From: Nitrospira sp.
GTDB lineage: Bacteria > Nitrospirota > Thermodesulfovibrionia > Thermodesulfovibrionales > Dissulfurispiraceae
DNA: 64,000 nucleotides
Reading direction: 5' to 3'
NCBI GenBank assembly: GCA_002634385.1
Contig: NSJL01000012.1
Location: 1-64,000 of the forward strand
The translations under genes and the position numbers were made by a program. Position 1 is the stretch's first letter; each line of letters opens with the position of its first letter. Shown in pieces: positions 1-64,000 of the stretch. The notes beneath the pieces were generated by a model that saw nothing but the letters and a program-made list of their open reading frames with translations, searched no databases and was not told where the DNA came from.

Positions 1-526
1 GGGGGAGGGGAACCGCAAGGGCAAGACGGATTTCCCGTGTTGTTCCGCTGTAATGGAGATCGGAAAAAATTACTTTTCCTGTCTTCAGCGCCTCTTCGGC
101 GAGCTCCCTGTCCCCCGGTTTCACTGTTTTACCGTCCTCAGGGCTTGATATCCGGCACTCTCCCTTCGCATCGAGGAGGAAGATGCTCCCATAGCGATAA
201 TGCCGCTGCAGGGACTGCATCCATCGAAAGATCTCCCTCCCGACTTCCGGAGACCCCGGATGCCGAAGCCAGCTTTGTACCTGGCGGACGATCAGCGATG
301 TTTCGAGGATATGTTCCGCATCAGCAAGACGCTCTTTCCGCCAGGTGGCGATCTGGCTCGCTTTCAGATCGGCAACTGCCAGCAGGTCCTCCTGCCTTTC
401 TCTTTTGATGTGTGCTTTCTGATTGTTGTAGAAGAGATACCCTAGTGAGATGTTGGCAAGAACGAGAACGATGAATATGGCTGCCAGGTGCCAGGGGTAT
501 TTGTGGGATACCGGGTGCATACGCAT
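1..526 (-). CDS. Membrane sensor protein, N-terminal part (runs off left edge)
   Basis: Only about 175 N-terminal codons are in the window. Read from the ATG at 526, the protein starts MRMHPVSHKYPW, has one hydrophobic segment (about residues 12-33, including IFIVLVLANISLGYLF), then a polar stretch with ADLKASQIATWRKERLADAE. That helix is typical of the extracytoplasmic part of bacterial sensors carrying PAS, histidine-kinase or GGDEF outputs; the output domain lies outside. The reading frame stays open to base 1. No good ribosome site sits at normal spacing; a GGGGAGAG lies about 17 bases upstream, so the start is tentative (a second in-frame ATG is at 520). Role as a signal receptor is inferred from architecture. 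Confidence 0.7.
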   Translation of the reverse strand, partial: MRMHPVSHKYPWHLAAIFIVLVLANISLGYLFYNNQKAHIKRERQEDLLAVADLKASQIATWRKERLADAEHILETSLIVRQVQSWLRHPGSPEVGREIFRWMQSLQRHYRYGSIFLLDAKGECRISSPEDGKTVKPGDRELAEEALKTGKVIFSDLHYSGTTREIRLALAVPLP

Positions 527-595
527 ACAGCATACTACTTTCTCTCCCCGAAAAAAGCAAGGGACGGGGGGGAGGCAGCCCCTTTTCCCGGACGC

Positions 596-1813
596 TTACT
601 TCACTTTTATATTCTTGACCCCCGACGTCCTCCACGCGGGGGAAATTACTCCCGGGGGCTCTGCCTGTTTGAGGTAGGAGGCGTGCATGATCTTGAATTC
701 CCCGTACTTGTCGTTGATCGCATCCATGGCCCGGAGAAGGGAGCGCTGCTTTTCCACGTCCGCCAGCAGGTACATTTGATCCCTGTCCTGCACAAGGTGG
801 GAGAGGCAGACACCAAGCAGGCGCACACTGTCCCTGAGGCGGACACCGTTCAGTATCTCCAGGGACCGATCATAAATACTCCGCGTATCGTTGGTGGGAC
901 AGGAAAGGGTGTTCTGCCTCGTGAAGGTCTCGAAGTCCGGATACCGCAGGGTGAGGGAGACTGTCCTCCCCATGAACCCGTATTTCCGCGCCCTTCTCCC
1001 CACCATCTCGCACAGTTTCAGGAGGGTGCTCTCTATTTCCTTCCTGTCCATGATGTCCCTCGGAAGGGTTATGCTGTGGCCGATGGACTTCGGGTCTTCC
1101 TCCCGTGTGACGAGTGACCTGTTGCAGAGGCCCCTTCCCATGTCCTTCAATGTCTCTCCGATAATGCCGAACCTGTTCCGCAGGAGACTCACCGGGGCCC
1201 TGCCCAGTTCCCCGCATGTTCGTATCCCCAGGGAGGCAAGGTTTTCGGCGGTCCGGGAGCCTATCCCCCATAGCTCCTTCACCGGGATATCTTCCAGAAC
1301 GGAAGGTGCGTCCATAGCCCTGATCCACCGCAATCCGTCAGGTTTGGAGAGATCGCTGGCGAGCTTTGCCAGGAGAAAAGTGGGGGCGATCCCCACGGTA
1401 CAGCTGATTCCGAATACCTCCCGTATACACTTCTTTATTTCAGCACCGATGGCTACGGGGCCGCCGAAGAGGTGGTGCGTCGTAGTGATGTCGAGAAAGG
1501 CTTCGTCGATGGAGTAGACCTCCACGTCGGGGGTGAAACGGCGGTACACCTTTTCCAGTTCGATGCATGTATGGGTATACTTTTCGTTGTCTCCCACCAC
1601 GAGGATGAGGTGCGGGCAGAGCTGCCGCGCCTCGTAGATATTCATCCCGGTCTTCACGCCGTATTTCCGCGCCTCGTAGGAGCGGGTGGTGACGACCGTG
1701 CGCGCGCCGGAGCCGATGACCGCGATGGGCTTCCCCCGGAGCCGGGGGTTAACCTGCTGCTCCACGGATGCGAAAAAGGCGTCCATATCGATACAGAGGA
1801 TGATCTTTTCCAT
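596..1813 (-). CDS. dinB: DNA polymerase IV (Y-family, translesion)
   Basis: Error-prone Y-family polymerase that extends past damaged template bases. The 405-residue length is usual for DinB. Visible motifs: N-terminal IDMDAFFASVEQ with the first metal-binding aspartate, the steric region and AVIGSGARTVVTTRSYEARKYGV fingers, then YSIDEAFLDI with the catalytic DE pair near residues 103-104, a helix-hairpin-helix thumb (VKELWGIGSRTAENLASLG), and a little-finger domain starting near residue 240. The C terminus has no obvious canonical clamp-binding QLxLF motif; YLKQAEPP is the nearest Q-containing segment. It lies 59 bases downstream of a small gene on the same strand, probably co-transcribed. 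The ATG at 1813 matches the family start, though its ribosome site is weak. Confidence 0.95.
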   Translation of the reverse strand: MEKIILCIDMDAFFASVEQQVNPRLRGKPIAVIGSGARTVVTTRSYEARKYGVKTGMNIYEARQLCPHLILVVGDNEKYTHTCIELEKVYRRFTPDVEVYSIDEAFLDITTTHHLFGGPVAIGAEIKKCIREVFGISCTVGIAPTFLLAKLASDLSKPDGLRWIRAMDAPSVLEDIPVKELWGIGSRTAENLASLGIRTCGELGRAPVSLLRNRFGIIGETLKDMGRGLCNRSLVTREEDPKSIGHSITLPRDIMDRKEIESTLLKLCEMVGRRARKYGFMGRTVSLTLRYPDFETFTRQNTLSCPTNDTRSIYDRSLEILNGVRLRDSVRLLGVCLSHLVQDRDQMYLLADVEKQRSLLRAMDAINDKYGEFKIMHASYLKQAEPPGVISPAWRTSGVKNIKVK

Positions 1814-1872
1814 AGCGGACGATGCTTATTCTCTTTCCTCCCCTGTTTCTGCTCGTGAAGGGGTACGTGCTG

Positions 1873-2112
1873 TTACGCTTCGAGCCTCTCCAGCATCCAG
1901 AGCAGTGAACGGGTATCGAAGGTGAGCTCGTAGAGAGTCCTCCCGTCCGTCACGGAGAAGTGATAGATCTCCCTCTGCCCCTCCCGCGTCTTCCATGTGT
2001 AGGTAATCTCTTTCACCTCGAACAGCCTTCCTGTCCATGTAAAGCGCACCGGCTTTATTCTGAAAGGCATGCTGAATGAGGCAAGGACACTGATGTTCTC
2101 TCCTACGCGCAT
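1873..2112 (-). CDS. Small conserved protein upstream of dinB (DUF6504-like)
   Basis: A 79-residue soluble protein starting MRVGENISVLASFSMPFRIK, rich in beta-forming segments (FTWTGRLFEVKEITYTWK, IYHFSVTDGRTLYEL) and ending MLERLEA. The pattern of a W-G-R strand followed by a V-x-x-I/V-x-x-x-W strand and a T-Y-E-L strand resembles small families such as DUF6504 found beside error-prone polymerase genes; I recognise it only by this pattern and by its place. ATG 2112 is preceded by GGGAGGGGAGTGA, a strong ribosome site. It precedes dinB in the same direction and probably shares its promoter. A polymerase accessory role is a guess. Confidence 0.7.
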   Translation of the reverse strand: MRVGENISVLASFSMPFRIKPVRFTWTGRLFEVKEITYTWKTREGQREIYHFSVTDGRTLYELTFDTRSLLWMLERLEA

Positions 2113-2205
2113 TCACTCCCCTCCCTTCCGCCCCTCTCTCCTGTGAGAATCCCGCCTCTTCCGAAGGGATGCGGGGTATGGGCTGCTGTTTTCAGACAGT
2201 CAATA

Positions 2206-2219
2206 TATACATTTGTATA
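2206..2219. promoter_or_regulatory. Palindrome upstream of the dinB operon, candidate operator
   Basis: TATACA-TT-TGTATA is a perfect 6-bp-arm inverted repeat with a 2-base centre, about 90 bases upstream of the small gene that leads into dinB. Its AT-rich surroundings suit a promoter. dinB is commonly LexA-controlled, so a damage-responsive operator is possible, but the sequence is not a LexA consensus I know. Confidence 0.35.
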
Positions 2220-3454
2220 CTAAAAACCTCTTTCTTGTCAAGAGAGAAATGCGAAGCCCGCTGATCCGTCGACTGAGGGGAATTCATTCCACAGGGCGAG
2301 AGGAAGGATTACAGGGGAGGGGGAGGCACAGCAGGGGGGAGGAGCGATTCTGAACAGGGTTCTCTGGTAGGGGGCTAAGGGGAAGCTATGACTCCACCGT
2401 CCCCCTGCTCTGAGGTAATGACGCCCGGGCCGACGGAGCCGCTTCAAGGCATTCCCTTTTGAATAGGAATCCTCTGGCATGGGGCAAGGGGGTACCCTCT
2501 TTTTTCTTTGCGAGCGAATTCCTCCTTTATCTCAGGGTCTCCTCTCTTTCCGATATCTCCCCTCTCTTCTCTTCAAGCATACAATGGGGGCAGACGTGTC
2601 TTCCCTGTGTACGGCCACCTCTGCTATGCCGGACCCTCGCAGCAGAAAGAGCCTTCCCCCCCCTCGTGTACATCTACTATGAATCCGTCACTCAGGGAGA
2701 AAGCCGGAGCCCCTCTACTCCGTCACCCCGGAGAAAGTCAGAATCCTTCAAAGCCGTCACCCCGGCGAAAGCCGGGGTCCAGAGTCTTTAAACCAGAGTC
2801 TTTCGGAAAAGGACTGGATCCCGGCTCAGAGGATCCGCCGGGATGACGACAGAAGAAAAGAGAGGGGAGAGGGACCCCCTCTTTCTCTCTCTCCCCAGAA
2901 AGGAATGCATGTTTGATGGGCATGCATGATGAAGAAGAGGGGAGTCCTTGACAAGAATAAACCAGGGGACAGGGGGTGAGTGCTCCCTCTCTCAGAGAGG
3001 GGAGGAGGGGAGTTCTGAGCGGACCTTAGCTCTTGTTCGTCTCCTCTCTTCGTGAAACGGAGTGGCCACCACAGCGCATGTTTGAGCGGAAGCGAGTTTG
3101 CGCTGTGGTAACGGAGTGAGCGGTAGAGAGGCAGAACAAGAGGTCGGGGAGCGAAGGACTTCACGACTCCCTGACACGGAGAGTAGGAGTCAGGGGTGAG
3201 TCTCCCCGGAGGAGACGGGTATCAGACAACAGACATCCGCAAGGGAATACGGTAATCCTGCGCAGTGCAAGGACATCGAATCCCCCTGCCCCGACCCCTC
3301 CCGAAGGGGAGCGCATTGTTCAGAGTGCATTAGGAAGAGACGCAGAAATCTCCCGTGCGAGCGATGCTCTTTGCTGACACTCCCCTGCCAGGGGGTACGT
3401 GCCCTCACTTCTCATCACACTTCAGTTCAACCGCTTGCTGTTGTCATCGCTTGC
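2220..3454. other. Gene-free region with degenerate repeats
   Basis: About 1.2 kb between the dinB operon and the KaiC-like regulator. Short open frames occur on both strands but none has a ribosome site together with protein-like composition. The recognisable content is the cluster of GCGAAAGCCGGGG-type elements at 2684-2850, plus other G+C-rich degenerate inverted segments around 3060-3330. Confidence 0.6.
2684..2850. repeat. Cluster of CCGTCACCCCGGCGAAAGCCGG-type intergenic repeats
   Basis: Three successive degenerate direct copies start near 2684, 2719 and 2753; the best is GTCACCCCGGCGAAAGCCGG followed by GGTCCAG. An inverted partner (CTGGATCCCGGCTC...CCGGGATGACG) follows at 2813-2848. 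This matches the common palindromic repeat family (CGTCATTCCGGCGAAAGCCGGAATCCAG type) of Deltaproteobacteria and Nitrospirota. The arms would fold into a long hairpin. Confidence 0.7.
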
Positions 3455-3483
3455 TTGACAAAAATGTCATGATTGGCTAAAGT
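3455..3483 (+). promoter_or_regulatory. Sigma-70-type promoter of the KaiC/XRE/cupin regulator, with palindrome
   Basis: TTGACA at 3455-3460, 17-base spacer, TAAAGT at 3478-3483; transcription would begin near 3490, 20 bases before the ATG. Overlapping the -35 box is the inverted repeat TGACA-AAAA-TGTCA (3456-3469), well placed for repression, possibly by the gene's own product. Confidence 0.55.
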
Positions 3484-3509
3484 CAATAGGCGTCTCGCAT
3501 CTGTTTACC

Positions 3510-4772
3510 ATGTCGAAGATATCTACGGGAATAAAGGCATTCGATGGTCTCATCGACTCCCTCTATGTGGGCGATAATGTGGTCTGGGAGGTCGATGCAG
3601 GCACGGCGCACGATGTTTTTATCCTCAGCTTTATCCGGCAGTCCTTCGAGGATTCACAAAAGGTCATCTATGTCAGTTTCAACAGATCTCCGCAGAGCGT
3701 TCTCAACGACCTGGACGACCTCCTCGATCTCGGCAGGGAGCACTTTGTGCTGGTCGACGGCTTTACCGCGGGCAAGGGGAAGAGCGACGCGACATTTCTC
3801 AGGTTTTATGACAAGCCCCAGAGCTGCACTGTCGTCCGGATCGGCAATCCCCGCAATATCGACGAGTTTACGGCGACCCTTAACGAGATAGAAGACAGCC
3901 TTCCCCCGGGTGCCCGTTATGTCTTCGACAGCCTTACCGGCATGCAGGACCTCTGGAGTGATGAGAACAGCACGTACCAGTTTTTCACTTATATGTGCCC
4001 GCGCCTCTACGACCTCGCCACCGTCGCCTACTGGATACTCGAAAAAGAGGCGCACAGCCAGAAATTCAAGGCGAATCTGCGGCATATAACACAGGATGTC
4101 TTTGACCTGTATGTACGGCGGGACAAGCTGTATATCAAGGCCGTAAAGCTGTCGGGCAGGCAGGACAGGGAGGCCTTCAAGCCGCATATTTATACGATTT
4201 CGGACGGAGATATCTCCATTACCTCTCTCAAAAAGGAACCTTCCACCGGTCTGGGCGGCAGGCTGAAGGCGTTGCGCATCAAGGCGGGCATGAGCCAGAA
4301 AGAGCTCGCCGATAAGGTGGACGTTACCGCCAGCTTCATCTCCCAGCTGGAGAACAATCAGATAAGCCCGTCCCTGAATTCCTTTATGCAAATCTGCAGG
4401 GCCCTCGGCGCGAACCCCGCGCAATTTCTGGAGGAAGAGGGCGAAAGGGACCTTCCGTGGCTTTTCCGGAGGGAGTCGGCCGTATCGACCCTCACCTCCC
4501 TTGGTGAAGGGATAAAGGGATACACGATAGTCTCCGATGAGAGGATGTCCGCACGGGGCGTGGTACTTCCCGCAGGAGCAGTCTTGAGGAGACATTTTCA
4601 ACCCTTGAAAGGACCCGAATTCATCTACGTTGTCCGGGGCGTGGTGTCGGTCACCGTAGAGGGAAGGACGGAAATACTCTACCCCGGGGATAGTATCTAT
4701 CTCAAAGAAGTAATGCCGTCCCAGTGGAAAAACGAAGGAGGTGATGAAGCTGAATTGCTTGCAGTGTGGTGA
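3510..4772 (+). CDS. KaiC/RAD55-like domain fused to XRE helix-turn-helix and cupin
   Basis: A 420-residue probable transcription regulator of unusual build. Residues about 1-235 resemble a RecA-fold KaiC/RAD55 domain (MSKISTGIKAFDGLIDSLY at the start, YVFDSLTGMQDLW as the Walker-B-like strand). The P-loop is degenerate: VDAGTAHDVFI stands where GxxGxGKT is expected, so ATP hydrolysis is doubtful. Residues about 250-310 form an XRE helix-turn-helix (LKALRIKAGMSQKELADKVD, then FISQLENNQISPS). Residues about 345-418 form a small-molecule-binding cupin (PEFIYVVRGVVSVTVEGRTE, then YPGDSIYL). HTH plus cupin is a familiar regulator pair; the added KaiC-like domain is not usual. It lies 205 bases upstream of a glutamate-synthase-like gene, so control of nitrogen assimilation is a reasonable inference. 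No clear ribosome site precedes the ATG. Confidence 0.8.
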   Translation: MSKISTGIKAFDGLIDSLYVGDNVVWEVDAGTAHDVFILSFIRQSFEDSQKVIYVSFNRSPQSVLNDLDDLLDLGREHFVLVDGFTAGKGKSDATFLRFYDKPQSCTVVRIGNPRNIDEFTATLNEIEDSLPPGARYVFDSLTGMQDLWSDENSTYQFFTYMCPRLYDLATVAYWILEKEAHSQKFKANLRHITQDVFDLYVRRDKLYIKAVKLSGRQDREAFKPHIYTISDGDISITSLKKEPSTGLGGRLKALRIKAGMSQKELADKVDVTASFISQLENNQISPSLNSFMQICRALGANPAQFLEEEGERDLPWLFRRESAVSTLTSLGEGIKGYTIVSDERMSARGVVLPAGAVLRRHFQPLKGPEFIYVVRGVVSVTVEGRTEILYPGDSIYLKEVMPSQWKNEGGDEAELLAVW

Positions 4773-4801
4773 GAGGGAAAGAGCATTGGGCCATCTTCTT
4801 A

Positions 4802-4831
4802 TCCGGGAGAAAGACGCCGGTGTTTTTTTTG
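4802..4831 (+). terminator. Weak intrinsic terminator after the regulator
   Basis: A short CCGG...CCGG self-complementary pair is followed by eight T residues. The stem is only 4 bp, so the call rests mainly on the T-tract and its place 30 bases after the stop codon. Confidence 0.3.
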
Positions 4832-4977
4832 TCCTTTTTATTTATTAATACTTAATGTAAGCATTTTTTAATTAATAATTACTAAAAAGAGGTGAAGAGT
4901 GTAAAAAGAAACGACAGGAGAAGATTTTGTTTCCGTGATAAATCGGTTTATAAAAATGCAGAAGCAAGGAGGAAAAA

Positions 4978-6570
4978 ATGAATTTGCAGCAACCGAATGC
5001 CAATGACGCGACGAGAACAGCCAACCGTTCACGAAATGTCTCACCGATGAGCGGTCTCTGTACGCGGTGTATCGACGGGTGCAGGGGTAATTGCGAAGTC
5101 TTCAAGGCGACGTTCAGGGGAAGAGAGCTACTCTATCCGGGACCCTTCGGCACCGTAACCGCCGGGGGCGACAAGGAATATCCCGTCGACTATTCTCACC
5201 TGAATATCCACGGGTACGCGCTCGGCGCCAAAGGTCTTCCCGGCGGGCAGAAGGGAGATCCCGACACCGCCCGCTTCCCGAACGCAAATACCGAAACCTC
5301 CTATGGATGGGACCGGAAGGTGAAGATGAAAGTGCCGGTGTTTACCGGCGCCCTCGGCTCCACCGAAATCGCGCGCAAGAACTGGGAGCATTTTGCGGTC
5401 GGGGCGGCAATCTCCGGGATTACCATTGTTTGCGGGGAGAATGTATGCGGTATTGACCCCGCCCTCGAGCTGAGCGGCGGGAAAAAGGTGAAAAAGGCTC
5501 CCGATATGGACCGCAGGATTGAAACATACCGCCGTTATCACTCGGGGTACGGCGAGATCCTTGTGCAGATGAACGTGGAAGATACCCGCCTGGGAGTGGC
5601 CGAATATATTATCGACAGGCATGGGCTCGAAACGATCGAGCTGAAGTGGGGCCAGGGAGCGAAATGTATCGGCGGAGAGATCAAGGTGAGCTCCCTTGAG
5701 CGCGCCCTCGAGCTGCAGAGGCGGGGCTACATAGTCACCCCCGATCCGTCCGATCCTGTTGTCCAGGCTGCTTTCAGGGACAAGGCGATCAAGGAGTTCG
5801 AGCGCCACAGCCGGCTTGGATTCATCGATGAAGAGAGCTTCTACGCCGAAGTCGAGAGGCTGAGGAAGCTCGGGTTCAAGCGGATTACGCTGAAGACCGG
5901 TGCATACGGCCTGCGGGAGCTGGCAATGGCGCTGAAATGGAGCTCCCGGGCCGGCATCGACCTCCTGACCATTGACGGCGCTCCCGGGGGCACCGGAATG
6001 AGCCCGTGGCGTATGATGGAGGAATGGGGGATGCCCTCCCTCTATTTACACTCCGCAGCATACGAATTCAGCAGAATACTCGCCGGCAGGGGGGAGAGGG
6101 TTCCCGATCTCGCCTTTGCGGGCGGTTTCAGCAGCGAGGACGGGGTCTTCAAGGTGCTGGCACTGGGCGCTCCTTTTACCAAGGCCGTTTGTATGGGACG
6201 CGCGTTGATGATTCCCGGCATGGTCGGAAAGAACATCGCGCTCTGGATGAAAGAGAACGACCTCCCGAAGACAGTCAGCGAATACGGGTCCACCGTAGAA
6301 GAGATCTTCGTCAACTATGAGGACGTAAAAAAACTCGTGGGCAACGAGGAGATCCGCAACATCCCCCTGGGCGCGATCGGTATCTACAGCTACTCACAGA
6401 AGATCAAGGTCGGGTTGCAGCAGTTGATGGCGGGGGCCCGGTGCTTTACCATCGATTCGATTACGAGAAACGAGCTTATGTCCCTTACCGAGGAATGCGC
6501 CAAGGTCACCGGGATCCCGTACCTGATGGACTCATACCGGGAGGAGGCACTCGGAATACTCAACGCCTGA
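4978..6570 (+). CDS. Stand-alone FMN glutamate-synthase domain protein
   Basis: 530 residues, matching the FMN/synthase domain of glutamate synthase (Glu_synthase fold), which reduces 2-oxoglutarate plus ammonia to glutamate. Typical pieces: MKVPVFTGALGSTEIARKNW, ETIELKWGQGAKCIGGEIKV, LLTIDGAPGGTGMSPW and VPDLAFAGGFSSEDGVFKVL, forming the phosphate- and flavin-binding barrel. The glutaminase domain is absent, and so is the cysteine cluster expected after the barrel. Instead there is an N-terminal CTRCIDGCRGNC (Cys 28, 31, 35, 39) that could hold a metal or cluster. AAGGAGG lies 5 bases before the ATG. A glnB gene follows in the same direction, which supports a role in ammonium assimilation; the true substrate is unproven. 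Confidence 0.85.
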   Translation: MNLQQPNANDATRTANRSRNVSPMSGLCTRCIDGCRGNCEVFKATFRGRELLYPGPFGTVTAGGDKEYPVDYSHLNIHGYALGAKGLPGGQKGDPDTARFPNANTETSYGWDRKVKMKVPVFTGALGSTEIARKNWEHFAVGAAISGITIVCGENVCGIDPALELSGGKKVKKAPDMDRRIETYRRYHSGYGEILVQMNVEDTRLGVAEYIIDRHGLETIELKWGQGAKCIGGEIKVSSLERALELQRRGYIVTPDPSDPVVQAAFRDKAIKEFERHSRLGFIDEESFYAEVERLRKLGFKRITLKTGAYGLRELAMALKWSSRAGIDLLTIDGAPGGTGMSPWRMMEEWGMPSLYLHSAAYEFSRILAGRGERVPDLAFAGGFSSEDGVFKVLALGAPFTKAVCMGRALMIPGMVGKNIALWMKENDLPKTVSEYGSTVEEIFVNYEDVKKLVGNEEIRNIPLGAIGIYSYSQKIKVGLQQLMAGARCFTIDSITRNELMSLTEECAKVTGIPYLMDSYREEALGILNA

Positions 6571-6612
6571 GAGTGCGCTTCGCTCGTGAACGGGACCTGT
6601 GCATTGGAAAAG

Positions 6613-6645
6613 ACGGACCCCTGCGCAACGGGTGGGGTCCGTTTC
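6613..6645 (+). terminator. Hairpin after the FMN glutamate-synthase-like gene
   Basis: Perfect 9-bp stem ACGGACCCC (6613-6621) with GGGGTCCGT (6634-6642) and a 12-base loop, followed by only a short T run. It could stop or attenuate transcription before glnB. Confidence 0.5.
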
Positions 6646-6758
6646 AAGACGGGGTGCCGGTGCATACAAGAGGAGCGGCTGTTCCGAAATGTCCGGAAGG
6701 GGGTGGTCCCCCCTGTGCATCGGTGCCCGCTGTGTATGCGGTATTGCACCTTTTTTAG

Positions 6759-7115
<357 letters not shown>

Positions 7116-7180
7116 GGGACGTTTGTAGCCTTCCCTGTTCGTTATGGAGAGGAGAAAATTTGCTGCGAGGAGGACTCATT

Positions 7181-7438
7181 ATGGTGGAATACCTGTCGGA
7201 TACGATACACCCGGCACCCGGGCAGTTATGGAAAAATGTGCGTACCGGTACCGTCCTCTTTATTTACCGGAGAGACGGGCATGTCGAAGGGATCTCGGGG
7301 GAGGGGAGAAAGAAGAGAGGCGGCGAGTTGGTGAAAATGGAGCATGGCAAGAACGGGTGGAAATGCCTCTGTCTGCCGGATACGGAGGAGGGCCTCGAGA
7401 AAACGGACTCCCCTACCTATGAGTTCAGAGCTTTGTAA
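7181..7438 (+). CDS. Small hypothetical protein
   Basis: 85 residues, MVEYLSDTIHPAPGQLWKNV to TYEFRAL, with no membrane segment and many charged residues. I do not recognise a family. The ATG at 7181 is chosen because AGGAGG lies 7 bases upstream; a longer TTG start at 7160 and an overlapping frame from 7144 are less protein-like. It ends 6 bases from the convergent GGDEF-EAL gene and may be the last gene of the glnB transcript. Confidence 0.6.
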   Translation: MVEYLSDTIHPAPGQLWKNVRTGTVLFIYRRDGHVEGISGEGRKKRGGELVKMEHGKNGWKCLCLPDTEEGLEKTDSPTYEFRAL

Positions 7439-7444
7439 CGCTCT

Positions 7445-10330
7445 TCATTTGTGCAGCGCCAGCAACTGCTCGAAGCTCTCCGGGGGGAGCGGCCTGTTGA
7501 AGAGGTAGCCCTGCGCCTCATCGCAGCGGCTGGAAGCAAGGAACGATAGCTGTTCGTCCGTTTCCACCCCTTCAGCCGCCACATCGAGGCTCAGACTGTG
7601 GGCCATGGTGATCACCGCACTGACGATGGTCCGGTAGTCGGGGTCCCTCGTAAGCTCTTCGATGAGGGTCTTATCGATCTTGATCTTCCGGAGGGGCAAT
7701 TTTTTGAGGTTCCTGAGCGAGGAGCATCCTGTGCCGAAGTCATCGAGGGAGACTCTTACCCCCGTGGCGGACAGTTTGTTCAGGGTCTCCGCCGTGTATT
7801 CGATGCTCTGCATGGCGGCGCTTTCGGCAATTTCCAGCTCGAGGAATTCGGGACTGAGGCAGGTATCATGGAGTATTTTCTCTACTGTCTCTGCGATGTC
7901 CGGCTGCCGGAACTGCCGTGCGGAAAGATTGACCGTTATCCGAAGAGGAGGATAGCCGGCGTCCTGCCATTTCCTGTTCTGAGCGCAGGCGGTGCGCAGC
8001 ACCGTCTCACCGAGCGGGGTGATGAGCCCCGTCTCTTCGGTCTGGGGCAGGAATTGAGCCGGGACAAGCAGGCCTCTCTCGGGGTGTTTCCAGCGCAGCA
8101 GCGCTTCCGCGCTGATAATGCGCCGGGTAGATATCTCGATCTGGGGCTGGTAGTAGAGCACCCATTCCCCGCGCTCCATCATATGGCGCAAGTCTTTCTC
8201 GATCAGCGTTCTTTCGGCGTCCCGGGCACTCATATCCGGGTTGTAAAACCGGTAGTTGTTCCTGCCCCGCTCCTTCGCATGGTACATGGCGGTATCGGCA
8301 TTCCTGATCAGGACCTCCGCGTTGCTGCCGTCGTCGGGGTAGAGGCTGACCCCGATGCTGGCGGTCACGGAGAGATTGCGGCCTTTGATGAAGAAAGGCT
8401 TCCGGAAGACCGAGATGATTTTCCGTACCGTCACCGCCACGCTTTCAACGCGTTCGATATCCGTGAGCAGGATGTTGAATTCGTCCCCGCCGATACGGGC
8501 GACGGTGTCGGATTCACGGAGACATGCCTTCAGCCTCCCGGCAACTTCCCGGAGCAGTTGATCGCCTGCGTTGTGGCCCAGGGTATCATTGACTTCCTTG
8601 AAGCGGTCCAGGTCCAGGAACAATACGGCGAGTATTCTGCGGGTGCGATGGGACTGGGCGAGCTCTAGAGTGAGGTGGTCCAGGAAGAGAGCCCTGTTGG
8701 GCAACCCGGTGAGAAGGTCGTGGGAGGCCTGGTGCCGCATGAATTCCTCCGCTCTCTTTGTTTCGGTGATGTCGTGCATGAAAGCGAAAATGCCGACGAT
8801 GGAGCCGTCCTCTCCCCTGTGCGGCACGTATTCCACTTGAAGGTATCTCTCTTTTTCCTCATGGGAAACAGCCCTTTCGTAGGAGACCTTCTCCCCTTTC
8901 AATGCCGCCTTTAGATGCTCTTCTATGGCATGATATCTCGCTTCTCCCAGGACCTCCCTGATGTGTCTTCCAAGGATTTCCAAAGCGGGGCGGTGATGAT
9001 ATGCGGCGTATTGCCGGTTGACGAAGCGGTATCTCTGGTCGCGGTCGACATAGGCGATCAGCGCAGGGACCGAATCCATGATGAGCTGTTTGCTCCTTTC
9101 ACTTTCCCGGAGGGCTGCTTCATCTCTCTTCCGTCCGGTGATATCGCGGAAATAGACGTCGAAGCGCCCCTCCCCCGGGTACATATGCATCTCCACCCAA
9201 AGCCCGGAGGCTGGCAAGAGTCCTTCGAAGTGGGCGGGACGCCTCTCCTCCATTGCGGCACGGCACTGCCGGTAAAGCTCCGAGCCTTCCGCCTCCGGGC
9301 ATGCTTCCTCTATCCTCTTGCCCAGGAAGCGGTGAGCCGGATGGCCGAAAAGCCGCTCCGCAGCGGCGTTCAGCTCGGCAATCCGCCCCCGGGAGTCGAT
9401 GGAAAAGTACGCATCGGTAATGCTGCTGAGCACGCTGCGCAGCCTCTCGTTGCTTGCGGCAAGCTCCGCAGTCCGCTCCCGGACCCGCGCTTCCAGCTCG
9501 TCATGCGCCTTGCGGAGCATCTCCTCCGCATTCTTGCGTTCGGTAATATCCCGCACCGCGGCCAGAATGACATCCCTGTGTCTCAGGGTGATCTTGCGAA
9601 GAAACACCTCCGCATCGAAGGTGGAGCCGTCCCGTGGCCGCCGGGCTTTCCATTCGAAAAGCCGGCTCTCCCCTGCAATGATGCGTTCCCAGAGGAGGGG
9701 GAGTACCTCAACGGGGCTCCCGGGGGCGGAATAGTCATCCTTTATGGAGAGCCCGAGGGCCTTTTCACGGGTGACCCCGTACATTTCGAGCATTTTCTTG
9801 TTCACATCGAGTATCGTTCCGTCCAGGCCGTGAATGAAGATCGCCTCGTGGACATTGTCGAGAATGGTGCGGAGGTTTTCCTTCGATTCGGCAAGTGCCC
9901 TCTGCGCCTCCTTATAGCGGGAGATATCATATGCATAAATGCGTATGGTGTCGAGTTGCGGGACGAGATAGATATGGTCTCCGAATACCAGATTCCCTAT
10001 GGCTACTTCGCGGTAATACAGCCCTCTTTTTCCCTTTCTCAGCGCCTCCAGGATCTCGCCGAAATCCCCGGGCAGGAACAAGGCCCCCTCTCCGGCATGC
10101 CCCAGCGCCTTGAGGATTTCGCTCGTCGCACTGTTGCAGTATGTGATCTTCCCGGAGGAATCCAGCTCGAGGATGGGATTGGGGTTCAACTGCGGAAAGG
10201 AGGCGAGGTGCCGTATCTGCTGCCGTATTCCCTTGCACCTCGTTTCGCATTCCGTCAGATACCTGATCCTCTGCTGCAGGGACTCAAGCTCCTCCATTAA
10301 CTTTCTTTTTGATATGTCTTTCTCTTCCAT
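7445..10330 (-). CDS. PAS-PAS-PAS-PAS-GGDEF-EAL c-di-GMP protein
   Basis: A 961-residue soluble bifunctional candidate. After a short coiled coil come PAS-like domains at about residues 45-130, 145-270, 295-400 and 410-530, the second and fourth followed by PAC-type ends (ILAAVRDITERK, FAFMHDITETKR). GGDEF lies at about 540-700 with an intact IGGDEF active site and the RESD inhibitory site five residues before it. EAL lies at about 715-955 with AEALLRW, TVNLSARQF, DDFGTG, KIDKTL and AAEGVET, so phosphodiesterase residues are also present. Both activities are therefore possible and the net direction cannot be told from sequence. There are no membrane segments; input is cytoplasmic. The neighbouring PilZ protein is a possible downstream receptor. 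Confidence 0.95.
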   Translation of the reverse strand: MEEKDISKRKLMEELESLQQRIRYLTECETRCKGIRQQIRHLASFPQLNPNPILELDSSGKITYCNSATSEILKALGHAGEGALFLPGDFGEILEALRKGKRGLYYREVAIGNLVFGDHIYLVPQLDTIRIYAYDISRYKEAQRALAESKENLRTILDNVHEAIFIHGLDGTILDVNKKMLEMYGVTREKALGLSIKDDYSAPGSPVEVLPLLWERIIAGESRLFEWKARRPRDGSTFDAEVFLRKITLRHRDVILAAVRDITERKNAEEMLRKAHDELEARVRERTAELAASNERLRSVLSSITDAYFSIDSRGRIAELNAAAERLFGHPAHRFLGKRIEEACPEAEGSELYRQCRAAMEERRPAHFEGLLPASGLWVEMHMYPGEGRFDVYFRDITGRKRDEAALRESERSKQLIMDSVPALIAYVDRDQRYRFVNRQYAAYHHRPALEILGRHIREVLGEARYHAIEEHLKAALKGEKVSYERAVSHEEKERYLQVEYVPHRGEDGSIVGIFAFMHDITETKRAEEFMRHQASHDLLTGLPNRALFLDHLTLELAQSHRTRRILAVLFLDLDRFKEVNDTLGHNAGDQLLREVAGRLKACLRESDTVARIGGDEFNILLTDIERVESVAVTVRKIISVFRKPFFIKGRNLSVTASIGVSLYPDDGSNAEVLIRNADTAMYHAKERGRNNYRFYNPDMSARDAERTLIEKDLRHMMERGEWVLYYQPQIEISTRRIISAEALLRWKHPERGLLVPAQFLPQTEETGLITPLGETVLRTACAQNRKWQDAGYPPLRITVNLSARQFRQPDIAETVEKILHDTCLSPEFLELEIAESAAMQSIEYTAETLNKLSATGVRVSLDDFGTGCSSLRNLKKLPLRKIKIDKTLIEELTRDPDYRTIVSAVITMAHSLSLDVAAEGVETDEQLSFLASSRCDEAQGYLFNRPLPPESFEQLLALHK

Positions 10331-10918
10331 AGCGCTTCTGAAATAAAGTATGGCAAGGAAACTGTACTTAAAGTATATGAAAATTAAGAGGAAGAGTATA
10401 GGAGAGGGGTATCAGGGCAAACGCATCAAAAGAGCGATGCAAGGGAGAACGACGGGAATCTTCAGGGTGCGGCCCTTCGCAATGACAAAGACAGGAGGAG
10501 AGACAGAGGAAGGCAGGGTGAGACAGCAGATACGGTAGCAGATACGGCAGTAGAGAGGCAGTAGGTGAGGCAGAAAAAACAGAAGAGAAACAGAAGAGAG
10601 GGATCACTTCCCTGTCATTGCGAGCCCCTGATCCCCGGGGCAGCAGGGATTCTTTCTAAAATGACCCTGCGCGTCATTAGGAGCGGAGCGAAGCAATCGC
10701 AAGGGGATACATACTGACCTGCCATTTAGATGCGTTGCCCTGAGAAGGGTAGGGAACGGCAGTCGCCGGCTGCCGCTGGGGGCAAAGGACAGGCTCCACG
10801 GTTCTATGGAAAAGCGAGTGGCGCAGGTAAAGGCCGCTCCTCCCTTAGAGAGGTTTCCTCATGCGGGCGATTTCCGGCGTGCTTGACGGCACGGCACGCT
10901 ATCCTCTATTTTTTTCTT
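10331..10918. other. Gene-free region with repeats before the GT9 gene
   Basis: About 590 bases between the divergent GGDEF-EAL and glycosyltransferase genes. It holds facing copies of a GTCATTGCGA repeat and purine-rich low-complexity DNA. The glycosyltransferase frame stays open back to 10730, but that extension is not protein-like for the family, so I leave it out. Confidence 0.5.
10477..10715. repeat. GTCATTGCGAG-type intergenic repeats, inverted pair
   Basis: CTTCGCAATGACA at about 10477-10489 and CTGTCATTGCGAGCCCC at about 10613-10629 face each other, and GGAGCGGAGCGAAGCAATCG follows at about 10680-10700. This is the familiar TCATTGCGAGGAGCGAAGCGAAGCAATC repeat seen in many Deltaproteobacteria and Nitrospirota genomes; the internal CCCC-GGGG segments add hairpins. 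Confidence 0.65.
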
Positions 10919-11914
10919 ATGGACGAAAATCAGCCGGTCAGAGGAAGAACTTTCATTCATCATGATGGCGCCCTCGGCGATATGCTTCTCTCTCTCCCCT
11001 GCATCGGGGCGATACGGGCCGGAGCCGGGCATGTCCATCTTGCGGGGCGATCCGACGTAGTAAAGCTGATGAAAGAGACAGGATACGCCGACGGGATTTC
11101 TTTTGCGGACAGCGTCCTGTACTCCCCGCTTTACGCTGCGTCAACAGAAGGGAAAACAGGGGAATTTCTGGCGCAGTTCGACCGCGCTTTTCTCTTCACC
11201 TCCAGGGGAGACTCACCCCTGGCTGCTTCCCTCGGAAGAGTAATTCCCTGTATGCGGACGATTCTCACTATTCCGCCTGCGGACGTAAGGAAACACGTGG
11301 CGGAATTCAGGTTTGAACAGGCATGGGGCGGAAGCGGACGGGAGCATCCGTATCCCGTACTGGAAATCCCTCCCGCATCCGTAGCGAGGGCTGAAGATTT
11401 ATTGGCGGGAGCAGGATATAAGAGGGGGAGGGATCGTCTGGTTGCAATCCATCCCGGCAGCGGAGGCCGGAAAAAATGCTGGCCGCTGGAGAGCTATTTT
11501 GCCCTGGCGGAAAGGGTACGGCAGGAGCACGGTACTTTCCTCCTTTTCCTCTCGGGGCCGGCTGAGGATACGGAAAAAAGAGAGAGAATAAGGGACTTTG
11601 TGCGCAGCCGCGACAGATCCCTTCTCATCCCCGGAGAAGAATTAGTGGTCGTCGCCGCCTTGTTGAGCAGCTGCACTCTCTATATCGGCAACGATTCCGG
11701 CGTCACCCACCTCGCTGCAGCGGTGGGGGGGGAGTGCATCGCCCTTTTCGGCCCGACGGACCCGTACCTCTGGAGGCCCGTGGGTCTCCGGGCTCAGGTT
11801 ATCGATGCGGGATACCCCTGCGACTCTCTCTCGTCCCTGCCGGTGGACGAGGTATATACCCGGGTTGCGGCTGTCTTAGGGTCTTCACAATTTCGTGCAA
11901 GTATTCTACAATGA
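10919..11914 (+). CDS. Glycosyltransferase family 9 (heptosyltransferase-like)
   Basis: 331 residues. GT9 enzymes such as WaaC/WaaF transfer ADP-activated heptose to lipopolysaccharide core in the cytoplasm. The N terminus FIHHDGALGDMLLSLPCIGA carries the G-x-GD-x-L signature. The C-terminal nucleotide-sugar-binding half shows VAIHPGSGGRKKCWP and IGNDSGVTHLAAAVG followed by ALFGPTDPYLWRP. The ATG at 10919 is chosen because it precedes the conserved N terminus directly; there is no clear ribosome site. It ends 4 bases before the PilZ gene, probably one operon. The exact sugar and acceptor are unknown. Confidence 0.85.
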   Translation: MDENQPVRGRTFIHHDGALGDMLLSLPCIGAIRAGAGHVHLAGRSDVVKLMKETGYADGISFADSVLYSPLYAASTEGKTGEFLAQFDRAFLFTSRGDSPLAASLGRVIPCMRTILTIPPADVRKHVAEFRFEQAWGGSGREHPYPVLEIPPASVARAEDLLAGAGYKRGRDRLVAIHPGSGGRKKCWPLESYFALAERVRQEHGTFLLFLSGPAEDTEKRERIRDFVRSRDRSLLIPGEELVVVAALLSSCTLYIGNDSGVTHLAAAVGGECIALFGPTDPYLWRPVGLRAQVIDAGYPCDSLSSLPVDEVYTRVAAVLGSSQFRASILQ

Positions 11915-11918
11915 GACT

Positions 11919-12329
11919 ATGAAATACGAACTGGTCCATAGGCCGAAACCTATCGCCATCGAAATCGAGAGCCGGGATTTCAGGAGGTTCGGCGAAACGG
12001 GAGACGTGGTGCTGAAGTCTCCTTCCTGCAATGCTTCGGGGCAGCTGGTCAACATAAGCATGAATGGACTCCTCGGGAGGTTTCATCATCACAGCGCCCT
12101 TCCCGGACTCTTTGGAAAGGTGGCGGTGGGGGTACGGCTCCATGGCGAGGAGAGAATCTTCAAGGTCTATGGGACGGTAGTAAGGATTCAGATTGCGGGA
12201 ACGGATCCCGATTCGGAGTACATCGAGTTTGCCGTCAAATTCTCCGGCCTTATCCCTCAGGAAAAGCATGAGCTAAAGGCACTGGTCCATACCCTGCGGG
12301 GGAGAGCCAGGAAGTGTCCCTACTTCTGA
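11919..12329 (+). CDS. PilZ-domain protein, probable c-di-GMP receptor
   Basis: 136 residues, a single PilZ-like beta-barrel. The two c-di-GMP-binding signatures are recognisable: R-x3-R in SRDFRRF and N-x-S-x2-G in NISMNGLLG. The RxxxR arm lies about 30 residues before the N-x-S-x2-G strand, longer than the usual spacing, so binding is likely but not certain. It follows the GT9 gene after 4 bases, which suggests that c-di-GMP may influence surface polysaccharide synthesis; this link is inference. The ATG at 11919 is favoured over one at 11911, which is in another frame. Confidence 0.7.
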   Translation: MKYELVHRPKPIAIEIESRDFRRFGETGDVVLKSPSCNASGQLVNISMNGLLGRFHHHSALPGLFGKVAVGVRLHGEERIFKVYGTVVRIQIAGTDPDSEYIEFAVKFSGLIPQEKHELKALVHTLRGRARKCPYF

Positions 12330-12368
12330 TACCCTGCGGGAAAAAGGGATTCCGTGCCCTCTTCCCGG

Positions 12369-12914
12369 TTACAGGAAAAGATGGAATCCGTTCAGGAAGA
12401 AGAAAATTCCTCCCAGGGCGCCGAGTATCCCAAGGAACCAGAGCGGCTTTCTTTTGGTGATCAGGGATAGGGAAAAGAGCATAATGGTGATCTGGAGGAA
12501 AATGAGGCTGTAACCGAAGTTCCCCGAACGCCTCTGCGTATGCTGCTTCAGTCTTGACAGCTCCTCGGCCCTGGCTTTGATCTCCGCCTTTTCCTTTTCA
12601 TAGCGCTGTACGTTTTCCTCGCAGTCTGCGATGACCTTTCGGTATCTCTCTTCCATCTCCTGCGTAAGCTTTTCCTGTTGCACCATGAGCTCCAGCTCAA
12701 GGTGCTGTTTTTGAAGGGCGAAGGTGTGCTGCTTGATACTCTTCGCCTGGTAGTATGCCCATTGATCCGTCTCCTGACCCTGCGCAAGGAGGGTGCGGGA
12801 GGAGAATTTCCCGATATAGAGGGTGGCGATGGCAGCAAGAATGGCCACCAGGGCTGTTGAGAGGGCCACCCGTGAGGTCCATCTTTCCTGCTTGATTTCG
12901 CGCATGTCACGCAT
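12369..12914 (-). CDS. DUF4337-family membrane protein
   Basis: 181 residues. An N-terminal helix (VALSTALVAILAAIATLYIG), the segment GQETDQWAYYQAKSIKQH, a charged coiled coil at about residues 70-130, and two C-terminal helices (SLIFLQITIMLFSLSLI and WFLGILGALGGIFFFLNGF) match the DUF4337 pattern. The function is unknown; the coiled coil probably lies between membrane anchors. The ATG at 12914 is preferred because AAGGAG sits 7 bases before it; an upstream in-frame ATG at 12932 lacks a ribosome site. It converges with the PilZ gene. Confidence 0.8.
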   Translation of the reverse strand: MRDMREIKQERWTSRVALSTALVAILAAIATLYIGKFSSRTLLAQGQETDQWAYYQAKSIKQHTFALQKQHLELELMVQQEKLTQEMEERYRKVIADCEENVQRYEKEKAEIKARAEELSRLKQHTQRRSGNFGYSLIFLQITIMLFSLSLITKRKPLWFLGILGALGGIFFFLNGFHLFL

Positions 12915-13167
12915 GATCCATCTCCTTTCCATAGCATCGTCTTACAACGGGGAATATAATACCACACTCCGCCACCCCCTTGTTGCACGGCACAAAACCG
13001 TGCCGCCACACTTCTGTGTCATGACACACTACATCTTTATGGTGCAGCAGTACGCGTTCTCTTTGTGCTTTTCCCGTACTGCAAAGCGGCATTTTCCGAA
13101 AAGGGGGATTAATTACAAATCAGTTGAGGTCTCCCTGTAGGGGTGTTCCCGCCCAAAAGGTCCTCTC

Positions 13168-13183
13168 TGGCATACAAGTTGCT
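13168..13183 (+). promoter_or_regulatory. Sigma-54 (RpoN) -24/-12 promoter
   Basis: TGGCATACAAGTTGCT fits TGGCAY-R-N4-TTGCW at every defined position with exact -24/-12 spacing. Transcription would begin near 13194, about 24 bases before the ATG of the first glycine-rich secreted protein, leaving room for AAGGAGG. An enhancer-binding activator would be needed; its gene is not in the window. Confidence 0.7.
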
Positions 13184-13217
13184 TCGGGAATGCGAAAAGC
13201 CATAAGGAGGATTCATC

Positions 13218-13874
13218 ATGAGGGGATTAAAACGCCTGGTTGTGTGCATGAGCGCGTTGGTAGTGGCAACAGCGGCGCAAACGGCCCTTGCCGCTGACGG
13301 CGGACAGTATGGGGGTGCTGTAACCGGCGCTCCCGGCGGCAGTCAACTGGGAGGCAGTGCACCGGGAGGGACGACAGGAGGAGCGGCAGGTACAGGGATA
13401 ATTGTCCCGGGCAGGGAGGTTACTCCTCGCGGGACTACGGACCTCCCCTCCGATGAAACCTCCCGGGGTAGAGAGCAGATGGAAGGCGCTCCCGCCCCGT
13501 CCGGAGCAAGGGAGGGCGACGGAATTCACCAGTGGGATGAGCCGGGTGTGGTAAAGGACAGGCCTATGGAAGGAACTCAAAGAGGCACTATGCAGCAAGG
13601 TGATGCCATGCGGGGCGGGACCATGGGAGGTGCCATGGAGAGCCCCGCAGCGGGAGGGATACGAAACGAGTACCGGCGCGGATATAGCGACGGATACAGC
13701 GAGGGATATACGGATGGATTCAACAAAAGCGCCCGGGAGCACGGCTCCATGATGGGGGGGGCGGCTAGGGGCGGCATGATGCCTGACGCCACCACGCAGG
13801 ATGGAGCTTTGAGGAACGGTTACAGGGACGGCTACAGCGACGGTTTCAGGGACGGTTTCAGGGACGGCTTGTAA
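13218..13874 (+). CDS. Secreted glycine-rich protein 1, with GYxDG repeats
   Basis: 218 residues with a Sec signal peptide (KRLVVCMSALVVATAAQTALA, cleavage probably after ALA). The mature part starts ADGGQYGG, is rich in Gly, Thr and Pro, and carries two runs of a four-residue repeat, RGYSDGYSEGYTDGF near residue 155 and NGYRDGYSDGFRDGFRDGL at the C terminus. Both resemble the general G-Y-x-x-G repeat type; no enzyme domain is visible. AAGGAGG lies 9 bases before the ATG and a sigma-54-type promoter 35 bases upstream. The mature N terminus closely matches that of the next gene product (ADSGQYGG), so the two are paralogous. Function unknown; an envelope or matrix role is inference. Confidence 0.75.
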   Translation: MRGLKRLVVCMSALVVATAAQTALAADGGQYGGAVTGAPGGSQLGGSAPGGTTGGAAGTGIIVPGREVTPRGTTDLPSDETSRGREQMEGAPAPSGAREGDGIHQWDEPGVVKDRPMEGTQRGTMQQGDAMRGGTMGGAMESPAAGGIRNEYRRGYSDGYSEGYTDGFNKSAREHGSMMGGAARGGMMPDATTQDGALRNGYRDGYSDGFRDGFRDGL

Positions 13875-14055
13875 AAATCTTCAGGGACGGCTTTAAAAGG
13901 AAGGATCCCCCCGGCCTCCTGTCCGGAGGGGGCAGGTTGCTCCACGCGATCATCACAGACACTACCATGGCAGGCTCAGGACAGTCGTATTCAGACAGAC
14001 GTCGACCGGCTACTTTTTTGAAAAACCTGAATCGAAAAGCACGAGGAGGACAAGA

Positions 14056-14796
14056 ATGAAGACAGTAAAGCGCCTTTTTGCCGCATGCATGGTTGTATCA
14101 ATGGTTTCTTTCGTGCCGGCAGTATCCTTCGCCGCTGACAGCGGACAGTACGGGGGATCCTCGGCCGGAAGCGCCGGCAGTAGCACCGACAGCGGAACGA
14201 TTCGGGGCGGCGACAGCATGAATGGTGCTTCCAACCGCACAATGGACAACGGGACGATCCGGGGCGAAAGCGGCAGGATGAATGGTGCTGCAAACAGCAT
14301 GAATGGCGCCGCAAACAGCCCTGCCGGCACCGGGACTCCCCGGGGCAGTAGCGAACACGAAACCGGTGACCCCGGCGGCCCCGGCGGCAGGCAACCGGGA
14401 GGCAGCACACCGGGTGGTGCGACCGGAGGAGCAGGAGGGACGGGGCTGCCCGCTCCTGGTGCCGACGGTACGACCGACAGCGGAACGATTCGGGGCGGCG
14501 ACAGCATGAATGGTGCTTCCAACCGCACAATGGACAACGGGACGATCCGGGGCGAAACCGACAGGATGAACGGTGCTGCAAACAGCATGAATGGCGCCGC
14601 AAACAGCCCTGCCGACACCGGGACTCCCCGGGGCGATGTGCAGCAGGGAGGTCCTGACGTGGGAAGCGGGAACACGGGGGGAATCGAAAGGGCTCCTGAT
14701 GGTGATGTCTCAGGCACTGATGTCGGCGGTGGCGGTGGGGCCGGCGGAGCCGGCGGAGCAGGTGGAGCAGGCGGCGGTGGCGGCGGAAGACTATAA
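14056..14796 (+). CDS. Secreted glycine-rich protein 2, with internal duplication
   Basis: 246 residues with signal peptide (RLFAACMVVSMVSFVPAVSFA) and mature start ADSGQYGGSS, as in the preceding gene. The body is two near-identical 54-residue units, each beginning TDSGTIRGGDSMNGASNRTM and containing two copies of RMNGAANSMNG-type sequence, separated by a Gly/Pro linker. It ends in a Gly-Ala run (GGAGGAGGAGG). Composition and length suggest an extended surface or matrix protein; no fold is recognised. GAGGAGG precedes the ATG. The duplication is exact enough to be recent or kept by recombination. Confidence 0.7.
   Translation: MKTVKRLFAACMVVSMVSFVPAVSFAADSGQYGGSSAGSAGSSTDSGTIRGGDSMNGASNRTMDNGTIRGESGRMNGAANSMNGAANSPAGTGTPRGSSEHETGDPGGPGGRQPGGSTPGGATGGAGGTGLPAPGADGTTDSGTIRGGDSMNGASNRTMDNGTIRGETDRMNGAANSMNGAANSPADTGTPRGDVQQGGPDVGSGNTGGIERAPDGDVSGTDVGGGGGAGGAGGAGGAGGGGGGRL
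14185..14346 (+). repeat. 162-bp direct repeat, copy 1
   Basis: Copy 1 of an in-frame internal repeat in glycine-rich protein 2. It begins ACCGACAGCGGAACG and ends CCCCGGGGC. By eye it differs from copy 2 at four bases; the offset is 288 bases (96 codons). Confidence 0.9.
14473..14634 (+). repeat. 162-bp direct repeat, copy 2
   Basis: Copy 2 of the same in-frame repeat. Four substitutions relative to copy 1, three of them changing an amino acid (Ser to Thr, Gly to Asp twice). Confidence 0.9.
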
Positions 14797-14847
14797 AGCG
14801 TCGGTGAACGATCAAGGAGCGAAGAAAAGCTAAAAAAAGGAGGAATT

Positions 14848-15243
14848 ATGAAGATAGGATTACGCTTGTTCTGTATCGCAGGGGTTTCTTCCCTGGCGCT
14901 GACGGTGTCACCTCTTATGGCAGACTCTTCTCAAGCCTCGGGTTTGTTGGCCCCCGATTCGCTGACCTCGGATTCGCTGGTCAAGGCGGATGCTGCTCTC
15001 TATCTCGCCATGGGAAGCAAGTCCAGGGAAGAGGGGGCAACCCGCGGTGGCGGAGATAAACAGGGTGACACCTCTGCCGGCAGCGGTAACTCCACTCGCG
15101 GCGGAGGCGATACGCAGAGCGGCGGGACATCCGAAGGTACGGGCGGAGGAGGCACGGGCGGAGGTACGAGTCGCGGCAGCGGCGATACGCAGAACGGTTC
15201 CTCCTCGGGCAGCGGTTCTTCAAGGAGCGGCTCGGGGTATTAA
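14848..15243 (+). CDS. Secreted glycine/serine-rich protein 3
   Basis: 131 residues. Signal peptide RLFCIAGVSSLALTVSPLMA followed by DSSQASG; the mature part has a short DS/L-rich segment (PDSLTSDSLVKADAALYLAM), then repeats of RGGGDTQSG / RGSGDTQNG type in a Gly-Ser-Thr run to the end. No known domain. AAAGGAGG lies 6 bases before the ATG, 51 bases after the preceding gene, and a strong terminator follows 25 bases after the stop. It is therefore probably the last gene of a three-gene sigma-54-type transcription unit. Confidence 0.7.
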   Translation: MKIGLRLFCIAGVSSLALTVSPLMADSSQASGLLAPDSLTSDSLVKADAALYLAMGSKSREEGATRGGGDKQGDTSAGSGNSTRGGGDTQSGGTSEGTGGGGTGGGTSRGSGDTQNGSSSGSGSSRSGSGY

Positions 15244-15268
15244 CGGTGTAATGCCTCCTGTTTGGAGC

Positions 15269-15311
15269 AGGGGCTCTCTCCCGGCGAAAGGGAGAGAGCC
15301 CCTGTCTTTTG
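15269..15311 (+). terminator. Strong intrinsic terminator of the glycine-rich gene cluster
   Basis: A perfect 14-bp stem AGGGGCTCTCTCCC (15269-15282) with GGGAGAGAGCCCCT (15290-15303), loop GGCGAAA, then GTCTTTT. Confidence 0.9.
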
Positions 15312-15987
15312 AGGGAGGGTGCTTCTCACTTTTTTGGTACAGGAGAATTTGTGGAGGGCACTCCCGTCTCAGTTTCAGCTACGGCCTGTCACCTCGGCCG
15401 GAAGAGCTGCGCTCCTGCCCGCTTCAAGGCATGACTTTGCCGCCAAATGAGGAAATTCGGGCACTTGACAGTCCTTTGAAAACGGTATATGGTTTAAATA
15501 AAGAAGGACGTTACGGTAAGTGTTCAGGCAAACATAGTGGATATGCACACTCTCATCCCGGAAGTTCCGGTTTTCCGGGAACCCCGTTCTCGACGGGCTC
15601 CTGTCCGTCTCCGAGGTTTTTGCCGGCACGGGCATCCTGTCCGAAGCACGGCAAAAGAAGGCAGCTTTACTACTATGTTTGCCTGCCTTTTCTCCAGCGA
15701 TGCGGAAAGACGCGCCGCAGGAGGATTGATGAGGAATATACGGATCTGATATACATTGCCGGCACTCTCGTTACGGTACTCCCCCGTTGTATCCGCTTCC
15801 TCCCCTTTGTATCTCTTCCGGTGATGACATACCGATACTGACGCGGAAGCCGACACCCACTACACCTCCTCCGAAAACAGAGAACGGTGCCTGTTTCATC
15901 TTTCGTGTTTCCCCGCGAACCGTACCACCCGGTGAACGGGAGGTCCGGCGGGATTCCGCCTTCGGCGGAGAGATGGTGAGATGAGGA
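15312..15987. other. Gene-free region
   Basis: About 680 bases between the glycine-rich cluster and the YHS/DUF1469 operon. Open frames on both strands here lack ribosome sites and family-like sequence, and I see no tRNA or clear regulatory RNA. A small CCGCCTTCGGCGG hairpin lies near 15955-15968. Confidence 0.5.
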
Positions 15988-16026
15988 GAGGGAAAGGGCA
16001 TTCCCCCGTGGGGAGTGCTTTCCCTC
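15988..16026 (+). terminator. Hairpin in the leader of the YHS-DUF1469-DUF3618-YihY operon
   Basis: GAGGGAAAG (15988-15996) pairs with CTTTCCCTC (16018-16026), continued inward by a bulged TCCCC/GGGGA stem, and followed by CTTTG. It lies only 45 bases before the ATG at 16071, so it may be a terminator of upstream transcription or an attenuator. Confidence 0.45.
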
Positions 16027-16070
16027 CTTTGTGATTACTTGAGAGCAGAAAAAAACAAGGGAGGTTGACC

Positions 16071-16679
16071 ATGGCAAAAGACCCTGTATGTGGTATGGAG
16101 GTAAATGAGAGAGACGCCCGCTACACAAGCTCGTACCAAGGGAAAGAGTACCATTTCTGCTCCGAAGGGTGCAAAGAGGAGTTTGCCGGAAACCCCGGCA
16201 ACTTTGTTGCGGCTTCCGGTGTCAGCGGCTATGGCTCGGCGATGAGGGAGTCGGTGGGGCAGGCGCGTCAGAGAGTACAGGAGAAGGAAGAGCAGATGAA
16301 GGGCAAGGTTCAGGAGCAGGCACGGAGCATGATGACTGAAAAGAAGGGGACGGCAGCCGAAGGGCTGGGGAGCGTTGCGGAAGCGCTCCACGCTGTTTCC
16401 CAGCAGCTCCAGGGAAAAAATCAGGCAGCGGTCGCCCGGTATGCGGATTCCGTTGCAGAAAGGGTCGACCGTGCCTCGCGCTATCTCCGTGAAAGCGATA
16501 CGGACCAGCTTATCCGTGATGTGAAGGGTCTTGTGCGGCGACAGCCGGGCCTTTTCCTTGGAGGTGCCCTGGCAGCCGGGTTTATCCTGGCCCGTTTCCT
16601 CAAGAGCTCTTCTGCGATAGAGGCGACGGGAAGGGGAAGGCCCATGCCTGCGGAAGCAGAGGGAGAAGCCGCAGGATAA
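16071..16679 (+). CDS. YHS domain fused to DUF883-like membrane-anchored protein
   Basis: 202 residues. Residues about 3-45 form a YHS metal-binding domain (DPVCGMEVNERDARYTSSYQ and YHFCSEGCKEEF). A charged amphipathic helix follows at about 55-160, then a C-terminal QPGLFLGGALAAGFILARFL membrane helix of the kind found in DUF883/stress-induced membrane proteins. The ATG at 16071 is chosen because AAGGGAGG lies 6 bases upstream; an in-frame TTG two codons earlier overlaps that site. First of four same-strand genes of envelope or stress type; the fusion of a YHS domain to this tail is unusual. Function unknown. Confidence 0.75.
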   Translation: MAKDPVCGMEVNERDARYTSSYQGKEYHFCSEGCKEEFAGNPGNFVAASGVSGYGSAMRESVGQARQRVQEKEEQMKGKVQEQARSMMTEKKGTAAEGLGSVAEALHAVSQQLQGKNQAAVARYADSVAERVDRASRYLRESDTDQLIRDVKGLVRRQPGLFLGGALAAGFILARFLKSSSAIEATGRGRPMPAEAEGEAAG

Positions 16680-16710
16680 AGTACAGGTATGAGATTGTAA
16701 GGGGGTACTT

Positions 16711-17100
16711 ATGAGCTATGTAAAAGAAGAACGGTCCCTTGGCGAACTTTTTTCAGAACTCACCCAGGAGGTGCAGAGGCTGTTTCGCCAGGAAGTGGAT
16801 CTTGCCAAATTGGAATTGAGCCAGAAAATTTCCAGGATGGTGAAGGATGTGACTTTTCTGTCCGTCGGTATCGCTGTCGGGTATGCGGCATTCCTCGCGC
16901 TGGCGGCGACCGTTATCATCATTCTCGGCACTTTCATGCCGTGGTGGCTTTCTTCTCTCCTCGTTACGGCGCTGCTCGCCGGAGGGTCGTATGCCCTTGT
17001 CAGGAAGGGGCTGGACGATATGAGGAGGGGAGACCTTGCGCCCCGGCAAACCCTGGAGACATTGAAGGAGGATAAGGAATGGATGAAAGAGAGGATGTGA
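16711..17100 (+). CDS. Phage-holin-superfamily III membrane protein (DUF1469)
   Basis: 129 residues. The N-terminal amphipathic helix ELTQEVQRLFRQEVDLAKLE followed by two membrane helices (FLSVGIAVGYAAFLALAATVI and LSSLLVTALLAGGSYALV) matches the DUF1469 / holin-superfamily III pattern. Bacterial members are chromosomal envelope proteins, often beside DUF3618 and YihY genes as here. There is no sign of a phage context. Its end overlaps the next start by 22 bases, so the two are translationally linked. Confidence 0.85.
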   Translation: MSYVKEERSLGELFSELTQEVQRLFRQEVDLAKLELSQKISRMVKDVTFLSVGIAVGYAAFLALAATVIIILGTFMPWWLSSLLVTALLAGGSYALVRKGLDDMRRGDLAPRQTLETLKEDKEWMKERM

Positions 17101-17975
17101 GAAGGGGCGGCGGAAGGACGGCCCTCTCCTCGTCATCGGCAGGAATGTCTGCATCGGGAGGTTCCAGGAAGAGGCCTGAAGATATCCGGGCTGATATCGA
17201 GCAGACCAGGGCGGATATGACGGAGACGGTGGATGCGATTCAGGAAAAACTTTCTCCTGAGCATATCAAGGAGCAGGTACGGAGCAAGTTCCGGGAAGCG
17301 ACAGTCGGGAGGGCACAAGATATGGCGCACAGAGCGGGGCACAGAACAAAGGAAATCGGTTCCACTATTATTGATACCATCAGGCAAAACCCGATACCGG
17401 CTGCCATGGTGGGGGTGGGACTCAGCTGGCTCCTCATCAAAAGACCGGAAGGGAACGGCGGTGACGGTCACTATCAGACTGCAGAAGAGTATTCTCCCGA
17501 AACGGAAACCGCTGAATACGAAACCACGGCAGGTGAATACCGGATGAGGAAGAGGGCTGAGGAACTCTCCACCAGCGCACGGGAAAAGACACAACAGGTG
17601 AAGGAGCAGGTAAAGGAAAAGACGCAGCAGATGAAGGAAAGGGCCACTCAATTCAGGGAGCAGGCGCGCGGACAGATGCAAAGGGTCGGCTCCATGGCGC
17701 AGGAGCGTGCGCAACAGACAAGAGGGCAGTTCAACAGCTTGCTGGAGAGTAACCCCTTTGCCCTCGGCCTTGCCGCCCTCGCCATCGGTGCTGCTATCGG
17801 GCTCAGCATTCCCGAAACACGCAAAGAGAGAGATTTGATGGGTGAGGCGAGCTCGGATCTGCGGGGCAAAGCCAAGGAGGCCGCCCAGGAGACCATGCAG
17901 AAAGTGCAGCGGGTGGCTGAGGAGGCGACCCGCACGGCGAAAGAGGAAGCCCAGAAGCAGGGTATTACGGTGTAA
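17079..17975 (+). CDS. DUF3618-family membrane-associated helical protein
   Basis: 298 residues. The DUF3618 signature lies at about residues 28-55 (RPEDIRADIEQTRADMTET). It is followed by a short hydrophobic segment (IPAAMVGVGLSWLLI), long Lys/Glu/Gln-rich helices with KTQQVKEQVKEKTQQMKER, then NPFALGLAALAIGAAIGLSI near residue 226 and a final helix. AAGGAGG precedes the ATG at 17079, which lies inside the end of the preceding gene. The helices suggest a membrane-tethered, LEA-like or scaffold role; this is inference. Confidence 0.8.
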   Translation: MDEREDVRRGGGRTALSSSSAGMSASGGSRKRPEDIRADIEQTRADMTETVDAIQEKLSPEHIKEQVRSKFREATVGRAQDMAHRAGHRTKEIGSTIIDTIRQNPIPAAMVGVGLSWLLIKRPEGNGGDGHYQTAEEYSPETETAEYETTAGEYRMRKRAEELSTSAREKTQQVKEQVKEKTQQMKERATQFREQARGQMQRVGSMAQERAQQTRGQFNSLLESNPFALGLAALAIGAAIGLSIPETRKERDLMGEASSDLRGKAKEAAQETMQKVQRVAEEATRTAKEEAQKQGITV

Positions 17976-18058
17976 GTATCCCTTTTCTTTGGGCGGATCC
18001 CTGCGTCTCCCCCGGAGCGGTATCCGTCTCCGGCGGGAGTCAGGGAGGCGAGAGATCT

Positions 18059-19042
18059 ATGACATCAAAACTGAAATCCGCAGGACGGCTGCTGAAGGAG
18101 ACCTATGCGGAGTGGAAGGAAGATAAAGCATTGCGTCTCGGGGCTGCCCTGTCCTACTACACGGTCTTCTCTCTCCCGCCGCTCCTGGTGCTGGTGGTAG
18201 CGGTGGCGGGTCTTGTATTCGGGGCGGAAGCGGCACGCGGACAGATCGTAAAGGAGTTCCAGGGGCTCATCGGCCAGGGTGGAACCGAAACCGTTCAGAC
18301 AATGATAGCGCAGGCCAGCAAACCGAAGACCGGGCGTATCTCCACTCTCGTCAGCGTGACGGTGCTCCTGCTCGGGGCCACCGGCGTCTTTACCCAGCTT
18401 CAGGACGCCCTGAACACCATCTGGGATGTAAGGCCGAAACCCGGTGTGGGGATACGGTATACCCTGAAGATCCGCGCTATCTCCCTTGCACTGGTTCTTG
18501 CCATTGCTTTTCTGCTGCTGGTATCCCTGGTGATCAGCAGTCTTCTGGCGGCTTTCGGCGGATATATCAGTTCGATAGTCTCAGGAGTGCCGATGGTGGA
18601 GGCCCTCCTGCACGGGGTGAACTTCCTCGTTTCCTTCGGTATCATCACCCTGCTGTTCGCCCTCATGTTCAAGACCCTTCCCGATGCGAAGATCGCATGG
18701 GGGGATGTCTGGCTCGGGGCGGCTTTTACTGCTTTTCTGTTCACCATAGGGAAGTACCTGATCGGGCTTTACCTTGGAAAGAGCGACGTGGGGACGGCAT
18801 ACGGGGCGGCGGGCTCCCTTGTGCTTATTCTTCTCTGGGTCTTTTACTCATCCCAGATCCTCTTCTTCGGCGCCGAATTCACCCAGGTGTATGCGAACAG
18901 GTACGGCTCCCGTATCTTCCCGGACAGGCACGCCATGCGTATCGGTGCCGGGGAGCGCGCGAAGCAGGGAATGGAAGAAAAGCGCGGAGGGGACGGGGAC
19001 GGACGTCCGGTACCTGAAAGGGAAACGGAAGAAAGGAGATAG
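18059..19042 (+). CDS. YihY/BrkB-family integral membrane protein
   Basis: 327 residues, with the family's typical start (LKETYAEWKEDKALRLGAAL, SYYTVFSLPPLLVLVVAVAG) and about six membrane helices, ending in a charged cytoplasmic tail of about 45 residues. The family was once named RNase BN in error and its function is still unclear. GGGAGGCGAG precedes the ATG. It is the fourth gene of the YHS-DUF1469-DUF3618 operon. Confidence 0.9.
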   Translation: MTSKLKSAGRLLKETYAEWKEDKALRLGAALSYYTVFSLPPLLVLVVAVAGLVFGAEAARGQIVKEFQGLIGQGGTETVQTMIAQASKPKTGRISTLVSVTVLLLGATGVFTQLQDALNTIWDVRPKPGVGIRYTLKIRAISLALVLAIAFLLLVSLVISSLLAAFGGYISSIVSGVPMVEALLHGVNFLVSFGIITLLFALMFKTLPDAKIAWGDVWLGAAFTAFLFTIGKYLIGLYLGKSDVGTAYGAAGSLVLILLWVFYSSQILFFGAEFTQVYANRYGSRIFPDRHAMRIGAGERAKQGMEEKRGGDGDGRPVPERETEERR

Positions 19043-19104
19043 AGAGGGAGGATGACACATACTGCTTTACACATACTGTCGAGGATCGGTTTATAGGCCT
19101 GTTT

Positions 19105-21252
19105 TCATTCCATGCTTTCCTGTGTATTCGCGAGCAGTTTCTGAAGCTCTTCAGGGGGCAGGGGCCTGCTGAAAAGGTATCCCTGTATCTCGTTGCAGCC
19201 GCTTACATAGAGGTAGTCCATCTGCTCCTGCGTCTCCACTCCCTCGGCAACAACTTTCAATTTCAGGCTATGCGCCAAGGCGATGACCGCATTGACGATA
19301 GCCCTGCCATCATGATCCGTTGTCAGGTCTCTGATGAACGATTTGTCGATCTTCAGTTTCTGAATGGGGAGCTTTTTCAGGTAGCTCAGCGACGAATAGC
19401 CTGTCCCGAAGTCGTCGATGGAGAGCTGTATTCCTATCCCGGTCAACTGTATCATGGTCGGAATGGTGAGGTCGATGTCCCCCATGGCGGTGCTCTCGGT
19501 GATCTCGATCTCGAGGTGTTCGGGCTTCAGCCTGGTTTCCCGCAATACGCCGGAGACCATCTCCACGAGGTTCGGCTGCTGGAACTGGCGGGCGGAGAGG
19601 TTCACCGTGACACGAAAAGGGGGGTACCCGGCGTCCTGCCATGCCTTGTTCTGTTCGCACGCGGTCCGCAGCACCCATTCGTCCATGGGGATAATGAAGC
19701 CCGTTTCTTCTGCAAGGGGGATGAACTGCATCGGGTCGAGGAGACCCATATCGGGGTGCTGCCAACGGACCAGGGCCTCCACGCAGCTGATCCGGCGCGT
19801 CCCGATCTCCACCTGCGGCTGATAGTGCACCACCAGCTCTCCCCTGTCCAGGGTCCGGCGGAGACTGTTCTCGAGTATCATGTGCTCCAGGGTCCTGATG
19901 TTCATGGAGGGACTGTAGAACTGGTAGTTGTTCCCTCCCTGCTCCTTGGCCTGGTACATGGCGATATCGGCGTTCTTCAGAAGGGTTTCTTCGTATTCTC
20001 CGTCGTGGGGATAAATGCTGATGCCGATGCTGGTGGTGATGTGCAGGTCATGGCCCTCCACTGTATACGGGGCAGTGAACTGGGAAAGGATCTTCTGCGC
20101 TGTTTTCGCCGCATCGTCCACATGAAAGATATGCGGCAGCAGGATGGTGAACTCGTCGCCCCCGATGCGTGCAATGGTGTCGTATTCCCTCATGCAGCCG
20201 GTGAGCCGGAGGGAGACATCCTTCAGCAACTGGTCCCCTGCCGTGTGCCCCATCGTATCATTGATATTCTTGAAGCGGTCGAGATCGAGAAACATTATGG
20301 CAAGCAGGGAGGAGTTGCGGCGCGCCTGGTGGAGGGCTATCTTGAGGCGGTCCATGAACAATGTCTTATTGGGCAGATCGGTGAGAAGATCGTGGTATGC
20401 CTGGTACCTGATCCGCTCCTCCAGTTCTTTGCGTTCCGTAACATCTTCGATCATGGCCTGCTTTGAAACCGTGCCGTCGGAGCGGAACAGGGGGGTGTTG
20501 ATCACATAGTACCAGCGGCCGTCCTTGGGGCTGTGCACCTCCCAGCGGACGGTCTCCCCCTTGAATACTTTGGCATTGACGCACCACGGGCATAGGGTGT
20601 CCCTGTCGTGGAGGGCGCGGTAGCAGAGCTCTCCGATGGCGTTCCGCCCGGTCTTTTTAATGAGGCTCTCGTTCATGAACTCAATGCGGTATTCCTGCGA
20701 GCAGATGTAGATGAGCCCTTCAAAGCTCTCCACGACGGCCCGGTAGTTCACTTCGCTCTTCTGCAACACCTCCTCCCTTTTCCGGCGCTTCTCCTCGATT
20801 CCTATTGTCGCTGCAATGAAAGTGAGGAGGAGCCGCTCCTCCTCGCCGGGAAGAGTATCATGACGGAAGAGGACACAGAGAGAGCCGACGGGAACGCCGT
20901 CGAGGAAAACGGGTTTGCCGAAATAGGTCTCGGGAGAACAGAGGCGCACAGAGGGGTCTGACCGGGCATAGGAGGTACGGCTGAGATTGCGGAGGAGGAC
21001 AACCTGATCACCGCCGCTCTTGAGTACCTCATAACAGATACGCCCTTCCGGCCGGCCTTCGAAAGGGAACCCCGGAGGGGCGTTCCACTTTCCCCATGAT
21101 GCGAGTCTGTCCTGTTCGAGGCGGTTATAGAAGGCGGCTGCTCCCCCCAGAAGCGTACCGCAGAGGACGGTAAGCCGATTGATATTACTGAGGGGGTCCG
21201 CACCAAGATCGAGAAAACAGGCGTTTATTTGTGCGAATCGTTTTTCTATCAC
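19105..21252 (-). CDS. GAF-PAS-GGDEF-EAL c-di-GMP protein
   Basis: 715 residues, soluble. A GAF-like domain spans about residues 1-155 (PVGSLCVLFRHD near its end). A PAS domain follows at about 165-275 and contains CYRALHDRDTLCPWC, a cysteine arrangement that could bind metal or sense redox state. GGDEF lies at about 285-440 with IGGDEF and the REYD inhibitory site; EAL at about 455-705 has VEALVRW, TVNLSARQF, IEITEST, DDFGTGYSSL and VVAEGVET, all intact. It begins at GTG 21252 without a clear ribosome site. It is close in sequence to the first GGDEF-EAL protein, so the two probably share ancestry. Confidence 0.93.
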   Translation of the reverse strand: MIEKRFAQINACFLDLGADPLSNINRLTVLCGTLLGGAAAFYNRLEQDRLASWGKWNAPPGFPFEGRPEGRICYEVLKSGGDQVVLLRNLSRTSYARSDPSVRLCSPETYFGKPVFLDGVPVGSLCVLFRHDTLPGEEERLLLTFIAATIGIEEKRRKREEVLQKSEVNYRAVVESFEGLIYICSQEYRIEFMNESLIKKTGRNAIGELCYRALHDRDTLCPWCVNAKVFKGETVRWEVHSPKDGRWYYVINTPLFRSDGTVSKQAMIEDVTERKELEERIRYQAYHDLLTDLPNKTLFMDRLKIALHQARRNSSLLAIMFLDLDRFKNINDTMGHTAGDQLLKDVSLRLTGCMREYDTIARIGGDEFTILLPHIFHVDDAAKTAQKILSQFTAPYTVEGHDLHITTSIGISIYPHDGEYEETLLKNADIAMYQAKEQGGNNYQFYSPSMNIRTLEHMILENSLRRTLDRGELVVHYQPQVEIGTRRISCVEALVRWQHPDMGLLDPMQFIPLAEETGFIIPMDEWVLRTACEQNKAWQDAGYPPFRVTVNLSARQFQQPNLVEMVSGVLRETRLKPEHLEIEITESTAMGDIDLTIPTMIQLTGIGIQLSIDDFGTGYSSLSYLKKLPIQKLKIDKSFIRDLTTDHDGRAIVNAVIALAHSLKLKVVAEGVETQEQMDYLYVSGCNEIQGYLFSRPLPPEELQKLLANTQESME

Positions 21253-21445
21253 GGAGCAGGTTTCCTTCTGTTGTGCACGCCGCCGGATCGGGCGACATGT
21301 TCTATTGTACCAGAGTTATTTGCGGATTTGCATTGCGTTCCCGGGAGAAGTTTCCGGGAGAAAGGGGGGATGCCTCCATAGCATAGTAGTTAGCGGGAAA
21401 CAGGTGACATGCCAGGAGTGCAGGAAGGGGGGGGGGAAGGCTGCC

Positions 21446-22819
21446 TCAGGGCTCCCTGGCATGGCCGAGTGCCTCCTGGACAACCTCTGACAGGGAGGGA
21501 AAGATATGCATGCTTTCTGTGAGGGCGGTGCTGGTCAGGCCCGCCGTCATGGCGGTGACCACCTCCTGGATGAGGAGGGGGGCCTCCGGCCCGATGAGGT
21601 GGAAGCCGAGGATCCTCCCGGAGCCCTTCTCCACGATGGCCTTTGCAAAGCCCGTCTCCTCCTCCATTGCATTCCCTTTTACGATATCCGAATAGCGCGC
21701 TTTCCCTACCAGGATCGTATGCTCCTTCCTCGCCTGCTCCTCTGTCAGACCCACCGATGCGATCTGCGGGTACGAATAGACGGCGTGGGGAACGAGAGAG
21801 AAGTCCATTTTCACCTTCCGGTCATTGGTGGCATTGTACCAGGCTATTTCCGCCTCCTTATCCCCCGAATGGGTGAACATCAGCCTGTCGATGGCGTCTC
21901 CCACCGCCCAGATCTCTTTTTTCTCCGTTTCGAGATAATCGTTTACCTTGATATATCCCTTTCCTGTCAGGGTAATGCCGGTATTTTCTCCCTTCAGCAT
22001 ATCCGCATTGGATTCCCGTCCCGTAGCAACCAGCACTTTTTCCGCCGTGAAGTCTTTTGCCTCCCCTGTCTTGTCCTCTTTTCCCGTTACAGTATAGCCG
22101 CCGTTTTTGTCCTTTTTTACCCCGGTTGCGGTGATGCCGGTATACACCTCCATACGCTTCTCCATCTCCTGCCTGAGCAGATCGGATATTTCGGGTTCCT
22201 CATGGGGGACGAGTCTCTCCCCGTTCTGGAGGACGATCACCCTTGTTCCCATCGAAGCGAAGAAATGGCTGTACTCCGCCGCAACATACCCGCCCCCGAT
22301 GATCAGCATGCTTTCGGGCTTTTCCGTCATCTGCAAAAGTGTCTCGCTTGTCAGATACCCGGCGGCATCGAGGCCTTTGACAGGAGGGATCATCTCGCGG
22401 GATCCGGTGGCGATAAAGATCCTTTTTCCCCGTATTCTTTCATTCCCGGTCTCCAGCGTATACTCATCCACAAAATGAGCCTGTTGATGGTAATAATCGA
22501 GGTTCTCGGAACCGGTTACTCCCTCTTCCGTTCCCTTACGGATATCCGCGACGTACTTCCTCATCCTTTCCATTACTGCGCTGAAGTCGATACGGCTGAC
22601 CTCCGCCTGTATGCCGAACCGCCCGGCTCTCTGTATAAGGGTGACGAGGTCTGCGGGGTAGAGGAGCATCTTGGAGGGAACACACCCAAAATTCTGACAC
22701 GTGCCTCCGAGGAGGTTTTTTTCGATCAGGGCGACCTTCCCCTTCTGTGACAGCGCCTTGAAAAGGACAGTCAACCCTGCTGTCCCTCCTCCGATGACGA
22801 TAGTCTCGTACTCTTTCAT
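21446..22819 (-). CDS. Dihydrolipoamide-dehydrogenase-like / mercuric-reductase-like flavoprotein
   Basis: 457 residues of the class I pyridine-nucleotide disulfide oxidoreductases. FAD-binding VIGGGTAGL at the start, redox-active pair in GGTCQNFGCVPSK (Cys41, Cys46), NAD(P)-binding MLIIGGGYVAAEYSHFFASM, and a C-terminal HIFPSLSE that corresponds to the catalytic HxxP..E motif. No 2-oxoacid dehydrogenase genes are nearby and there is no mercury-binding N-terminal domain or C-terminal Cys pair, so it is a stand-alone disulfide reductase of unknown substrate. The ATG at 22819 follows GGGGAGG; the longer frame to 22864 has no ribosome site. Confidence 0.85.
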   Translation of the reverse strand: MKEYETIVIGGGTAGLTVLFKALSQKGKVALIEKNLLGGTCQNFGCVPSKMLLYPADLVTLIQRAGRFGIQAEVSRIDFSAVMERMRKYVADIRKGTEEGVTGSENLDYYHQQAHFVDEYTLETGNERIRGKRIFIATGSREMIPPVKGLDAAGYLTSETLLQMTEKPESMLIIGGGYVAAEYSHFFASMGTRVIVLQNGERLVPHEEPEISDLLRQEMEKRMEVYTGITATGVKKDKNGGYTVTGKEDKTGEAKDFTAEKVLVATGRESNADMLKGENTGITLTGKGYIKVNDYLETEKKEIWAVGDAIDRLMFTHSGDKEAEIAWYNATNDRKVKMDFSLVPHAVYSYPQIASVGLTEEQARKEHTILVGKARYSDIVKGNAMEEETGFAKAIVEKGSGRILGFHLIGPEAPLLIQEVVTAMTAGLTSTALTESMHIFPSLSEVVQEALGHAREP

Positions 22820-23075
22820 AGCCGCCTCCCCGGAATACCTACCGAAAGACAGATTAAAAAGCAACTCGCAGGAGTGATGACAAAAAGGCTCTCGTTACTT
22901 ACATTGTAGCACCTTTTTTGTGAAGTGTACGCAATAGCGCTGGGACGTGTCCGGCAGGAGAAGGGAACGAATATTTATAATGTTGTTGAAATGTAATACA
23001 TTTTGTGCTGATAGACGGCGAGGAAAGAGAGGGGCGGACCTATAGTCCGGGTGTCCAGGACAGGGTTCCCCCGTT

Positions 23076-23104
23076 TTGACTACACTCAGGTTTGGTGGTA
23101 TATT
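23076..23104 (+). promoter_or_regulatory. Sigma-70-type promoter of the DUF2231 gene
   Basis: TTGACT at 23076-23081, 17 bases, TATATT at 23099-23104. The implied leader of about 155 bases up to the ATG at 23267 is unusually long and G+C-rich; the rest of 22820-23075 shows nothing else clear. Confidence 0.5.
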
Positions 23105-23266
23105 TTAAATAGGAGTAGGTTGTTTCTTTAAGAACCATTCCCGTACGGAAATGCAGGAATGCCGCAGGGCAGCTTTGATCCGCCCCGGCATGCAGTGCGG
23201 GGGAAAGGGCCGTCGGCTGATGTAGCGGGGAGGCATTTTCCCCTTGCAGAAAAGGGAGGTGCAATC

Positions 23267-23782
23267 ATGGTAGCGAAAGCGCGTATCGAGAGACATCCGA
23301 TCCATCCGATGCTTGTTCCCTTCCCCATCGGACTTTGGATCTTTTCCCTTGCAGCCGATATTATTTACCGGCTGGGTGGCAACCAGATATGGGCTTCTGT
23401 CGCATTGTACTCGATGGCGGGCGGCATAATCGGTGCCCTCGTTGCGGCCTTGCCCGGACTGCTCGACTACTTCTCCATGAAGAGGTCCCGGACAAAGGAG
23501 ATCGCGACGTGGCATATGCTCCTTAATGTGAGCGCGCTCGCCCTGTTTATCATCAACTTCGCCCTGCGCCTGGGTATGTCGTTGGAAGCGACAGCACCCT
23601 TTATCCTCTCGATTATCGGTGTTCTCTTCATCATGGTTTCCGGATGGCTCGGCGGACATATGGTGTATGTGCACGGAGCGGGAGTAGAAAAAGGAGCACC
23701 CCAGGCATGTGAACCGCTGACGGGTACGGAGCCACGGAGCGTACGGGGCGGCTCTTCGAGGGATTGGCAGCCGGAAGGGTGA
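23267..23782 (+). CDS. DUF2231-family membrane protein
   Basis: 171 residues. The start RHPIHPMLVPFPIGLWIFSL is the DUF2231 hallmark, with further helices ASVALYSMAGGIIGALVAAL, MLLNVSALALFIINFALRL and APFILSIIGVLFIMVSGWL, making four membrane helices. The polar tail after residue 145 is probably cytoplasmic. AAGGGAGGT lies 8 bases before the ATG. The family is poorly understood; some members adjoin Rieske or cytochrome genes, which is not the case here. Confidence 0.85.
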   Translation: MVAKARIERHPIHPMLVPFPIGLWIFSLAADIIYRLGGNQIWASVALYSMAGGIIGALVAALPGLLDYFSMKRSRTKEIATWHMLLNVSALALFIINFALRLGMSLEATAPFILSIIGVLFIMVSGWLGGHMVYVHGAGVEKGAPQACEPLTGTEPRSVRGGSSRDWQPEG

Positions 23783-23814
23783 ATGGCGATGCGTAAGCGC
23801 TGCTCGGTGAGGAG

Positions 23815-23862
23815 AGAGGGGCAGGGAAGTGCAGGGTATGGGCTTCCTTTGCCCCTCTTTTC
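23815..23862. terminator. Bidirectional terminator between convergent genes
   Basis: AGAGGGGCA (23815-23823) plus GGAAG pairs with CTTCC plus TGCCCCTCT (23850-23858), with a 13-base loop and TTTTC following. It lies between the DUF2231 gene and the convergent protease gene. Confidence 0.7.
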
Positions 23863-23889
23863 CTGCGGCCTCTTGACCGCCCTGCAGCG

Positions 23890-25218
23890 TCAATTCAACG
23901 TGGAGCAGTCGAATAGGGTGTTTGTGGCCGCGCGGGGAAGAAAAAACGGGCTGTTCCCAAGGCTGCTTTTGTCCGTACCGGTCAGGTAGGCATTCGGATA
24001 GGAGAGATACCCGCCGTACATAAGGGCGAAGTAATCGGTTGCCGGGTCCGGATGCGGCAGGCCGAAAGCGTGCCCAAGCTCATGCCCCAATCCTCCTACC
24101 CAGCGGCAGATATTCTGTTGAGGGTCTTTTCCCCCTATTCCCTGTACGTCATGAGCGGGGAGCACCGCGACACTTGCAGCACCTCCGTAAAGCTGATCAC
24201 CGGATGGCTCGGCGTCAATGTAATAAATCCATAAGGTATCCTGATCGTAGAATTTTCCGCCGGAAAGAGCGAAGCCCTCTGCGGTTACATTGTTCCAGAA
24301 AAAGAGGTTGGATGTGCCATTCAAATATACCGTATACCACTCCGCACGTTGTGAGGTCTTGTACGTCCTCACCGCAGGATACGAGAGAGAGAAGGTTTTT
24401 CCAAGGCCGAGTGCATTTTGATACCAGATCTGGAGATGCCTGATGGCCCTTTCCATGCCGTATACTGCCTGAGGGTCGACCTCTTTATCGGCAGGGACAA
24501 GGTAGATGATCTGCACCTTGGGGGCAGACAGGGTTTCCACTATGGTGACGTACTGCGTAAAGGTGTGGCTTTTGTCGTCCGAGGAGGCTGTTATCGTGAA
24601 GGCTGTACCCCCCGGCGCCATGCCGGACTCGGCATTCACCGCAATATGAAGCCTGCCGGTCCCCTGCGGGGAGAGAGATACCGAGACGGCGAAGGGTACG
24701 GCCGAAAGGCCGGCGGACTGGGGGACGACTGAAACAGTGATGGTACCGGAGAAGTTATTGACAGAGGTAAAATCGCAGGACATGGTAGTGGTGCTCCCCT
24801 GAGAAAGGGTCAAAGAGTCCGGGGTGCAGTTCATCGTAAAGTCCGGATAGAGATAGAGGGCGCTGATGTCCCATACAAGCCTGAGGGGAGGCAATGCTGC
24901 CGGGCGCCTCTGCCTGAGGGTAAACGTATCGGAGCTGATCACGCTTGACCTGGGTTGTACATCGGGAAAGCTGATGTTGCTGTCCACGGCGGTGATGCTT
25001 CCGGGAAGGCCGGTAAGTGAGGCCGTAACGTTCTGCGCGGGATAGTCCCCGTTATTGATTACTATGGCCTTATACGTGGATTCATAGCCGCTTGTCCCCG
25101 CTTTGCTTTTACTTACCAGGGTATACCCCGCAATGACCAGATCCCCCGCGTACACTACTCCTCCGATGAAGAACATACAGCAAAAAATAAGCATGAAATG
25201 CCAATAGATTTTCTGCAT
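23890..25218 (-). CDS. Secreted metzincin-like zinc protease with Ig-like region
   Basis: 442 residues. Signal peptide HFMLIFCCMFFIGGVVYA, then a beta-rich section at about residues 25-230 resembling bacterial Ig-like repeats (IVINNGDYPAQNVTASLTG, SGTITVSVVPQSAGLSAV). The C-terminal part holds HELGHAFGLPH near residue 380, a perfect metzincin HExxHxxGxxH zinc site, followed by ALMYGGY as the Met-turn. It should therefore be an active exported metalloprotease. It is not a close match to a named family that I can recall. GAGGGAA precedes the ATG. No obvious inhibitor or secretion gene is adjacent. Confidence 0.75.
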   Translation of the reverse strand: MQKIYWHFMLIFCCMFFIGGVVYAGDLVIAGYTLVSKSKAGTSGYESTYKAIVINNGDYPAQNVTASLTGLPGSITAVDSNISFPDVQPRSSVISSDTFTLRQRRPAALPPLRLVWDISALYLYPDFTMNCTPDSLTLSQGSTTTMSCDFTSVNNFSGTITVSVVPQSAGLSAVPFAVSVSLSPQGTGRLHIAVNAESGMAPGGTAFTITASSDDKSHTFTQYVTIVETLSAPKVQIIYLVPADKEVDPQAVYGMERAIRHLQIWYQNALGLGKTFSLSYPAVRTYKTSQRAEWYTVYLNGTSNLFFWNNVTAEGFALSGGKFYDQDTLWIYYIDAEPSGDQLYGGAASVAVLPAHDVQGIGGKDPQQNICRWVGGLGHELGHAFGLPHPDPATDYFALMYGGYLSYPNAYLTGTDKSSLGNSPFFLPRAATNTLFDCSTLN

Positions 25219-25884
25219 GGTGTTCCCTCATTGCTGAAAATGTCAGGTGCGGTTTTTAGAGCGGCTGTCTTCTGCCCATTCCGTCATGAGCTGCGCAGCC
25301 GTGAAAAGTGAGGTCGGAGGCGAAAAAGGTTGCCTGGACCATCATGGCTGCGTAGTCGAAGAAGTGTGGTTTCGTGCAACTCCCGGAAACCTGAGGTCCC
25401 CTCTATCCAGAAGCAGAGAAAGAAGAAGTTGCCTTCTCTAAGCAAATTGTATGCCTACTGGTAAGCTATGGATAGGAAAGGATAAATAGGGAAGAAAGTA
25501 TGTTTTTACCTGTAAAAAAACCTGACAGGAGAGCCTTACCGTGTAAAATGCGCCGACAAATCTTCCTCCCTTCAGGATGAAAGGGAGAGCTGTTTTCAGA
25601 AGAGCACTCCGTGCTTTTGCTCCATCTGCAGCAAAAGAAAGAAAAAGACATCAGGGGAAACCGCTTCTGTTCTCAGGTAGATTCTTGATGAAGCAACGAA
25701 TATCTGTTTCGAATGGATTTCTACGTGAGACAACGGGTATTATCCATTTGATTTTCTATTTTTTTTAAGAGAAATATTCTTGACAGGGCTGATATCATAG
25801 GATAAGATTGCATGAGTTGTAGAATCATATAAAAGTGAATGGTACGCTGCACAAGCTCGAATCCGGCAAGGGAGGAAGAGGTCC
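25219..25884. other. Gene-free region with a promoter near its right end
   Basis: About 665 bases of lower G+C content with no credible gene. At its right end TTGACA (25780-25785), 17 bases, TAAGAT (25803-25808) make a good sigma-70-type promoter aimed at the dehydrogenase pseudogene. Confidence 0.5.
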
Positions 25885-26692
25885 ATGAGACACACGCGCG
25901 TTATCGTCACTCACTACGGCGGACCCGATGCACTTCAGGTGGTTGAAGAAGAGTGCCCTGAGCCGAAGAATGGTGAAGTGCGGGTGAGAGTGCTGGCCGC
26001 TGGTGTCTCCTTGCCCGACCTGCTGATGCGCGAGGGCGTTCATCCCGAGACGCCCCGGCTGCCCTTTACGCCAGGGTGGGATCTGGTGGGCGTGGTGGAT
26101 CGGCTCGGCACTATTACAGCTTGGGCGCCTCGCCGGCCTGGAGATGTACGGTACCTGTTCATCGCGGGGGGCATCGGCCGTTTCCGACCTGGGCGGTATC
26201 CCAATTGATTACCCGCATCAGGACTTCGTGAAAGAAATTCACCGCCTTACGGGTGAAGGCATAGACGTCGTATTTGACGGTATCGGTGGCACGCATATCT
26301 GGCGTTCCCGCAAGGCTCTCTGTCCTGGCGGGACGGTAGTGGCCTACGGCCTTACTTCCTCGCTCCGTGGGGGACGATTGGCTTCAGGTCATCCAGGTCA
26401 TCGTCATCGCTTTCGTGGAATCGCCATCTTCGGGCTGTACATAGCCGGCGGCTTGCTTCTCCCGGGCCGGAAACGGGTGGTCCCCTACAGCATCCAGTGG
26501 CTCAAACGGCTGAGGCCGGCACTGTTTCGACAGGATCTGATTGCCCTGTTTGACCTTCTTCAGCAGCAAAAGATCAAGCCGCTCATCGCGCAGCGATTTC
26601 CTCTTGCCGAGGCAAGACAGGCGCACGAGCTGCTCGGGAAGGGAGGCGTAACGGGCCAGATCGTGCTCGTGCGCAACGCCAACCAATATTAG
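25885..26692 (+). pseudogene. Zinc-type alcohol dehydrogenase/quinone oxidoreductase with internal deletion
   Basis: The N-terminal catalytic part is intact (RHTRVIVTHYGGPDALQVV to TPGWDLVGVVDRLG). The C-terminal part is intact in another frame (LQLGRLAGLEMYG to GQIVLVRNA). Near 26105-26115 the sequence jumps from the end of the GroES-like domain to just after the glycine-rich nucleotide loop, with a shift of frame. Roughly 95 residues, including the GxGGVG loop, are missing relative to full-length family members. Promoter and ribosome site (GGGAGGAAGAGG) are still present, so decay looks recent. Either fragment alone would be inactive. Confidence 0.8.
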
Positions 26693-26730
26693 ATTTGAGC
26701 AGAAAAAATGTTAATCTTAGGGAAGTTAAG

Positions 26731-26804
26731 TGCCCCCTAGAGGATTCGAACCTCTGGCCCCAGGTTTAGGAAACCTGTGCTCTATCCTGCTGAGCTAAGG
26801 GGGC
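26731..26804 (-). tRNA. tRNA-Arg (anticodon CCU)
   Basis: A 74-base cloverleaf: acceptor GCCCCCT/AGGGGGC, D-arm GCTC...GAGC, anticodon stem CAGGT/ACCTG with loop TTCCTAA (anticodon CCT), T-arm AGAGG-TTCGAAT-CCTCT, discriminator A. CCA is not encoded, consistent with the CCA-adding-enzyme domain encoded in this window. Confidence 0.97.
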
Positions 26805-26881
26805 GGTGCAGATCAGATAAGTATATTACCACAAGACGGGGGGAGATCGTAAAGCCCCCCGGGCCCCGGAATGAGAAAAAA

Positions 26882-27340
26882 TTAAGGACCCTGCAGCAGC
26901 GCGAAAGCCTTGCTCACCGCGTCCTCGGCGTCCTCTGCCCGTATGATTCCCCTGATATTCCAGGTGTGTATCCCGATCACCGGTTTTCCCGTTTTCAGCG
27001 CAAAGGAGATTTCCGAGAGGGTGCCGTACTCGCCTCCCACGGCGATGAGGGCGTCCGCAGTACGAACAATGACAACATTTCTGCCTTCACCGAAGCCCGT
27101 GGCGACCGGCACGTCGATATAGGGATTCGCCTCATTGCAGTGGTTCTGGGGCAGGATCCCCACAGTGGTTCCTCCCGCCTCCTTCGCGCCCCTGGCTGCA
27201 GCTTCCATGACTCCGGAAAGCCCGCCGCAGACAAGGATTGCGCCCCTCCGGGCGATCAGTCTGCCCGCCTCTTCTGCAGTGTGGAGCTCCTTTTTTTCCG
27301 CAGTGCCCGGACCGATAACCGCGATAATCGGTCTTCTCAT
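26882..27340 (-). CDS. LOG-family (SLOG/TIGR00725-like) protein
   Basis: 152 residues with a Rossmann-like fold of the lysine-decarboxylase-like LOG group. Visible: IIAVIGPGTAEKKELHTAEE, ILVCGGLSGVMEAAARGAKE and GGEYGTLSEISFALKTGKPV, which holds the GGxxGTxxE motif. Some relatives release nucleobases from cytokinin nucleotides and others bind nucleotides for signalling; the substrate here is unknown. An in-frame ATG at 27349 is possible but lies too near GGAGAGGG. It follows the oxidoreductase gene by 27 bases and is probably co-transcribed. Confidence 0.8.
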   Translation of the reverse strand: MRRPIIAVIGPGTAEKKELHTAEEAGRLIARRGAILVCGGLSGVMEAAARGAKEAGGTTVGILPQNHCNEANPYIDVPVATGFGEGRNVVIVRTADALIAVGGEYGTLSEISFALKTGKPVIGIHTWNIRGIIRAEDAEDAVSKAFALLQGP

Positions 27341-27367
27341 TCTTTCCATCCCTCTCCGCAGGGAGAT

Positions 27368-28222
27368 TCAGTACTCCTTCATAATCCGGTACACCGCCGA
27401 GAAATCGAGGGTATCCATTTCTTTTGCCAGGACCATGCCATAGAGCTCCTTTGCCGCACTGCCGGTGAAGAGCGGCCGCCGGAGAGACCAGGCCAGGTCC
27501 TGCAGGTAATGGAGGTCTTTGTAGATGAGGGCGGAGGAGAAGTGAGCCGAAAAGTCCTCTTTGAGCAATTTTTCTCTTTTCGCGGTGAGCACCGCTGAAT
27601 TGCCCGCTCCCGCAGCAAGGATATCCAGCACTCTCTCTTTTTCGATTCCCGAGGCCTCTCCGAAGGCTACCGCTTCCGCGAGGGTTGCCATAAGGGTCCC
27701 GAGAACGAGGTTGTTGGCGAGCTTCATTTTCGTGGCGAGGGCGGGCTCCCCGAGAAAAAAGATGTTTTTCCCTATTTTTTCGAGATAAGGACGGGCTGCC
27801 TCGAAGGCGCTTTGTTCACCGCTGACCAGGACGGTCAGGTTCCCCTGGGAGGCGGGTATGACGCTGCCGAGCACCGGGCTTTCCAGGTAGAAGGCTCCGG
27901 CACCCTTCAGCAGTTCGTGAAAGCATTGCGCCGCCTCGAAATGGTTCGTACTGGTATCGATAACGATTTTGCCTTCGCACGATCCCTCGAGAACCCCCTC
28001 ATCCCCGGTGAGGACGGACTGCACCGCATTGCTGTCGAAGAGGTTGAGGAAGAGAATATCAGACTTCTCTGTCAGGCGGACAGGGCTGGCTGCCACCTCC
28101 ACCCCGAGGTCCGTCGCCTTTTCCTTTGTCCTGTTCCATACTACGAGCTCTACCCCTTCGGAGAGGAGCCTCTTCGCCATTGCCTTCCCGAGATGTCCAA
28201 GACCGATGAATCCTGCTTTCAT
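27368..28222 (-). CDS. 3-hydroxyisobutyrate dehydrogenase-family oxidoreductase
   Basis: 284 residues. NAD(P)-binding GFIGLGHLGKAMAKRLL at the start, substrate-binding ESPVLGSVIPASQGNLTVL in place of the usual DAPVSGG segment, and catalytic lysine region KLANNLVLGTLMATLAEAVA. The family reduces or oxidises beta-hydroxyacids or related aldehydes; glyoxylate or succinate-semialdehyde reductase activity is common among relatives. The ATG at 28222 is chosen because GGAGGA precedes it. The upstream frame to 28288 is not conserved-looking. Confidence 0.85.
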   Translation of the reverse strand: MKAGFIGLGHLGKAMAKRLLSEGVELVVWNRTKEKATDLGVEVAASPVRLTEKSDILFLNLFDSNAVQSVLTGDEGVLEGSCEGKIVIDTSTNHFEAAQCFHELLKGAGAFYLESPVLGSVIPASQGNLTVLVSGEQSAFEAARPYLEKIGKNIFFLGEPALATKMKLANNLVLGTLMATLAEAVAFGEASGIEKERVLDILAAGAGNSAVLTAKREKLLKEDFSAHFSSALIYKDLHYLQDLAWSLRRPLFTGSAAKELYGMVLAKEMDTLDFSAVYRIMKEY

Positions 28223-28399
28223 GGGGTCCTCCGTCTGCCCTGAGAATGAAAAGTGGTCTATAGTAGTGCTCCTTATGAAACGATGCATAGTGACAGGACG
28301 TGCCGGGAGCAGGTACCGCTCCCCCGACAGGTGATTTGCTTAAATAATACCACAGGACGGGGCGGAGTTGAGGGAGGCCGGGAGGGGAAGGGTTTTCCG

Positions 28400-28738
28400 C
28401 TACAATCTTTTCGTCGTTCTTCTGTCGAGCACCTCTGCAAGAAAGGGCAGAAGCAGGGAGCCGCCGGGAAGGAGAAAGACGAGCAGGACGGGAATAGCCA
28501 GCGAGAGCGTCCAGAGGTGCATTTTGATTTCCCGTACCTCCTCCCCTGTCCAGGGAGTACGGGTGTTCCGGGGCTTCATGAGCACCTGCATGAGCCCCCT
28601 TGCGGCAAGGGTCTCCTGCAGGATGAATTCGCGGTTTTTGACGAGCAGCCGTTTGAGCCAGTTCATTAGCGCCACAATATATTTCTCCCCGGTGAGGAGA
28701 AATGCCTTTCCATAAAAAGGGAGCGTAAATACTTTCAT
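28400..28738 (-). CDS. Small membrane protein, hypothetical
   Basis: 112 residues. A basic amphipathic N-terminal half (WLKRLLVKNREFILQETLAA) and a C-terminal hydrophobic hairpin (LWTLSLAIPVLLVFLLPGGS, LLLPFLAEVLDRR). The LPGGSLLLP turn resembles the C-terminal part of LETM1-like membrane domains, but the match is only by eye. It may start at the in-frame ATG 28666 instead. Function unknown. Confidence 0.55.
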   Translation of the reverse strand: MKVFTLPFYGKAFLLTGEKYIVALMNWLKRLLVKNREFILQETLAARGLMQVLMKPRNTRTPWTGEEVREIKMHLWTLSLAIPVLLVFLLPGGSLLLPFLAEVLDRRTTKRL

Positions 28739-28963
28739 TTTCCCGCCGTTTCTCTTTTCCCCGGTTTTTCCCCGGAGCGATGCCCCGGAAGGAAAAAGCC
28801 TGTGTCACTATTCTACGGAAGCGGCAGGGCTTTGGATATGATATATCTCAGTATTTTTTAAAATTTTTCGGTTCCCTGAGGGCGGTTCGGGAGACATTGC
28901 ATGCCTTTCGCCGAACCGAGAGGATAGCGAAGCTCCCGGGCAGGGGCTCTGAAGGAGGGGAAG

Positions 28964-29656
28964 CTAAAGCCCGGTCAGATTTTCTGCGGAGGGGGCTATG
29001 AGGAAGTATCCCTCTTCTTCCCTGATCGCCTTTCTGAAGGTGAGCACTTTAAGGGCCTTTGAGACGGCCTCCCGGGAGGCCCCGGTATGCGCGGCCAGCT
29101 CTCTATGAGTGAGCTTTTTTACTTTGTAATACCCTTTCTCGTCTCTTTCTCCCTTCCCGATCTCCAGGAGCAGTTTGATCACCCGCTGGCTTACATCGAG
29201 GAAAACCAGCGACTCCAGCTTCTCGTCGGTCATTCGGATTCTCCTCACCAGGCTGGTGATGAGGCCGATGGCGATCATCGGGTCATTCTTGATGGCCTGA
29301 AGGAATTTCTCCCGCGTTAGCACGGCGAAGGTGGAGTTTTCGCTGGCGGTGATGGTGGCTGACCGCGGTCTTCCATCGAAGAGGCTGATCTCGCCGAAGA
29401 AATCTCCCTGGGCGAAAGTTGCCAGAATAAGCTCGTTCCCCTCCGGGTCCACAAGGGAGGCCTTCGCTTCGCCCTCGATAATGATATAAAGATCGGTGCT
29501 CTCGTCGGACTGGTAGAAGATGACATCCCCCTTCTTTGCCGTCCGGATGGAGAAATCCTTGGTGATACAGGTCGCATGCTCCTGGCAGAGCCCTTTGAGG
29601 ATGGGCAGATTCTTGAGGAGCTGTTCTATGGCGGCATGGTCGATGGCGCTTTTCAT
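28964..29656 (-). CDS. Crp/Fnr-family transcription regulator
   Basis: 230 residues. Cyclic-nucleotide-binding-type domain at about residues 20-135 (LYIIIEGEAKASLVDPEGNE, FAQGDFFGEISLFDGRPRSA), dimerisation helix, then a winged helix-turn-helix (THRELAAHTGASREAVSKAL). GEISLFDGRPRSA corresponds to the cAMP-binding cassette of CRP (GELGLFEEGQERSA), so a nucleotide effector is plausible. There is no N-terminal Fnr cysteine cluster. The ATG at 29656 is preferred because GAGGGA lies just upstream. Confidence 0.9.
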   Translation of the reverse strand: MKSAIDHAAIEQLLKNLPILKGLCQEHATCITKDFSIRTAKKGDVIFYQSDESTDLYIIIEGEAKASLVDPEGNELILATFAQGDFFGEISLFDGRPRSATITASENSTFAVLTREKFLQAIKNDPMIAIGLITSLVRRIRMTDEKLESLVFLDVSQRVIKLLLEIGKGERDEKGYYKVKKLTHRELAAHTGASREAVSKALKVLTFRKAIREEEGYFLIAPSAENLTGL

Positions 29657-29833
29657 AATCCCTCTTTCCGCAGTACTGTGTTCCGTGAAAAATGAAGTAA
29701 CAGCAGTCAGTGATTGTAGCATTCACATGGGGTGTTGTCAATACGGAGTCTTTCGACTGTCTTTTGGCCGATAGGTGGTCGCCGAAGGAGGAAGCACGAA
29801 CAGGCCGGCGAGGCAAAAGAGAGAGGAAGAGAG

Positions 29834-29907
29834 TCGGGGCGAGAGGATTTGAACCTCCGACTCCACGGTCCCGAACCGTGTGCGCTACCAGGCTGCGCTA
29901 CGCCCCG
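29834..29907 (-). tRNA. tRNA-Pro (anticodon CGG)
   Basis: A 74-base cloverleaf: acceptor CGGGGCG/CGCCCCG, D-arm GCGC...GCGC, anticodon stem CACGG/CCGTG with loop TTCGGGA (anticodon CGG), T-arm GGAGG-TTCAAAT-CCTCT, discriminator A; CCA is not encoded. Confidence 0.97.
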
Positions 29908-30000
29908 ATACTGCTTACGACAGACAGCTCATTGCTCATAAGGCAGAGAGACTATTATATAACTTTTCCCCTGCAATGAGCAATGAGCACGAGTCACGAG

Positions 30001-32445
30001 TTAGATATTTTCTATCATTTCCCAGATACCGCAAGGACAGATGCCCGCGCAGAAGCCGCAGCCGATGCATTTCTCCTCGTCCACCACATACTCGAAGTCG
30101 CCGTTTTCGTGCTCGACCCTGCTGATGGCGCCCCAGTAACAGGTTGTCTCGCACATACGGCAGTCACGGCAGGAGGCGCAGGACATGCACTTGCCGGCCT
30201 CATTTTCGGGAGTGAAGTCTCCCCGGCAGGCGTCATAGTACTCTCTCCTGATTCTCGCATAGGGGATGACCTGCCTGTTTTCGGGCTGCCGCGGAGCGTG
30301 CATCAGCTGGTAATGGATGGTTTCAGCGGCAAGCCGCCCCTGCCCGATGGCGTGGGTGACGAGGCCGAGACCCGTTACATCGCCGATGGCAAAGACCTTT
30401 ACGTCCGAAGTCTGGCCGATTTCGTTCACCGTGATCCACCCCCTTTCGGTGTGGATGGCAGGGGGCAGGAAGTCGAGCTCGGGCACGTCGCCGATGGACA
30501 TGATGACCATATCCGCATCCAAAGACGATCCGTCCTTGAAATGGAGCTTCCTTTCAGCAGCATCATACCTCTCGGTGAATTTCGGCCAGAGGATCTGTGT
30601 GCCCTTCGCCGTCGCGGTTTCCATTTCCTTGCCGAAGGCGGCAGGTTTCTGGATATCGACGGCGATGACCGATTCCGCACCGCAGTTGTAGGCCTCGGAG
30701 GCCACATCCATTCCCACGTTGCCCGCCCCGATCACCACGATCCTTTTCCCCCTGAGGTCGGGAATAGTTTCGCTGTTGATCCCTCTCAGGAAGTCGTACG
30801 CGGAGCCGACATGCTCGGAGCCGGGGAACTGGATGACGCGGGGTTTATGGGCACCGACGGCCACCACTACGATCTCGTGGTCCCGGTGAATTGCATCAAA
30901 CCTGTTCCGGTCGACAGCGGCATTCAGGTGGACATTCACTCCCAGCTCACGGAAACGGGAGAGCTCCTTTTCAAGAATCTCGTGGGGAAGGCGCTCCCTC
31001 GGAATGCATTGCTCGATCTTTCCGCCGAGCGCACCTGCCGCCTCGTACAGATCGACGGTGTGTCCTTTCAGGGCAAGCTGCCATGCCGCGCTCAGACCTG
31101 CGGGACCGCCGCCGATCACGGCAACGCGGTGCCCGGTAGGGCTTTCCTTCCGGGGAGCGGGCAGGTCCAGCGCGAGACTCCCCAGCTTATCGATGCTGAG
31201 CGGTCTGTCCAACCGGCCCCTGGTGCAGCTCTCCATGCAGAGGTTGGGGCATATCTGCCCGCATACCGTCGCCGGCAGCGGACTGTACCGCAACACCAGC
31301 TCCAGGGAATCCTGAAGCCTTCCCTGCCTGATCAGGCTTGCCCTCTTGTGGGAGGGAATATGCGTAGGACACGCATAGGCGCACGGCGGATTGTATTTCT
31401 CATTGGCCCAGACGGGCTTGTTTCTCCTCTCCTTGCCGGTGGTGATATACGGAAGGACCGTCAGCTCGTGGTCCAGGTACTCCGCAAAGATCCCCCCCCG
31501 GCCCACCTCCGCCTCCCACCTGTTCTTCCTGAAATCGGCGGTGGACATCTTGAGGCCTTTTTTCGCCGCCTTTTCCTTGGGAGTGTAGGCGATAAGTTTC
31601 TTCCAGTCTCCGGCGGAACGGGTAAGCTCTTCGTAATAGGACAGCCGGTCGATGGCCTCGAGGTACGTCTTCAGGTTGGCGGTAAGCCATTCCCAGTCCT
31701 GGGGGGTCAGATCGAGGAGCTTCACATCCTTCTCGCTGTACCCCTGGATGGGGCCGCGAAAGTAGATGGTCCCCCCCACCATCCCCACACAGGGCCGGTA
31801 GCCGAGGACATTTTCGGGGTTCCTCGGGTTGACTCCGCACACCACCGCGATGCCGCCCGCTTTGAACTCGGCAAAGGAATCACCCACGTTTCTGAAATAC
31901 CAGGACTGCGGGGGATCGAAGCGGGGGTTCTGTTTGGTCATGGTGTCACACCGCGCGCCGCCGCTCCCCTGGACATAGAGGACTCCCTGCGCAGCGGCAT
32001 TGAAAGCCCCGTTGGTGGCATCGCCCAGCACGGTGATCTTCGCGCCGCAGTTGAGCCACCCCACGTCGTCGGAGACGCTTCCCTTCACGACGATCTCGGT
32101 CCCGGACATCCCCATGCTCCCGAGCCTCTGGCCGGCAGTCCCTTCAACGGTGATCCGGACGGGCTCGATCGAGCCTTCCGTGCCCCGCGGCCAGATACGC
32201 CCCCCGATGCCGTGCTGACCGTCGGCGATAATGAGCAGCTCACGTGCGCCGTCCTGCACACTCTGCTGTATCCGCTCTTCGAGAATACGGGACGGAACCC
32301 TCTCTCCGTTCGCCTTGCCCTGTATGGTGATGACTGTCGTATCGGTCTTCTGTTCGTTCCTGGTCCTGTTTGCCGGATTTTTGGCCGGACCCTTGACCGG
32401 CTCCCCGCTTTTTCCTGCTGACTTTATTGTATTTTTAGCACGCAT
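30001..32445 (-). CDS. Glutamate synthase GXGXG domain fused to NAD(P)H/FAD oxidoreductase and ferredoxin
   Basis: 814 residues combining what are usually separate chains. Residues about 38-250 are the GXGXG beta-helix of the GltB C terminus (GIGGRIWPRG, GMSGTEIVVKGSVSDDVGWL). About 365-730 match the GltD-type oxidoreductase: cysteine-rich CAYACPTHIPSHKR and CGQICPNLCMESC, FAD-binding VAVIGGGPAGLSAAWQLALK, NADPH-binding VVIGAGNVGMDVASEAYNCG. About 765-812 are a polyferredoxin-like tail (CMSCASCRDCRMCETTC, CIGCGFCAGICPCG). It should deliver electrons to the FMN subunit encoded just upstream, whose end it overlaps by 11 bases. Confidence 0.9.
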   Translation of the reverse strand: MRAKNTIKSAGKSGEPVKGPAKNPANRTRNEQKTDTTVITIQGKANGERVPSRILEERIQQSVQDGARELLIIADGQHGIGGRIWPRGTEGSIEPVRITVEGTAGQRLGSMGMSGTEIVVKGSVSDDVGWLNCGAKITVLGDATNGAFNAAAQGVLYVQGSGGARCDTMTKQNPRFDPPQSWYFRNVGDSFAEFKAGGIAVVCGVNPRNPENVLGYRPCVGMVGGTIYFRGPIQGYSEKDVKLLDLTPQDWEWLTANLKTYLEAIDRLSYYEELTRSAGDWKKLIAYTPKEKAAKKGLKMSTADFRKNRWEAEVGRGGIFAEYLDHELTVLPYITTGKERRNKPVWANEKYNPPCAYACPTHIPSHKRASLIRQGRLQDSLELVLRYSPLPATVCGQICPNLCMESCTRGRLDRPLSIDKLGSLALDLPAPRKESPTGHRVAVIGGGPAGLSAAWQLALKGHTVDLYEAAGALGGKIEQCIPRERLPHEILEKELSRFRELGVNVHLNAAVDRNRFDAIHRDHEIVVVAVGAHKPRVIQFPGSEHVGSAYDFLRGINSETIPDLRGKRIVVIGAGNVGMDVASEAYNCGAESVIAVDIQKPAAFGKEMETATAKGTQILWPKFTERYDAAERKLHFKDGSSLDADMVIMSIGDVPELDFLPPAIHTERGWITVNEIGQTSDVKVFAIGDVTGLGLVTHAIGQGRLAAETIHYQLMHAPRQPENRQVIPYARIRREYYDACRGDFTPENEAGKCMSCASCRDCRMCETTCYWGAISRVEHENGDFEYVVDEEKCIGCGFCAGICPCGIWEMIENI

Positions 32446-34096
32446 AGCTTATTCCTAACCTCTCTGCCATAGCTTTATCATCGATACTCAGACCGTCGGA
32501 CATGCCGATGGGAAGCTCGGTGCTCCGGCCCATGGGCGCAAAGATTTTCTTCAATTCGACATCGGCCGCCTTGAACACCTCCACCACCCGCTCTGCTACC
32601 TTGTCGGGATCGAGCCTCCGGTAGAGCTTCGGATCCTGTGTGGTGATGCCCCGCGGGCACTTCCCGGTATTGCAGAGATTGCAGCGGTTGTACTCGTCTC
32701 CGAAGCAGTCCGCCGCCGCCTGCATGATGTATTTACCGATGGCTACCGCAGAGGCGCCGAGCATGATGAGGGCCGCTGCATTGGCAGCCAGGTTTCCCCT
32801 CTTACCGATGCCGCCCGCCGCGATGAGAGGCAGCTCATTCTGTTTACCCTGCTTCACGAGGTCGAGATAGCACTCCCGGATATTGGAAGCGATGGGGTGC
32901 CCCATCTTGTCCATGGAGACGTTGTACGCCGCTCCGGTGCCCCCGTCCTCGCCGTCGATACAGAGCCCTGCCGCGTACGGGTTCCGGGCGAGGTTGTTCA
33001 GTACCGCCTTGGCGGTCTTCGATCCCGAAATTTTCGGGTAGACCGGCACCCGGAAGCCCCAGGCCATGGACATGGACTGGATCATCTTCGCCACCGCCTC
33101 TTCGATGGAGTATTTCGTCTGGTGGGTGGGGGGCGATGCGAGATCGACGAACTGCGGCACGCCACGGATCTTGGCGATGAGCTTCAGTACCTTCTGGGCC
33201 ATGAGGAGGCCGCCGTCGCCCGGCTTTGCACCCTGGCCGTACTTGATCTCGATGGCCGCCGGGTCCTCCACCATATGGGGAAGGGCATGGATGATCTCGT
33301 CCCATCCGAAGTAACCGGAAGCGATCTGTATGATGAAATACTTGAGGTATTTCGACCGCAGGAGCCGCGGGGACATACCCCCCTCTCCGGAGCACATGAC
33401 AACGGGCATTCCCTCCACCTCGTTCAGGTAGGCGACGCCCATGGCAAGACCTTCCCACATGGGGGGAGAGAGCGCTCCGATAGACATGCTTCCGATCATG
33501 ATGGGAAATATCTCGCGCACCGGGGGAATGAAAGTTTTCCTTTTTGTGTCGAGCAGCAATTCCCCGTCCGAGGACACCAGCGGCAGCTCTTCCGGGGGGA
33601 GGATCCTTCCCAGGAAGGAGCGTATGCGGAACTCGTGCCTCCCCGCATCCAGCGCGGGGTCGGTGAGCATGGAAATCCTGGTGAATTTGAGTCTGTCGAG
33701 GGTGGAGAGAGAGGGATCGTTTCTCCTGCCTCCCCTTTTATATCCGTCTCCACCCTTATTCTTATAATGGAGGAACTTGTTCTGCGGGTTATATTCGGGC
33801 TCTATCGCCTCGTTGGGGCAGACCAGGCTGCAGGTGCCGCAGCCGGTACAGTACCGTTCCATGTCGTTCACCTGCTCCACCACATGGACTACCGTCCTCA
33901 CTGCGGTAGGAGTGGGGAAGGGACCTTCCGAACGCACCACCCGGCGGACCTGCACCGACGGGGCAATCGCTTTCACCGGGCAGACGGCGGTGCAGCGTCC
34001 GCACCGTGTGCACCTGTCGTCCCTCCACCGGACTATATAGGGAAACTCTCTCAGCGAGAGCTGATGGTTGTGATCTATCCTTGAAGCTGATTCCAT
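32435..34096 (-). CDS. Glutamate synthase FMN subunit with N-terminal ferredoxin domain
   Basis: 553 residues. An N-terminal 2x[4Fe-4S] ferredoxin (CTRCGRCTAVCPVKAIA, CTGCGTCSLVCPNEAIE) precedes the FMN synthase barrel (IMIGSMSIGALSPPMWEGLA, AIEIKYGQGAKPGDGGLLMA, LCIDGEDGGTGAAYN, LIAAGGIGKRGNLAANAAAL). A cysteine cluster CNLCNTGKCPRGI follows. This is the archaeal-type split glutamate synthase. The ATG at 34096 has a perfect GAGGAGGT 7 bases upstream and overlaps the preceding glutaminase gene by 22 bases, so the longer frame is not used. Confidence 0.93.
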   Translation of the reverse strand: MESASRIDHNHQLSLREFPYIVRWRDDRCTRCGRCTAVCPVKAIAPSVQVRRVVRSEGPFPTPTAVRTVVHVVEQVNDMERYCTGCGTCSLVCPNEAIEPEYNPQNKFLHYKNKGGDGYKRGGRRNDPSLSTLDRLKFTRISMLTDPALDAGRHEFRIRSFLGRILPPEELPLVSSDGELLLDTKRKTFIPPVREIFPIMIGSMSIGALSPPMWEGLAMGVAYLNEVEGMPVVMCSGEGGMSPRLLRSKYLKYFIIQIASGYFGWDEIIHALPHMVEDPAAIEIKYGQGAKPGDGGLLMAQKVLKLIAKIRGVPQFVDLASPPTHQTKYSIEEAVAKMIQSMSMAWGFRVPVYPKISGSKTAKAVLNNLARNPYAAGLCIDGEDGGTGAAYNVSMDKMGHPIASNIRECYLDLVKQGKQNELPLIAAGGIGKRGNLAANAAALIMLGASAVAIGKYIMQAAADCFGDEYNRCNLCNTGKCPRGITTQDPKLYRRLDPDKVAERVVEVFKAADVELKKIFAPMGRSTELPIGMSDGLSIDDKAMAERLGISYAC

Positions 34097-35184
34097 ACCG
34101 TTACCTCCTCTGCCTGCGGCGAAACGATCACCATATCGTATTTCATGGGGAATATGTCCTTCGACCGGTCTCTGCCGGGCACCGCGCTGTCGACGCCACA
34201 CTCCTCGGACATCAATGCATACCTGCCCTTCACCCCGCCTACCACGCCGGGGCGCAGTTTCTTGGAGTCGTGGACCATGAAGCATGACCCGTCGGGGGTG
34301 AACCCGATTACCACATTCGGGCCGTCAATACAGAGGGGGCGAAGTGACTGTTTCATGAGGGTCAGTGCCTCCCTGTCCCGCCTTCTTTCGATCTCCGACG
34401 GCTTGAGGGGGGTAATGACATCTTTATAGTAATGGAGCGGAAATCCGAGCTGCCGCACCGTATAATGGAGTATGTGGGCGAAAACCTCGCTGTCGCTGTT
34501 GTATCCCATATAGCCGGGGAACCCCCTGCCGGAAAGGAACTCCCGTATGGGAACGAAGGCCGTATTCTCGCCGTTGGTCATCGTGCAAAAACCCTGGAGG
34601 AAGAAAGGATGACAGGCGTACAGGTAAATGGCATAATTGGTGTTCTGCCTCCCCTGGGCCAGGACGACTTTTGCCTTTACTCCGTCCCTGTCGAGACCGA
34701 AGAATTCGGCCACTTCGAGGGGGTCTCCCACCTCTTTCAGCGTCAGGACGTCGGGATAGAACGAGAAGGCGAAGATCGACTCATCGGCCTCTCCCAACCG
34801 CCGCAACGACAGACGGGTGTTCATCAGGAGGTCTTCTTTCTCCCGCATCGGCTTGTTTTTGAAGGCAGAGGGGTATTCGTATGCCCGCGCAAAGTAATGC
34901 TCACGCGCGACAATACCTTTGACCGGCTTTATTTTCGGCCTCCACTCATGCTTGAGCGTAAACCCGAGCTTTTTCATGTGCTCATCCAGTCTTTTCCTGC
35001 CCTCCTTGGAGCAGATACCTGACAGGATGGGGTATTTCTTGAGCTTGGTGAATTCACCCCCGAGATCCTTGAGAGTCAGGCCGAGACCGGACCCGTCATG
35101 TCCTTCCTTCATTGTTTCGAGGGCAAGGACGGGCTCTATGGGTGAAATGTAGTCCCTTGAAGTGATTGCAGCCAGTCTACACAT
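34075..35184 (-). CDS. Glutamate synthase glutaminase subunit (class II amidotransferase)
   Basis: 369 residues, class II glutamine amidotransferase (Ntn hydrolase). After removal of Met1, Cys2 (MCRLAAITSRDYISP) is the nucleophile that frees ammonia from glutamine. Other typical pieces: GHDGSGLGLTLKDL, FAFSFYPDVLTL and TNGENTAFVPIREFL, plus LCIDGPNVVIGF. It is the first gene of the three-gene operon, overlapping the FMN subunit gene. The three encoded chains together replace the single large plus small subunits of proteobacterial GltBD. AAGAGGAA precedes the ATG. Confidence 0.9.
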   Translation of the reverse strand: MCRLAAITSRDYISPIEPVLALETMKEGHDGSGLGLTLKDLGGEFTKLKKYPILSGICSKEGRKRLDEHMKKLGFTLKHEWRPKIKPVKGIVAREHYFARAYEYPSAFKNKPMREKEDLLMNTRLSLRRLGEADESIFAFSFYPDVLTLKEVGDPLEVAEFFGLDRDGVKAKVVLAQGRQNTNYAIYLYACHPFFLQGFCTMTNGENTAFVPIREFLSGRGFPGYMGYNSDSEVFAHILHYTVRQLGFPLHYYKDVITPLKPSEIERRRDREALTLMKQSLRPLCIDGPNVVIGFTPDGSCFMVHDSKKLRPGVVGGVKGRYALMSEECGVDSAVPGRDRSKDIFPMKYDMVIVSPQAEEVTVWNQLQG

Positions 35185-35244
35185 AATCCGTTCCTCTTAT
35201 AGGTGAAATTGCCTTAACGCACTGAATCACAAGGCGTAGAGGAC

Positions 35245-35274
35245 ATTTTAAAATTTTACGGCTTTATAAGTCAA
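35245..35274 (-). promoter_or_regulatory. Sigma-70-type promoter of the glutamate synthase operon
   Basis: On the minus strand TTGACT (35274-35269), 18 bases, TAAAAT (35250-35245), about 60 bases before the glutaminase ATG. No sigma-54 signal was found here. Confidence 0.45.
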
Positions 35275-35363
35275 ACGATGAAGGTGCCTTATGATCCTCT
35301 GATCCCTTTGTTTTATTGAAAAAAACAGGGTTTCCCCTCCCTTTCTGTGGTATCCTAGGAGGT

Positions 35364-38066
35364 ATGGATATCATCACCTCCCATTTGAACGCCGATTTCG
35401 ATTCCCTCGCCTCCGCCATGGCCGCGAAGAAGCTGTATCCCGAGGCGCTGATCGTCTTTCCCGGCTCCATGGAAAAGAAGGTGCGGGACTTTGTCGATGC
35501 GTTCCAGCCCGTGGAGATCAGGAAGGTCCGGGACATCATCCCCGGGCAGGTCAGGAGGCTCATTATCGTCGATACGAAGCATCCCGACAGGATAGGACCC
35601 CTCAAGGAGTTCCTCTCCCGGCCGAATGTGAAGGTGCATATCTACGACCACCATCCCCGTACGAAGGAAGATATCCAGGGGGAACGGGAGATCGTGGAGG
35701 TCGCCGGGGCGGCATCCACTCTCTTCACCGAAATCCTCCAGAGGAAGAGGATACCGCTCACCCCCCTCGAAGCCACCATCCTCTGCCTCGGGATCTACCA
35801 GGAAACGGGATCGCTGCTCTTCACCTCGACCACACCGCGGGACCTGATGGCGGTCGCCTACCTCCTCAAGAAGGGGGCGAATCTTACCACCGTCTCGGAG
35901 TTTCTCAGGGAGGAGATGAGCAGGGAGGAGTTTTCCCTCCTGAACAAGCTCATCGAATCACTGAGAGAGATCGTTGTCCAGGGAGTACGGATAAAGACCG
36001 GGAAGGCGGTGATGGAGGGGTTCGGCGATGTGGCGCATCTCGCCCACCAGGTGATGAACATGGAGGATGCGGATGCTGTTATCCTGCTCATCGGTATGGC
36101 CGACAAGATCCTGATGGTGGCCCGCAGCAGGGTTGCGGAACTGGATGTCTCCTCCGTCCTTGCGGAGTTCGGGGGGGGAGGCCACCGCACCGCCGCCTCC
36201 GCGACCATCAAGGATCTCCCTTTCGAGATCGTGGAGGAAAAGCTGATCGCCGCCCTGAAGAAGCATGTCCACCCGGTGAAGGTGGCGGCGGATGTGATGA
36301 CGAAGCCGGTAATCGTAATCCAGTGGAACAGCAGCATCAAGGATGCCGAAGTCATGATGACCCGCTACGGGATCAATGTGCTTCCCGTGGTCAGGAATGA
36401 GAAGTACCGGGGTATTCTCTCCCGGGAGGTGGTGGAGAAGGCGCTCTTTCATGGTCTGGGAAAAAACCGCTGCGAGGACTTCGCCACCGCCGACGCCATC
36501 ACGGTCACCCAGGACAGGCCGGTATCCGAGGTGGAGAAGGACATGATCGAGCACAACCAGCGATTCGTGGCGGTCCTCGAGGGTGAAAAAGTGGTGGGGG
36601 CCATTACGAGAACGGACATCCTCCGCTCGATCTACGAGGATATGCTGAGGAGAGGACGGGTTGCTTCGAGGGATACGACGGGAGGCGAGCCGGCCAGCGG
36701 GTTCGTCAGGAACGTTGCCACCCTCCTGCGGGAGCGGATGCCCTCCCCTATCCATAAATTCCTCGTCATGGCCGGCGAGGCGGCCGATGAGCTGGGCTAC
36801 GGCGTCTACCTCGTGGGGGGGAGCGTGCGGGACCTGCTGCGGGGGGAGGAAAACCTCGATATCGATATCGTGGTGGAGGGGGACGGCATCGCTTTTGCAA
36901 AGGAAATGGGGAAGAAGCTGAACGCAAAGGTTACGGCCCACCGGAAGTTCGGCACTGCCCAGATCGTCATAAAGGAAGGGAGTTCCCTGTTCGCAAAGGA
37001 CGGCAAGGAGGGAGACGGAAGGGATTCCCCGCGTGTGTCCGGACCCCGTACGTTCAAAATCGATGTCGCCACCGCGCGGACGGAATACTACGCGTCTCCT
37101 GCCGCAATGCCCACGGTGGAAACGGCGTCCATCAAGAGGGATCTTTACCGGCGCGACTTCACTATCAATACCCTCGCCGTGCGGCTGAACAGGAAGGGCT
37201 TCGGGCAGTTGCTCGATTTCTTCGGTGCCCAGAGAGACCTGAAGGATAAGGTCATCCGGGTGCTCCACAATCTCAGCTTCGTCGAGGACCCCACCCGGGC
37301 TTTCAGGGCCATACGCTTTTCCGAGCGGTTCGGATTCAAGATCACCCGGCATACGGAGAATCTCATCAAATTCGCCATCAAGGCGAGCATCTTCGAGAAG
37401 CTTTCCGGGTCCCGTATCTATGACGAAATGATCCTTATCTTCAACGAGACCGATCCCGTCAAGGCGCTCAAGAGACTGGGCGATTACGGATTGCTGAAGG
37501 TCATCCACTCCTCCCTTACCTATTCCCCCGCGCTCGATCTTCTCCTCCACTCGGTGCACGACACCCTTACCTGGTTCGAGCTGCTCTTCCTGGAGGAGAA
37601 ATATGACAGGGGCATGCTGTATACCATGGCTCTTCTGTATCGTCTCTCCCCGGAGGAGCGGGAGGTGGCCCTGGACAGGCTGGCGGTCCCGCGCCCTCAG
37701 GGGGAAAGGATGATTACCCGGGGGCTGCAGAATGTTCCCGAGGTAGTGAGGAGACTGACGCCGGATCATCCGGTACAACTGTACTACCTTCTGGCCGGCT
37801 GCGCCATCGAGGAGATCCTCTTCAGCATGGCGCTCGCCACGGACAGCGAGAAGAAGAAAGCCATCTCTCACTATCTTCTGCATTTGAGGAGTATCAGGCC
37901 CCTGGTGAAGGGCAGCGACCTGCAGGAGATGGGGGTCCCCCAGGGGCCGGTCTATTCGGAAATCATGAAAAGGATCCATGATGAGAAGCTCATGGGCAGA
38001 TTGGCGACGAAAGAGGAGGAGCGGGAGTTCGTGCGGGAGTTCCTGCGTCCGGTTCCGCGGGAGTAG
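35364..38066 (+). CDS. DHH-DHHA1-CBS-CBS-tRNA nucleotidyltransferase/poly(A) polymerase fusion
   Basis: 900 residues. A DHH phosphoesterase domain at about 1-130 (ITSHLNADFDSLASAMAAKK, VHIYDHHP), DHHA1 at about 200-295 (GGGGHRTAASATI), two CBS domains at about 300-430, and a class II nucleotidyltransferase from about 450 (GVYLVGGSVRDLLRGEENLD, then DIVVEGD, RRDFTINTLAVRLN, FVEDPTRAFRAIRFSERFGF). The last part adds CCA or A to tRNA 3' ends. Both tRNA genes in the window lack encoded CCA, consistent with the need. This multidomain form is known in Deltaproteobacteria, Nitrospirota and Aquificota. The ATG at 35364 directly follows TAGGAGGT. Confidence 0.92.
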   Translation: MDIITSHLNADFDSLASAMAAKKLYPEALIVFPGSMEKKVRDFVDAFQPVEIRKVRDIIPGQVRRLIIVDTKHPDRIGPLKEFLSRPNVKVHIYDHHPRTKEDIQGEREIVEVAGAASTLFTEILQRKRIPLTPLEATILCLGIYQETGSLLFTSTTPRDLMAVAYLLKKGANLTTVSEFLREEMSREEFSLLNKLIESLREIVVQGVRIKTGKAVMEGFGDVAHLAHQVMNMEDADAVILLIGMADKILMVARSRVAELDVSSVLAEFGGGGHRTAASATIKDLPFEIVEEKLIAALKKHVHPVKVAADVMTKPVIVIQWNSSIKDAEVMMTRYGINVLPVVRNEKYRGILSREVVEKALFHGLGKNRCEDFATADAITVTQDRPVSEVEKDMIEHNQRFVAVLEGEKVVGAITRTDILRSIYEDMLRRGRVASRDTTGGEPASGFVRNVATLLRERMPSPIHKFLVMAGEAADELGYGVYLVGGSVRDLLRGEENLDIDIVVEGDGIAFAKEMGKKLNAKVTAHRKFGTAQIVIKEGSSLFAKDGKEGDGRDSPRVSGPRTFKIDVATARTEYYASPAAMPTVETASIKRDLYRRDFTINTLAVRLNRKGFGQLLDFFGAQRDLKDKVIRVLHNLSFVEDPTRAFRAIRFSERFGFKITRHTENLIKFAIKASIFEKLSGSRIYDEMILIFNETDPVKALKRLGDYGLLKVIHSSLTYSPALDLLLHSVHDTLTWFELLFLEEKYDRGMLYTMALLYRLSPEEREVALDRLAVPRPQGERMITRGLQNVPEVVRRLTPDHPVQLYYLLAGCAIEEILFSMALATDSEKKKAISHYLLHLRSIRPLVKGSDLQEMGVPQGPVYSEIMKRIHDEKLMGRLATKEEEREFVREFLRPVPRE

Positions 38067-38073
38067 GGCCTCT

Positions 38074-38200
38074 TCACGGGTCTTCCCGGAATAAACCGGC
38101 CAGACTCTCCTCTTCCAGGATCTCTTCCCTTCTTCCCCGGGCCACGATTTTCCCCCCTTTCATTACCATTGCGTAGGCAGATCCGGTACCTTCACCGTGT
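38074..38200 (-). pseudogene. Remnant of an ABC-transporter ATPase C terminus
   Basis: On the minus strand the frame ending at 38074 reads SAYAMVMKGGKIVARGRREE, then ILEEESLAGLFREDP and a stop. This fits the last 35-40 residues of an ABC ATP-binding subunit (the stretch after the H-loop). No Walker or signature motifs exist upstream, so only a fragment survives. The match is short and made by eye. Confidence 0.35.
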
Positions 38201-38314
38201 CCTCCGGTTGCTCAGAGAGTTTCAGAGAGTTAAAGGAGAATAAACGCTTGCTTTTTTTAGTTTGGTAATGTTTTATTATTTAAAATTATTATATTAACTG
38301 AGGAATGAGAAGAG

Positions 38315-38731
38315 ATGAAAAAAAGCATCGATCTGGGCAGAAAGGATATGCCTTTGTATCCCATCGGAATTGTCGCTGAGCTGATCGGAATCACGGAGCA
38401 GACCCTGAGGTTGTATGAAAAGCACGGATTGATCAAGCCGTCGCGGCGCAACAAGAACAGGTACTACTCCGAAAACGATGTCAAGTGGCTCACCTGTATC
38501 CGCGACCTTATCCATACGAAAAAGATAAGCATCGAAGGGATCAAGAAGCTCCTCGAGTATGCGTCCTGCTGGGAGATAAAAGACTGCCCGGAAGAGAGAA
38601 GGAGCTCGTGCACCGCTACCGTGGACAGGACGAAGCCCTGCTGGGAGCTGAGCAGGAACATCTGCAGGGAGAACGACCTCTGTGAAGAGTGTGTCGTCTA
38701 CATTGCGAACAAGATGAAGAAGACGGGATAG
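38315..38731 (+). CDS. MerR-family regulator with cysteine-rich C terminus
   Basis: 138 residues. A winged helix-turn-helix of MerR type spans about residues 14-85 (YPIGIVAELIGITEQTLRLY, NRYYSENDVKWL). Its ends resemble HspR/GlnR-like members more than metal sensors. The C-terminal 50 residues hold seven cysteines in CWEIKDCPEERRSSC and KPCWELSRNICRENDLCEEC, a repeated C-W-E arrangement that could bind Zn or an Fe-S cluster. The upstream DNA is very AT-rich (38250-38310), suitable for a promoter. Target genes are unknown; the gene stands alone between convergent and tandem neighbours. Confidence 0.85.
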   Translation: MKKSIDLGRKDMPLYPIGIVAELIGITEQTLRLYEKHGLIKPSRRNKNRYYSENDVKWLTCIRDLIHTKKISIEGIKKLLEYASCWEIKDCPEERRSSCTATVDRTKPCWELSRNICRENDLCEECVVYIANKMKKTG

Positions 38732-38789
38732 GCTAGTGGTAAGTCACGGAGGTATTCCTTTTTAAGACCCTTCATCAAATCCCTCCTGC

Positions 38790-38810
38790 CCTCCCTTTTC
38801 CAAAGGGAGG
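38790..38810. terminator. Bidirectional hairpin between merR-type gene and PBP1A
   Basis: CCTCCCTTT (38790-38798) with AAAGGGAGG (38802-38810), a perfect 9-bp stem with a 3-base loop. With flanking AATCCCTCCTGCC and GAATTCTC it also looks like a copy of a dispersed CCCTCC...GGGAGG repeat. Confidence 0.6.
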
Positions 38811-38877
38811 AATTCTCTTTCCCAAATTTCAACTATGACTGACCACCAGGGGGTAAGAGAGGGTTCTGAAATAGCTC

Positions 38878-41166
38878 CTAATCATAATCTGTCTGAATGA
38901 TCTCTTTGACCACTCTCCCTGCGGAAGGACTGTATTCCGTAGGCTGCGTCCCCTCCCGGAAATACTCGTACACTGCCGAGGAGTCATCCACGGAGAGAAG
39001 GCCGGTCACCGGATCGATGGATACCTGAATGATGCCTTCCGGCAGGGGAAAAGGCTCCGGGGGGATGCCGGCAAGGGTGTTCCTCATGAAGTGGGCCCAG
39101 ATGGGGGCCGCGGCCCTCCCTCCCACCTCTCCCCGTCCGAGGGATTTCCTCATGTCGTCGAAGCCGACCCATACACACCCCACGAGCTGGGGGGTATATC
39201 CGATGAACCATGCATCCTTGTAGTCGTTGCTGGTGCCGGTCTTTCCCGCTGCGGGCCTGCCGATAGTGGCTCTCATGCCGGTACCGTAATTGATGACATC
39301 CTCCATCATGGACGTGATGAGGAAGGAGGTCTGGGGAGAGACCACCTCAATGCCCTCCGGCTCATTATTTTCGAGGAGTCTGCCCTTGGCGTCGGTGACG
39401 TATTTGACGGCGATGGGCGTCATCCGCGTGCCGCCGTTCGCAAAGGTGGAGTAGGTCACCGCCATTTCGAGGGGGGTGATGCTGATGGACCCCAGTGCGA
39501 TGGTGAGCTCCCGGGGCATATCGGTTTCGATCCCCACATCCCGGACAAAGGAAATGATGTTGTCGATACCCACGTTTTCCACCAGCTTGATGGTTACCAC
39601 ATTTCTCGAATAGGCGAGGGCCTCCCGCAACCGGGTAGGGCCATAGTATTTATGGTCATAGTTCTCGGGCTTCCATTCCCCGTTCGTACCCCCGGGATAG
39701 GACACCGGCGCGTCGTCGATAATACTCGCAGGAGTGAAGTTGCGCTCCAGCGCCGCGGCGAAAATGAGGGGCTTGAAAGAGGAGCCCGGCTGGCGCTTCG
39801 CGTAGAGAGCCCTGTTATATTCGCTTTTGGTAAAGCTGTAGCCGCCGACAAGAGCACGGATATAGCCCGTCTCCGGTTCCACCGCGGCCAGGGCGCCTTC
39901 CACTTCGGGTTCCTGTTCGAGGCTGAAGGAAACATTCTTGCCGGATACGGCCTTCACCCTTACCCATATGATATCCCCGCGGACCAGGATATCCGTAAGC
40001 TTGAAATGCTTCGGGGATTGCGCTTTTTTCGCATTTTTTGTGATGTTGTTGCTCGCCCATTGGGCATCGGCCAGGGACAGTTTCCCGGTGAGACCCCGGG
40101 CCTTAATCGCCGCTTCGGTGGGGCTGACCGAAAGAACGACGCCGGTGGAAATGTCTCCGGGAGACGCGGTGAAGGAGACCCGCTGGCCGCTGCCCGAATC
40201 CTCTTTTATTTCATCCTTATGGCCTATGGGTCCTCGCCACCCGCGGCGTTTGTCGATGTCCCGCAGTCCTTCCTGTAATGCCCTCTGAGCGGCTGCCTGG
40301 GCGTTCCTGTTGAGGGCGGTGTGCACTTTCAGGTCGCCCTTGTAGACCATTTCGACCCCGTATTTCTGCTCCAGCTGCTGCCGTATGTATTCGAGAAAAT
40401 AGTTGTTGGTTTCAGTGCCCGCCCTCAGGGACGAGAGGGCGATGGCCGCTGTCTTCGCCACGTTCCTCTCCGAAGGCTTGATATACCCCTCTTCTTCCAT
40501 CCGGACAAGGACGATTTCCTGCCGTTCCTTCGCCCGCACGAGGTCGTTGTAAGGTGAGTACGTGGTAGGCGCCTTTACCAATCCCGCAAGCATGGCCGCT
40601 TCGGGAAGGGTGAGCTGCCCTACGGACTTGCCGAAATAGGTGCGGGCCGCCATTTCCACCCCGTACGCGCCGTGTCCGAAATAGACCTTGTTAAGGTAGA
40701 GCTCGAGAATTTCCTTCTTGGTGAGCTCTTTCTCCAGTTTCATGGCGAGCTGGGCCTCCCTGAGCTTTCTCTGGATGGTCTTTTCGGGAGAGAGAAAGAC
40801 GATCTTCGCCAACTGCTGGGTGATGGTGCTCCCCCCCTCCTTGAGGCTTGCATGCATGATATCTTTCACGAGGGCGCGGGCGATGCCGATGTAATCGATT
40901 CCCTTATGCTGCCAGAAACGGGAATCCTCCACCGCGACAATGGCGTTTTTCATGGGGGCGGGAATCCTCTCCAGCGGGACGAAAATCCCCTTTTCGATCT
41001 TGAATTCGCCGATAAGGGTGTCGTCGTCCGCATACACTTTTGTCCCTTCCGTGGCGCGGTACTTTTTCAGCTCCGCTATGGAGGGGACGCCGGTGGCGAG
41101 GGCGAGGTATCCGCCGGTGATAAGCCCAAAGGCGAGGACAAATACAATAAGCAATGGAAAACGCAT
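38878..41166 (-). CDS. mrcA: Penicillin-binding protein 1A (bifunctional peptidoglycan synthase)
   Basis: 762 residues. A signal-anchor helix (FPLLIVFVLAFGLITGGYLA), then a GT51 glycosyltransferase domain at about 50-230 (AIVAVEDSRFWQHKGIDYIG with the catalytic Glu, GGSTITQQLAK, KILELYLN-type helix). The transpeptidase domain at about 390-720 has the serine in PGSSFKPL, SRN as the second motif and KTGTSN as the third. It builds and cross-links peptidoglycan in the periplasm. An OB-like insert at about 300-390 is usual for PBP1A. It is divergent from the alpha-2-macroglobulin gene. Confidence 0.95.
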   Translation of the reverse strand: MRFPLLIVFVLAFGLITGGYLALATGVPSIAELKKYRATEGTKVYADDDTLIGEFKIEKGIFVPLERIPAPMKNAIVAVEDSRFWQHKGIDYIGIARALVKDIMHASLKEGGSTITQQLAKIVFLSPEKTIQRKLREAQLAMKLEKELTKKEILELYLNKVYFGHGAYGVEMAARTYFGKSVGQLTLPEAAMLAGLVKAPTTYSPYNDLVRAKERQEIVLVRMEEEGYIKPSERNVAKTAAIALSSLRAGTETNNYFLEYIRQQLEQKYGVEMVYKGDLKVHTALNRNAQAAAQRALQEGLRDIDKRRGWRGPIGHKDEIKEDSGSGQRVSFTASPGDISTGVVLSVSPTEAAIKARGLTGKLSLADAQWASNNITKNAKKAQSPKHFKLTDILVRGDIIWVRVKAVSGKNVSFSLEQEPEVEGALAAVEPETGYIRALVGGYSFTKSEYNRALYAKRQPGSSFKPLIFAAALERNFTPASIIDDAPVSYPGGTNGEWKPENYDHKYYGPTRLREALAYSRNVVTIKLVENVGIDNIISFVRDVGIETDMPRELTIALGSISITPLEMAVTYSTFANGGTRMTPIAVKYVTDAKGRLLENNEPEGIEVVSPQTSFLITSMMEDVINYGTGMRATIGRPAAGKTGTSNDYKDAWFIGYTPQLVGCVWVGFDDMRKSLGRGEVGGRAAAPIWAHFMRNTLAGIPPEPFPLPEGIIQVSIDPVTGLLSVDDSSAVYEYFREGTQPTEYSPSAGRVVKEIIQTDYD

Positions 41167-41272
41167 TTATAAATTATAAAGGGACATACCGGAATATTAC
41201 AACCGGCGCAGGGGATGTGACCGTGCGGGTGTGATTAAAAGTGAGGGCAAATACCCTGACCGTACAATGTCC

Positions 41273-41301
41273 TTGACAAGGAGGGCATGATGCGCTACTC
41301 T
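41273..41301 (+). promoter_or_regulatory. Possible promoter of the alpha-2-macroglobulin gene
   Basis: TTGACA (41273-41278), 17 bases, TACTCT (41296-41301). The -35 box is perfect, the -10 weak. Transcription would begin near 41308, 42 bases before the ATG. Confidence 0.4.
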
Positions 41302-41349
41302 TCGAGGAGTCCGGCAGGGCTCGGGAGGGAACCGGAGCAGGAGGGGCCA

Positions 41350-44300
41350 ATGCGCATGCGAGCATATCTTTTCATTCCTCTGATCGGTCTGCTTTGTCTT
41401 GCTTCCGTTGTCGGTGCGGAAGAGGCGTCCTACGTCGAAATGTTCTCCCCTCAAGGTACGGTGAAGGGAGTGCGCCAGGTTTCAGTGCGGTTTTCCGGGC
41501 AGATGGTCCCCTATGGCGACCCCCGTCTTGAGTCTCCCTTCGAGGTGCAGTGCCCGGAAGAGGGAAGGGCGCGATGGGCGGACGGACGGAACTGGGTATA
41601 CGGTTTCGAAAGGGACCTTCCGGCCGGAGTAGCCTGCACCTTTACCCTGAAGCCCGGCCTCACGTCCCTCGCGGGTGTTCCCGTCGGAGGACAGAGGAGC
41701 TTTTCCTTCTCCACGGGAGGACCTGCGATCCTGCAGGCGCATCCCGGCGAGGGGAGCGAATCCATCGATGAAAACCAGATATTCCTCCTTTCCCTGGATG
41801 CGGCGGCAACGGAGGAGTCGGTGCTGGCCCATGCCTTCTGTTCCATTGAAGGGATTAAAGAAAGAGTGGGGGTGCGCCTCATTACGGGGGAGGAGAGGGA
41901 CCGCCTGCTGCGGATGAGCGCTGTCGGCGACGACGGTCGTCCCCGCATCGCCCTCCAGTGCCGGCAGAGCTTCCCGAACACCGCCCGTGTCAGCCTTGTC
42001 TGGGGAAGGGGAATCTCCTCTCCGGGAGGGATGAGTACGGCGGAAGACCAGGTACTGCATTTCAAAACCAGGCCGCCCTTTACCGCAACCTTCCGGTGCG
42101 GAAAGGAAAACCCTCACTCCGGATGTATCCCCCTCCTTCCCATGGAACTGCGCTTTTCCGCTCCTGTTCCCGCGGAACTCGCCGCAGCCATCGTGCTCAA
42201 GGGACCGAAAGGCGCGATACACAAAGCGTCTCCGCTTGGAGAGGAAGGGGCCGAAGGGGAGAAGGACGGCTTTGTATATCGCGTTGTTTTCAAAGGACCT
42301 TTCCCGGAAAGGGCTGCCTTTACCCTGGAAGTCCCGAAAAATCTCCGGGACGATGCGGGAAGGCCCCTCGCAAATGCGGACAGGTTTCCCCTTTCCGTGG
42401 TGACGGACGCCTACCCTCCTTTAGCGAAGTTCTCCGCGCGCTTCGGCATCATCGAGCTGAAGGGGGAGCCCCTGCTCCCCGTGACCCTCCGGAACCTGGA
42501 GCGGGAGATAAGGACGAGAACCCTGAAGGTAGGAGAGGAGGACGGATCCCTCCGCGACAAGGGCAGGCAGATGATGGACGGATTGAAAGGGAGAATGCAC
42601 AAGGTCAGCTCGGACCGGGAAGAAAAGATCATCTCCTGGCTGAAAGAGGTGGGGAAGGCGGGGAGAAGACGGTCCGTCCTGCAAGGGGTTCAAGGGGCGG
42701 GGGAATTTCGGCTCCCGAAGCCGGGCGGGGCAAAGGCCTTCGAGGTGATAGGCATTCCCCTGAAGGAGCCGGGGTTCTATGTGGTAGAGATGGAGAGCCG
42801 CATCCTCGGGTCTTCCCTTCTGGGAGAACAGAGGCCGATGTATGTGCCCACTGCGGCCTTGGTGACCAACCTCTCCGCCCATTTCAAGCGGGGGAGGGAA
42901 TCCTCCCTTGTCTGGGTAACGACACTGGACAGGGCGGAGCCGGTGAAGGATGCCGAGATTACTCTCCGGGATTGCAAGGGGAACGCCGTGTGGACCGGCA
43001 GGACCGACTCCGACGGCGTCGCCCGTATAAAGACTTCCCTTCCGCCCGAGGACAAACTTCCGCACTGTGCCTCCCGGTCCGACGAAGAGGCGTACTACGA
43101 TTATCCCCAGATGGGCGCCCTGAGCGGGATTCACCGGGGCCTTTTCGTCTTTGCGAAAGCGGGGAACGATATAACCTTTACCCATTCGAGCTGGGACAGG
43201 GGCATCGAGCCGTGGAGGTACGGCCTCCCGGGACCGTCGTTCAGGGGGCCGGTCATCGTCCACACAGTGTTCGACAGGACCCTCCTCCGGTCCGGGGAGA
43301 CGGCCCATATGAAACACCTTATCCGGAAGCGCACCATGTCGGGATTTTCCCTTGTCAGCGGGCCGGAGCTGCCGAAGGCGGTGCTGCTGCGTCATCAGGG
43401 GAGCGGGCAGCAGTACGAGTTCCCCCTTTCCTGGAAGAAAGACGGCAGCGCGGAGACGGCATGGACAGTTCCTGCGGGGTCAAAGCTCGGGAGATACGAG
43501 GTGTTTTTGCTGAAGGAACCCTCCGGGAAACGGACTCGGCAGGGGGCCGCCATGGGAGGAGATGCAGAGGGTGGCGAGGGGTTCTTCCCCGAAGGTGGGC
43601 CGGCAGAGGGGTGGCCCTCCGGCGCCTTCAGGGTGGAGGAGTTCCGGGTGCCCCTGATGAAGGGAAGCATCCAGCCCCCGAAGGAGCCCCTGGTCAATGC
43701 ATCGGGGGCTGAGTTCGATCTCATGGTTTCCTACCTCTCCGGAGGGGGCGCGAGCCATGCCCCGGTTAGTCTGAGGGGACAAGTACAGCCGAGATACATC
43801 CATTTTGACGAGTACGAGGATTTTCTTTTCGCCAATGGAGAGGTCCGGGAGGGGATCACGGTCCAGCCTCCGTACCTGGAAGGAGAGCCGATCCAGGAGC
43901 CGCAGGAAGATCAGGCATCCGGAGAGGCGGGGAAAAAGTCGGTGCGGAGCGCCCGGATCACGCTGGATAAGGCGGGGAGCGCCCGGGCGACCCTCTCTCC
44001 CCTGCCCTCTGTTTCGGCTTCCCATGATCTCCTCGCGGAGCTTGAGTTCAGGGACCCCGCCGGGGAGGTGCAGACCGTCTCCGCCCGGATTCCCCTCTGG
44101 CCCTCGAAAGTGCTGGTGGGCATCAAGCCGGAGTCATGGGCCGCATCGGGGGAGCGCTTCAGGTTCCGGACGGTCGTCCTGGACCTCTCGGGAAAGCCCG
44201 TGCCCAACGCCCCGGTAACGGTGGAGCTTTTCCAGCGAAAGAACTACTCCCACCGCAAGAGGACGGTCGGGGGCTTCTATTCCTACGAGCATGTGACGGA

Positions 44301-47142
44301 AGTGAAGCGCATAGGCCGCGTGTGCGAAGGAAAGACGGATGCGAAAGGGCTGCTCTTTTGCCAGGCGCATTCCCCTGTTTCGGGAGAGGTGCTCCTTCAG
44401 GCGACGGCGGCGGACGAGGCGGGCAACCGCTCCCTTGCCCATCGGGAGGTCTGGATCGCGGGAAAGGGAGAGTGGTGGTTCGATGTTTCCGACAGCGATA
44501 GAATCGACCTTCTCCCGGAGAGGAAGAAATACGAACCCGGCGAGACGGCAAAGTTCCAGGTGAGAATGCCCTTCAGGGAGGCCACCGCACTGATCACCGT
44601 GGAGCGCGAGGGAGTGGTCGCTTCGTTTGTCAGGAGAATTTCGGGGAAAAACCCGGTAGTCGAACTGCCGGTAAAGGCCTCCTACGCCCCCAATGTTTTC
44701 GTCTCCGTCCTCTGCGTGCGCGGCAGGGTGGGCGGAGTGCAGCCCGCCGCCGCCGTCGATTTGGGAAAGCCCGCCTTCAAACTGGGTATTGCGGAAATCA
44801 AAGTGGGAGGGAAACCCTTTCAGCTAAAGGTGGGCGTGTCGACCGACCGGAGGGAATACCGGGTGCGCGAGAAAGTCCCGGTAAAGATAAAGGTGACCCG
44901 GGGGAACGGTACTCCTCCTCCCAAAGGGACCGAAGTGATTGTCGCCGCGGTGGATGAGGGGCTCCTTGAGCTGATGCCCAACGGAAGCTGGAATCTCTTC
45001 GAAGCCATGATGGGAAGAAGGGGCCATGAAGTGCGAACGGCTACCGCCCAGATGCAGGTGGTGGGCAAAAGGCATTACGGTCTGAAGGCCCTGCCCCAGG
45101 GAGGGGGCGGCGGGAAACAGACGACGCGCGAGCTCTTCGATACCCTCCTCTTCTGGAAGGCCCGCGTTCCCCTCGACGACAGGGGGGAGGCCGTGGTGGA
45201 AATCCCCCTGAACGATTCGCTGTCCGGGTTCAGGATCGTGGCGGTGGCGCATGGGGGGGCGGACCTCTTCGGCACGGGCCAGACGAGTGTACGAACGACG
45301 CAGGACCTTATGATTCTCCCGGGTCTCCCTCCCCTTGTCCGGGAGGGAGACCGCTTCCGCGCGGGGTTTACCGTGCGGAACGCGTCGCACAGGAGGATGG
45401 ATACGGAGATTTCAATCTCTGTGCCGGGAGTGTCGGGACCCGGTGCGGTACGGGAAACCCTCGATCCCGGCGAGACGAAGGAAGTGGGATGGGAGGTGCA
45501 GGCGCCCCAGGGCGTCGACTCCCTCTCATGGGAAGCGGCCGTCAGGGAGAGGGGCGGAGCGGGGGAAGACAGGGTTGCCCTGCGGCAGAAGGTCGTCGCG
45601 GCCGTTCCGGTCAGGACTTTCCAGTCCACGATTCTGCAGATCGACACGCCGCTGCTCATGGAGATGGAGAGGCCGGGGGATGCCCTTCCCGGAAAGGGAG
45701 GGGTCCGGGTTTCCTTCAGTCCGAAGCTTGCGACAGGTCTGGACGGGGTCGTCCATTTCATGAAAAAGTACCCCTACACCTGCATTGAGCAGAAAGTCTC
45801 CCGCGCCGTTGCCCTGCGTGACGGGGAGCTATGGAAGAGGATAATGGGCGAATTGCCGTCCCATCTCGACAGGGACGGCCTGGTGAAATACTTCCCATCC
45901 GTGGCGCTGGGGAGCGATGTCCTGACGACTTATCTGCTTGCCGTCTCCGATGAGGCTGGCTGGAAGATCCTCGACGCCCTGCGGGAGCGCATGGAGGAAG
46001 GCCTACGGGGTTTCGTAACGGGGAAAGTGGCGCGGTATTCGGCCCTCCCCACCGCCGACCTCTTCCTGAGGAAAATGGCGGCAGTGGAGGCCCTGTCCCG
46101 CAGGGGAGCGGCAGAACCGAAGCTCCTCGATTCCATCGCGGTCGAGCCGAATCTCTGGCCCACCTCCGGGGTTATCGACTGGACGAACGTGCTGCTGCGG
46201 ATGAAGGACATCCCCCGTAGGGAGCAGAGGCTTGCCGAAGCCATGCAGATCCTCCGGTCGCGCCTGACTTTCCAGGGGTCTGTCATGGGGTTCTCGACGG
46301 GGAGACGGGATGGTCTCTGGTGGCTCATGGTTTCGGAGGATGTCAATGCGGTGCGCACCCTTCTGACCTTTCTTGATCTGGAAGGCATGAAAGAGGACAT
46401 TCCCCGTCTGGTGAGGGGTGCCCTTGGACGGCAGCACAATGGGGCTTGGGATACCACCGTCGCCAATGCCTGGGGCATGCTCGCCATGGAGAAGTTCTCG
46501 GAGAAGTTCGAATCCGTCCCGGTGACGGGGATCAGCAGCGCGACAGTGAAAGACAAAACAAGGGAAGTCCGGTGGGACGGGCAGCCGGGTGGAAGGAGTG
46601 TCCATTTCGGCTGGTCCGGGGAAAGGGAAAAGCTGCATATCGGGCATAAAGGCTCCGGGAGACCGTGGACCTTCGTACAGAGCCTCGCCGCTGTTCCGTT
46701 GCAAAAGCCGTTTTTCAGCGGGTATACCGTCAGGAAGACCCTTATCCCGGTGGAGCGGAAGCTGAAGGACGCCTGGAGCCGGGGCGATGTGGTCAGGGTG
46801 AGATTGGAGCTGGAGGCCCAGTCTGATATGACCTGGGTGGTGGTGGACGATCCCATACCGGCAGGGGCCTCTCTCCTGGGAACGGGGCTGGGCAGGGACT
46901 CGGAACTGCTCACCGGGGGTGAGGGAAGGGCGGGGTGGGTGTGGCCCGCCTTTGAAGAGCGCTCCTTCGAGGCCTTCCGGGCGTATTACGAGATGGTGCC
47001 GAAGGGGAAATGGGTGGTGGAGTATACGATGCGGCTCAACAATCCCGGCACGTTCTCCCTGCCCGAAACGAAGGTGGAGGCCCTCTACGCCCCTGAGATG
47101 CGGGGAGAGCTCCCGAACGGGAGGATAGAGATCAGGCCATAA
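41350..47142 (+). CDS. Bacterial alpha-2-macroglobulin, thioester type
   Basis: 1930 residues with a signal peptide (AYLFIPLIGLLCLASVVGA). Bacterial alpha-2-macroglobulins trap proteases in the periplasm, guarding the envelope when the cell wall is breached. MG-type beta domains fill the first two-thirds (for example FVFAKAGNDITFTHSSWDRG, PVIVHTVFDRTLLRSGETAH). The thioester motif CIEQ is at Cys1478 (KYPYTCIEQKVSR), followed by the alpha-helical thioester domain and a receptor-binding-like end (DDPIPAGASLLGTGLG). The bait region cannot be assigned. There is no lipobox, so it is probably soluble. AGGAGG precedes the ATG at 41350. Its usual partner, PbpC, lies about 16 kb downstream beyond the defence island. 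Confidence 0.92.
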   Translation: MRMRAYLFIPLIGLLCLASVVGAEEASYVEMFSPQGTVKGVRQVSVRFSGQMVPYGDPRLESPFEVQCPEEGRARWADGRNWVYGFERDLPAGVACTFTLKPGLTSLAGVPVGGQRSFSFSTGGPAILQAHPGEGSESIDENQIFLLSLDAAATEESVLAHAFCSIEGIKERVGVRLITGEERDRLLRMSAVGDDGRPRIALQCRQSFPNTARVSLVWGRGISSPGGMSTAEDQVLHFKTRPPFTATFRCGKENPHSGCIPLLPMELRFSAPVPAELAAAIVLKGPKGAIHKASPLGEEGAEGEKDGFVYRVVFKGPFPERAAFTLEVPKNLRDDAGRPLANADRFPLSVVTDAYPPLAKFSARFGIIELKGEPLLPVTLRNLEREIRTRTLKVGEEDGSLRDKGRQMMDGLKGRMHKVSSDREEKIISWLKEVGKAGRRRSVLQGVQGAGEFRLPKPGGAKAFEVIGIPLKEPGFYVVEMESRILGSSLLGEQRPMYVPTAALVTNLSAHFKRGRESSLVWVTTLDRAEPVKDAEITLRDCKGNAVWTGRTDSDGVARIKTSLPPEDKLPHCASRSDEEAYYDYPQMGALSGIHRGLFVFAKAGNDITFTHSSWDRGIEPWRYGLPGPSFRGPVIVHTVFDRTLLRSGETAHMKHLIRKRTMSGFSLVSGPELPKAVLLRHQGSGQQYEFPLSWKKDGSAETAWTVPAGSKLGRYEVFLLKEPSGKRTRQGAAMGGDAEGGEGFFPEGGPAEGWPSGAFRVEEFRVPLMKGSIQPPKEPLVNASGAEFDLMVSYLSGGGASHAPVSLRGQVQPRYIHFDEYEDFLFANGEVREGITVQPPYLEGEPIQEPQEDQASGEAGKKSVRSARITLDKAGSARATLSPLPSVSASHDLLAELEFRDPAGEVQTVSARIPLWPSKVLVGIKPESWAASGERFRFRTVVLDLSGKPVPNAPVTVELFQRKNYSHRKRTVGGFYSYEHVTEVKRIGRVCEGKTDAKGLLFCQAHSPVSGEVLLQATAADEAGNRSLAHREVWIAGKGEWWFDVSDSDRIDLLPERKKYEPGETAKFQVRMPFREATALITVEREGVVASFVRRISGKNPVVELPVKASYAPNVFVSVLCVRGRVGGVQPAAAVDLGKPAFKLGIAEIKVGGKPFQLKVGVSTDRREYRVREKVPVKIKVTRGNGTPPPKGTEVIVAAVDEGLLELMPNGSWNLFEAMMGRRGHEVRTATAQMQVVGKRHYGLKALPQGGGGGKQTTRELFDTLLFWKARVPLDDRGEAVVEIPLNDSLSGFRIVAVAHGGADLFGTGQTSVRTTQDLMILPGLPPLVREGDRFRAGFTVRNASHRRMDTEISISVPGVSGPGAVRETLDPGETKEVGWEVQAPQGVDSLSWEAAVRERGGAGEDRVALRQKVVAAVPVRTFQSTILQIDTPLLMEMERPGDALPGKGGVRVSFSPKLATGLDGVVHFMKKYPYTCIEQKVSRAVALRDGELWKRIMGELPSHLDRDGLVKYFPSVALGSDVLTTYLLAVSDEAGWKILDALRERMEEGLRGFVTGKVARYSALPTADLFLRKMAAVEALSRRGAAEPKLLDSIAVEPNLWPTSGVIDWTNVLLRMKDIPRREQRLAEAMQILRSRLTFQGSVMGFSTGRRDGLWWLMVSEDVNAVRTLLTFLDLEGMKEDIPRLVRGALGRQHNGAWDTTVANAWGMLAMEKFSEKFESVPVTGISSATVKDKTREVRWDGQPGGRSVHFGWSGEREKLHIGHKGSGRPWTFVQSLAAVPLQKPFFSGYTVRKTLIPVERKLKDAWSRGDVVRVRLELEAQSDMTWVVVDDPIPAGASLLGTGLGRDSELLTGGEGRAGWVWPAFEERSFEAFRAYYEMVPKGKWVVEYTMRLNNPGTFSLPETKVEALYAPEMRGELPNGRIEIRP

Positions 47143-47222
47143 CCGAAATAAAGCAATTTTATGTTATAGTTCAATAGCTAAGGCCGGAACAACAGAAAAA
47201 ATAACTTTGGAGATCTTGGCTC

Positions 47223-50200
47223 ATGAGCAAGCTTGAAGACCTGAAACCCAACGCATCAGTTCGAGGCATCTTGCCAAATAGCCTTGTTACTGTTGTCAAT
47301 GTACAGTGGTTTGGCTCAGAGGCCCTTGAACTCACTTACAAGACCCCTACAGGGACAGTTGCGAATGAGCTGCTTTACCGCCACGATGAAATGCGGATAG
47401 AGGTCGTGGAACTGGGGCGTCCTTGGAGCTTCGATGGTGACGGAAAGCTCTTTCGTCTCGTTTCTGAGGCAGATCGCATTCGCCTTGCTCATCTCTTCGA
47501 TCCTGTATTGGCAGTTCACACCTCAGTGGTCGAACCGTTGCCGCATCAGATCACAGCAGTGTATGAATCAATGCTGCCACGCCAGCCGCTCCGCTTTCTG
47601 TTAGCAGACGACCCCGGCGCAGGCAAGACGATCATGGCGGGGCTCCTGATAAAGGAGTTGATTGTGCGTGGTGATCTCCAACGTTGTCTTGTGGTTTGTC
47701 CCGGCAGTCTTGCTGAACAGTGGCAGGATGAACTTTACCGACGCTTTCATCTCCCCTTTGAGATTCTTACTAATGATAAGCTGGAGGCCGCCCGAACAGG
47801 AAATTGGTTTCTGGAGACAAACCTTGTAATAGCAAGACTGGATAAGTTATCACGTAATGAAGATGTTCAGGAGAAGCTCAAAGTCTCGGATTGCCGATGG
47901 GATCTCATCGTCTGTGACGAAGCTCACAAGATGTCAGCAACCTTCTTTGGCGGGGAAATCAAATACACGAAGCGGTATCGGCTTGGGCAACTTCTTTCTA
48001 CGCTTACGAGACATTTTTTGCTCATGACAGCCACACCGCACAATGGCAAAGAGGAGGATTTCCAGCTTTTTATGGCGCTTCTGGACGGGGACCGCTTCGA
48101 GGGGCGTTTTCGTGATGAGGTCCATGCCGTTGATGTATCCGACCTGATGCGCAGAATGGTAAAAGAGAGTCTTTTGAAGTTCGATGCCAGACCGCTATTT
48201 CCAGAACGAATAGCCTATACGGTTCCCTATAAGCTGTCGGATGCCGAAGCGAGACTTTATAAAGAGGTTACCGATTATGTGCGCGATGAATTTAATCGTG
48301 CAGAAGCTCTCCAGAATGACAAGCGCGCCGGCACCGTCGGATTTGCACTCACAATCCTGCAGCGACGTCTGGCCTCATCGCCGGAGGCTATTTATCAGTC
48401 CCTGCGCCGTCGCCGTGAACGTCTTGAAAGCAGGCTGCGTGAGTTGGAACTGTTACAGCGCGGAGCAGGAATTGCACAGCCGTTTGCCGTTGCCGGACCG
48501 CAACTCGATGCAGAGGACCTTGAGGACTTGGAGGATGCGCCTGATAGCGAGGTTGAAAATACAGAAGAGGAGATTCTCGATCAAGCCACGGCTGCCCGTA
48601 CTATTGTCGAATTGAAGGTCGAGATTGAAACTCTCAAGCGGCTGGAAGAATTAGCCCTGGGAGTTCGCCGCAGTGGTGAGGACAAGAAATGGCGGGAGCT
48701 TGCGAGTCTCCTGGGTGAGATATTTACTCCCGGAGCTATTGCAGACTGTGTGGCAGAGCCGCAACCTGTTTACGGCGCCGGTGCTATTCCTCCGCCTGTA
48801 CCGTCACTGCGCCAGAAGATAGTCATCTTTACTGAGCACCGCGATACTTTGAAGTATCTTGAGAATCGTATAAGCACATTGCTGGGACGCAAAGAGACGG
48901 TTGTTGTGATCCATGGGGGCATGGGACGGGAAGAACGCCTGAAGATGCAGGAAGCGTTCAAACATGACCCCGAAGTTCAGGTGCTCCTCGCTACTGATGC
49001 CGCCGGCGAGGGTATCAACCTGCAGCGCGCTCACCTCATGGTGAATTATGATCTCCCCTGGAATCCCAATCGCATTGAGCAACGCTTCGGGCGTATTCAC
49101 CGAATTGGACAGACAGAGGTCTGTCACCTTTGGAACCTCATCGCTGAGGAGACCCGTGAGGGTGATGTGTACCGCACACTGCTTGATAAGCTCGAACAGG
49201 CCCGCCAGGCGCTCGGCGGGCAGGTCTTCGATGTTCTGGGCAAGCTTCAGTTTGAAGGGAAGCAATTACGCAAGCTCTTGATAGAGGCAATACGTTACGG
49301 CGAGCAGCCGGACGTGAGAGCACGGTTGAACCAGGAAGTGGCCCATGCCTTTGACCGCAGCCGCATACAGGATTTGCTCGAAGAACATGCGCTTGCGCCC
49401 GATACCATGGATGCAAGCCGTGTTTGCCGAATTCGGGAGGAAATGGAGCGCGCAGAAGCACGTCGGCTTCAGCCTCATTATATCGAATCCTTCTTTCTGG
49501 AGGCCTTTCGGATATTAGGCGGAACGGTTAAGCAGCGCGAGCCTAGACGTTATGAAGTCTCAAACGTACCTGCTCCAATTCGTACCAGAGATCGCTCGAT
49601 AGGCATCGGTGAACCGGTGCTGAGGCGGTACGAACGCATTGCCTTCGAAAAAGCACTTGTTGCTCCGCAAGGACAGCCCCTTGCTGCCTTTATCTGCCCC
49701 GGACACCCGCTGCTTGATACCTCCATCGATCTGATACTGGAGCGGCATCGGGACCTCCTGAGACGGGGAGCAGTACTAGTGGATGAGCGTGACGGTGGGG
49801 TCGAAACGCGCGTTATTTTCTATCTTGAGCATACCATACAGGATGCCGGCTTTACGCGTACCGGTGAGCGGCGCATTATTTCAAAACGTATGCTCTATGT
49901 GGAACTCGATGCTGTCGGAAACGCACGACATCTTAACTACGCCCCGTATCTCGATTACCGTCCCCTCACAACTGAGGAGCCCGGGGCTGAACAATTGCTT
50001 GCCCTGCCTGAGTTCTCGTGGATCACCCACGGATTTGAGCAAATAGCGCAAGAGCACGCAGTCACCCATGTTGTCCCTGAGCACTTGTCAGAGGTGCGTC
50101 AAAGGAAGCTGAGACTCATTGAGAAAACCGAGGCGGCGGTCAAGGACAGGCTTACCAAGGAGATCAGCTATTGGGATCACCGGGCAGAAGAGTTAAGAAT

Positions 50201-50801
50201 CCAGGAGCAGGCAGGCAGGCTTAACAACAGATTGAATTCGGGAGAGGCCCGCAAGCGCGCTGATACCCTTCAGGCAAGACTCGAAAAACGCATGGAGGAA
50301 CTAAAACTGGAGAGCCAAATATCGCCTCTTCCTCCTGTCGTCCTGGGCGGCTTATTGGTTGTACCGAAAGGCTTGCTCGCCAAGCTGACCGGACGACCTA
50401 TTCCCTCAACTGCAACAGCAGCAGATACCCAAGCTGCAGCAGCGCGTGCAAGGGAAATCATTATGGAAACCGAACGCCGCCTTGGCTTTGATCCCATGGA
50501 TCGTGAAACTGAAAAGTTAGGCTACGATATCGAAAGTCATATACCGGGCACGGGGCAGTTGCGTTTCATCGAAGTGAAAGGGCGTGTCTCAGGCGCTTCG
50601 ACTATTACCGTTACCCGCAACGAGATCCTCTATTCGCTCAACAAGCCCGAAGATTTCATTCTGGCTATTGTCGAATTCATGGGCGACACCCATCGGGTCC
50701 ACTATATCAGGCAGCCCTTTCACCGCGAGCCGGACTTTGGGGTAACGAGTGTGAACTACGATTTTAGTGAGCTCCTGGCTAAGGCAGAGAAACCTGTGTA
50801 A
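47223..50801 (+). CDS. SNF2-type helicase with DUF3883 C-terminal domain (defence island)
   Basis: 1192 residues. Superfamily 2 ATPase: Walker A in DDPGAGKTIMAGLLI near residue 130, DEAHK near 231, TATPHNGK, and the second RecA domain with ATDAAGEGINLQRA and IEQRFGRIHRIGQT near 590-640. A long helical part follows. The C terminus (about 1085-1165) matches DUF3883 (LGYDIESHIPGTGQLRFIEV, then KGR), whose D...E-x-K spacing recalls PD-(D/E)xK nucleases. It is likely to translocate on DNA and act with the methylase and DUF499 ATPase in restricting phage or plasmid DNA. It begins an all-plus-strand island behind an AT-rich 80-base leader. Confidence 0.9.
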   Translation: MSKLEDLKPNASVRGILPNSLVTVVNVQWFGSEALELTYKTPTGTVANELLYRHDEMRIEVVELGRPWSFDGDGKLFRLVSEADRIRLAHLFDPVLAVHTSVVEPLPHQITAVYESMLPRQPLRFLLADDPGAGKTIMAGLLIKELIVRGDLQRCLVVCPGSLAEQWQDELYRRFHLPFEILTNDKLEAARTGNWFLETNLVIARLDKLSRNEDVQEKLKVSDCRWDLIVCDEAHKMSATFFGGEIKYTKRYRLGQLLSTLTRHFLLMTATPHNGKEEDFQLFMALLDGDRFEGRFRDEVHAVDVSDLMRRMVKESLLKFDARPLFPERIAYTVPYKLSDAEARLYKEVTDYVRDEFNRAEALQNDKRAGTVGFALTILQRRLASSPEAIYQSLRRRRERLESRLRELELLQRGAGIAQPFAVAGPQLDAEDLEDLEDAPDSEVENTEEEILDQATAARTIVELKVEIETLKRLEELALGVRRSGEDKKWRELASLLGEIFTPGAIADCVAEPQPVYGAGAIPPPVPSLRQKIVIFTEHRDTLKYLENRISTLLGRKETVVVIHGGMGREERLKMQEAFKHDPEVQVLLATDAAGEGINLQRAHLMVNYDLPWNPNRIEQRFGRIHRIGQTEVCHLWNLIAEETREGDVYRTLLDKLEQARQALGGQVFDVLGKLQFEGKQLRKLLIEAIRYGEQPDVRARLNQEVAHAFDRSRIQDLLEEHALAPDTMDASRVCRIREEMERAEARRLQPHYIESFFLEAFRILGGTVKQREPRRYEVSNVPAPIRTRDRSIGIGEPVLRRYERIAFEKALVAPQGQPLAAFICPGHPLLDTSIDLILERHRDLLRRGAVLVDERDGGVETRVIFYLEHTIQDAGFTRTGERRIISKRMLYVELDAVGNARHLNYAPYLDYRPLTTEEPGAEQLLALPEFSWITHGFEQIAQEHAVTHVVPEHLSEVRQRKLRLIEKTEAAVKDRLTKEISYWDHRAEELRIQEQAGRLNNRLNSGEARKRADTLQARLEKRMEELKLESQISPLPPVVLGGLLVVPKGLLAKLTGRPIPSTATAADTQAAAARAREIIMETERRLGFDPMDRETEKLGYDIESHIPGTGQLRFIEVKGRVSGASTITVTRNEILYSLNKPEDFILAIVEFMGDTHRVHYIRQPFHREPDFGVTSVNYDFSELLAKAEKPV

Positions 50802-50806
50802 ACAAT

Positions 50807-50843
50807 ATCGATCATGGTATACTACTACTGAAGTATTATCGAT
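50807..50843 (+). promoter_or_regulatory. Inverted-repeat region before the AbrB/PIN pair, candidate operator
   Basis: ATCGAT (50807-50812) and ATCGAT (50838-50843) flank GTATACT and AAGTATT, giving a loose symmetry just before the antitoxin ribosome site. Such a site fits autoregulation by an AbrB-type antitoxin, but the symmetry is imperfect. Confidence 0.3.
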
Positions 50844-50854
50844 GGAGGTATGGT

Positions 50855-51058
50855 ATGAAAGCAACGATCTCTCCGAAATATCAAGTGGTTATACCACGTG
50901 AGATCAGGGAGTCCCTGCAACTGAAGCCGGGGGAAAAGGTCGAGTTCCTCCAATATGAGAACAGGATTGAGATGATTCCGGTCAGGGACATAAAGAAGAT
51001 GCGAGGATATCTCAAGGGAATAGATACAACGATTGAGAGAGAAAAGGACAGAGTATGA
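50855..51058 (+). CDS. AbrB/SpoVT-type antitoxin (VapB-like)
   Basis: 67 residues, swapped-hairpin AbrB fold: MKATISPKYQVVIPREIRES, then LKPGEKVEFLQYENRIEMIP. The tail (residues 45-67) should bind and block the PIN toxin encoded next, whose ATG overlaps this gene's end (ATGA overlap). GGAGGTATGGT precedes the ATG. It lies 53 bases after the helicase gene on the same strand. Confidence 0.88.
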   Translation: MKATISPKYQVVIPREIRESLQLKPGEKVEFLQYENRIEMIPVRDIKKMRGYLKGIDTTIEREKDRV

Positions 51059-51429
51059 ACCTCGTCGATTCCTGCGGCTGGCTTGAGTATCTTGCTGATG
51101 GGCCGAATGCGGACTTTTTTGCCGGGCCGCTTGAAAACCAGGAGAAACTGCTTGTTCCGACCATCTGCATTACCGAAGTTTTTAAGCGTGTGCTTCAGCA
51201 ACGAGGCGAAGATGCGGCGCTCCACGCAGCGGCGCTCATGCAGCAGGGAAATGTCGTTGCTTTAGACAGCGCTATAGCGGTAGAAGCAGCGAGACTCGGG
51301 CATAAGCATACTATTCCTTTGGCTGACGGTATTATTTTGGCAACCGCATATATGCATAAAGCCGTCATCTGGACACAGGATGCTGATTTCAAAGGCTTAA
51401 AGGACGTTGAATACAAGGAAAAGCAGTAG
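51055..51429 (+). CDS. PIN-domain RNase toxin (VapC-like)
   Basis: 124 residues. The four acidic positions of a PIN nuclease are visible: Asp5 in NLVDSCGW, Glu near 41 in ICITEVFKR, Asp near 94 in PLADGIILA and Asp near 112 in TQDADF. VapC-type enzymes cut tRNA or rRNA when freed from the antitoxin. The start overlaps the antitoxin gene. In this place it may act as an addiction module that stabilises the island. Confidence 0.9.
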   Translation: MNLVDSCGWLEYLADGPNADFFAGPLENQEKLLVPTICITEVFKRVLQQRGEDAALHAAALMQQGNVVALDSAIAVEAARLGHKHTIPLADGIILATAYMHKAVIWTQDADFKGLKDVEYKEKQ

Positions 51430-51442
51430 GCGGCGAAAGCAC

Positions 51443-51709
51443 ATGGAGAAGACCTATCTGAGAAAGGAACTGAGAGAGCTCTTAAAGAGCATGGACTTTG
51501 TCAGTAATAAGCTTCTTGTCGATGAAAAGGCTGCCGGCAAGGACTTCCAGATATATTTCAAGATCTATCAACAGCTTGGCCTTGCATGGGAGTATCTCGG
51601 ACAGCAGTGCAAGTACTGGGATGGGTACAGAAAGACAAGAGAAAAGCATGAAGTTTGCAAAATTTGCGGAAAAGTGAAAACTCTTAAGAACAAGAAAAAT
51701 GTCAAATGA
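51443..51709 (+). CDS. Small basic protein with C-terminal CxxC, unknown
   Basis: 88 residues, mostly helical (TYLRKELRELLKSMDFVSNK, IYFKIYQQLGLAWEYLGQQC), ending in KICGKVKTLKNKK. The C-x2-C pair with an earlier cysteine could form a small zinc site. It lies 13 bases after the toxin gene and 6 before the GHKL gene, so it is part of the transcript. A longer TTG start at 51407 is possible. I know no family; it might be an adaptor for the next module. Confidence 0.6.
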   Translation: MEKTYLRKELRELLKSMDFVSNKLLVDEKAAGKDFQIYFKIYQQLGLAWEYLGQQCKYWDGYRKTREKHEVCKICGKVKTLKNKKNVK

Positions 51710-51715
51710 GAAACT

Positions 51716-52591
51716 ATGATTCACTATCTGCCGACAATAAAGAGCCAGAAGGATGGTTTCGATCGCCTAGCCGAGCTTGCTGTTGAGACAAAGGAGATAT
51801 TCAACAACGTGGTAGAGCTCGATTTTTCCCGTTGCGGCTTTTTCGATGCGAATATGGCGGCTCCGCTGGCGGCTGTGCTGACAAAGCTTTCAGCTGAGCG
51901 CTTCAACAGAATTGAGATCGTCAATATCCCGACTGCTATCAAGAATATCCTGTGTAAGAATCGCTTCCTTATTCCCCACGGGTATGACCCTGTCGTTGAT
52001 GCGAATCAGACAGCGTTGCCGTTTATTCGCCTTCAGTTGAAAGACGAGAACCGCTTTTCAGACTATTTGAACAAGCACCTCAACGGCAAAGGGATTCCCC
52101 GTATGACCAGGGCGATGGGCAAAATGTTCAGGCAAAGTGTTTTTGAAGTATTCCAGAATGTAGTCATTCATTCCGGCTCTGAGCTGGGAGTATTCATATG
52201 TGGACAGTTCTATCCGCAATTGCAGCGCCTCGACCTGACTATTGCGGATACCGGTGTTGGTATACGGACCAATGTCCGGCGCTTTCTTCGGAACAATAAG
52301 CTGTCTTCTATAGCAGCGCTTAAATGGGCATTACAGGAGGGTAACACGACCAAGACCGGGACTCAGCCGGGAGGTGTCGGACTGAAGTTCCTGAAGGATT
52401 TTATTGAATTGAACGGCGGCAAGATTCAGATAGCATCAAGATATGGCTTTTATGAGTATAATAGAGTGGCCGAGGTGTTTTCCAAACTCGCCGCTGACTT
52501 CACAGGTACAGCGGTTAATCTCGAAATTAATACAGGCGACACTCACACCTATAAATTGAGCTCGGAAATTTCATCAAAAGATATTTTTTGA
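51716..52591 (+). CDS. STAS-like plus GHKL ATPase protein
   Basis: 291 residues. Residues about 1-80 resemble a STAS-like fold (VVELDFSRCGFFDANMAAPL). Residues about 130-270 form a GHKL (histidine-kinase-like) ATPase: N-box VFEVFQNVVIHS near 142, G1 box TIADTGVGI near 176, and G2 box PGGVGLKFLKDFIELNGG near 216. No phosphoacceptor histidine domain is present, so it resembles the anti-sigma/anti-anti-sigma switch kinases (RsbW/SpoIIAB style) more than a sensor kinase. The next two genes, DUF4325 and PIN, are tightly linked. A role controlling the PIN nuclease is my inference. Confidence 0.8.
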   Translation: MIHYLPTIKSQKDGFDRLAELAVETKEIFNNVVELDFSRCGFFDANMAAPLAAVLTKLSAERFNRIEIVNIPTAIKNILCKNRFLIPHGYDPVVDANQTALPFIRLQLKDENRFSDYLNKHLNGKGIPRMTRAMGKMFRQSVFEVFQNVVIHSGSELGVFICGQFYPQLQRLDLTIADTGVGIRTNVRRFLRNNKLSSIAALKWALQEGNTTKTGTQPGGVGLKFLKDFIELNGGKIQIASRYGFYEYNRVAEVFSKLAADFTGTAVNLEINTGDTHTYKLSSEISSKDIF

Positions 52592-52610
52592 CATACAGGG
52601 AGGACTCTAT

Positions 52611-52967
52611 ATGAGAGATACAATAAAAGTGAGTGTTTATGATATAGTCGGCGGACCTCTCTGCGTATCTGCTGAGGACGGCCAGAAGGTTTATGAGAGG
52701 ATAGCGCCGCTCCTGGAGCAAGGGAACAAGGTGGCTTTATCTTTTGCTAAAGTTGAGACCCTCATCTCTGCCTTCCTCAACGCGGCCGTAGGGCAGTTGT
52801 ATGGAAAGTTCACTGAAGATCAGGTGCGCGCACTTCTTACTGTAGAGGATATGGATCAGGAAGACATGTCTTTACTCAAGCGGGTTGTGGATAACGCAAA
52901 GGCTTATTTCAAGAGTCCGAAGGAATTTGATCAGGCCTGGAAGGAGGAAGTGGGCGATGAAGAATAA
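52611..52967 (+). CDS. DUF4325 STAS-like protein
   Basis: 118 residues matching the STAS-like DUF4325 pattern: a beta start (IKVSVYDIVGGPLCVSAEDG), VALSFAKVETLISAFLNAAV, and a helical end. DUF4325 proteins often sit next to GHKL ATPases and are thought to be their partners or substrates; the FAKVETLISAF stretch corresponds to the region where STAS antagonists carry a phosphorylatable Ser/Thr. GGGAGG precedes the ATG, 19 bases after the GHKL gene. Its end overlaps the PIN gene by 11 bases. Confidence 0.8.
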   Translation: MRDTIKVSVYDIVGGPLCVSAEDGQKVYERIAPLLEQGNKVALSFAKVETLISAFLNAAVGQLYGKFTEDQVRALLTVEDMDQEDMSLLKRVVDNAKAYFKSPKEFDQAWKEEVGDEE

Positions 52968-53508
52968 GGCGCACGATCTGGCAACCTACACTTTTTCGAG
53001 CGGCGAACAGGTGCTCCTTGATACAAATGTATGGCTGTATCTCTTTCCAGCTCCATCGGGAAAAAGTTCCAGCTTTGTGACGAGCTATTCTTCTGCACTT
53101 AAGAAAATGTTGACAGATGGAGCGTATTTGGCTTTGGATGCTCTTGTCCTCAGCGAATATCTGAACTGCTACTGTCGTATTGAATGGAAAGCACTGTATA
53201 AAACAAAATATAAAGAATTCAAAGACTTTCGGCAGTCGTCCGACTATGCTTCAGTCGGCACCGGTGCGGCTCTGTTTGCCCGGAAAATCCTCAAACTGTG
53301 CACATGCCACGATCATCCCTTTTCATCGAGCGATGTTGCCAAAGTGCTTACCGATTTTGAAGCCGGGACCTGTGACTTCAATGATGGTCTTTTTGTTGAG
53401 ACTTGCCGTCAGAACGGATGGAAATTTGTGACGAATGATGGTGATTTCACCGATGGGGGGATAGAGGTGCTCACGTCAAATCCTAAACTGCTAAGTGCGT
53501 GCCCGTGA
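52957..53508 (+). CDS. PIN-domain nuclease linked to the GHKL/STAS pair
   Basis: 183 residues. PIN acidic residues: Asp near 22 in VLLDTNVWLYLF, Glu near 67 in VLSEYLNCY, Asp near 148 in DFNDGLFVETC and Asp near 163 in VTNDGDF. It is larger than VapC-type toxins and has no DNA-binding antitoxin gene; the gene directly before it is DUF4325, whose end it overlaps. AAGGAGG lies 9 bases before the ATG at 52957. RNA cleavage under control of the STAS/GHKL pair is a hypothesis. Confidence 0.82.
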   Translation: MKNKAHDLATYTFSSGEQVLLDTNVWLYLFPAPSGKSSSFVTSYSSALKKMLTDGAYLALDALVLSEYLNCYCRIEWKALYKTKYKEFKDFRQSSDYASVGTGAALFARKILKLCTCHDHPFSSSDVAKVLTDFEAGTCDFNDGLFVETCRQNGWKFVTNDGDFTDGGIEVLTSNPKLLSACP

Positions 53509-53577
53509 CGCAGCCGATCTGCAATAAGCATAGCAAAACTGATTTTCCTCTGTTTGTCTTAAATGGGAGATTAAGCC

Positions 53578-54978
53578 ATGAAACTCAATAAAATCGAAAT
53601 TACCAATTTTCGTTGTTTTGAGAATCTGGCGATCTCTTTGCAGCCGGATATCAATGTATTTGTCGGCATTAATGGAGCGGGGAAATCGACTATCCTCGAT
53701 GCCATTGCTATTGCCTTATGGGACGTCGTGGCAGCAAATGGCGGAGGGGGAAAGCGGCAGAGGAGTTCTCAAGAGGTTGATCTCCGCCCTGCTGACATCC
53801 ATATCCCCAATAGCGCACAGGACGCACTGACAGGGCGGCGGGATTTTGTTCAGATAAGCGCTGTTGCGAGCAATTTTTATGAATTGCCCAGTTTTTCGGC
53901 GACAACCCCACAGGGCGAGGCCCGTTTCATTGAATGGCAGGACAATATCCAGTTTAGACCACCAAGAGATTTTGACTACACGCCAAGTCAGGCAAACCGT
54001 GTCGCCGAGGTATATGACTATTTTGCTGCCCTCTGGCAACAATTAAGGACTTCCGATGAGAAGGCTCTTATCCCGCTGCCAGTTGTAGCCTACTATCGGG
54101 CTCATCGCAGACTATCCAAGATGCCTGAACTGGGCGATATCTTCAGCCTCAATATAGACCGCAAGGGAGCATATCACGGTGCCCTGAATGCGGGCGCAAA
54201 TTTTAGGGCTATGTGTCAGTGGTTCTATCTACGTGAAAATCAGGAACTCAGGGAGAAGGTTCAGCATAAGAACGACCCGGCTTTTGAACTTGCAGATCTT
54301 AAGGCTGCCCGCAGGGCACTGACTCTGATGCTGGAAAATGTTGAACGCATTTTCTTCGATAATAATCCGCCAAGCCTCAAGGTCGCGATGAATGAGCCTT
54401 CCGGACAGTCAGCCGTGCTTGAACTGGAGCAGCTCAGTGATGGTTATCGCAATCTTCTGGCTGTAGTGCTCGATTTTGCGCGTAGGCTCGCTCAGGCCAA
54501 CCCTGGATGGGAGAACCCTTTGGAAGCTCCAGGCATATTGCTGATTGACGAGATTGAATTGCACCTTCATCCCGGATGGCAACAGACCGTAATTCCAAAT
54601 CTGCAGAAAGTATTTCCGAACACCCAGCTTATCATTGCAACTCACAGCCCGCAAGTATTGACTACGGTCAAGCGGGAGCATATTCATATGCTGGCCTCAG
54701 ATCATACATTTGAACAGATGCCGCACGATGTGGGAACTTTTGGCGCTGAAAGCTCACGTGTATTGCAGGAGATATTCGGAGTCCATGCCCGACCAAGAAG
54801 CATTGAAACATCTGAAAAGCTTAAAACATATCTTAGCCTGGTAGAGGCACAACAGCAGGACAGTGAGAACGGCAGGGCACTGCGACAGGAACTCGAAAAG
54901 GCGCTGGGCAGTAGTGATCCTGATCTTGTCATGGCTGATATCAGGATCAGCCAGATAGAAGCGCTTCGGACCAAATGA
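53578..54978 (+). CDS. ptuA: Septu-like ABC/AAA ATPase PtuA
   Basis: 466 residues, RecF/OLD-like ATPase: Walker A FVGINGAGKSTILDAI near residue 30, signature LEQLSDGYRNLLAV near 280, Walker B ILLIDEIELHLHPGWQ near 321, and a D-loop/H-loop in IATHSPQVL. No TOPRIM nuclease follows, which fits PtuA and not OLD. In Septu, PtuA forms a complex with an HNH nuclease that is held inactive until infection. The stop overlaps the next start (ATGA), as in paired operons. The gene is AT-richer than the island backbone. Confidence 0.85.
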   Translation: MKLNKIEITNFRCFENLAISLQPDINVFVGINGAGKSTILDAIAIALWDVVAANGGGGKRQRSSQEVDLRPADIHIPNSAQDALTGRRDFVQISAVASNFYELPSFSATTPQGEARFIEWQDNIQFRPPRDFDYTPSQANRVAEVYDYFAALWQQLRTSDEKALIPLPVVAYYRAHRRLSKMPELGDIFSLNIDRKGAYHGALNAGANFRAMCQWFYLRENQELREKVQHKNDPAFELADLKAARRALTLMLENVERIFFDNNPPSLKVAMNEPSGQSAVLELEQLSDGYRNLLAVVLDFARRLAQANPGWENPLEAPGILLIDEIELHLHPGWQQTVIPNLQKVFPNTQLIIATHSPQVLTTVKREHIHMLASDHTFEQMPHDVGTFGAESSRVLQEIFGVHARPRSIETSEKLKTYLSLVEAQQQDSENGRALRQELEKALGSSDPDLVMADIRISQIEALRTK

Positions 54979-55613
54979 AGACAATAGTTAAGTCAACACT
55001 GTCACCCTGTTTGGCCTCACAGCCTGTCGCGCAGGAGTGGTATGATTTTATGCGCACACAGTGCCATGCCGAGGTCGGTGACAATCTTCGCCAAGAGCAG
55101 CAGTTTCTATGCTGTTATTGTGAATCTGAGATTGGAGAAGACGATAGCCACATTGAGCACATGGTTCCTCGAAGTATCCACAATAATCTCACTTACGAAT
55201 ATTCTAATCTCGCGGCATCCTGCAACGGCGGTGCCGTTGACCATTGCGGACACTTCAAGGATGATAATCATAGAAATCCGGGGTACCGATACGACGCATC
55301 TAAATTTTGCCCTCCTCATGACGCTAATACATGCCGTTTATTCAGTTATCTGTCTGATGGCGATGTGATCCCTGCCCAAGGTCTTAGTCAGCAGGATAGG
55401 GATAAGGCAGAGTATATGATAGGGTATCTGGGACTTACCTGTTCCCGTCTTTCCGGACGGCGGCATAGTCATGCAAAAAATCTGATTCAAACACTTGGTT
55501 CTAATCCAGACGCAGAGCTGGTGCAATGGGCGATGGATTATTACCTTACCCCGAGCTCTGATGGCAAGCTAAAGGCTTTTATATCACTTTCAAGGACTTT
55601 ATTAGCACAATGA
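54975..55613 (+). CDS. ptuB: Septu-like HNH endonuclease PtuB (TIGR02646-type)
   Basis: 212 residues. The HNH motif region reads CCYCESEIGEDDSHIEHMVP, then NLTYEYSNLAASCNGG, with cysteine pairs to hold zinc and His residues for catalysis. The same family supplies the effector of Septu and of some retrons. Its start overlaps the ATPase gene and its stop overlaps the methylase start, so all three should be translated together. Cleavage target (DNA or RNA) cannot be read from sequence. Confidence 0.85.
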   Translation: MKTIVKSTLSPCLASQPVAQEWYDFMRTQCHAEVGDNLRQEQQFLCCYCESEIGEDDSHIEHMVPRSIHNNLTYEYSNLAASCNGGAVDHCGHFKDDNHRNPGYRYDASKFCPPHDANTCRLFSYLSDGDVIPAQGLSQQDRDKAEYMIGYLGLTCSRLSGRRHSHAKNLIQTLGSNPDAELVQWAMDYYLTPSSDGKLKAFISLSRTLLAQ

Positions 55614-58411
55614 TAACTCCTATCAAAAAGCTCATCGAAGTCGCGTTGCCTCTTGAGGCCATAAACAAAGAAGCTGCGCGCGAGAAGTCAATCAGGCACG
55701 GGCATCCGAGCACGCTGCATCTGTGGTGGGCGCGGCGGCCACTTGCTGCGGCACGGGCGGTTATCTTTGCCCAGATGGTGGATGATCCGTCGTCTTTGCC
55801 GGAGGAGTTTCCGACCGAGTCGGAGCAGAACGTTGAGCGGCAGAGGCTTTTCAGACTCATCGAAGAATTGGTGAAGTGGGAAAACACGACAAACGAGCGT
55901 CTGCTTGAACTGGCAAGGGCAGAAATTCGCAAGTCCTGGGCGCGGTGGTGCAGGCAGTCCGGTGAAGACCCTAACAAACTTCCACTTTTTCACGACCCCT
56001 TTGCCGGCGGAGGAGCCTTGCCGCTTGAAGCTCAGCGTCTGGGGTTTGAGTCTCATGCTTCAGACCTGAACCCGGTTGCGGTTATGATCAACAAAGCCAT
56101 GATCGAAATACCGCCGAAATTTGCAGGCAAACCGCCGGTGAACCCGAAGTCGCGCAAAGGGCTTGTAAAGGGAGGCTACAGGGGCGCTGCCGGGCTTGCC
56201 GAAGATGTGCGGTATTACGGCGAATGGATGCGCGACGAGGCAGAGAAGCGGATCGGGCATCTCTACCCTCAGGCAACTTTGCTTGATGGAAGGAAGGCAA
56301 CCGTTATCGCCTGGCTCTGGGCGCGCACCGTCGAAAGCCCAAACCCCGCCTATCGCGGTTGCATGGTACCGCTGGTGTCATCCTTCTGGCTCTCGACCAA
56401 GAAAGGCAAAGAGACTTGGGTTGAGCCGGTAGTGGAGGGGAAGACCTATAGGTTTGAAGTGAGGGCAGGAAAGGCCACTAACGAGAAGTCGATTGATGCA
56501 GGCACGAAACTTGGACGTGGAGCCAATTTTCGCTGTGTGCTCTCAGGCTCGCCGATTGCCCCCGATTATATACGGAGCGAAGCTCAAGCTGGACGTATGA
56601 ATGCACGACTTATGGCAATTGTAGGTGAGGGAGATAGAGGGCGAGTTTATTTGGCGCCTACGGAAGAACATGAGTCAATTGCGAGGAATGCAACGCCAGC
56701 ATGGAAACCTGATCAAATGGTTACAACACCGTGTCACGATGTGGACAGATTACCAATGTACGGTATGTACACATGGGGGGATGCGTTTACCTCTCGTCAG
56801 CTCGTTGCTTTGACGACCTTTTCCGAACTTGTGGCTGAGGCGAGAGAGAAGGTGAAGGAAGATGCTCGGAAGGTAGGTCTCTCTGCTGACAATAAACCCC
56901 TCCGCGACGGCGGCACCGGCGCAACAGCTTACGCTGAAGCGGTGAGTGTGTATCTGGCTTTTGCGGTGGATAAGTGCAGCGACTATTGGAGTTCCATATG
57001 CAGTTGGCACAGTTCAGGGGAGAAAATGCGAAACACCTTTGGAAGGCAAGCTATCCCTATGGTTTGGGATTATGCTGAGAGCAACCCCTTTTGTGCTTCA
57101 ACAGGAAACTGGACAGCTATGATTGACTGGGTATGGAAATCGTTGCTGACTCTTCCAATACAAGTGCAAGGCAGTGCGATTCAGCAGGACGCTACGCAGA
57201 TAGGCAGACTTCAAAATAAAGTTATCTCAACTGACCCTCCTTATTACGACAACATTGGCTATGCCGATCTCTCCGATTTCTTCTATGTCTGGCTGCGGCG
57301 TAGTCTTCAGCCCGTTTATCCCGATTTATTCAGCACACTGCTTGTCCCTAAATCTGAAGAGCTTGTTGCCACGCCATATCGCCACGGCAGTAAAGGCAAG
57401 GCAGAAAAGTTTTTTCTTGAAGGAATGACACGAGCCATTCACTCTATGGCCGAAACATCACATCAGGCTTTTCCTGTATCAATCTATTACGCCTTCAAAC
57501 AATCAGAAAGAGACCACGAGGGGACGTCATCAACTGGATGGGAAACATTCCTGGAGGCTGTTATAAAAGCTGGCTTCAGTCTGACGGGAACCTGGCCGAT
57601 GCATACTGAATTAGGTAACCGCATGATTGGCTTTGGCACCAACGCCCTTGCTTCTTCCATCGTCCTCGTCTGCCGTCCACGCCACGAACAGGCCCCTGTT
57701 GCGACGCGCCGGGATTTTTTGAACGCCCTCAAGCGCGAGCTTCCGCCTGCCCTGCGTCTCATGCAGGAAGGCAACGTTGCTCCGGTAGACCTTGCTCAGG
57801 CGAGCATTGGTCCGGGCATGGCTATCTTTTCACGTTACACGAAGATTCTTGAGGCCGACGGTTCGGCTATGCGTGTGCGGATGGCGCTGGCGCTCATCAA
57901 CCAGACCCTTGATGAGGTGCTGGCCGAACAGGAGAGCGACTTTGAGCCGGACACCCGCTGGGCTGTGGCCTGGTTCGATCAGTTCGCTTTTAACGACGGC
58001 CCGTTTGGCGAGGCTGAGGTCCTCTGCACTGCAAAAAACACGTCGGTAAACGGCTTGCAGGGTGCTGGGATTGTAGTATCAAAGGCGGGAAAGGTGCGGC
58101 TTATCCGGACAGACGAACTGTCCAGGGATTGGGACCCGACTAAGGACAATCGCTTTACTGTCTGGGAGGCGACGCACTATCTCATCCGGACACTGAAGGA
58201 GAGCGAAGCAACGGCTGCGGTTTTATTATCGAAAATCGGTGAGGCAGACGCGGCGCGCGAACTGGCATATCGTCTATACAATATTTGCGAGCGGCGCAAA
58301 AGAGCGCAGGAGGCGCAGGACTATAACGCGCTGGTGCAAAGCTGGCCTGAAATCGCCCGGCTGGCAAGGGAAGGCAGCCGGGCGCAGGAAAAAGAGCAGG
58401 AACTGTTTTAG
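55610..58411 (+). CDS. DUF1156 DNA methyltransferase (defence island)
   Basis: 933 residues. The N terminus VALPLEAINKEAAREKSIRH, then HPSTLHLWWARRPL, is the DUF1156 hallmark. SAM-binding motif I is DPFAGGGALPLEA near residue 130 and the catalytic motif is STDPPYYDNIGYADLSDFFY near 540, so it is an N6-adenine or N4-cytosine methylase. The motif order with a long insert between suggests an alpha-like class. It should mark host DNA so that the helicase and ATPase spare it. Its start overlaps ptuB by four bases, an intimate link with a different defence module. Confidence 0.9.
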   Translation: MITPIKKLIEVALPLEAINKEAAREKSIRHGHPSTLHLWWARRPLAAARAVIFAQMVDDPSSLPEEFPTESEQNVERQRLFRLIEELVKWENTTNERLLELARAEIRKSWARWCRQSGEDPNKLPLFHDPFAGGGALPLEAQRLGFESHASDLNPVAVMINKAMIEIPPKFAGKPPVNPKSRKGLVKGGYRGAAGLAEDVRYYGEWMRDEAEKRIGHLYPQATLLDGRKATVIAWLWARTVESPNPAYRGCMVPLVSSFWLSTKKGKETWVEPVVEGKTYRFEVRAGKATNEKSIDAGTKLGRGANFRCVLSGSPIAPDYIRSEAQAGRMNARLMAIVGEGDRGRVYLAPTEEHESIARNATPAWKPDQMVTTPCHDVDRLPMYGMYTWGDAFTSRQLVALTTFSELVAEAREKVKEDARKVGLSADNKPLRDGGTGATAYAEAVSVYLAFAVDKCSDYWSSICSWHSSGEKMRNTFGRQAIPMVWDYAESNPFCASTGNWTAMIDWVWKSLLTLPIQVQGSAIQQDATQIGRLQNKVISTDPPYYDNIGYADLSDFFYVWLRRSLQPVYPDLFSTLLVPKSEELVATPYRHGSKGKAEKFFLEGMTRAIHSMAETSHQAFPVSIYYAFKQSERDHEGTSSTGWETFLEAVIKAGFSLTGTWPMHTELGNRMIGFGTNALASSIVLVCRPRHEQAPVATRRDFLNALKRELPPALRLMQEGNVAPVDLAQASIGPGMAIFSRYTKILEADGSAMRVRMALALINQTLDEVLAEQESDFEPDTRWAVAWFDQFAFNDGPFGEAEVLCTAKNTSVNGLQGAGIVVSKAGKVRLIRTDELSRDWDPTKDNRFTVWEATHYLIRTLKESEATAAVLLSKIGEADAARELAYRLYNICERRKRAQEAQDYNALVQSWPEIARLAREGSRAQEKEQELF

Positions 58412-58438
58412 AATAGCGTTTGAGAATTGGAGGTCAAT

Positions 58439-58636
58439 ATGGGTGTAGGGTTGACGGTGGAATTATCGGTAGAAGATTTGGCAAAAACAATTAAACGCTT
58501 AAGCAGAGAAGACAAGGAAGAACTTCTTCTGTTGCTGTCGGAGGAAGGCAAGACGCTGATAAAGAGGCATAAAGATATAGTGAAAAAGAAAGTGAAGCCT
58601 TTGACCCGTGCTGAAGTGCTGAGAGATGTCGTATAA
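58439..58636 (+). CDS. Small antitoxin-like protein
   Basis: 65 residues, mainly helical and charged (LSVEDLAKTIKRLSREDKEE, VKPLTRAEVLRDVV). It precedes and overlaps by 11 bases a ParE/RelE-type toxin gene, so it is the probable antitoxin, though it shows no clear ribbon-helix-helix or HTH DNA-binding motif. The ATG at 58439 is chosen over TTG 58427 because GGAGG lies at 58429-58433. Confidence 0.7.
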   Translation: MGVGLTVELSVEDLAKTIKRLSREDKEELLLLLSEEGKTLIKRHKDIVKKKVKPLTRAEVLRDVV

Positions 58637-58916
58637 AGACGAATACCATCCCGGCGTTAAGAAGGACCTGAAACAGCTTGAACGTGCGGTTGTCAAGGAA
58701 GTGTTCGAGTCGCATATTGAAAAGGTTCTGCAGCATCCGGAGTCGGGAGAGAGATTGCGCGGTGAGCTTTCGGGGATATTCAGCTATCACTTCAGAAAGA
58801 ACAAGATCGACTACAGAATTGCTTACACGGTTGATGAAGCCAGGAAAATAATCTATGTGCTCAGGATCGCAAAAAGAGAGAATTTCTACGAAGTGCTGAA
58901 AAGAAGGTTTACATAG
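58626..58916 (+). CDS. RelE/ParE-family toxin
   Basis: 96 residues with the typical start SYKDEYHPGVKKDLKQLERA, central HPESGERLRGELSGIFSYHF, and C-terminal IDYRIAYTVDEARKIIYVLR followed by KRENFYEVLKRR. RelE-type members cut mRNA on the ribosome, ParE-type members poison gyrase; the Lys/Arg set here fits the RelE side better. It overlaps its antitoxin gene and lies 21 bases before the DUF499 gene. Probably an island-stabilising module. Confidence 0.85.
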   Translation: MSYKDEYHPGVKKDLKQLERAVVKEVFESHIEKVLQHPESGERLRGELSGIFSYHFRKNKIDYRIAYTVDEARKIIYVLRIAKRENFYEVLKRRFT

Positions 58917-58937
58917 TATGAACAGGGGGACGGCGGC

Positions 58938-61900
58938 ATGGCTATAACCAATTATGAACGTGTCGGCAAGGCGCTTACTATTCTGAAGGATGGTCTGCGC
59001 CCCTTTGTCGAACGTGAACTAAAGGCACAGTATCAGCAGAACTGGTTTGAAGAGGTGAAGACTTCTCTCTCACCTCAACAACTGAGCTTTGCCGGGACTA
59101 AAGAAGATCCTTTTGGCGACATCGCCACAGTGCTCACGGTGATCTGGAACCAGTGGAACATGGTATTCCGCAAGACTTTAGGCCAGGCGGAGCGCACACT
59201 TGTAAGTGAGCTGCGTGATATCCGCAACAGATGGGCGCATCAGACCCCTTTCAGCACTGACGACGCCTATCGCGCGCTCGACAGCGCTGCGCGGCTGCTG
59301 ACAGCCGTTTCAGCGTCGGAGGCGGACAGCATCGAGAAGATGAAAAGGGAGCTGCTCCGCGTCAAGTACGACGAGGAAGTGCGGACTGAAAAACGCAAGG
59401 CTGCCGGCACTGCGATTGAAAGTCAGGTTACCGGCAGCCTTAAGCCGTGGCGGGAGGTGATGACTCCTCACAAGGACGTTGCAAGCGGTCGCTATCAGCA
59501 GGCAGAGTTTGCCGCTGACTTGTGGCAGGTACATCTGGGTGAAGGCTCAGAGGAATATCGCGATCCTGTTGAATTCTTTAGACGCACCTTTCTGACCGAC
59601 AGTCTGAAGCAACTGCTGAGCGATGCTATGCAACGCTTGAGTGGGCAGGGCGGTGATCCTGTTGTCCAACTCCAGACCAACTTCGGCGGAGGCAAGACCC
59701 ATTCGATGCTGGCCTTGTATCATTTGTTTTCCGGAGCCAGGCCGGGTGAACTGATAGGTATTGACAGCGTAATGCACGATGCCGGGGTCACTACTTTGCC
59801 GACAGTCAAGCGAGTGGTGCTGGTAGGGAATAAGATATCTCCCGGCAATCCAGTAACAAGAAAAGACGGAACCATTGTAAGGACCTTGTGGGGTGAACTT
59901 GCTTGGCAGCTTGGAGGCAAAAAGGCATTTGAGCGCATCAAGGCTGATGATGAAAATGCGACAAGCCCCGGGGATGCGTTGAGAGAGCTGTTTAATGAAT
60001 ACGGGCCTTGTCTGATACTGATCGACGAATGGGTGGCGTATGCCCGGCAGCTCCATGACCAGAGCGACCTTCCGGCGGGTAGTTTCGAAACGCACTTTAC
60101 CTTTGCGCAGGCCTTGACTGAATCTGCAAAACCGGCACAATGCATGATAGTCATCAGTTTGCCAGCCTCCGATACATCAGGTTCACCGCATGCTCAGGCT
60201 GACGATGTGGAGGTCGGCGGTGAGCGCGGACGTGCTGCTCTTGATCGTTTGCGAAATGCCATTGGCCGTGTAGAGGCCTCATGGCGGCCTGCGAGCGCTG
60301 AGGAGAGCTTTGAAATCGTTAGACGACGTTTGTTTGAACCGCTCGTCGAGCAACAGCAATACGTGGGACGAGATACTGTTGCAAAGGCGTTCTCCGACCT
60401 TTATCGCTCTCAGCAGCAGGAGTTTCCTCCCGAATGCCGGGATTCAGATTACGAAAAACGGCTCAAGTCAGCCTATCCGATTCATCCCGAAGTGTTCGAC
60501 CGGCTTTACACAGACTGGTCAACCCTTGTAAAGTTCCAGCGCACACGCGGCGTGCTGCGATTGATGGCATCCGTTATTCACAGTTTATGGGAGAAAGGCG
60601 ACCGGAATCCGTTAATTCTTCCGTCAAATATACCGATTGACGACCCACGGGTTCAATCCGAGCTGTTACGCTATCTCTCCGACAACTGGGCTCCTGTCAT
60701 TGAGAAAGATGTTGACGGCCCTAACTCCTTACCGCTGCGTATAGATGGGGATGTGCCGAATCTTGGCAAATTTGCAGCCTGCCGCCGTGTTGCGCGAACA
60801 ATTTATCTCGGCTCTGCGCCGACTGCAAAAGCGGCCAACCGCGGGCTGGAAGACCGGCGTATCAAGCTTGGCTGTGTCATGCCTGGAGAGTCTCCGGCGC
60901 TCTTCGGCGATGCGCTGAGGAGACTGAGTACTGCAGCAACCTATCTTTATCAGGATGCCGCTCGTTATTGGTATTCTACCCAGCCGACGGTCACAAAACT
61001 TGCAGAAGACCGGGCCCAACAATTGAAAGCAGACCCTGACTCAGTAGTACAGGAGCTGGATAAGCGGATTCGCGCTGACTTGCGCAAGCAAGGTGACTTC
61101 AGTCGAGTCCACCCGTTGCCGCTGTCGAGCCAGGATGTGCCGGACGATCTTGATGCCCGGCTGGTAGTGCTTCGAATCGAATATCCATACAACAAGGAAA
61201 AGAACAGTCCTGCTGAAGTGGCGGCAAAGGCGCTCCTTGAGACTCGTGGTACAGCGCCTCGCCTCTATCGCAATACCCTTGTCTTTCTTGCTGTAGACAA
61301 GACCCGGCTACAGGACCTCGATGAAGCAGTACGCCGTTATTTAGCATGGCAGTCGATCATGGATGAAAAAGATATCCTCGACCTTTCTCCCCATCAGGTG
61401 CGGCAGGCAGAAATCCAAAAGGGGAGCGCTGACAGTGCAGTGACTGCCCGGATACCTGAGGCGTACCAATGGTTGTTAGTACCCATTCAGCAGACACCCC
61501 AGAGCGCTATTGAGTGGCAGACATTCCGGCTGACGGGTCAGGACTCCCTTGCGATAAGGGCCAGCAAGAAGCTACGGAATGACGAGTTGCTGGTGACCGG
61601 CTTTGCAGCATCTCGGTTGCGACTGGAGCTCGACCAGATACCTCTCTGGCGCGGCGACCATGTTGCCGTCAAGCAGCTTGTTGAGGACTTTGCCCGTTAT
61701 TTGTATCTGCCCCGGCTCAGGGAACCGGCTGTGCTGCTTTATGCAATCCATGATGGCCTGGCTTTGCTTTCCTGGACCCAGGACTCCTTTGCCTATGCGG
61801 ATAGTTTTGACGAAGCAACAGGCCGCTATCGCGGACTGCGGTGCTGCCAGGGAATGAATATCTCTGAGGACAATATATCCGGGTTGCTGGTAAGACCGGC

Positions 61901-62282
61901 TGCAGCGCTCAAGCAGAGGGAGTCCGAGACAGTCAATGTTCCGACCGGTACCACAGGAACAACCGAAGGTGCTGAAGGCAGTGCCGGAGTTTTGCCGGGC
62001 ATGGGAACGCACGGAACAAGAGAAGGTCCTGTTACAGAGGCGGCAAAGCCCAAACGCTTCCACGGCAGCGTCAGTCTCGACCCCGCCCGCGTGGGACGAG
62101 ATGCCAGCAGGATTGCGGAAGAAGTGATTTCACATTTGTCAGCCTTAGTCGGCTCTGAAGTGAAGGTCACCCTCGAAATCGAGGCACAGATTCCACAGGG
62201 CGCCCCGGACAACGTCGTGAGAACCGTAACAGAGAACAGCCGTACCCTGAAGTTTACTACCCAAGGCTTCGAGAAAGAGTAA
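58938..62282 (+). CDS. DUF499 ATPase with N-terminal Swt1-type HEPN domain
   Basis: 1114 residues. The first 130 form a HEPN-like helical domain with RNRWAH (Arg96 to His101), the Rx4H motif of HEPN RNases. The DUF499 AAA-type ATPase follows: Walker A TNFGGGKTHSMLALYHL near residue 248, Walker B CLILIDEWVAYARQL near 357. A Gly/Thr-rich linker at about 1000-1035 leads to a small C-terminal domain (HGSVSLDPARVGRDASRIAE). DUF499 with a DUF1156 methylase and a SNF2/DUF3883 helicase is a recurring defence trio. It is the last gene of the island. Confidence 0.9.
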   Translation: MAITNYERVGKALTILKDGLRPFVERELKAQYQQNWFEEVKTSLSPQQLSFAGTKEDPFGDIATVLTVIWNQWNMVFRKTLGQAERTLVSELRDIRNRWAHQTPFSTDDAYRALDSAARLLTAVSASEADSIEKMKRELLRVKYDEEVRTEKRKAAGTAIESQVTGSLKPWREVMTPHKDVASGRYQQAEFAADLWQVHLGEGSEEYRDPVEFFRRTFLTDSLKQLLSDAMQRLSGQGGDPVVQLQTNFGGGKTHSMLALYHLFSGARPGELIGIDSVMHDAGVTTLPTVKRVVLVGNKISPGNPVTRKDGTIVRTLWGELAWQLGGKKAFERIKADDENATSPGDALRELFNEYGPCLILIDEWVAYARQLHDQSDLPAGSFETHFTFAQALTESAKPAQCMIVISLPASDTSGSPHAQADDVEVGGERGRAALDRLRNAIGRVEASWRPASAEESFEIVRRRLFEPLVEQQQYVGRDTVAKAFSDLYRSQQQEFPPECRDSDYEKRLKSAYPIHPEVFDRLYTDWSTLVKFQRTRGVLRLMASVIHSLWEKGDRNPLILPSNIPIDDPRVQSELLRYLSDNWAPVIEKDVDGPNSLPLRIDGDVPNLGKFAACRRVARTIYLGSAPTAKAANRGLEDRRIKLGCVMPGESPALFGDALRRLSTAATYLYQDAARYWYSTQPTVTKLAEDRAQQLKADPDSVVQELDKRIRADLRKQGDFSRVHPLPLSSQDVPDDLDARLVVLRIEYPYNKEKNSPAEVAAKALLETRGTAPRLYRNTLVFLAVDKTRLQDLDEAVRRYLAWQSIMDEKDILDLSPHQVRQAEIQKGSADSAVTARIPEAYQWLLVPIQQTPQSAIEWQTFRLTGQDSLAIRASKKLRNDELLVTGFAASRLRLELDQIPLWRGDHVAVKQLVEDFARYLYLPRLREPAVLLYAIHDGLALLSWTQDSFAYADSFDEATGRYRGLRCCQGMNISEDNISGLLVRPAAALKQRESETVNVPTGTTGTTEGAEGSAGVLPGMGTHGTREGPVTEAAKPKRFHGSVSLDPARVGRDASRIAEEVISHLSALVGSEVKVTLEIEAQIPQGAPDNVVRTVTENSRTLKFTTQGFEKE

Positions 62283-62395
62283 TTTGTTGTTCTAAGGCAT
62301 TTTTTCTAACAAGACACGCCTTTGTGCTGTCGTTCTCGAGCGTTTTGTTCCCCCAAAGCGATTCAGCGCGCGAGGGGATGGAAAGGCCCGACCTT

Positions 62396-63250
62396 TCACC
62401 GCAGGTGATACGTGAACATCGGCACTTCCGCACGGGCGCCGAAGCGGACAGGCAGGATTGAGGTCCCGATCCCCCGGGAGACGTACAGGTACGGCTTCCT
62501 GTCCCTGAACCACCCTTTCACGTATCCGGCGCTTCCCTTCGGCAGGATGGGAGCATATCCGAAAAAGCTGACCTGTCCGCCGTGGGTGTGCCCCGAGAGC
62601 ACACAATCTACCTCTACGCGGTCCTCTTCCCCCCTCACCCGGCTGTTGAGCAGCCCGCAATCGCTGATGAGGGCGTCCCTGTGCTTCGGGCTGTGCGCCA
62701 GGACGATATGGTTTTTCTCCCGGGGCATGTTCCTTATGGCTTTCAGGAAGTTGGGAAACCCCGTCACGAGGTCGTCCACCCCGGTAATCAGCATCTTCTT
62801 CCCCTGGATTTCGAAAGTCCTCGTTTGATTGATAAGGAGGTCGCAGTTGTTTTCCCTGTATACCTTCCTCAGTTCCCGGATATTCTGTATCGCCCAGCGT
62901 TCCCAGTTCCCGAGGATCGATAGTTTCACCATGTCGCGCTTGAAAAGGCGCAGAAAGTCGTTCAGAAGTCTCAGGTTTCCCTCCCGGTCGATGGTGTCGC
63001 CGGTGAAGAGCAGGAAGTCGGGATTGAGGGAGTTGACCCTGTCGGCAAGCTTTTCATGATGCCATTCGATATCCCGCAAATGGAGATCGGACAGTTGCAG
63101 CAGCCGGACCGCCGGGCCTCCCGGCTCGCCTCGGTGTATGATATGTTCGGTGTATTCGATGAAATCGGTTTCGTAGAAGAGGGAATCCGCTCCGGTGAGA
63201 CCGAGACCGGCTGCAACTGCTGTATACAGGAATTGCCTTCTGTTCATCAT
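62396..63250 (-). CDS. Exported metallophosphoesterase (YkuE/YaeI-like)
   Basis: 284 residues. A twin-arginine-like signal (NRRQFLYTAVAAGLGLTGA) suggests Tat export. Metal sites: DLHLRD, FTGDTID, GNWERWA, VLAHSP and SGHTHGGQ. The third motif has Trp where GNH(D/E) is usual, which may reduce or alter activity. Close relatives act on lipid or nucleotide phosphates at the membrane. It lies between the defence island and the PbpC-like gene, opposite in direction to both. An in-frame second Met may be the true start. Confidence 0.85.
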   Translation of the reverse strand: MMNRRQFLYTAVAAGLGLTGADSLFYETDFIEYTEHIIHRGEPGGPAVRLLQLSDLHLRDIEWHHEKLADRVNSLNPDFLLFTGDTIDREGNLRLLNDFLRLFKRDMVKLSILGNWERWAIQNIRELRKVYRENNCDLLINQTRTFEIQGKKMLITGVDDLVTGFPNFLKAIRNMPREKNHIVLAHSPKHRDALISDCGLLNSRVRGEEDRVEVDCVLSGHTHGGQVSFFGYAPILPKGSAGYVKGWFRDRKPYLYVSRGIGTSILPVRFGARAEVPMFTYHLR

Positions 63251-63358
63251 TACGGGTACATTCCGAATAAGAAATACTCTTCTTTTTTACTCTACCATAA
63301 TTGAAAAAAAGAGGCGGAGTTGATGCATGCGCCGAAACGGGGTACAATGGGAAGCATC

Positions 63359-64000
63359 ATGAAAAGAGCGTCTCTTTTCTGCCTTTTTCTCTTGATTGCC
63401 GCGGAGGCCGCGGCTCTGCCTTCTTTCCGTGAGGTGAGGGAGGCCTACAGGGAGTCCGATGCCTTTCTGCTCGACAGGCGCGGCGAGGTAATCCACGTAG
63501 TAAGGGTGGAAATGGAGGGCAGGAGGCTGGAGTGGACGGCCCTGAAGGATATTTCCCCCTCGCTGGTGCAGGCTGTCATCCACTCGGAGGACAGGGGGTT
63601 TTACGGGCATCGCGGCGTGGACTGGACGGCACTCGGCGCAGCGGCGGTCAGGAACCTCTTTGCGAAGAATCCACGCGGGGCGAGCACCATCACCATGCAG
63701 CTTGCCTCGATGCTGGAGGGAAAGCCGGTACGGGAAAAGGGCCGGAGGACTCTCGCTCGGAAGTGGGAGCAGATCGAAGCGGCACGGGAATTGGAGAGAT
63801 CATGGACAAAGGGCTCCCTCCTCGAAGCGTATCTGAACCTTGTCACCTTCAGGGGCGAGCTCCAGGGCATCGCTGCAGCGGCGAGGGGGCTTTTCGGCAA
63901 GGAGCCGTCGGGACTGGACGGGGCGGAATCGCTCCTCCTCGCCGCCCTGATCCGCTCTCCCAATGCTGCACCGAAGGAGGTAGCAAAGCGCGCCTGTGTG
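63359..64000 (+). CDS. pbpC: Penicillin-binding protein 1C-like transglycosylase, N-terminal part
   Basis: The gene runs off the right edge; 214 codons are visible. Signal sequence RASLFCLFLLIAAEAAAL, then a GT51 glycosyltransferase domain: AVIHSEDRGFYGHRGVDWTA with the catalytic Glu, and GASTITMQLASMLEG. The PbpC-like arrangement (LLDRRGEVIHVVRV before the GT51 domain) matches the enzyme that commonly follows bacterial alpha-2-macroglobulin genes. The transpeptidase part is outside. The ATG at 63359 has only a weak GGGA upstream. Confidence 0.85.
   Translation, partial: MKRASLFCLFLLIAAEAAALPSFREVREAYRESDAFLLDRRGEVIHVVRVEMEGRRLEWTALKDISPSLVQAVIHSEDRGFYGHRGVDWTALGAAAVRNLFAKNPRGASTITMQLASMLEGKPVREKGRRTLARKWEQIEAARELERSWTKGSLLEAYLNLVTFRGELQGIAAAARGLFGKEPSGLDGAESLLLAALIRSPNAAPKEVAKRACV

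Follow-up and report, generated by a model that had tools for sequence, protein, structure and literature searches.

The closest described relative of the locus reported here is the VapKSC operon, named by Chambers et al. (EMBO J, June 2026; PMC13373217), in which vapK encodes a STAS-GHKL kinase resembling CapK, vapS a STAS protein whose C-terminal region is short, and vapC a PIN nuclease of the VapC kind. In that study, 289 instances of the operon were found, 36% of them no more than 10 kb away from a defence gene, and the crystal structure of the VapS2VapC2 complex was solved (PDB 9Z7O). The Escherichia VapC protein is toxic, and the D28A substitution abolishes this toxicity; VapS binds and neutralises VapC in a manner that needs the VapS C-terminus, while the VapS S48E variant loses VapC binding and fails to neutralise the toxin. 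Protection of about 2 logs against phage Bas42 requires VapC D28, VapS S48 and VapK F54 (PMC13373217). It should be noted that VapK is insoluble and that the direct phosphorylation of VapS by VapK, as well as the activation of VapK by single-stranded DNA (ssDNA), were deduced by these authors from the behavior of the S48E, S48A and F54A mutants.

VapKSC shares parts of its make-up with several other systems. Like CapK + CapS (PMC13373217), it combines a STAS-GHKL kinase with a STAS substrate that carries a conserved serine, but an HTH is present at the N-terminus of CapK and a wHTH that binds DNA in CapS, and this pair controls transcription and has no PIN gene. A GHKL kinase and a STAS protein with a phosphorylatable Ser/Thr are also found in SpoIIAB/SpoIIAA and RsbW/RsbV; there, the kinase keeps hold of a sigma factor, whereas in VapKSC the target is a PIN RNase and it is the STAS protein that keeps hold of it. 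With VapBC, it has the PIN RNase toxin in common; the VapKSC antitoxin, in contrast, belongs to the STAS proteins, has no DNA-binding domain and is released by phosphorylation, and the kinase is encoded in the operon.

The window, by which we mean the entire 64,000-nucleotide stretch of Nitrospira sp. DNA that was analyzed, carries three co-directional genes on its plus strand that can be aligned with this scheme. vapK (51716..52591; 291 aa, P0001) encodes a putative STAS-like N-terminal domain and a GHKL ATPase/kinase domain, the latter with a PF02518 (HATPase_c) match of 26.4 bits that lies at the Pfam cut-off; its GHKL motifs (E144/N148/H152, G180, G220/G222, G264-T265) are invariant in an alignment of 29 VapK homologues. 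After a 19-base gap follows vapS (52611..52967; 118 aa, P0002), a DUF4325/STAS antitoxin with a C-terminal extension (PF14213, 56.8 bits), which overlaps vapC by 11 bases (52957..52967, ATGAAGAATAA), an arrangement also found in three loci (L003, L006, L015) in which the trio is likewise embedded in an Hma operon. vapC (52957..53508; 183 aa, P0003, ATG start) encodes the PIN-domain RNase toxin (PF01850, 32.1 bits), and its acidic residues D22, E67, D143, D161 and D163 are invariant in the alignment of 27 VapC homologues. In these respects the initial annotation was accurate: the gap, the overlap and all coordinates of the three packed reading frames are exactly as it had given them, Pfam supports its assignment of a GHKL ATPase, a DUF4325 protein and a 183-residue PIN nuclease, and the complete set of PIN acids on which it remarked is conserved. 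Its statement that the locus lacks a DNA-binding antitoxin holds for the trio, but an unrelated pair of an AbrB/MazE-type VapB and a VapC (50855-51429) lies immediately upstream. A scan for promoters and terminators was uninformative, with 11 promoter-like sites found versus 10.7 expected by chance.

The relationship to VapKSC is borne out by profile searches against the whole PDB, in which the DUF4325 profile (A5) had VapS (9z7o_A, E=5.5e-26) as its sole match, and the PIN profile (A4) matched solely VapC (9z7o_C, E=4.3e-15). When the profile alignments with the 9z7o chains are read residue by residue, with the numbering of 9z7o_A assumed to be offset by an 18-residue tag counted by hand, the Escherichia VapS phosphosite S48 corresponds to S53 of the window protein (codon 52767..52769, plus strand), and the catalytic D28 of VapC to D22 (codon 53020..53022, plus strand). 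The first of these columns is S or T in 29/29 homologues, and the second is D in all 27. An AlphaFold model places S53 as the first residue of the helix formed by residues 53-61. Phosphosites of STAS proteins are expected at the start of a helix, as in SpoIIAA. The C-terminal extension of VapS is present as a helix (residues 103-114) modelled with low confidence. Since a Foldseek search with the VapS model returned nothing significant (best E 0.09, unspecific; RsbV at E 0.41), the assignment of this protein to the STAS family rests on its homology to the solved VapS. The AlphaFold model of VapK (pLDDT 91) has a C-terminal domain that resembles SpoIIAB (Foldseek 1l0o_A, E=9e-5, TM-score by target 0.65), while residues 2-81 are modelled as an alpha/beta domain that is compatible with STAS and has no Pfam or separate fold match. 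For F54, the ssDNA-contact residue of VapK, the column of F42 is a candidate counterpart; it is occupied by F or W in 27/29 homologues, and by one H and one Q in the others. Rows from plasmid and phage records were excluded from the input alignments of the structure models.

The window trio is thus a well-supported new member of the VapKSC family. It agrees with the described operon in gene order, domains, the S/T phosphosite, the catalytic acids of VapC and the C-terminal extension of VapS, and for its VapS and VapC, homology to the proteins of the solved structure can be detected. It differs from that operon through its nesting between the genes hmaA and hmaB and its diverged sequence, pairwise identity to the Escherichia VapKSC proteins being low, and its ssDNA-contact aromatic is a presumptive one. 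The initial annotation knew of no named system with this set of genes; this claim of novelty has to be given up, as VapKSC was named in June 2026 with a structure, toxicity assays and phage protection (PMC13373217), and this publication, together with the PDB profile matches to 9Z7O, rules out an undescribed system. Domain content also rules out a plain VapBC module, in that the partner of the PIN gene is a DUF4325 protein in which a Pfam scan found no HTH or AbrB family, and a CapK + CapS pair, since no HTH family was found in VapK by the same type of scan, and neither the scan nor the length of the 118-aa VapS leaves room for a wHTH.

The linkage of the GHKL, DUF4325 and PIN genes is not due to chance, because the same order is conserved in about 28 loci, located in genomes of several phyla, on one Deinococcus plasmid and on about 15 distinct phage/prophage contigs. 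Profile searches across genomes had been proposed as a check in the initial annotation, which could have failed on scattered genes or on PIN homologues without their active-site residues; co-occurrence is conserved, and these residues are present in the homologues. With the PIN protein as the query, four relatives were found on genome contigs of bacteria and archaea, from Elusimicrobia (L003), Rhodothermales (L004), Pelodictyon (L005) and Nitrospirae (L006); in each, the PIN gene is directly preceded by a DUF4325 gene, and this in turn by a GHKL gene. Among 296 genomes of the phylum to which the window belongs, five more trios, one of them (L015) in an Hma operon, and one truncated orphan PIN gene were found. 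The trio is also present on a Deinococcus gobiensis plasmid (P5), on a human-gut phage contig, and in the Streptococcus prophage Javan172, where it resides between repressor and integrase. When IMG/VR was searched with the PIN profile, GHKL and DUF4325 genes were found directly upstream in 10/10 loci (one of them is divided between two pieces of one contig, L065, which is a contig end, and L088); with the DUF4325 profile, every VapK-VapS pair of this subfamily was followed by a PIN gene, and the remaining matches were phage proteins without GHKL or PIN partners. Among the positions are sites typical of phage cargo, namely between repressor and integrase (L042) and after endolysin genes (L061, L081). 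A search of plasmids, phages and viral contigs with a VapS query, directed at the Escherichia VapK, returned no close relative. PF14213 alone is too broad a guide, since its genomic matches include many fusions of GHKL with DUF4325 and isolated DUF4325 proteins of phages, with no accompanying PIN gene.

Two further observations concern DUF4325 proteins outside the trio. In two loci (L021, G000:C2:283-1500, at a contig end; L057, L057:4608-5791), a GHKL gene is paired with a short DUF4325 gene without a PIN gene; these DUF4325 proteins are 100-103 aa in length, the C-terminal extension is largely missing from them, and their target may be something other than a PIN protein. On five viral contigs (L071-L074, L083), DUF4325 occurs without an adjacent GHKL or PIN gene, either alone or within a longer protein (L073), and such partnerless domains are possibly decoy antitoxins directed against VapKSC.

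For the window copy, the mechanism with the best support is that published for Escherichia, carried over on the basis of homology. At rest, VapS would be bound to a VapC dimer with its C-terminal helix positioned over the active site. Infection or DNA damage would generate ssDNA that switches the VapK kinase on; active VapK would then phosphorylate VapS on S53 and VapC would be released, so that the free toxin would cut RNA and thereby bring growth and phage production to a halt. The initial annotation had envisioned GHKL/STAS control of an RNase in place of a sigma factor, an outline that agrees with the published work (PMC13373217). Unlike in classical partner switching, it is the STAS protein of VapKSC that retains the effector, and the GHKL kinase brings about its release. 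The reverse arrangement, an undescribed partner switch in which the GHKL protein sequesters the PIN nuclease in the manner of RsbW or SpoIIAB and the STAS protein serves as the release factor, could draw on the match of the GHKL domain to SpoIIAB and on the conserved S/T of the STAS protein; we consider it very improbable, as VapS binds and neutralises VapC in the solved homologue (PMC13373217), and one locus (L004) has retained an intact vapC although the kinase domain is deleted. Natural broken copies of the operon fit what is expected if VapS were the antitoxin and VapK the trigger: in L004, vapS and vapC are both intact, in L006 and L080 vapC is internally deleted or frameshifted while vapK and vapS are kept, L020 is an orphan vapC without its catalytic N-terminus, and no locus among those examined has an intact vapC with vapS lost. 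These broken copies are few and derive partly from metagenome assemblies, and sequencing errors could mimic some of them.

The decay of the module via loss of vapC, its frequent presence on prophages and its occurrence on one plasmid would also suit a module for plasmid or prophage maintenance (addiction), for which phage protection would be incidental. This explanation appears unlikely to us: plain addiction has no need of a kinase release switch, and the roughly 2 logs of protection that the homologue gives against Bas42 need the VapS phosphosite and the residue of the VapK ssDNA site (PMC13373217). A role of the trio as a CapK + CapS-like transcriptional controller of the Hma operon is also very improbable. 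The kinase and STAS proteins belong to the same family, CapK + CapS precede immune operons (PMC13373217), and the module resides inside the Hma operon; yet, there is no wHTH in the 118-aa VapS and no HTH at the N-terminus of VapK, and the module is found downstream of hmaA instead of ahead of the operon. We regard it as very probable that the window trio is a VapKSC module that is carried in the hmaA-hmaB gap and operates through the published kinase-release mechanism; we infer that this copy is functional and co-expressed with Hma.

The initial annotation had placed the trio in a defence island, as PADLOC and Pfam confirm, and overlooked its nesting in an Hma operon; overall, its outline of the mechanism and the defence context stand, while the novelty does not. 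All genes of this operon are located on the plus strand. hmaA (47223..50801; PADLOC HmaA, 1713 bits) encodes a DrmD/RapA-like helicase with a NOV_C domain and is followed by the VapB (AbrB/MazE type) and VapC (PIN) pair (50855..51429; PF04014 and PF01850), a separate, classical toxin-antitoxin cargo in the same slot. Directly upstream of vapK resides an 88-aa ORF (51443..51709; P0004) with a C-terminal CxxC motif (CKICGK). VapKSC is succeeded by type I Septu genes, PtuA and PtuB (53578..55613; PADLOC PtuA, 549 bits; PtuB, 151 bits), then by hmaB (55610..58411; PADLOC HmaB, 1424 bits), a DUF1156 methyltransferase, and hmaC (58938..62282; PADLOC HmaC, 1173 bits), a DUF499 ATPase. Hma is often found together with Septu according to the authors of PADLOC (PMC8565338), and it was reclassified in 2026 as a DUF499-centred, BREX-related system (PMC12839542). 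At the vapC stop, the stretch GTG-ACG-CAG-CCG-ATC-TGC-AAT-AAG (window 53505-53528) resembles the hmaB start of L006 (VTQPICNK vs VTKPIRKK), a possible scar of the insertion of PtuAB between vapC and hmaB. Near the N-terminus of HmaC (window 58938-59400), the motif RNRWAH is similar to R-x4-H of HEPN RNases, in line with the fusion of HEPN to DUF499 that has been reported from BREX-related systems.

VapKSC immediately precedes hmaB in four other loci (L003, L004, L006, L015), with hmaA upstream of it in the three whose available sequence includes hmaA; in L003 and L015, the hmaA/vapK and vapC/hmaB junctions are ATGA overlaps. In 11 additional loci (nine Hma operons and two divergent relatives), the stretch before hmaB could be read as well, and all 11 carry other genes there: MqsR-MqsA-SecB (L112), GmrSD-type nucleases (L113, L117, L118), a Schlafen/AlbA_2 protein with a PDC-M48B protein (L114), an IrrE-like protein (L111), DUF6884 (L116, whose contig does not include hmaA), or genes without a match (L115, L120, L121, L122). 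L114 (G000:C60:52000-70000) is a second complete Hma operon of the genome to which the window belongs, with a different cargo. Wherever an Hma locus was read with hmaA and hmaB both present, one gene or more lies between them.

Cargo and backbone have different histories, as the VapK proteins of the four Hma-embedded loci tested form one group (93/90) but their HmaA proteins do not: in the HmaA tree, L015 groups with an operon that carries GmrSD, and L006 groups with L114 (100/100 in each case), and forcing the HmaA proteins of the four loci together was rejected (p-AU 2e-6). A vapB remnant in L006 (L006:5774-5900) retains the first codons and residues 46-64, at 68% identity to the window, the rest of VapBC being deleted, and a 70% identical copy of the 88-aa ORF is found upstream of vapK (L006:6166-6468). 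As this remnant lies where the window has VapBC, the VapBC-ORF-VapKSC block is common to two different backbones. The hmaA-hmaB interval (window 50802-55609; L003, L006, L015, L111-L118, L120) looks like an exchangeable cargo slot, used by VapKSC, VapBC, Septu, MqsRA-SecB, GmrSD-type nucleases, Schlafen + PDC-M48B, IrrE-like and DUF6884 proteins.

Nucleases recruited within BREX and BREX-related operons have been described as a suicidal second layer, i.e., as backup effectors (PMC12839542), and the principle is therefore known; the nuclease module inside the Hma operon is akin to these auxiliary effectors of BREX/DUF499-centred systems. The words 'STAS', 'VapC' and 'GHKL' are absent from the main text of that paper, and VapKSC as cargo of an Hma operon was found neither there nor in the text of PMC13373217, whose Dataset EV3 may list such cases. 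The window VapKSC would form a second, growth-arresting layer behind the restriction-like Hma system, beside Septu and VapBC. We offer as a tentative reading, somewhat more doubtful than not, that VapKSC serves the DUF499 BREX-related Hma operon as a functional fail-safe, that the gap is an exchangeable slot for backup effectors into which one VapKSC lineage was plugged in different Hma backbones, and that ssDNA arising from the action or failure of Hma could trigger it.

The survey of phages and prophages shows VapKSC to be a common viral cargo, with many natural variants to study. The window locus links this very recently described switch to a restriction-like operon that is widespread and in whose gap backup effectors appear to be exchanged, and it raises the testable question of whether a DNA-targeting system triggers an RNase suicide switch encoded in its own operon.
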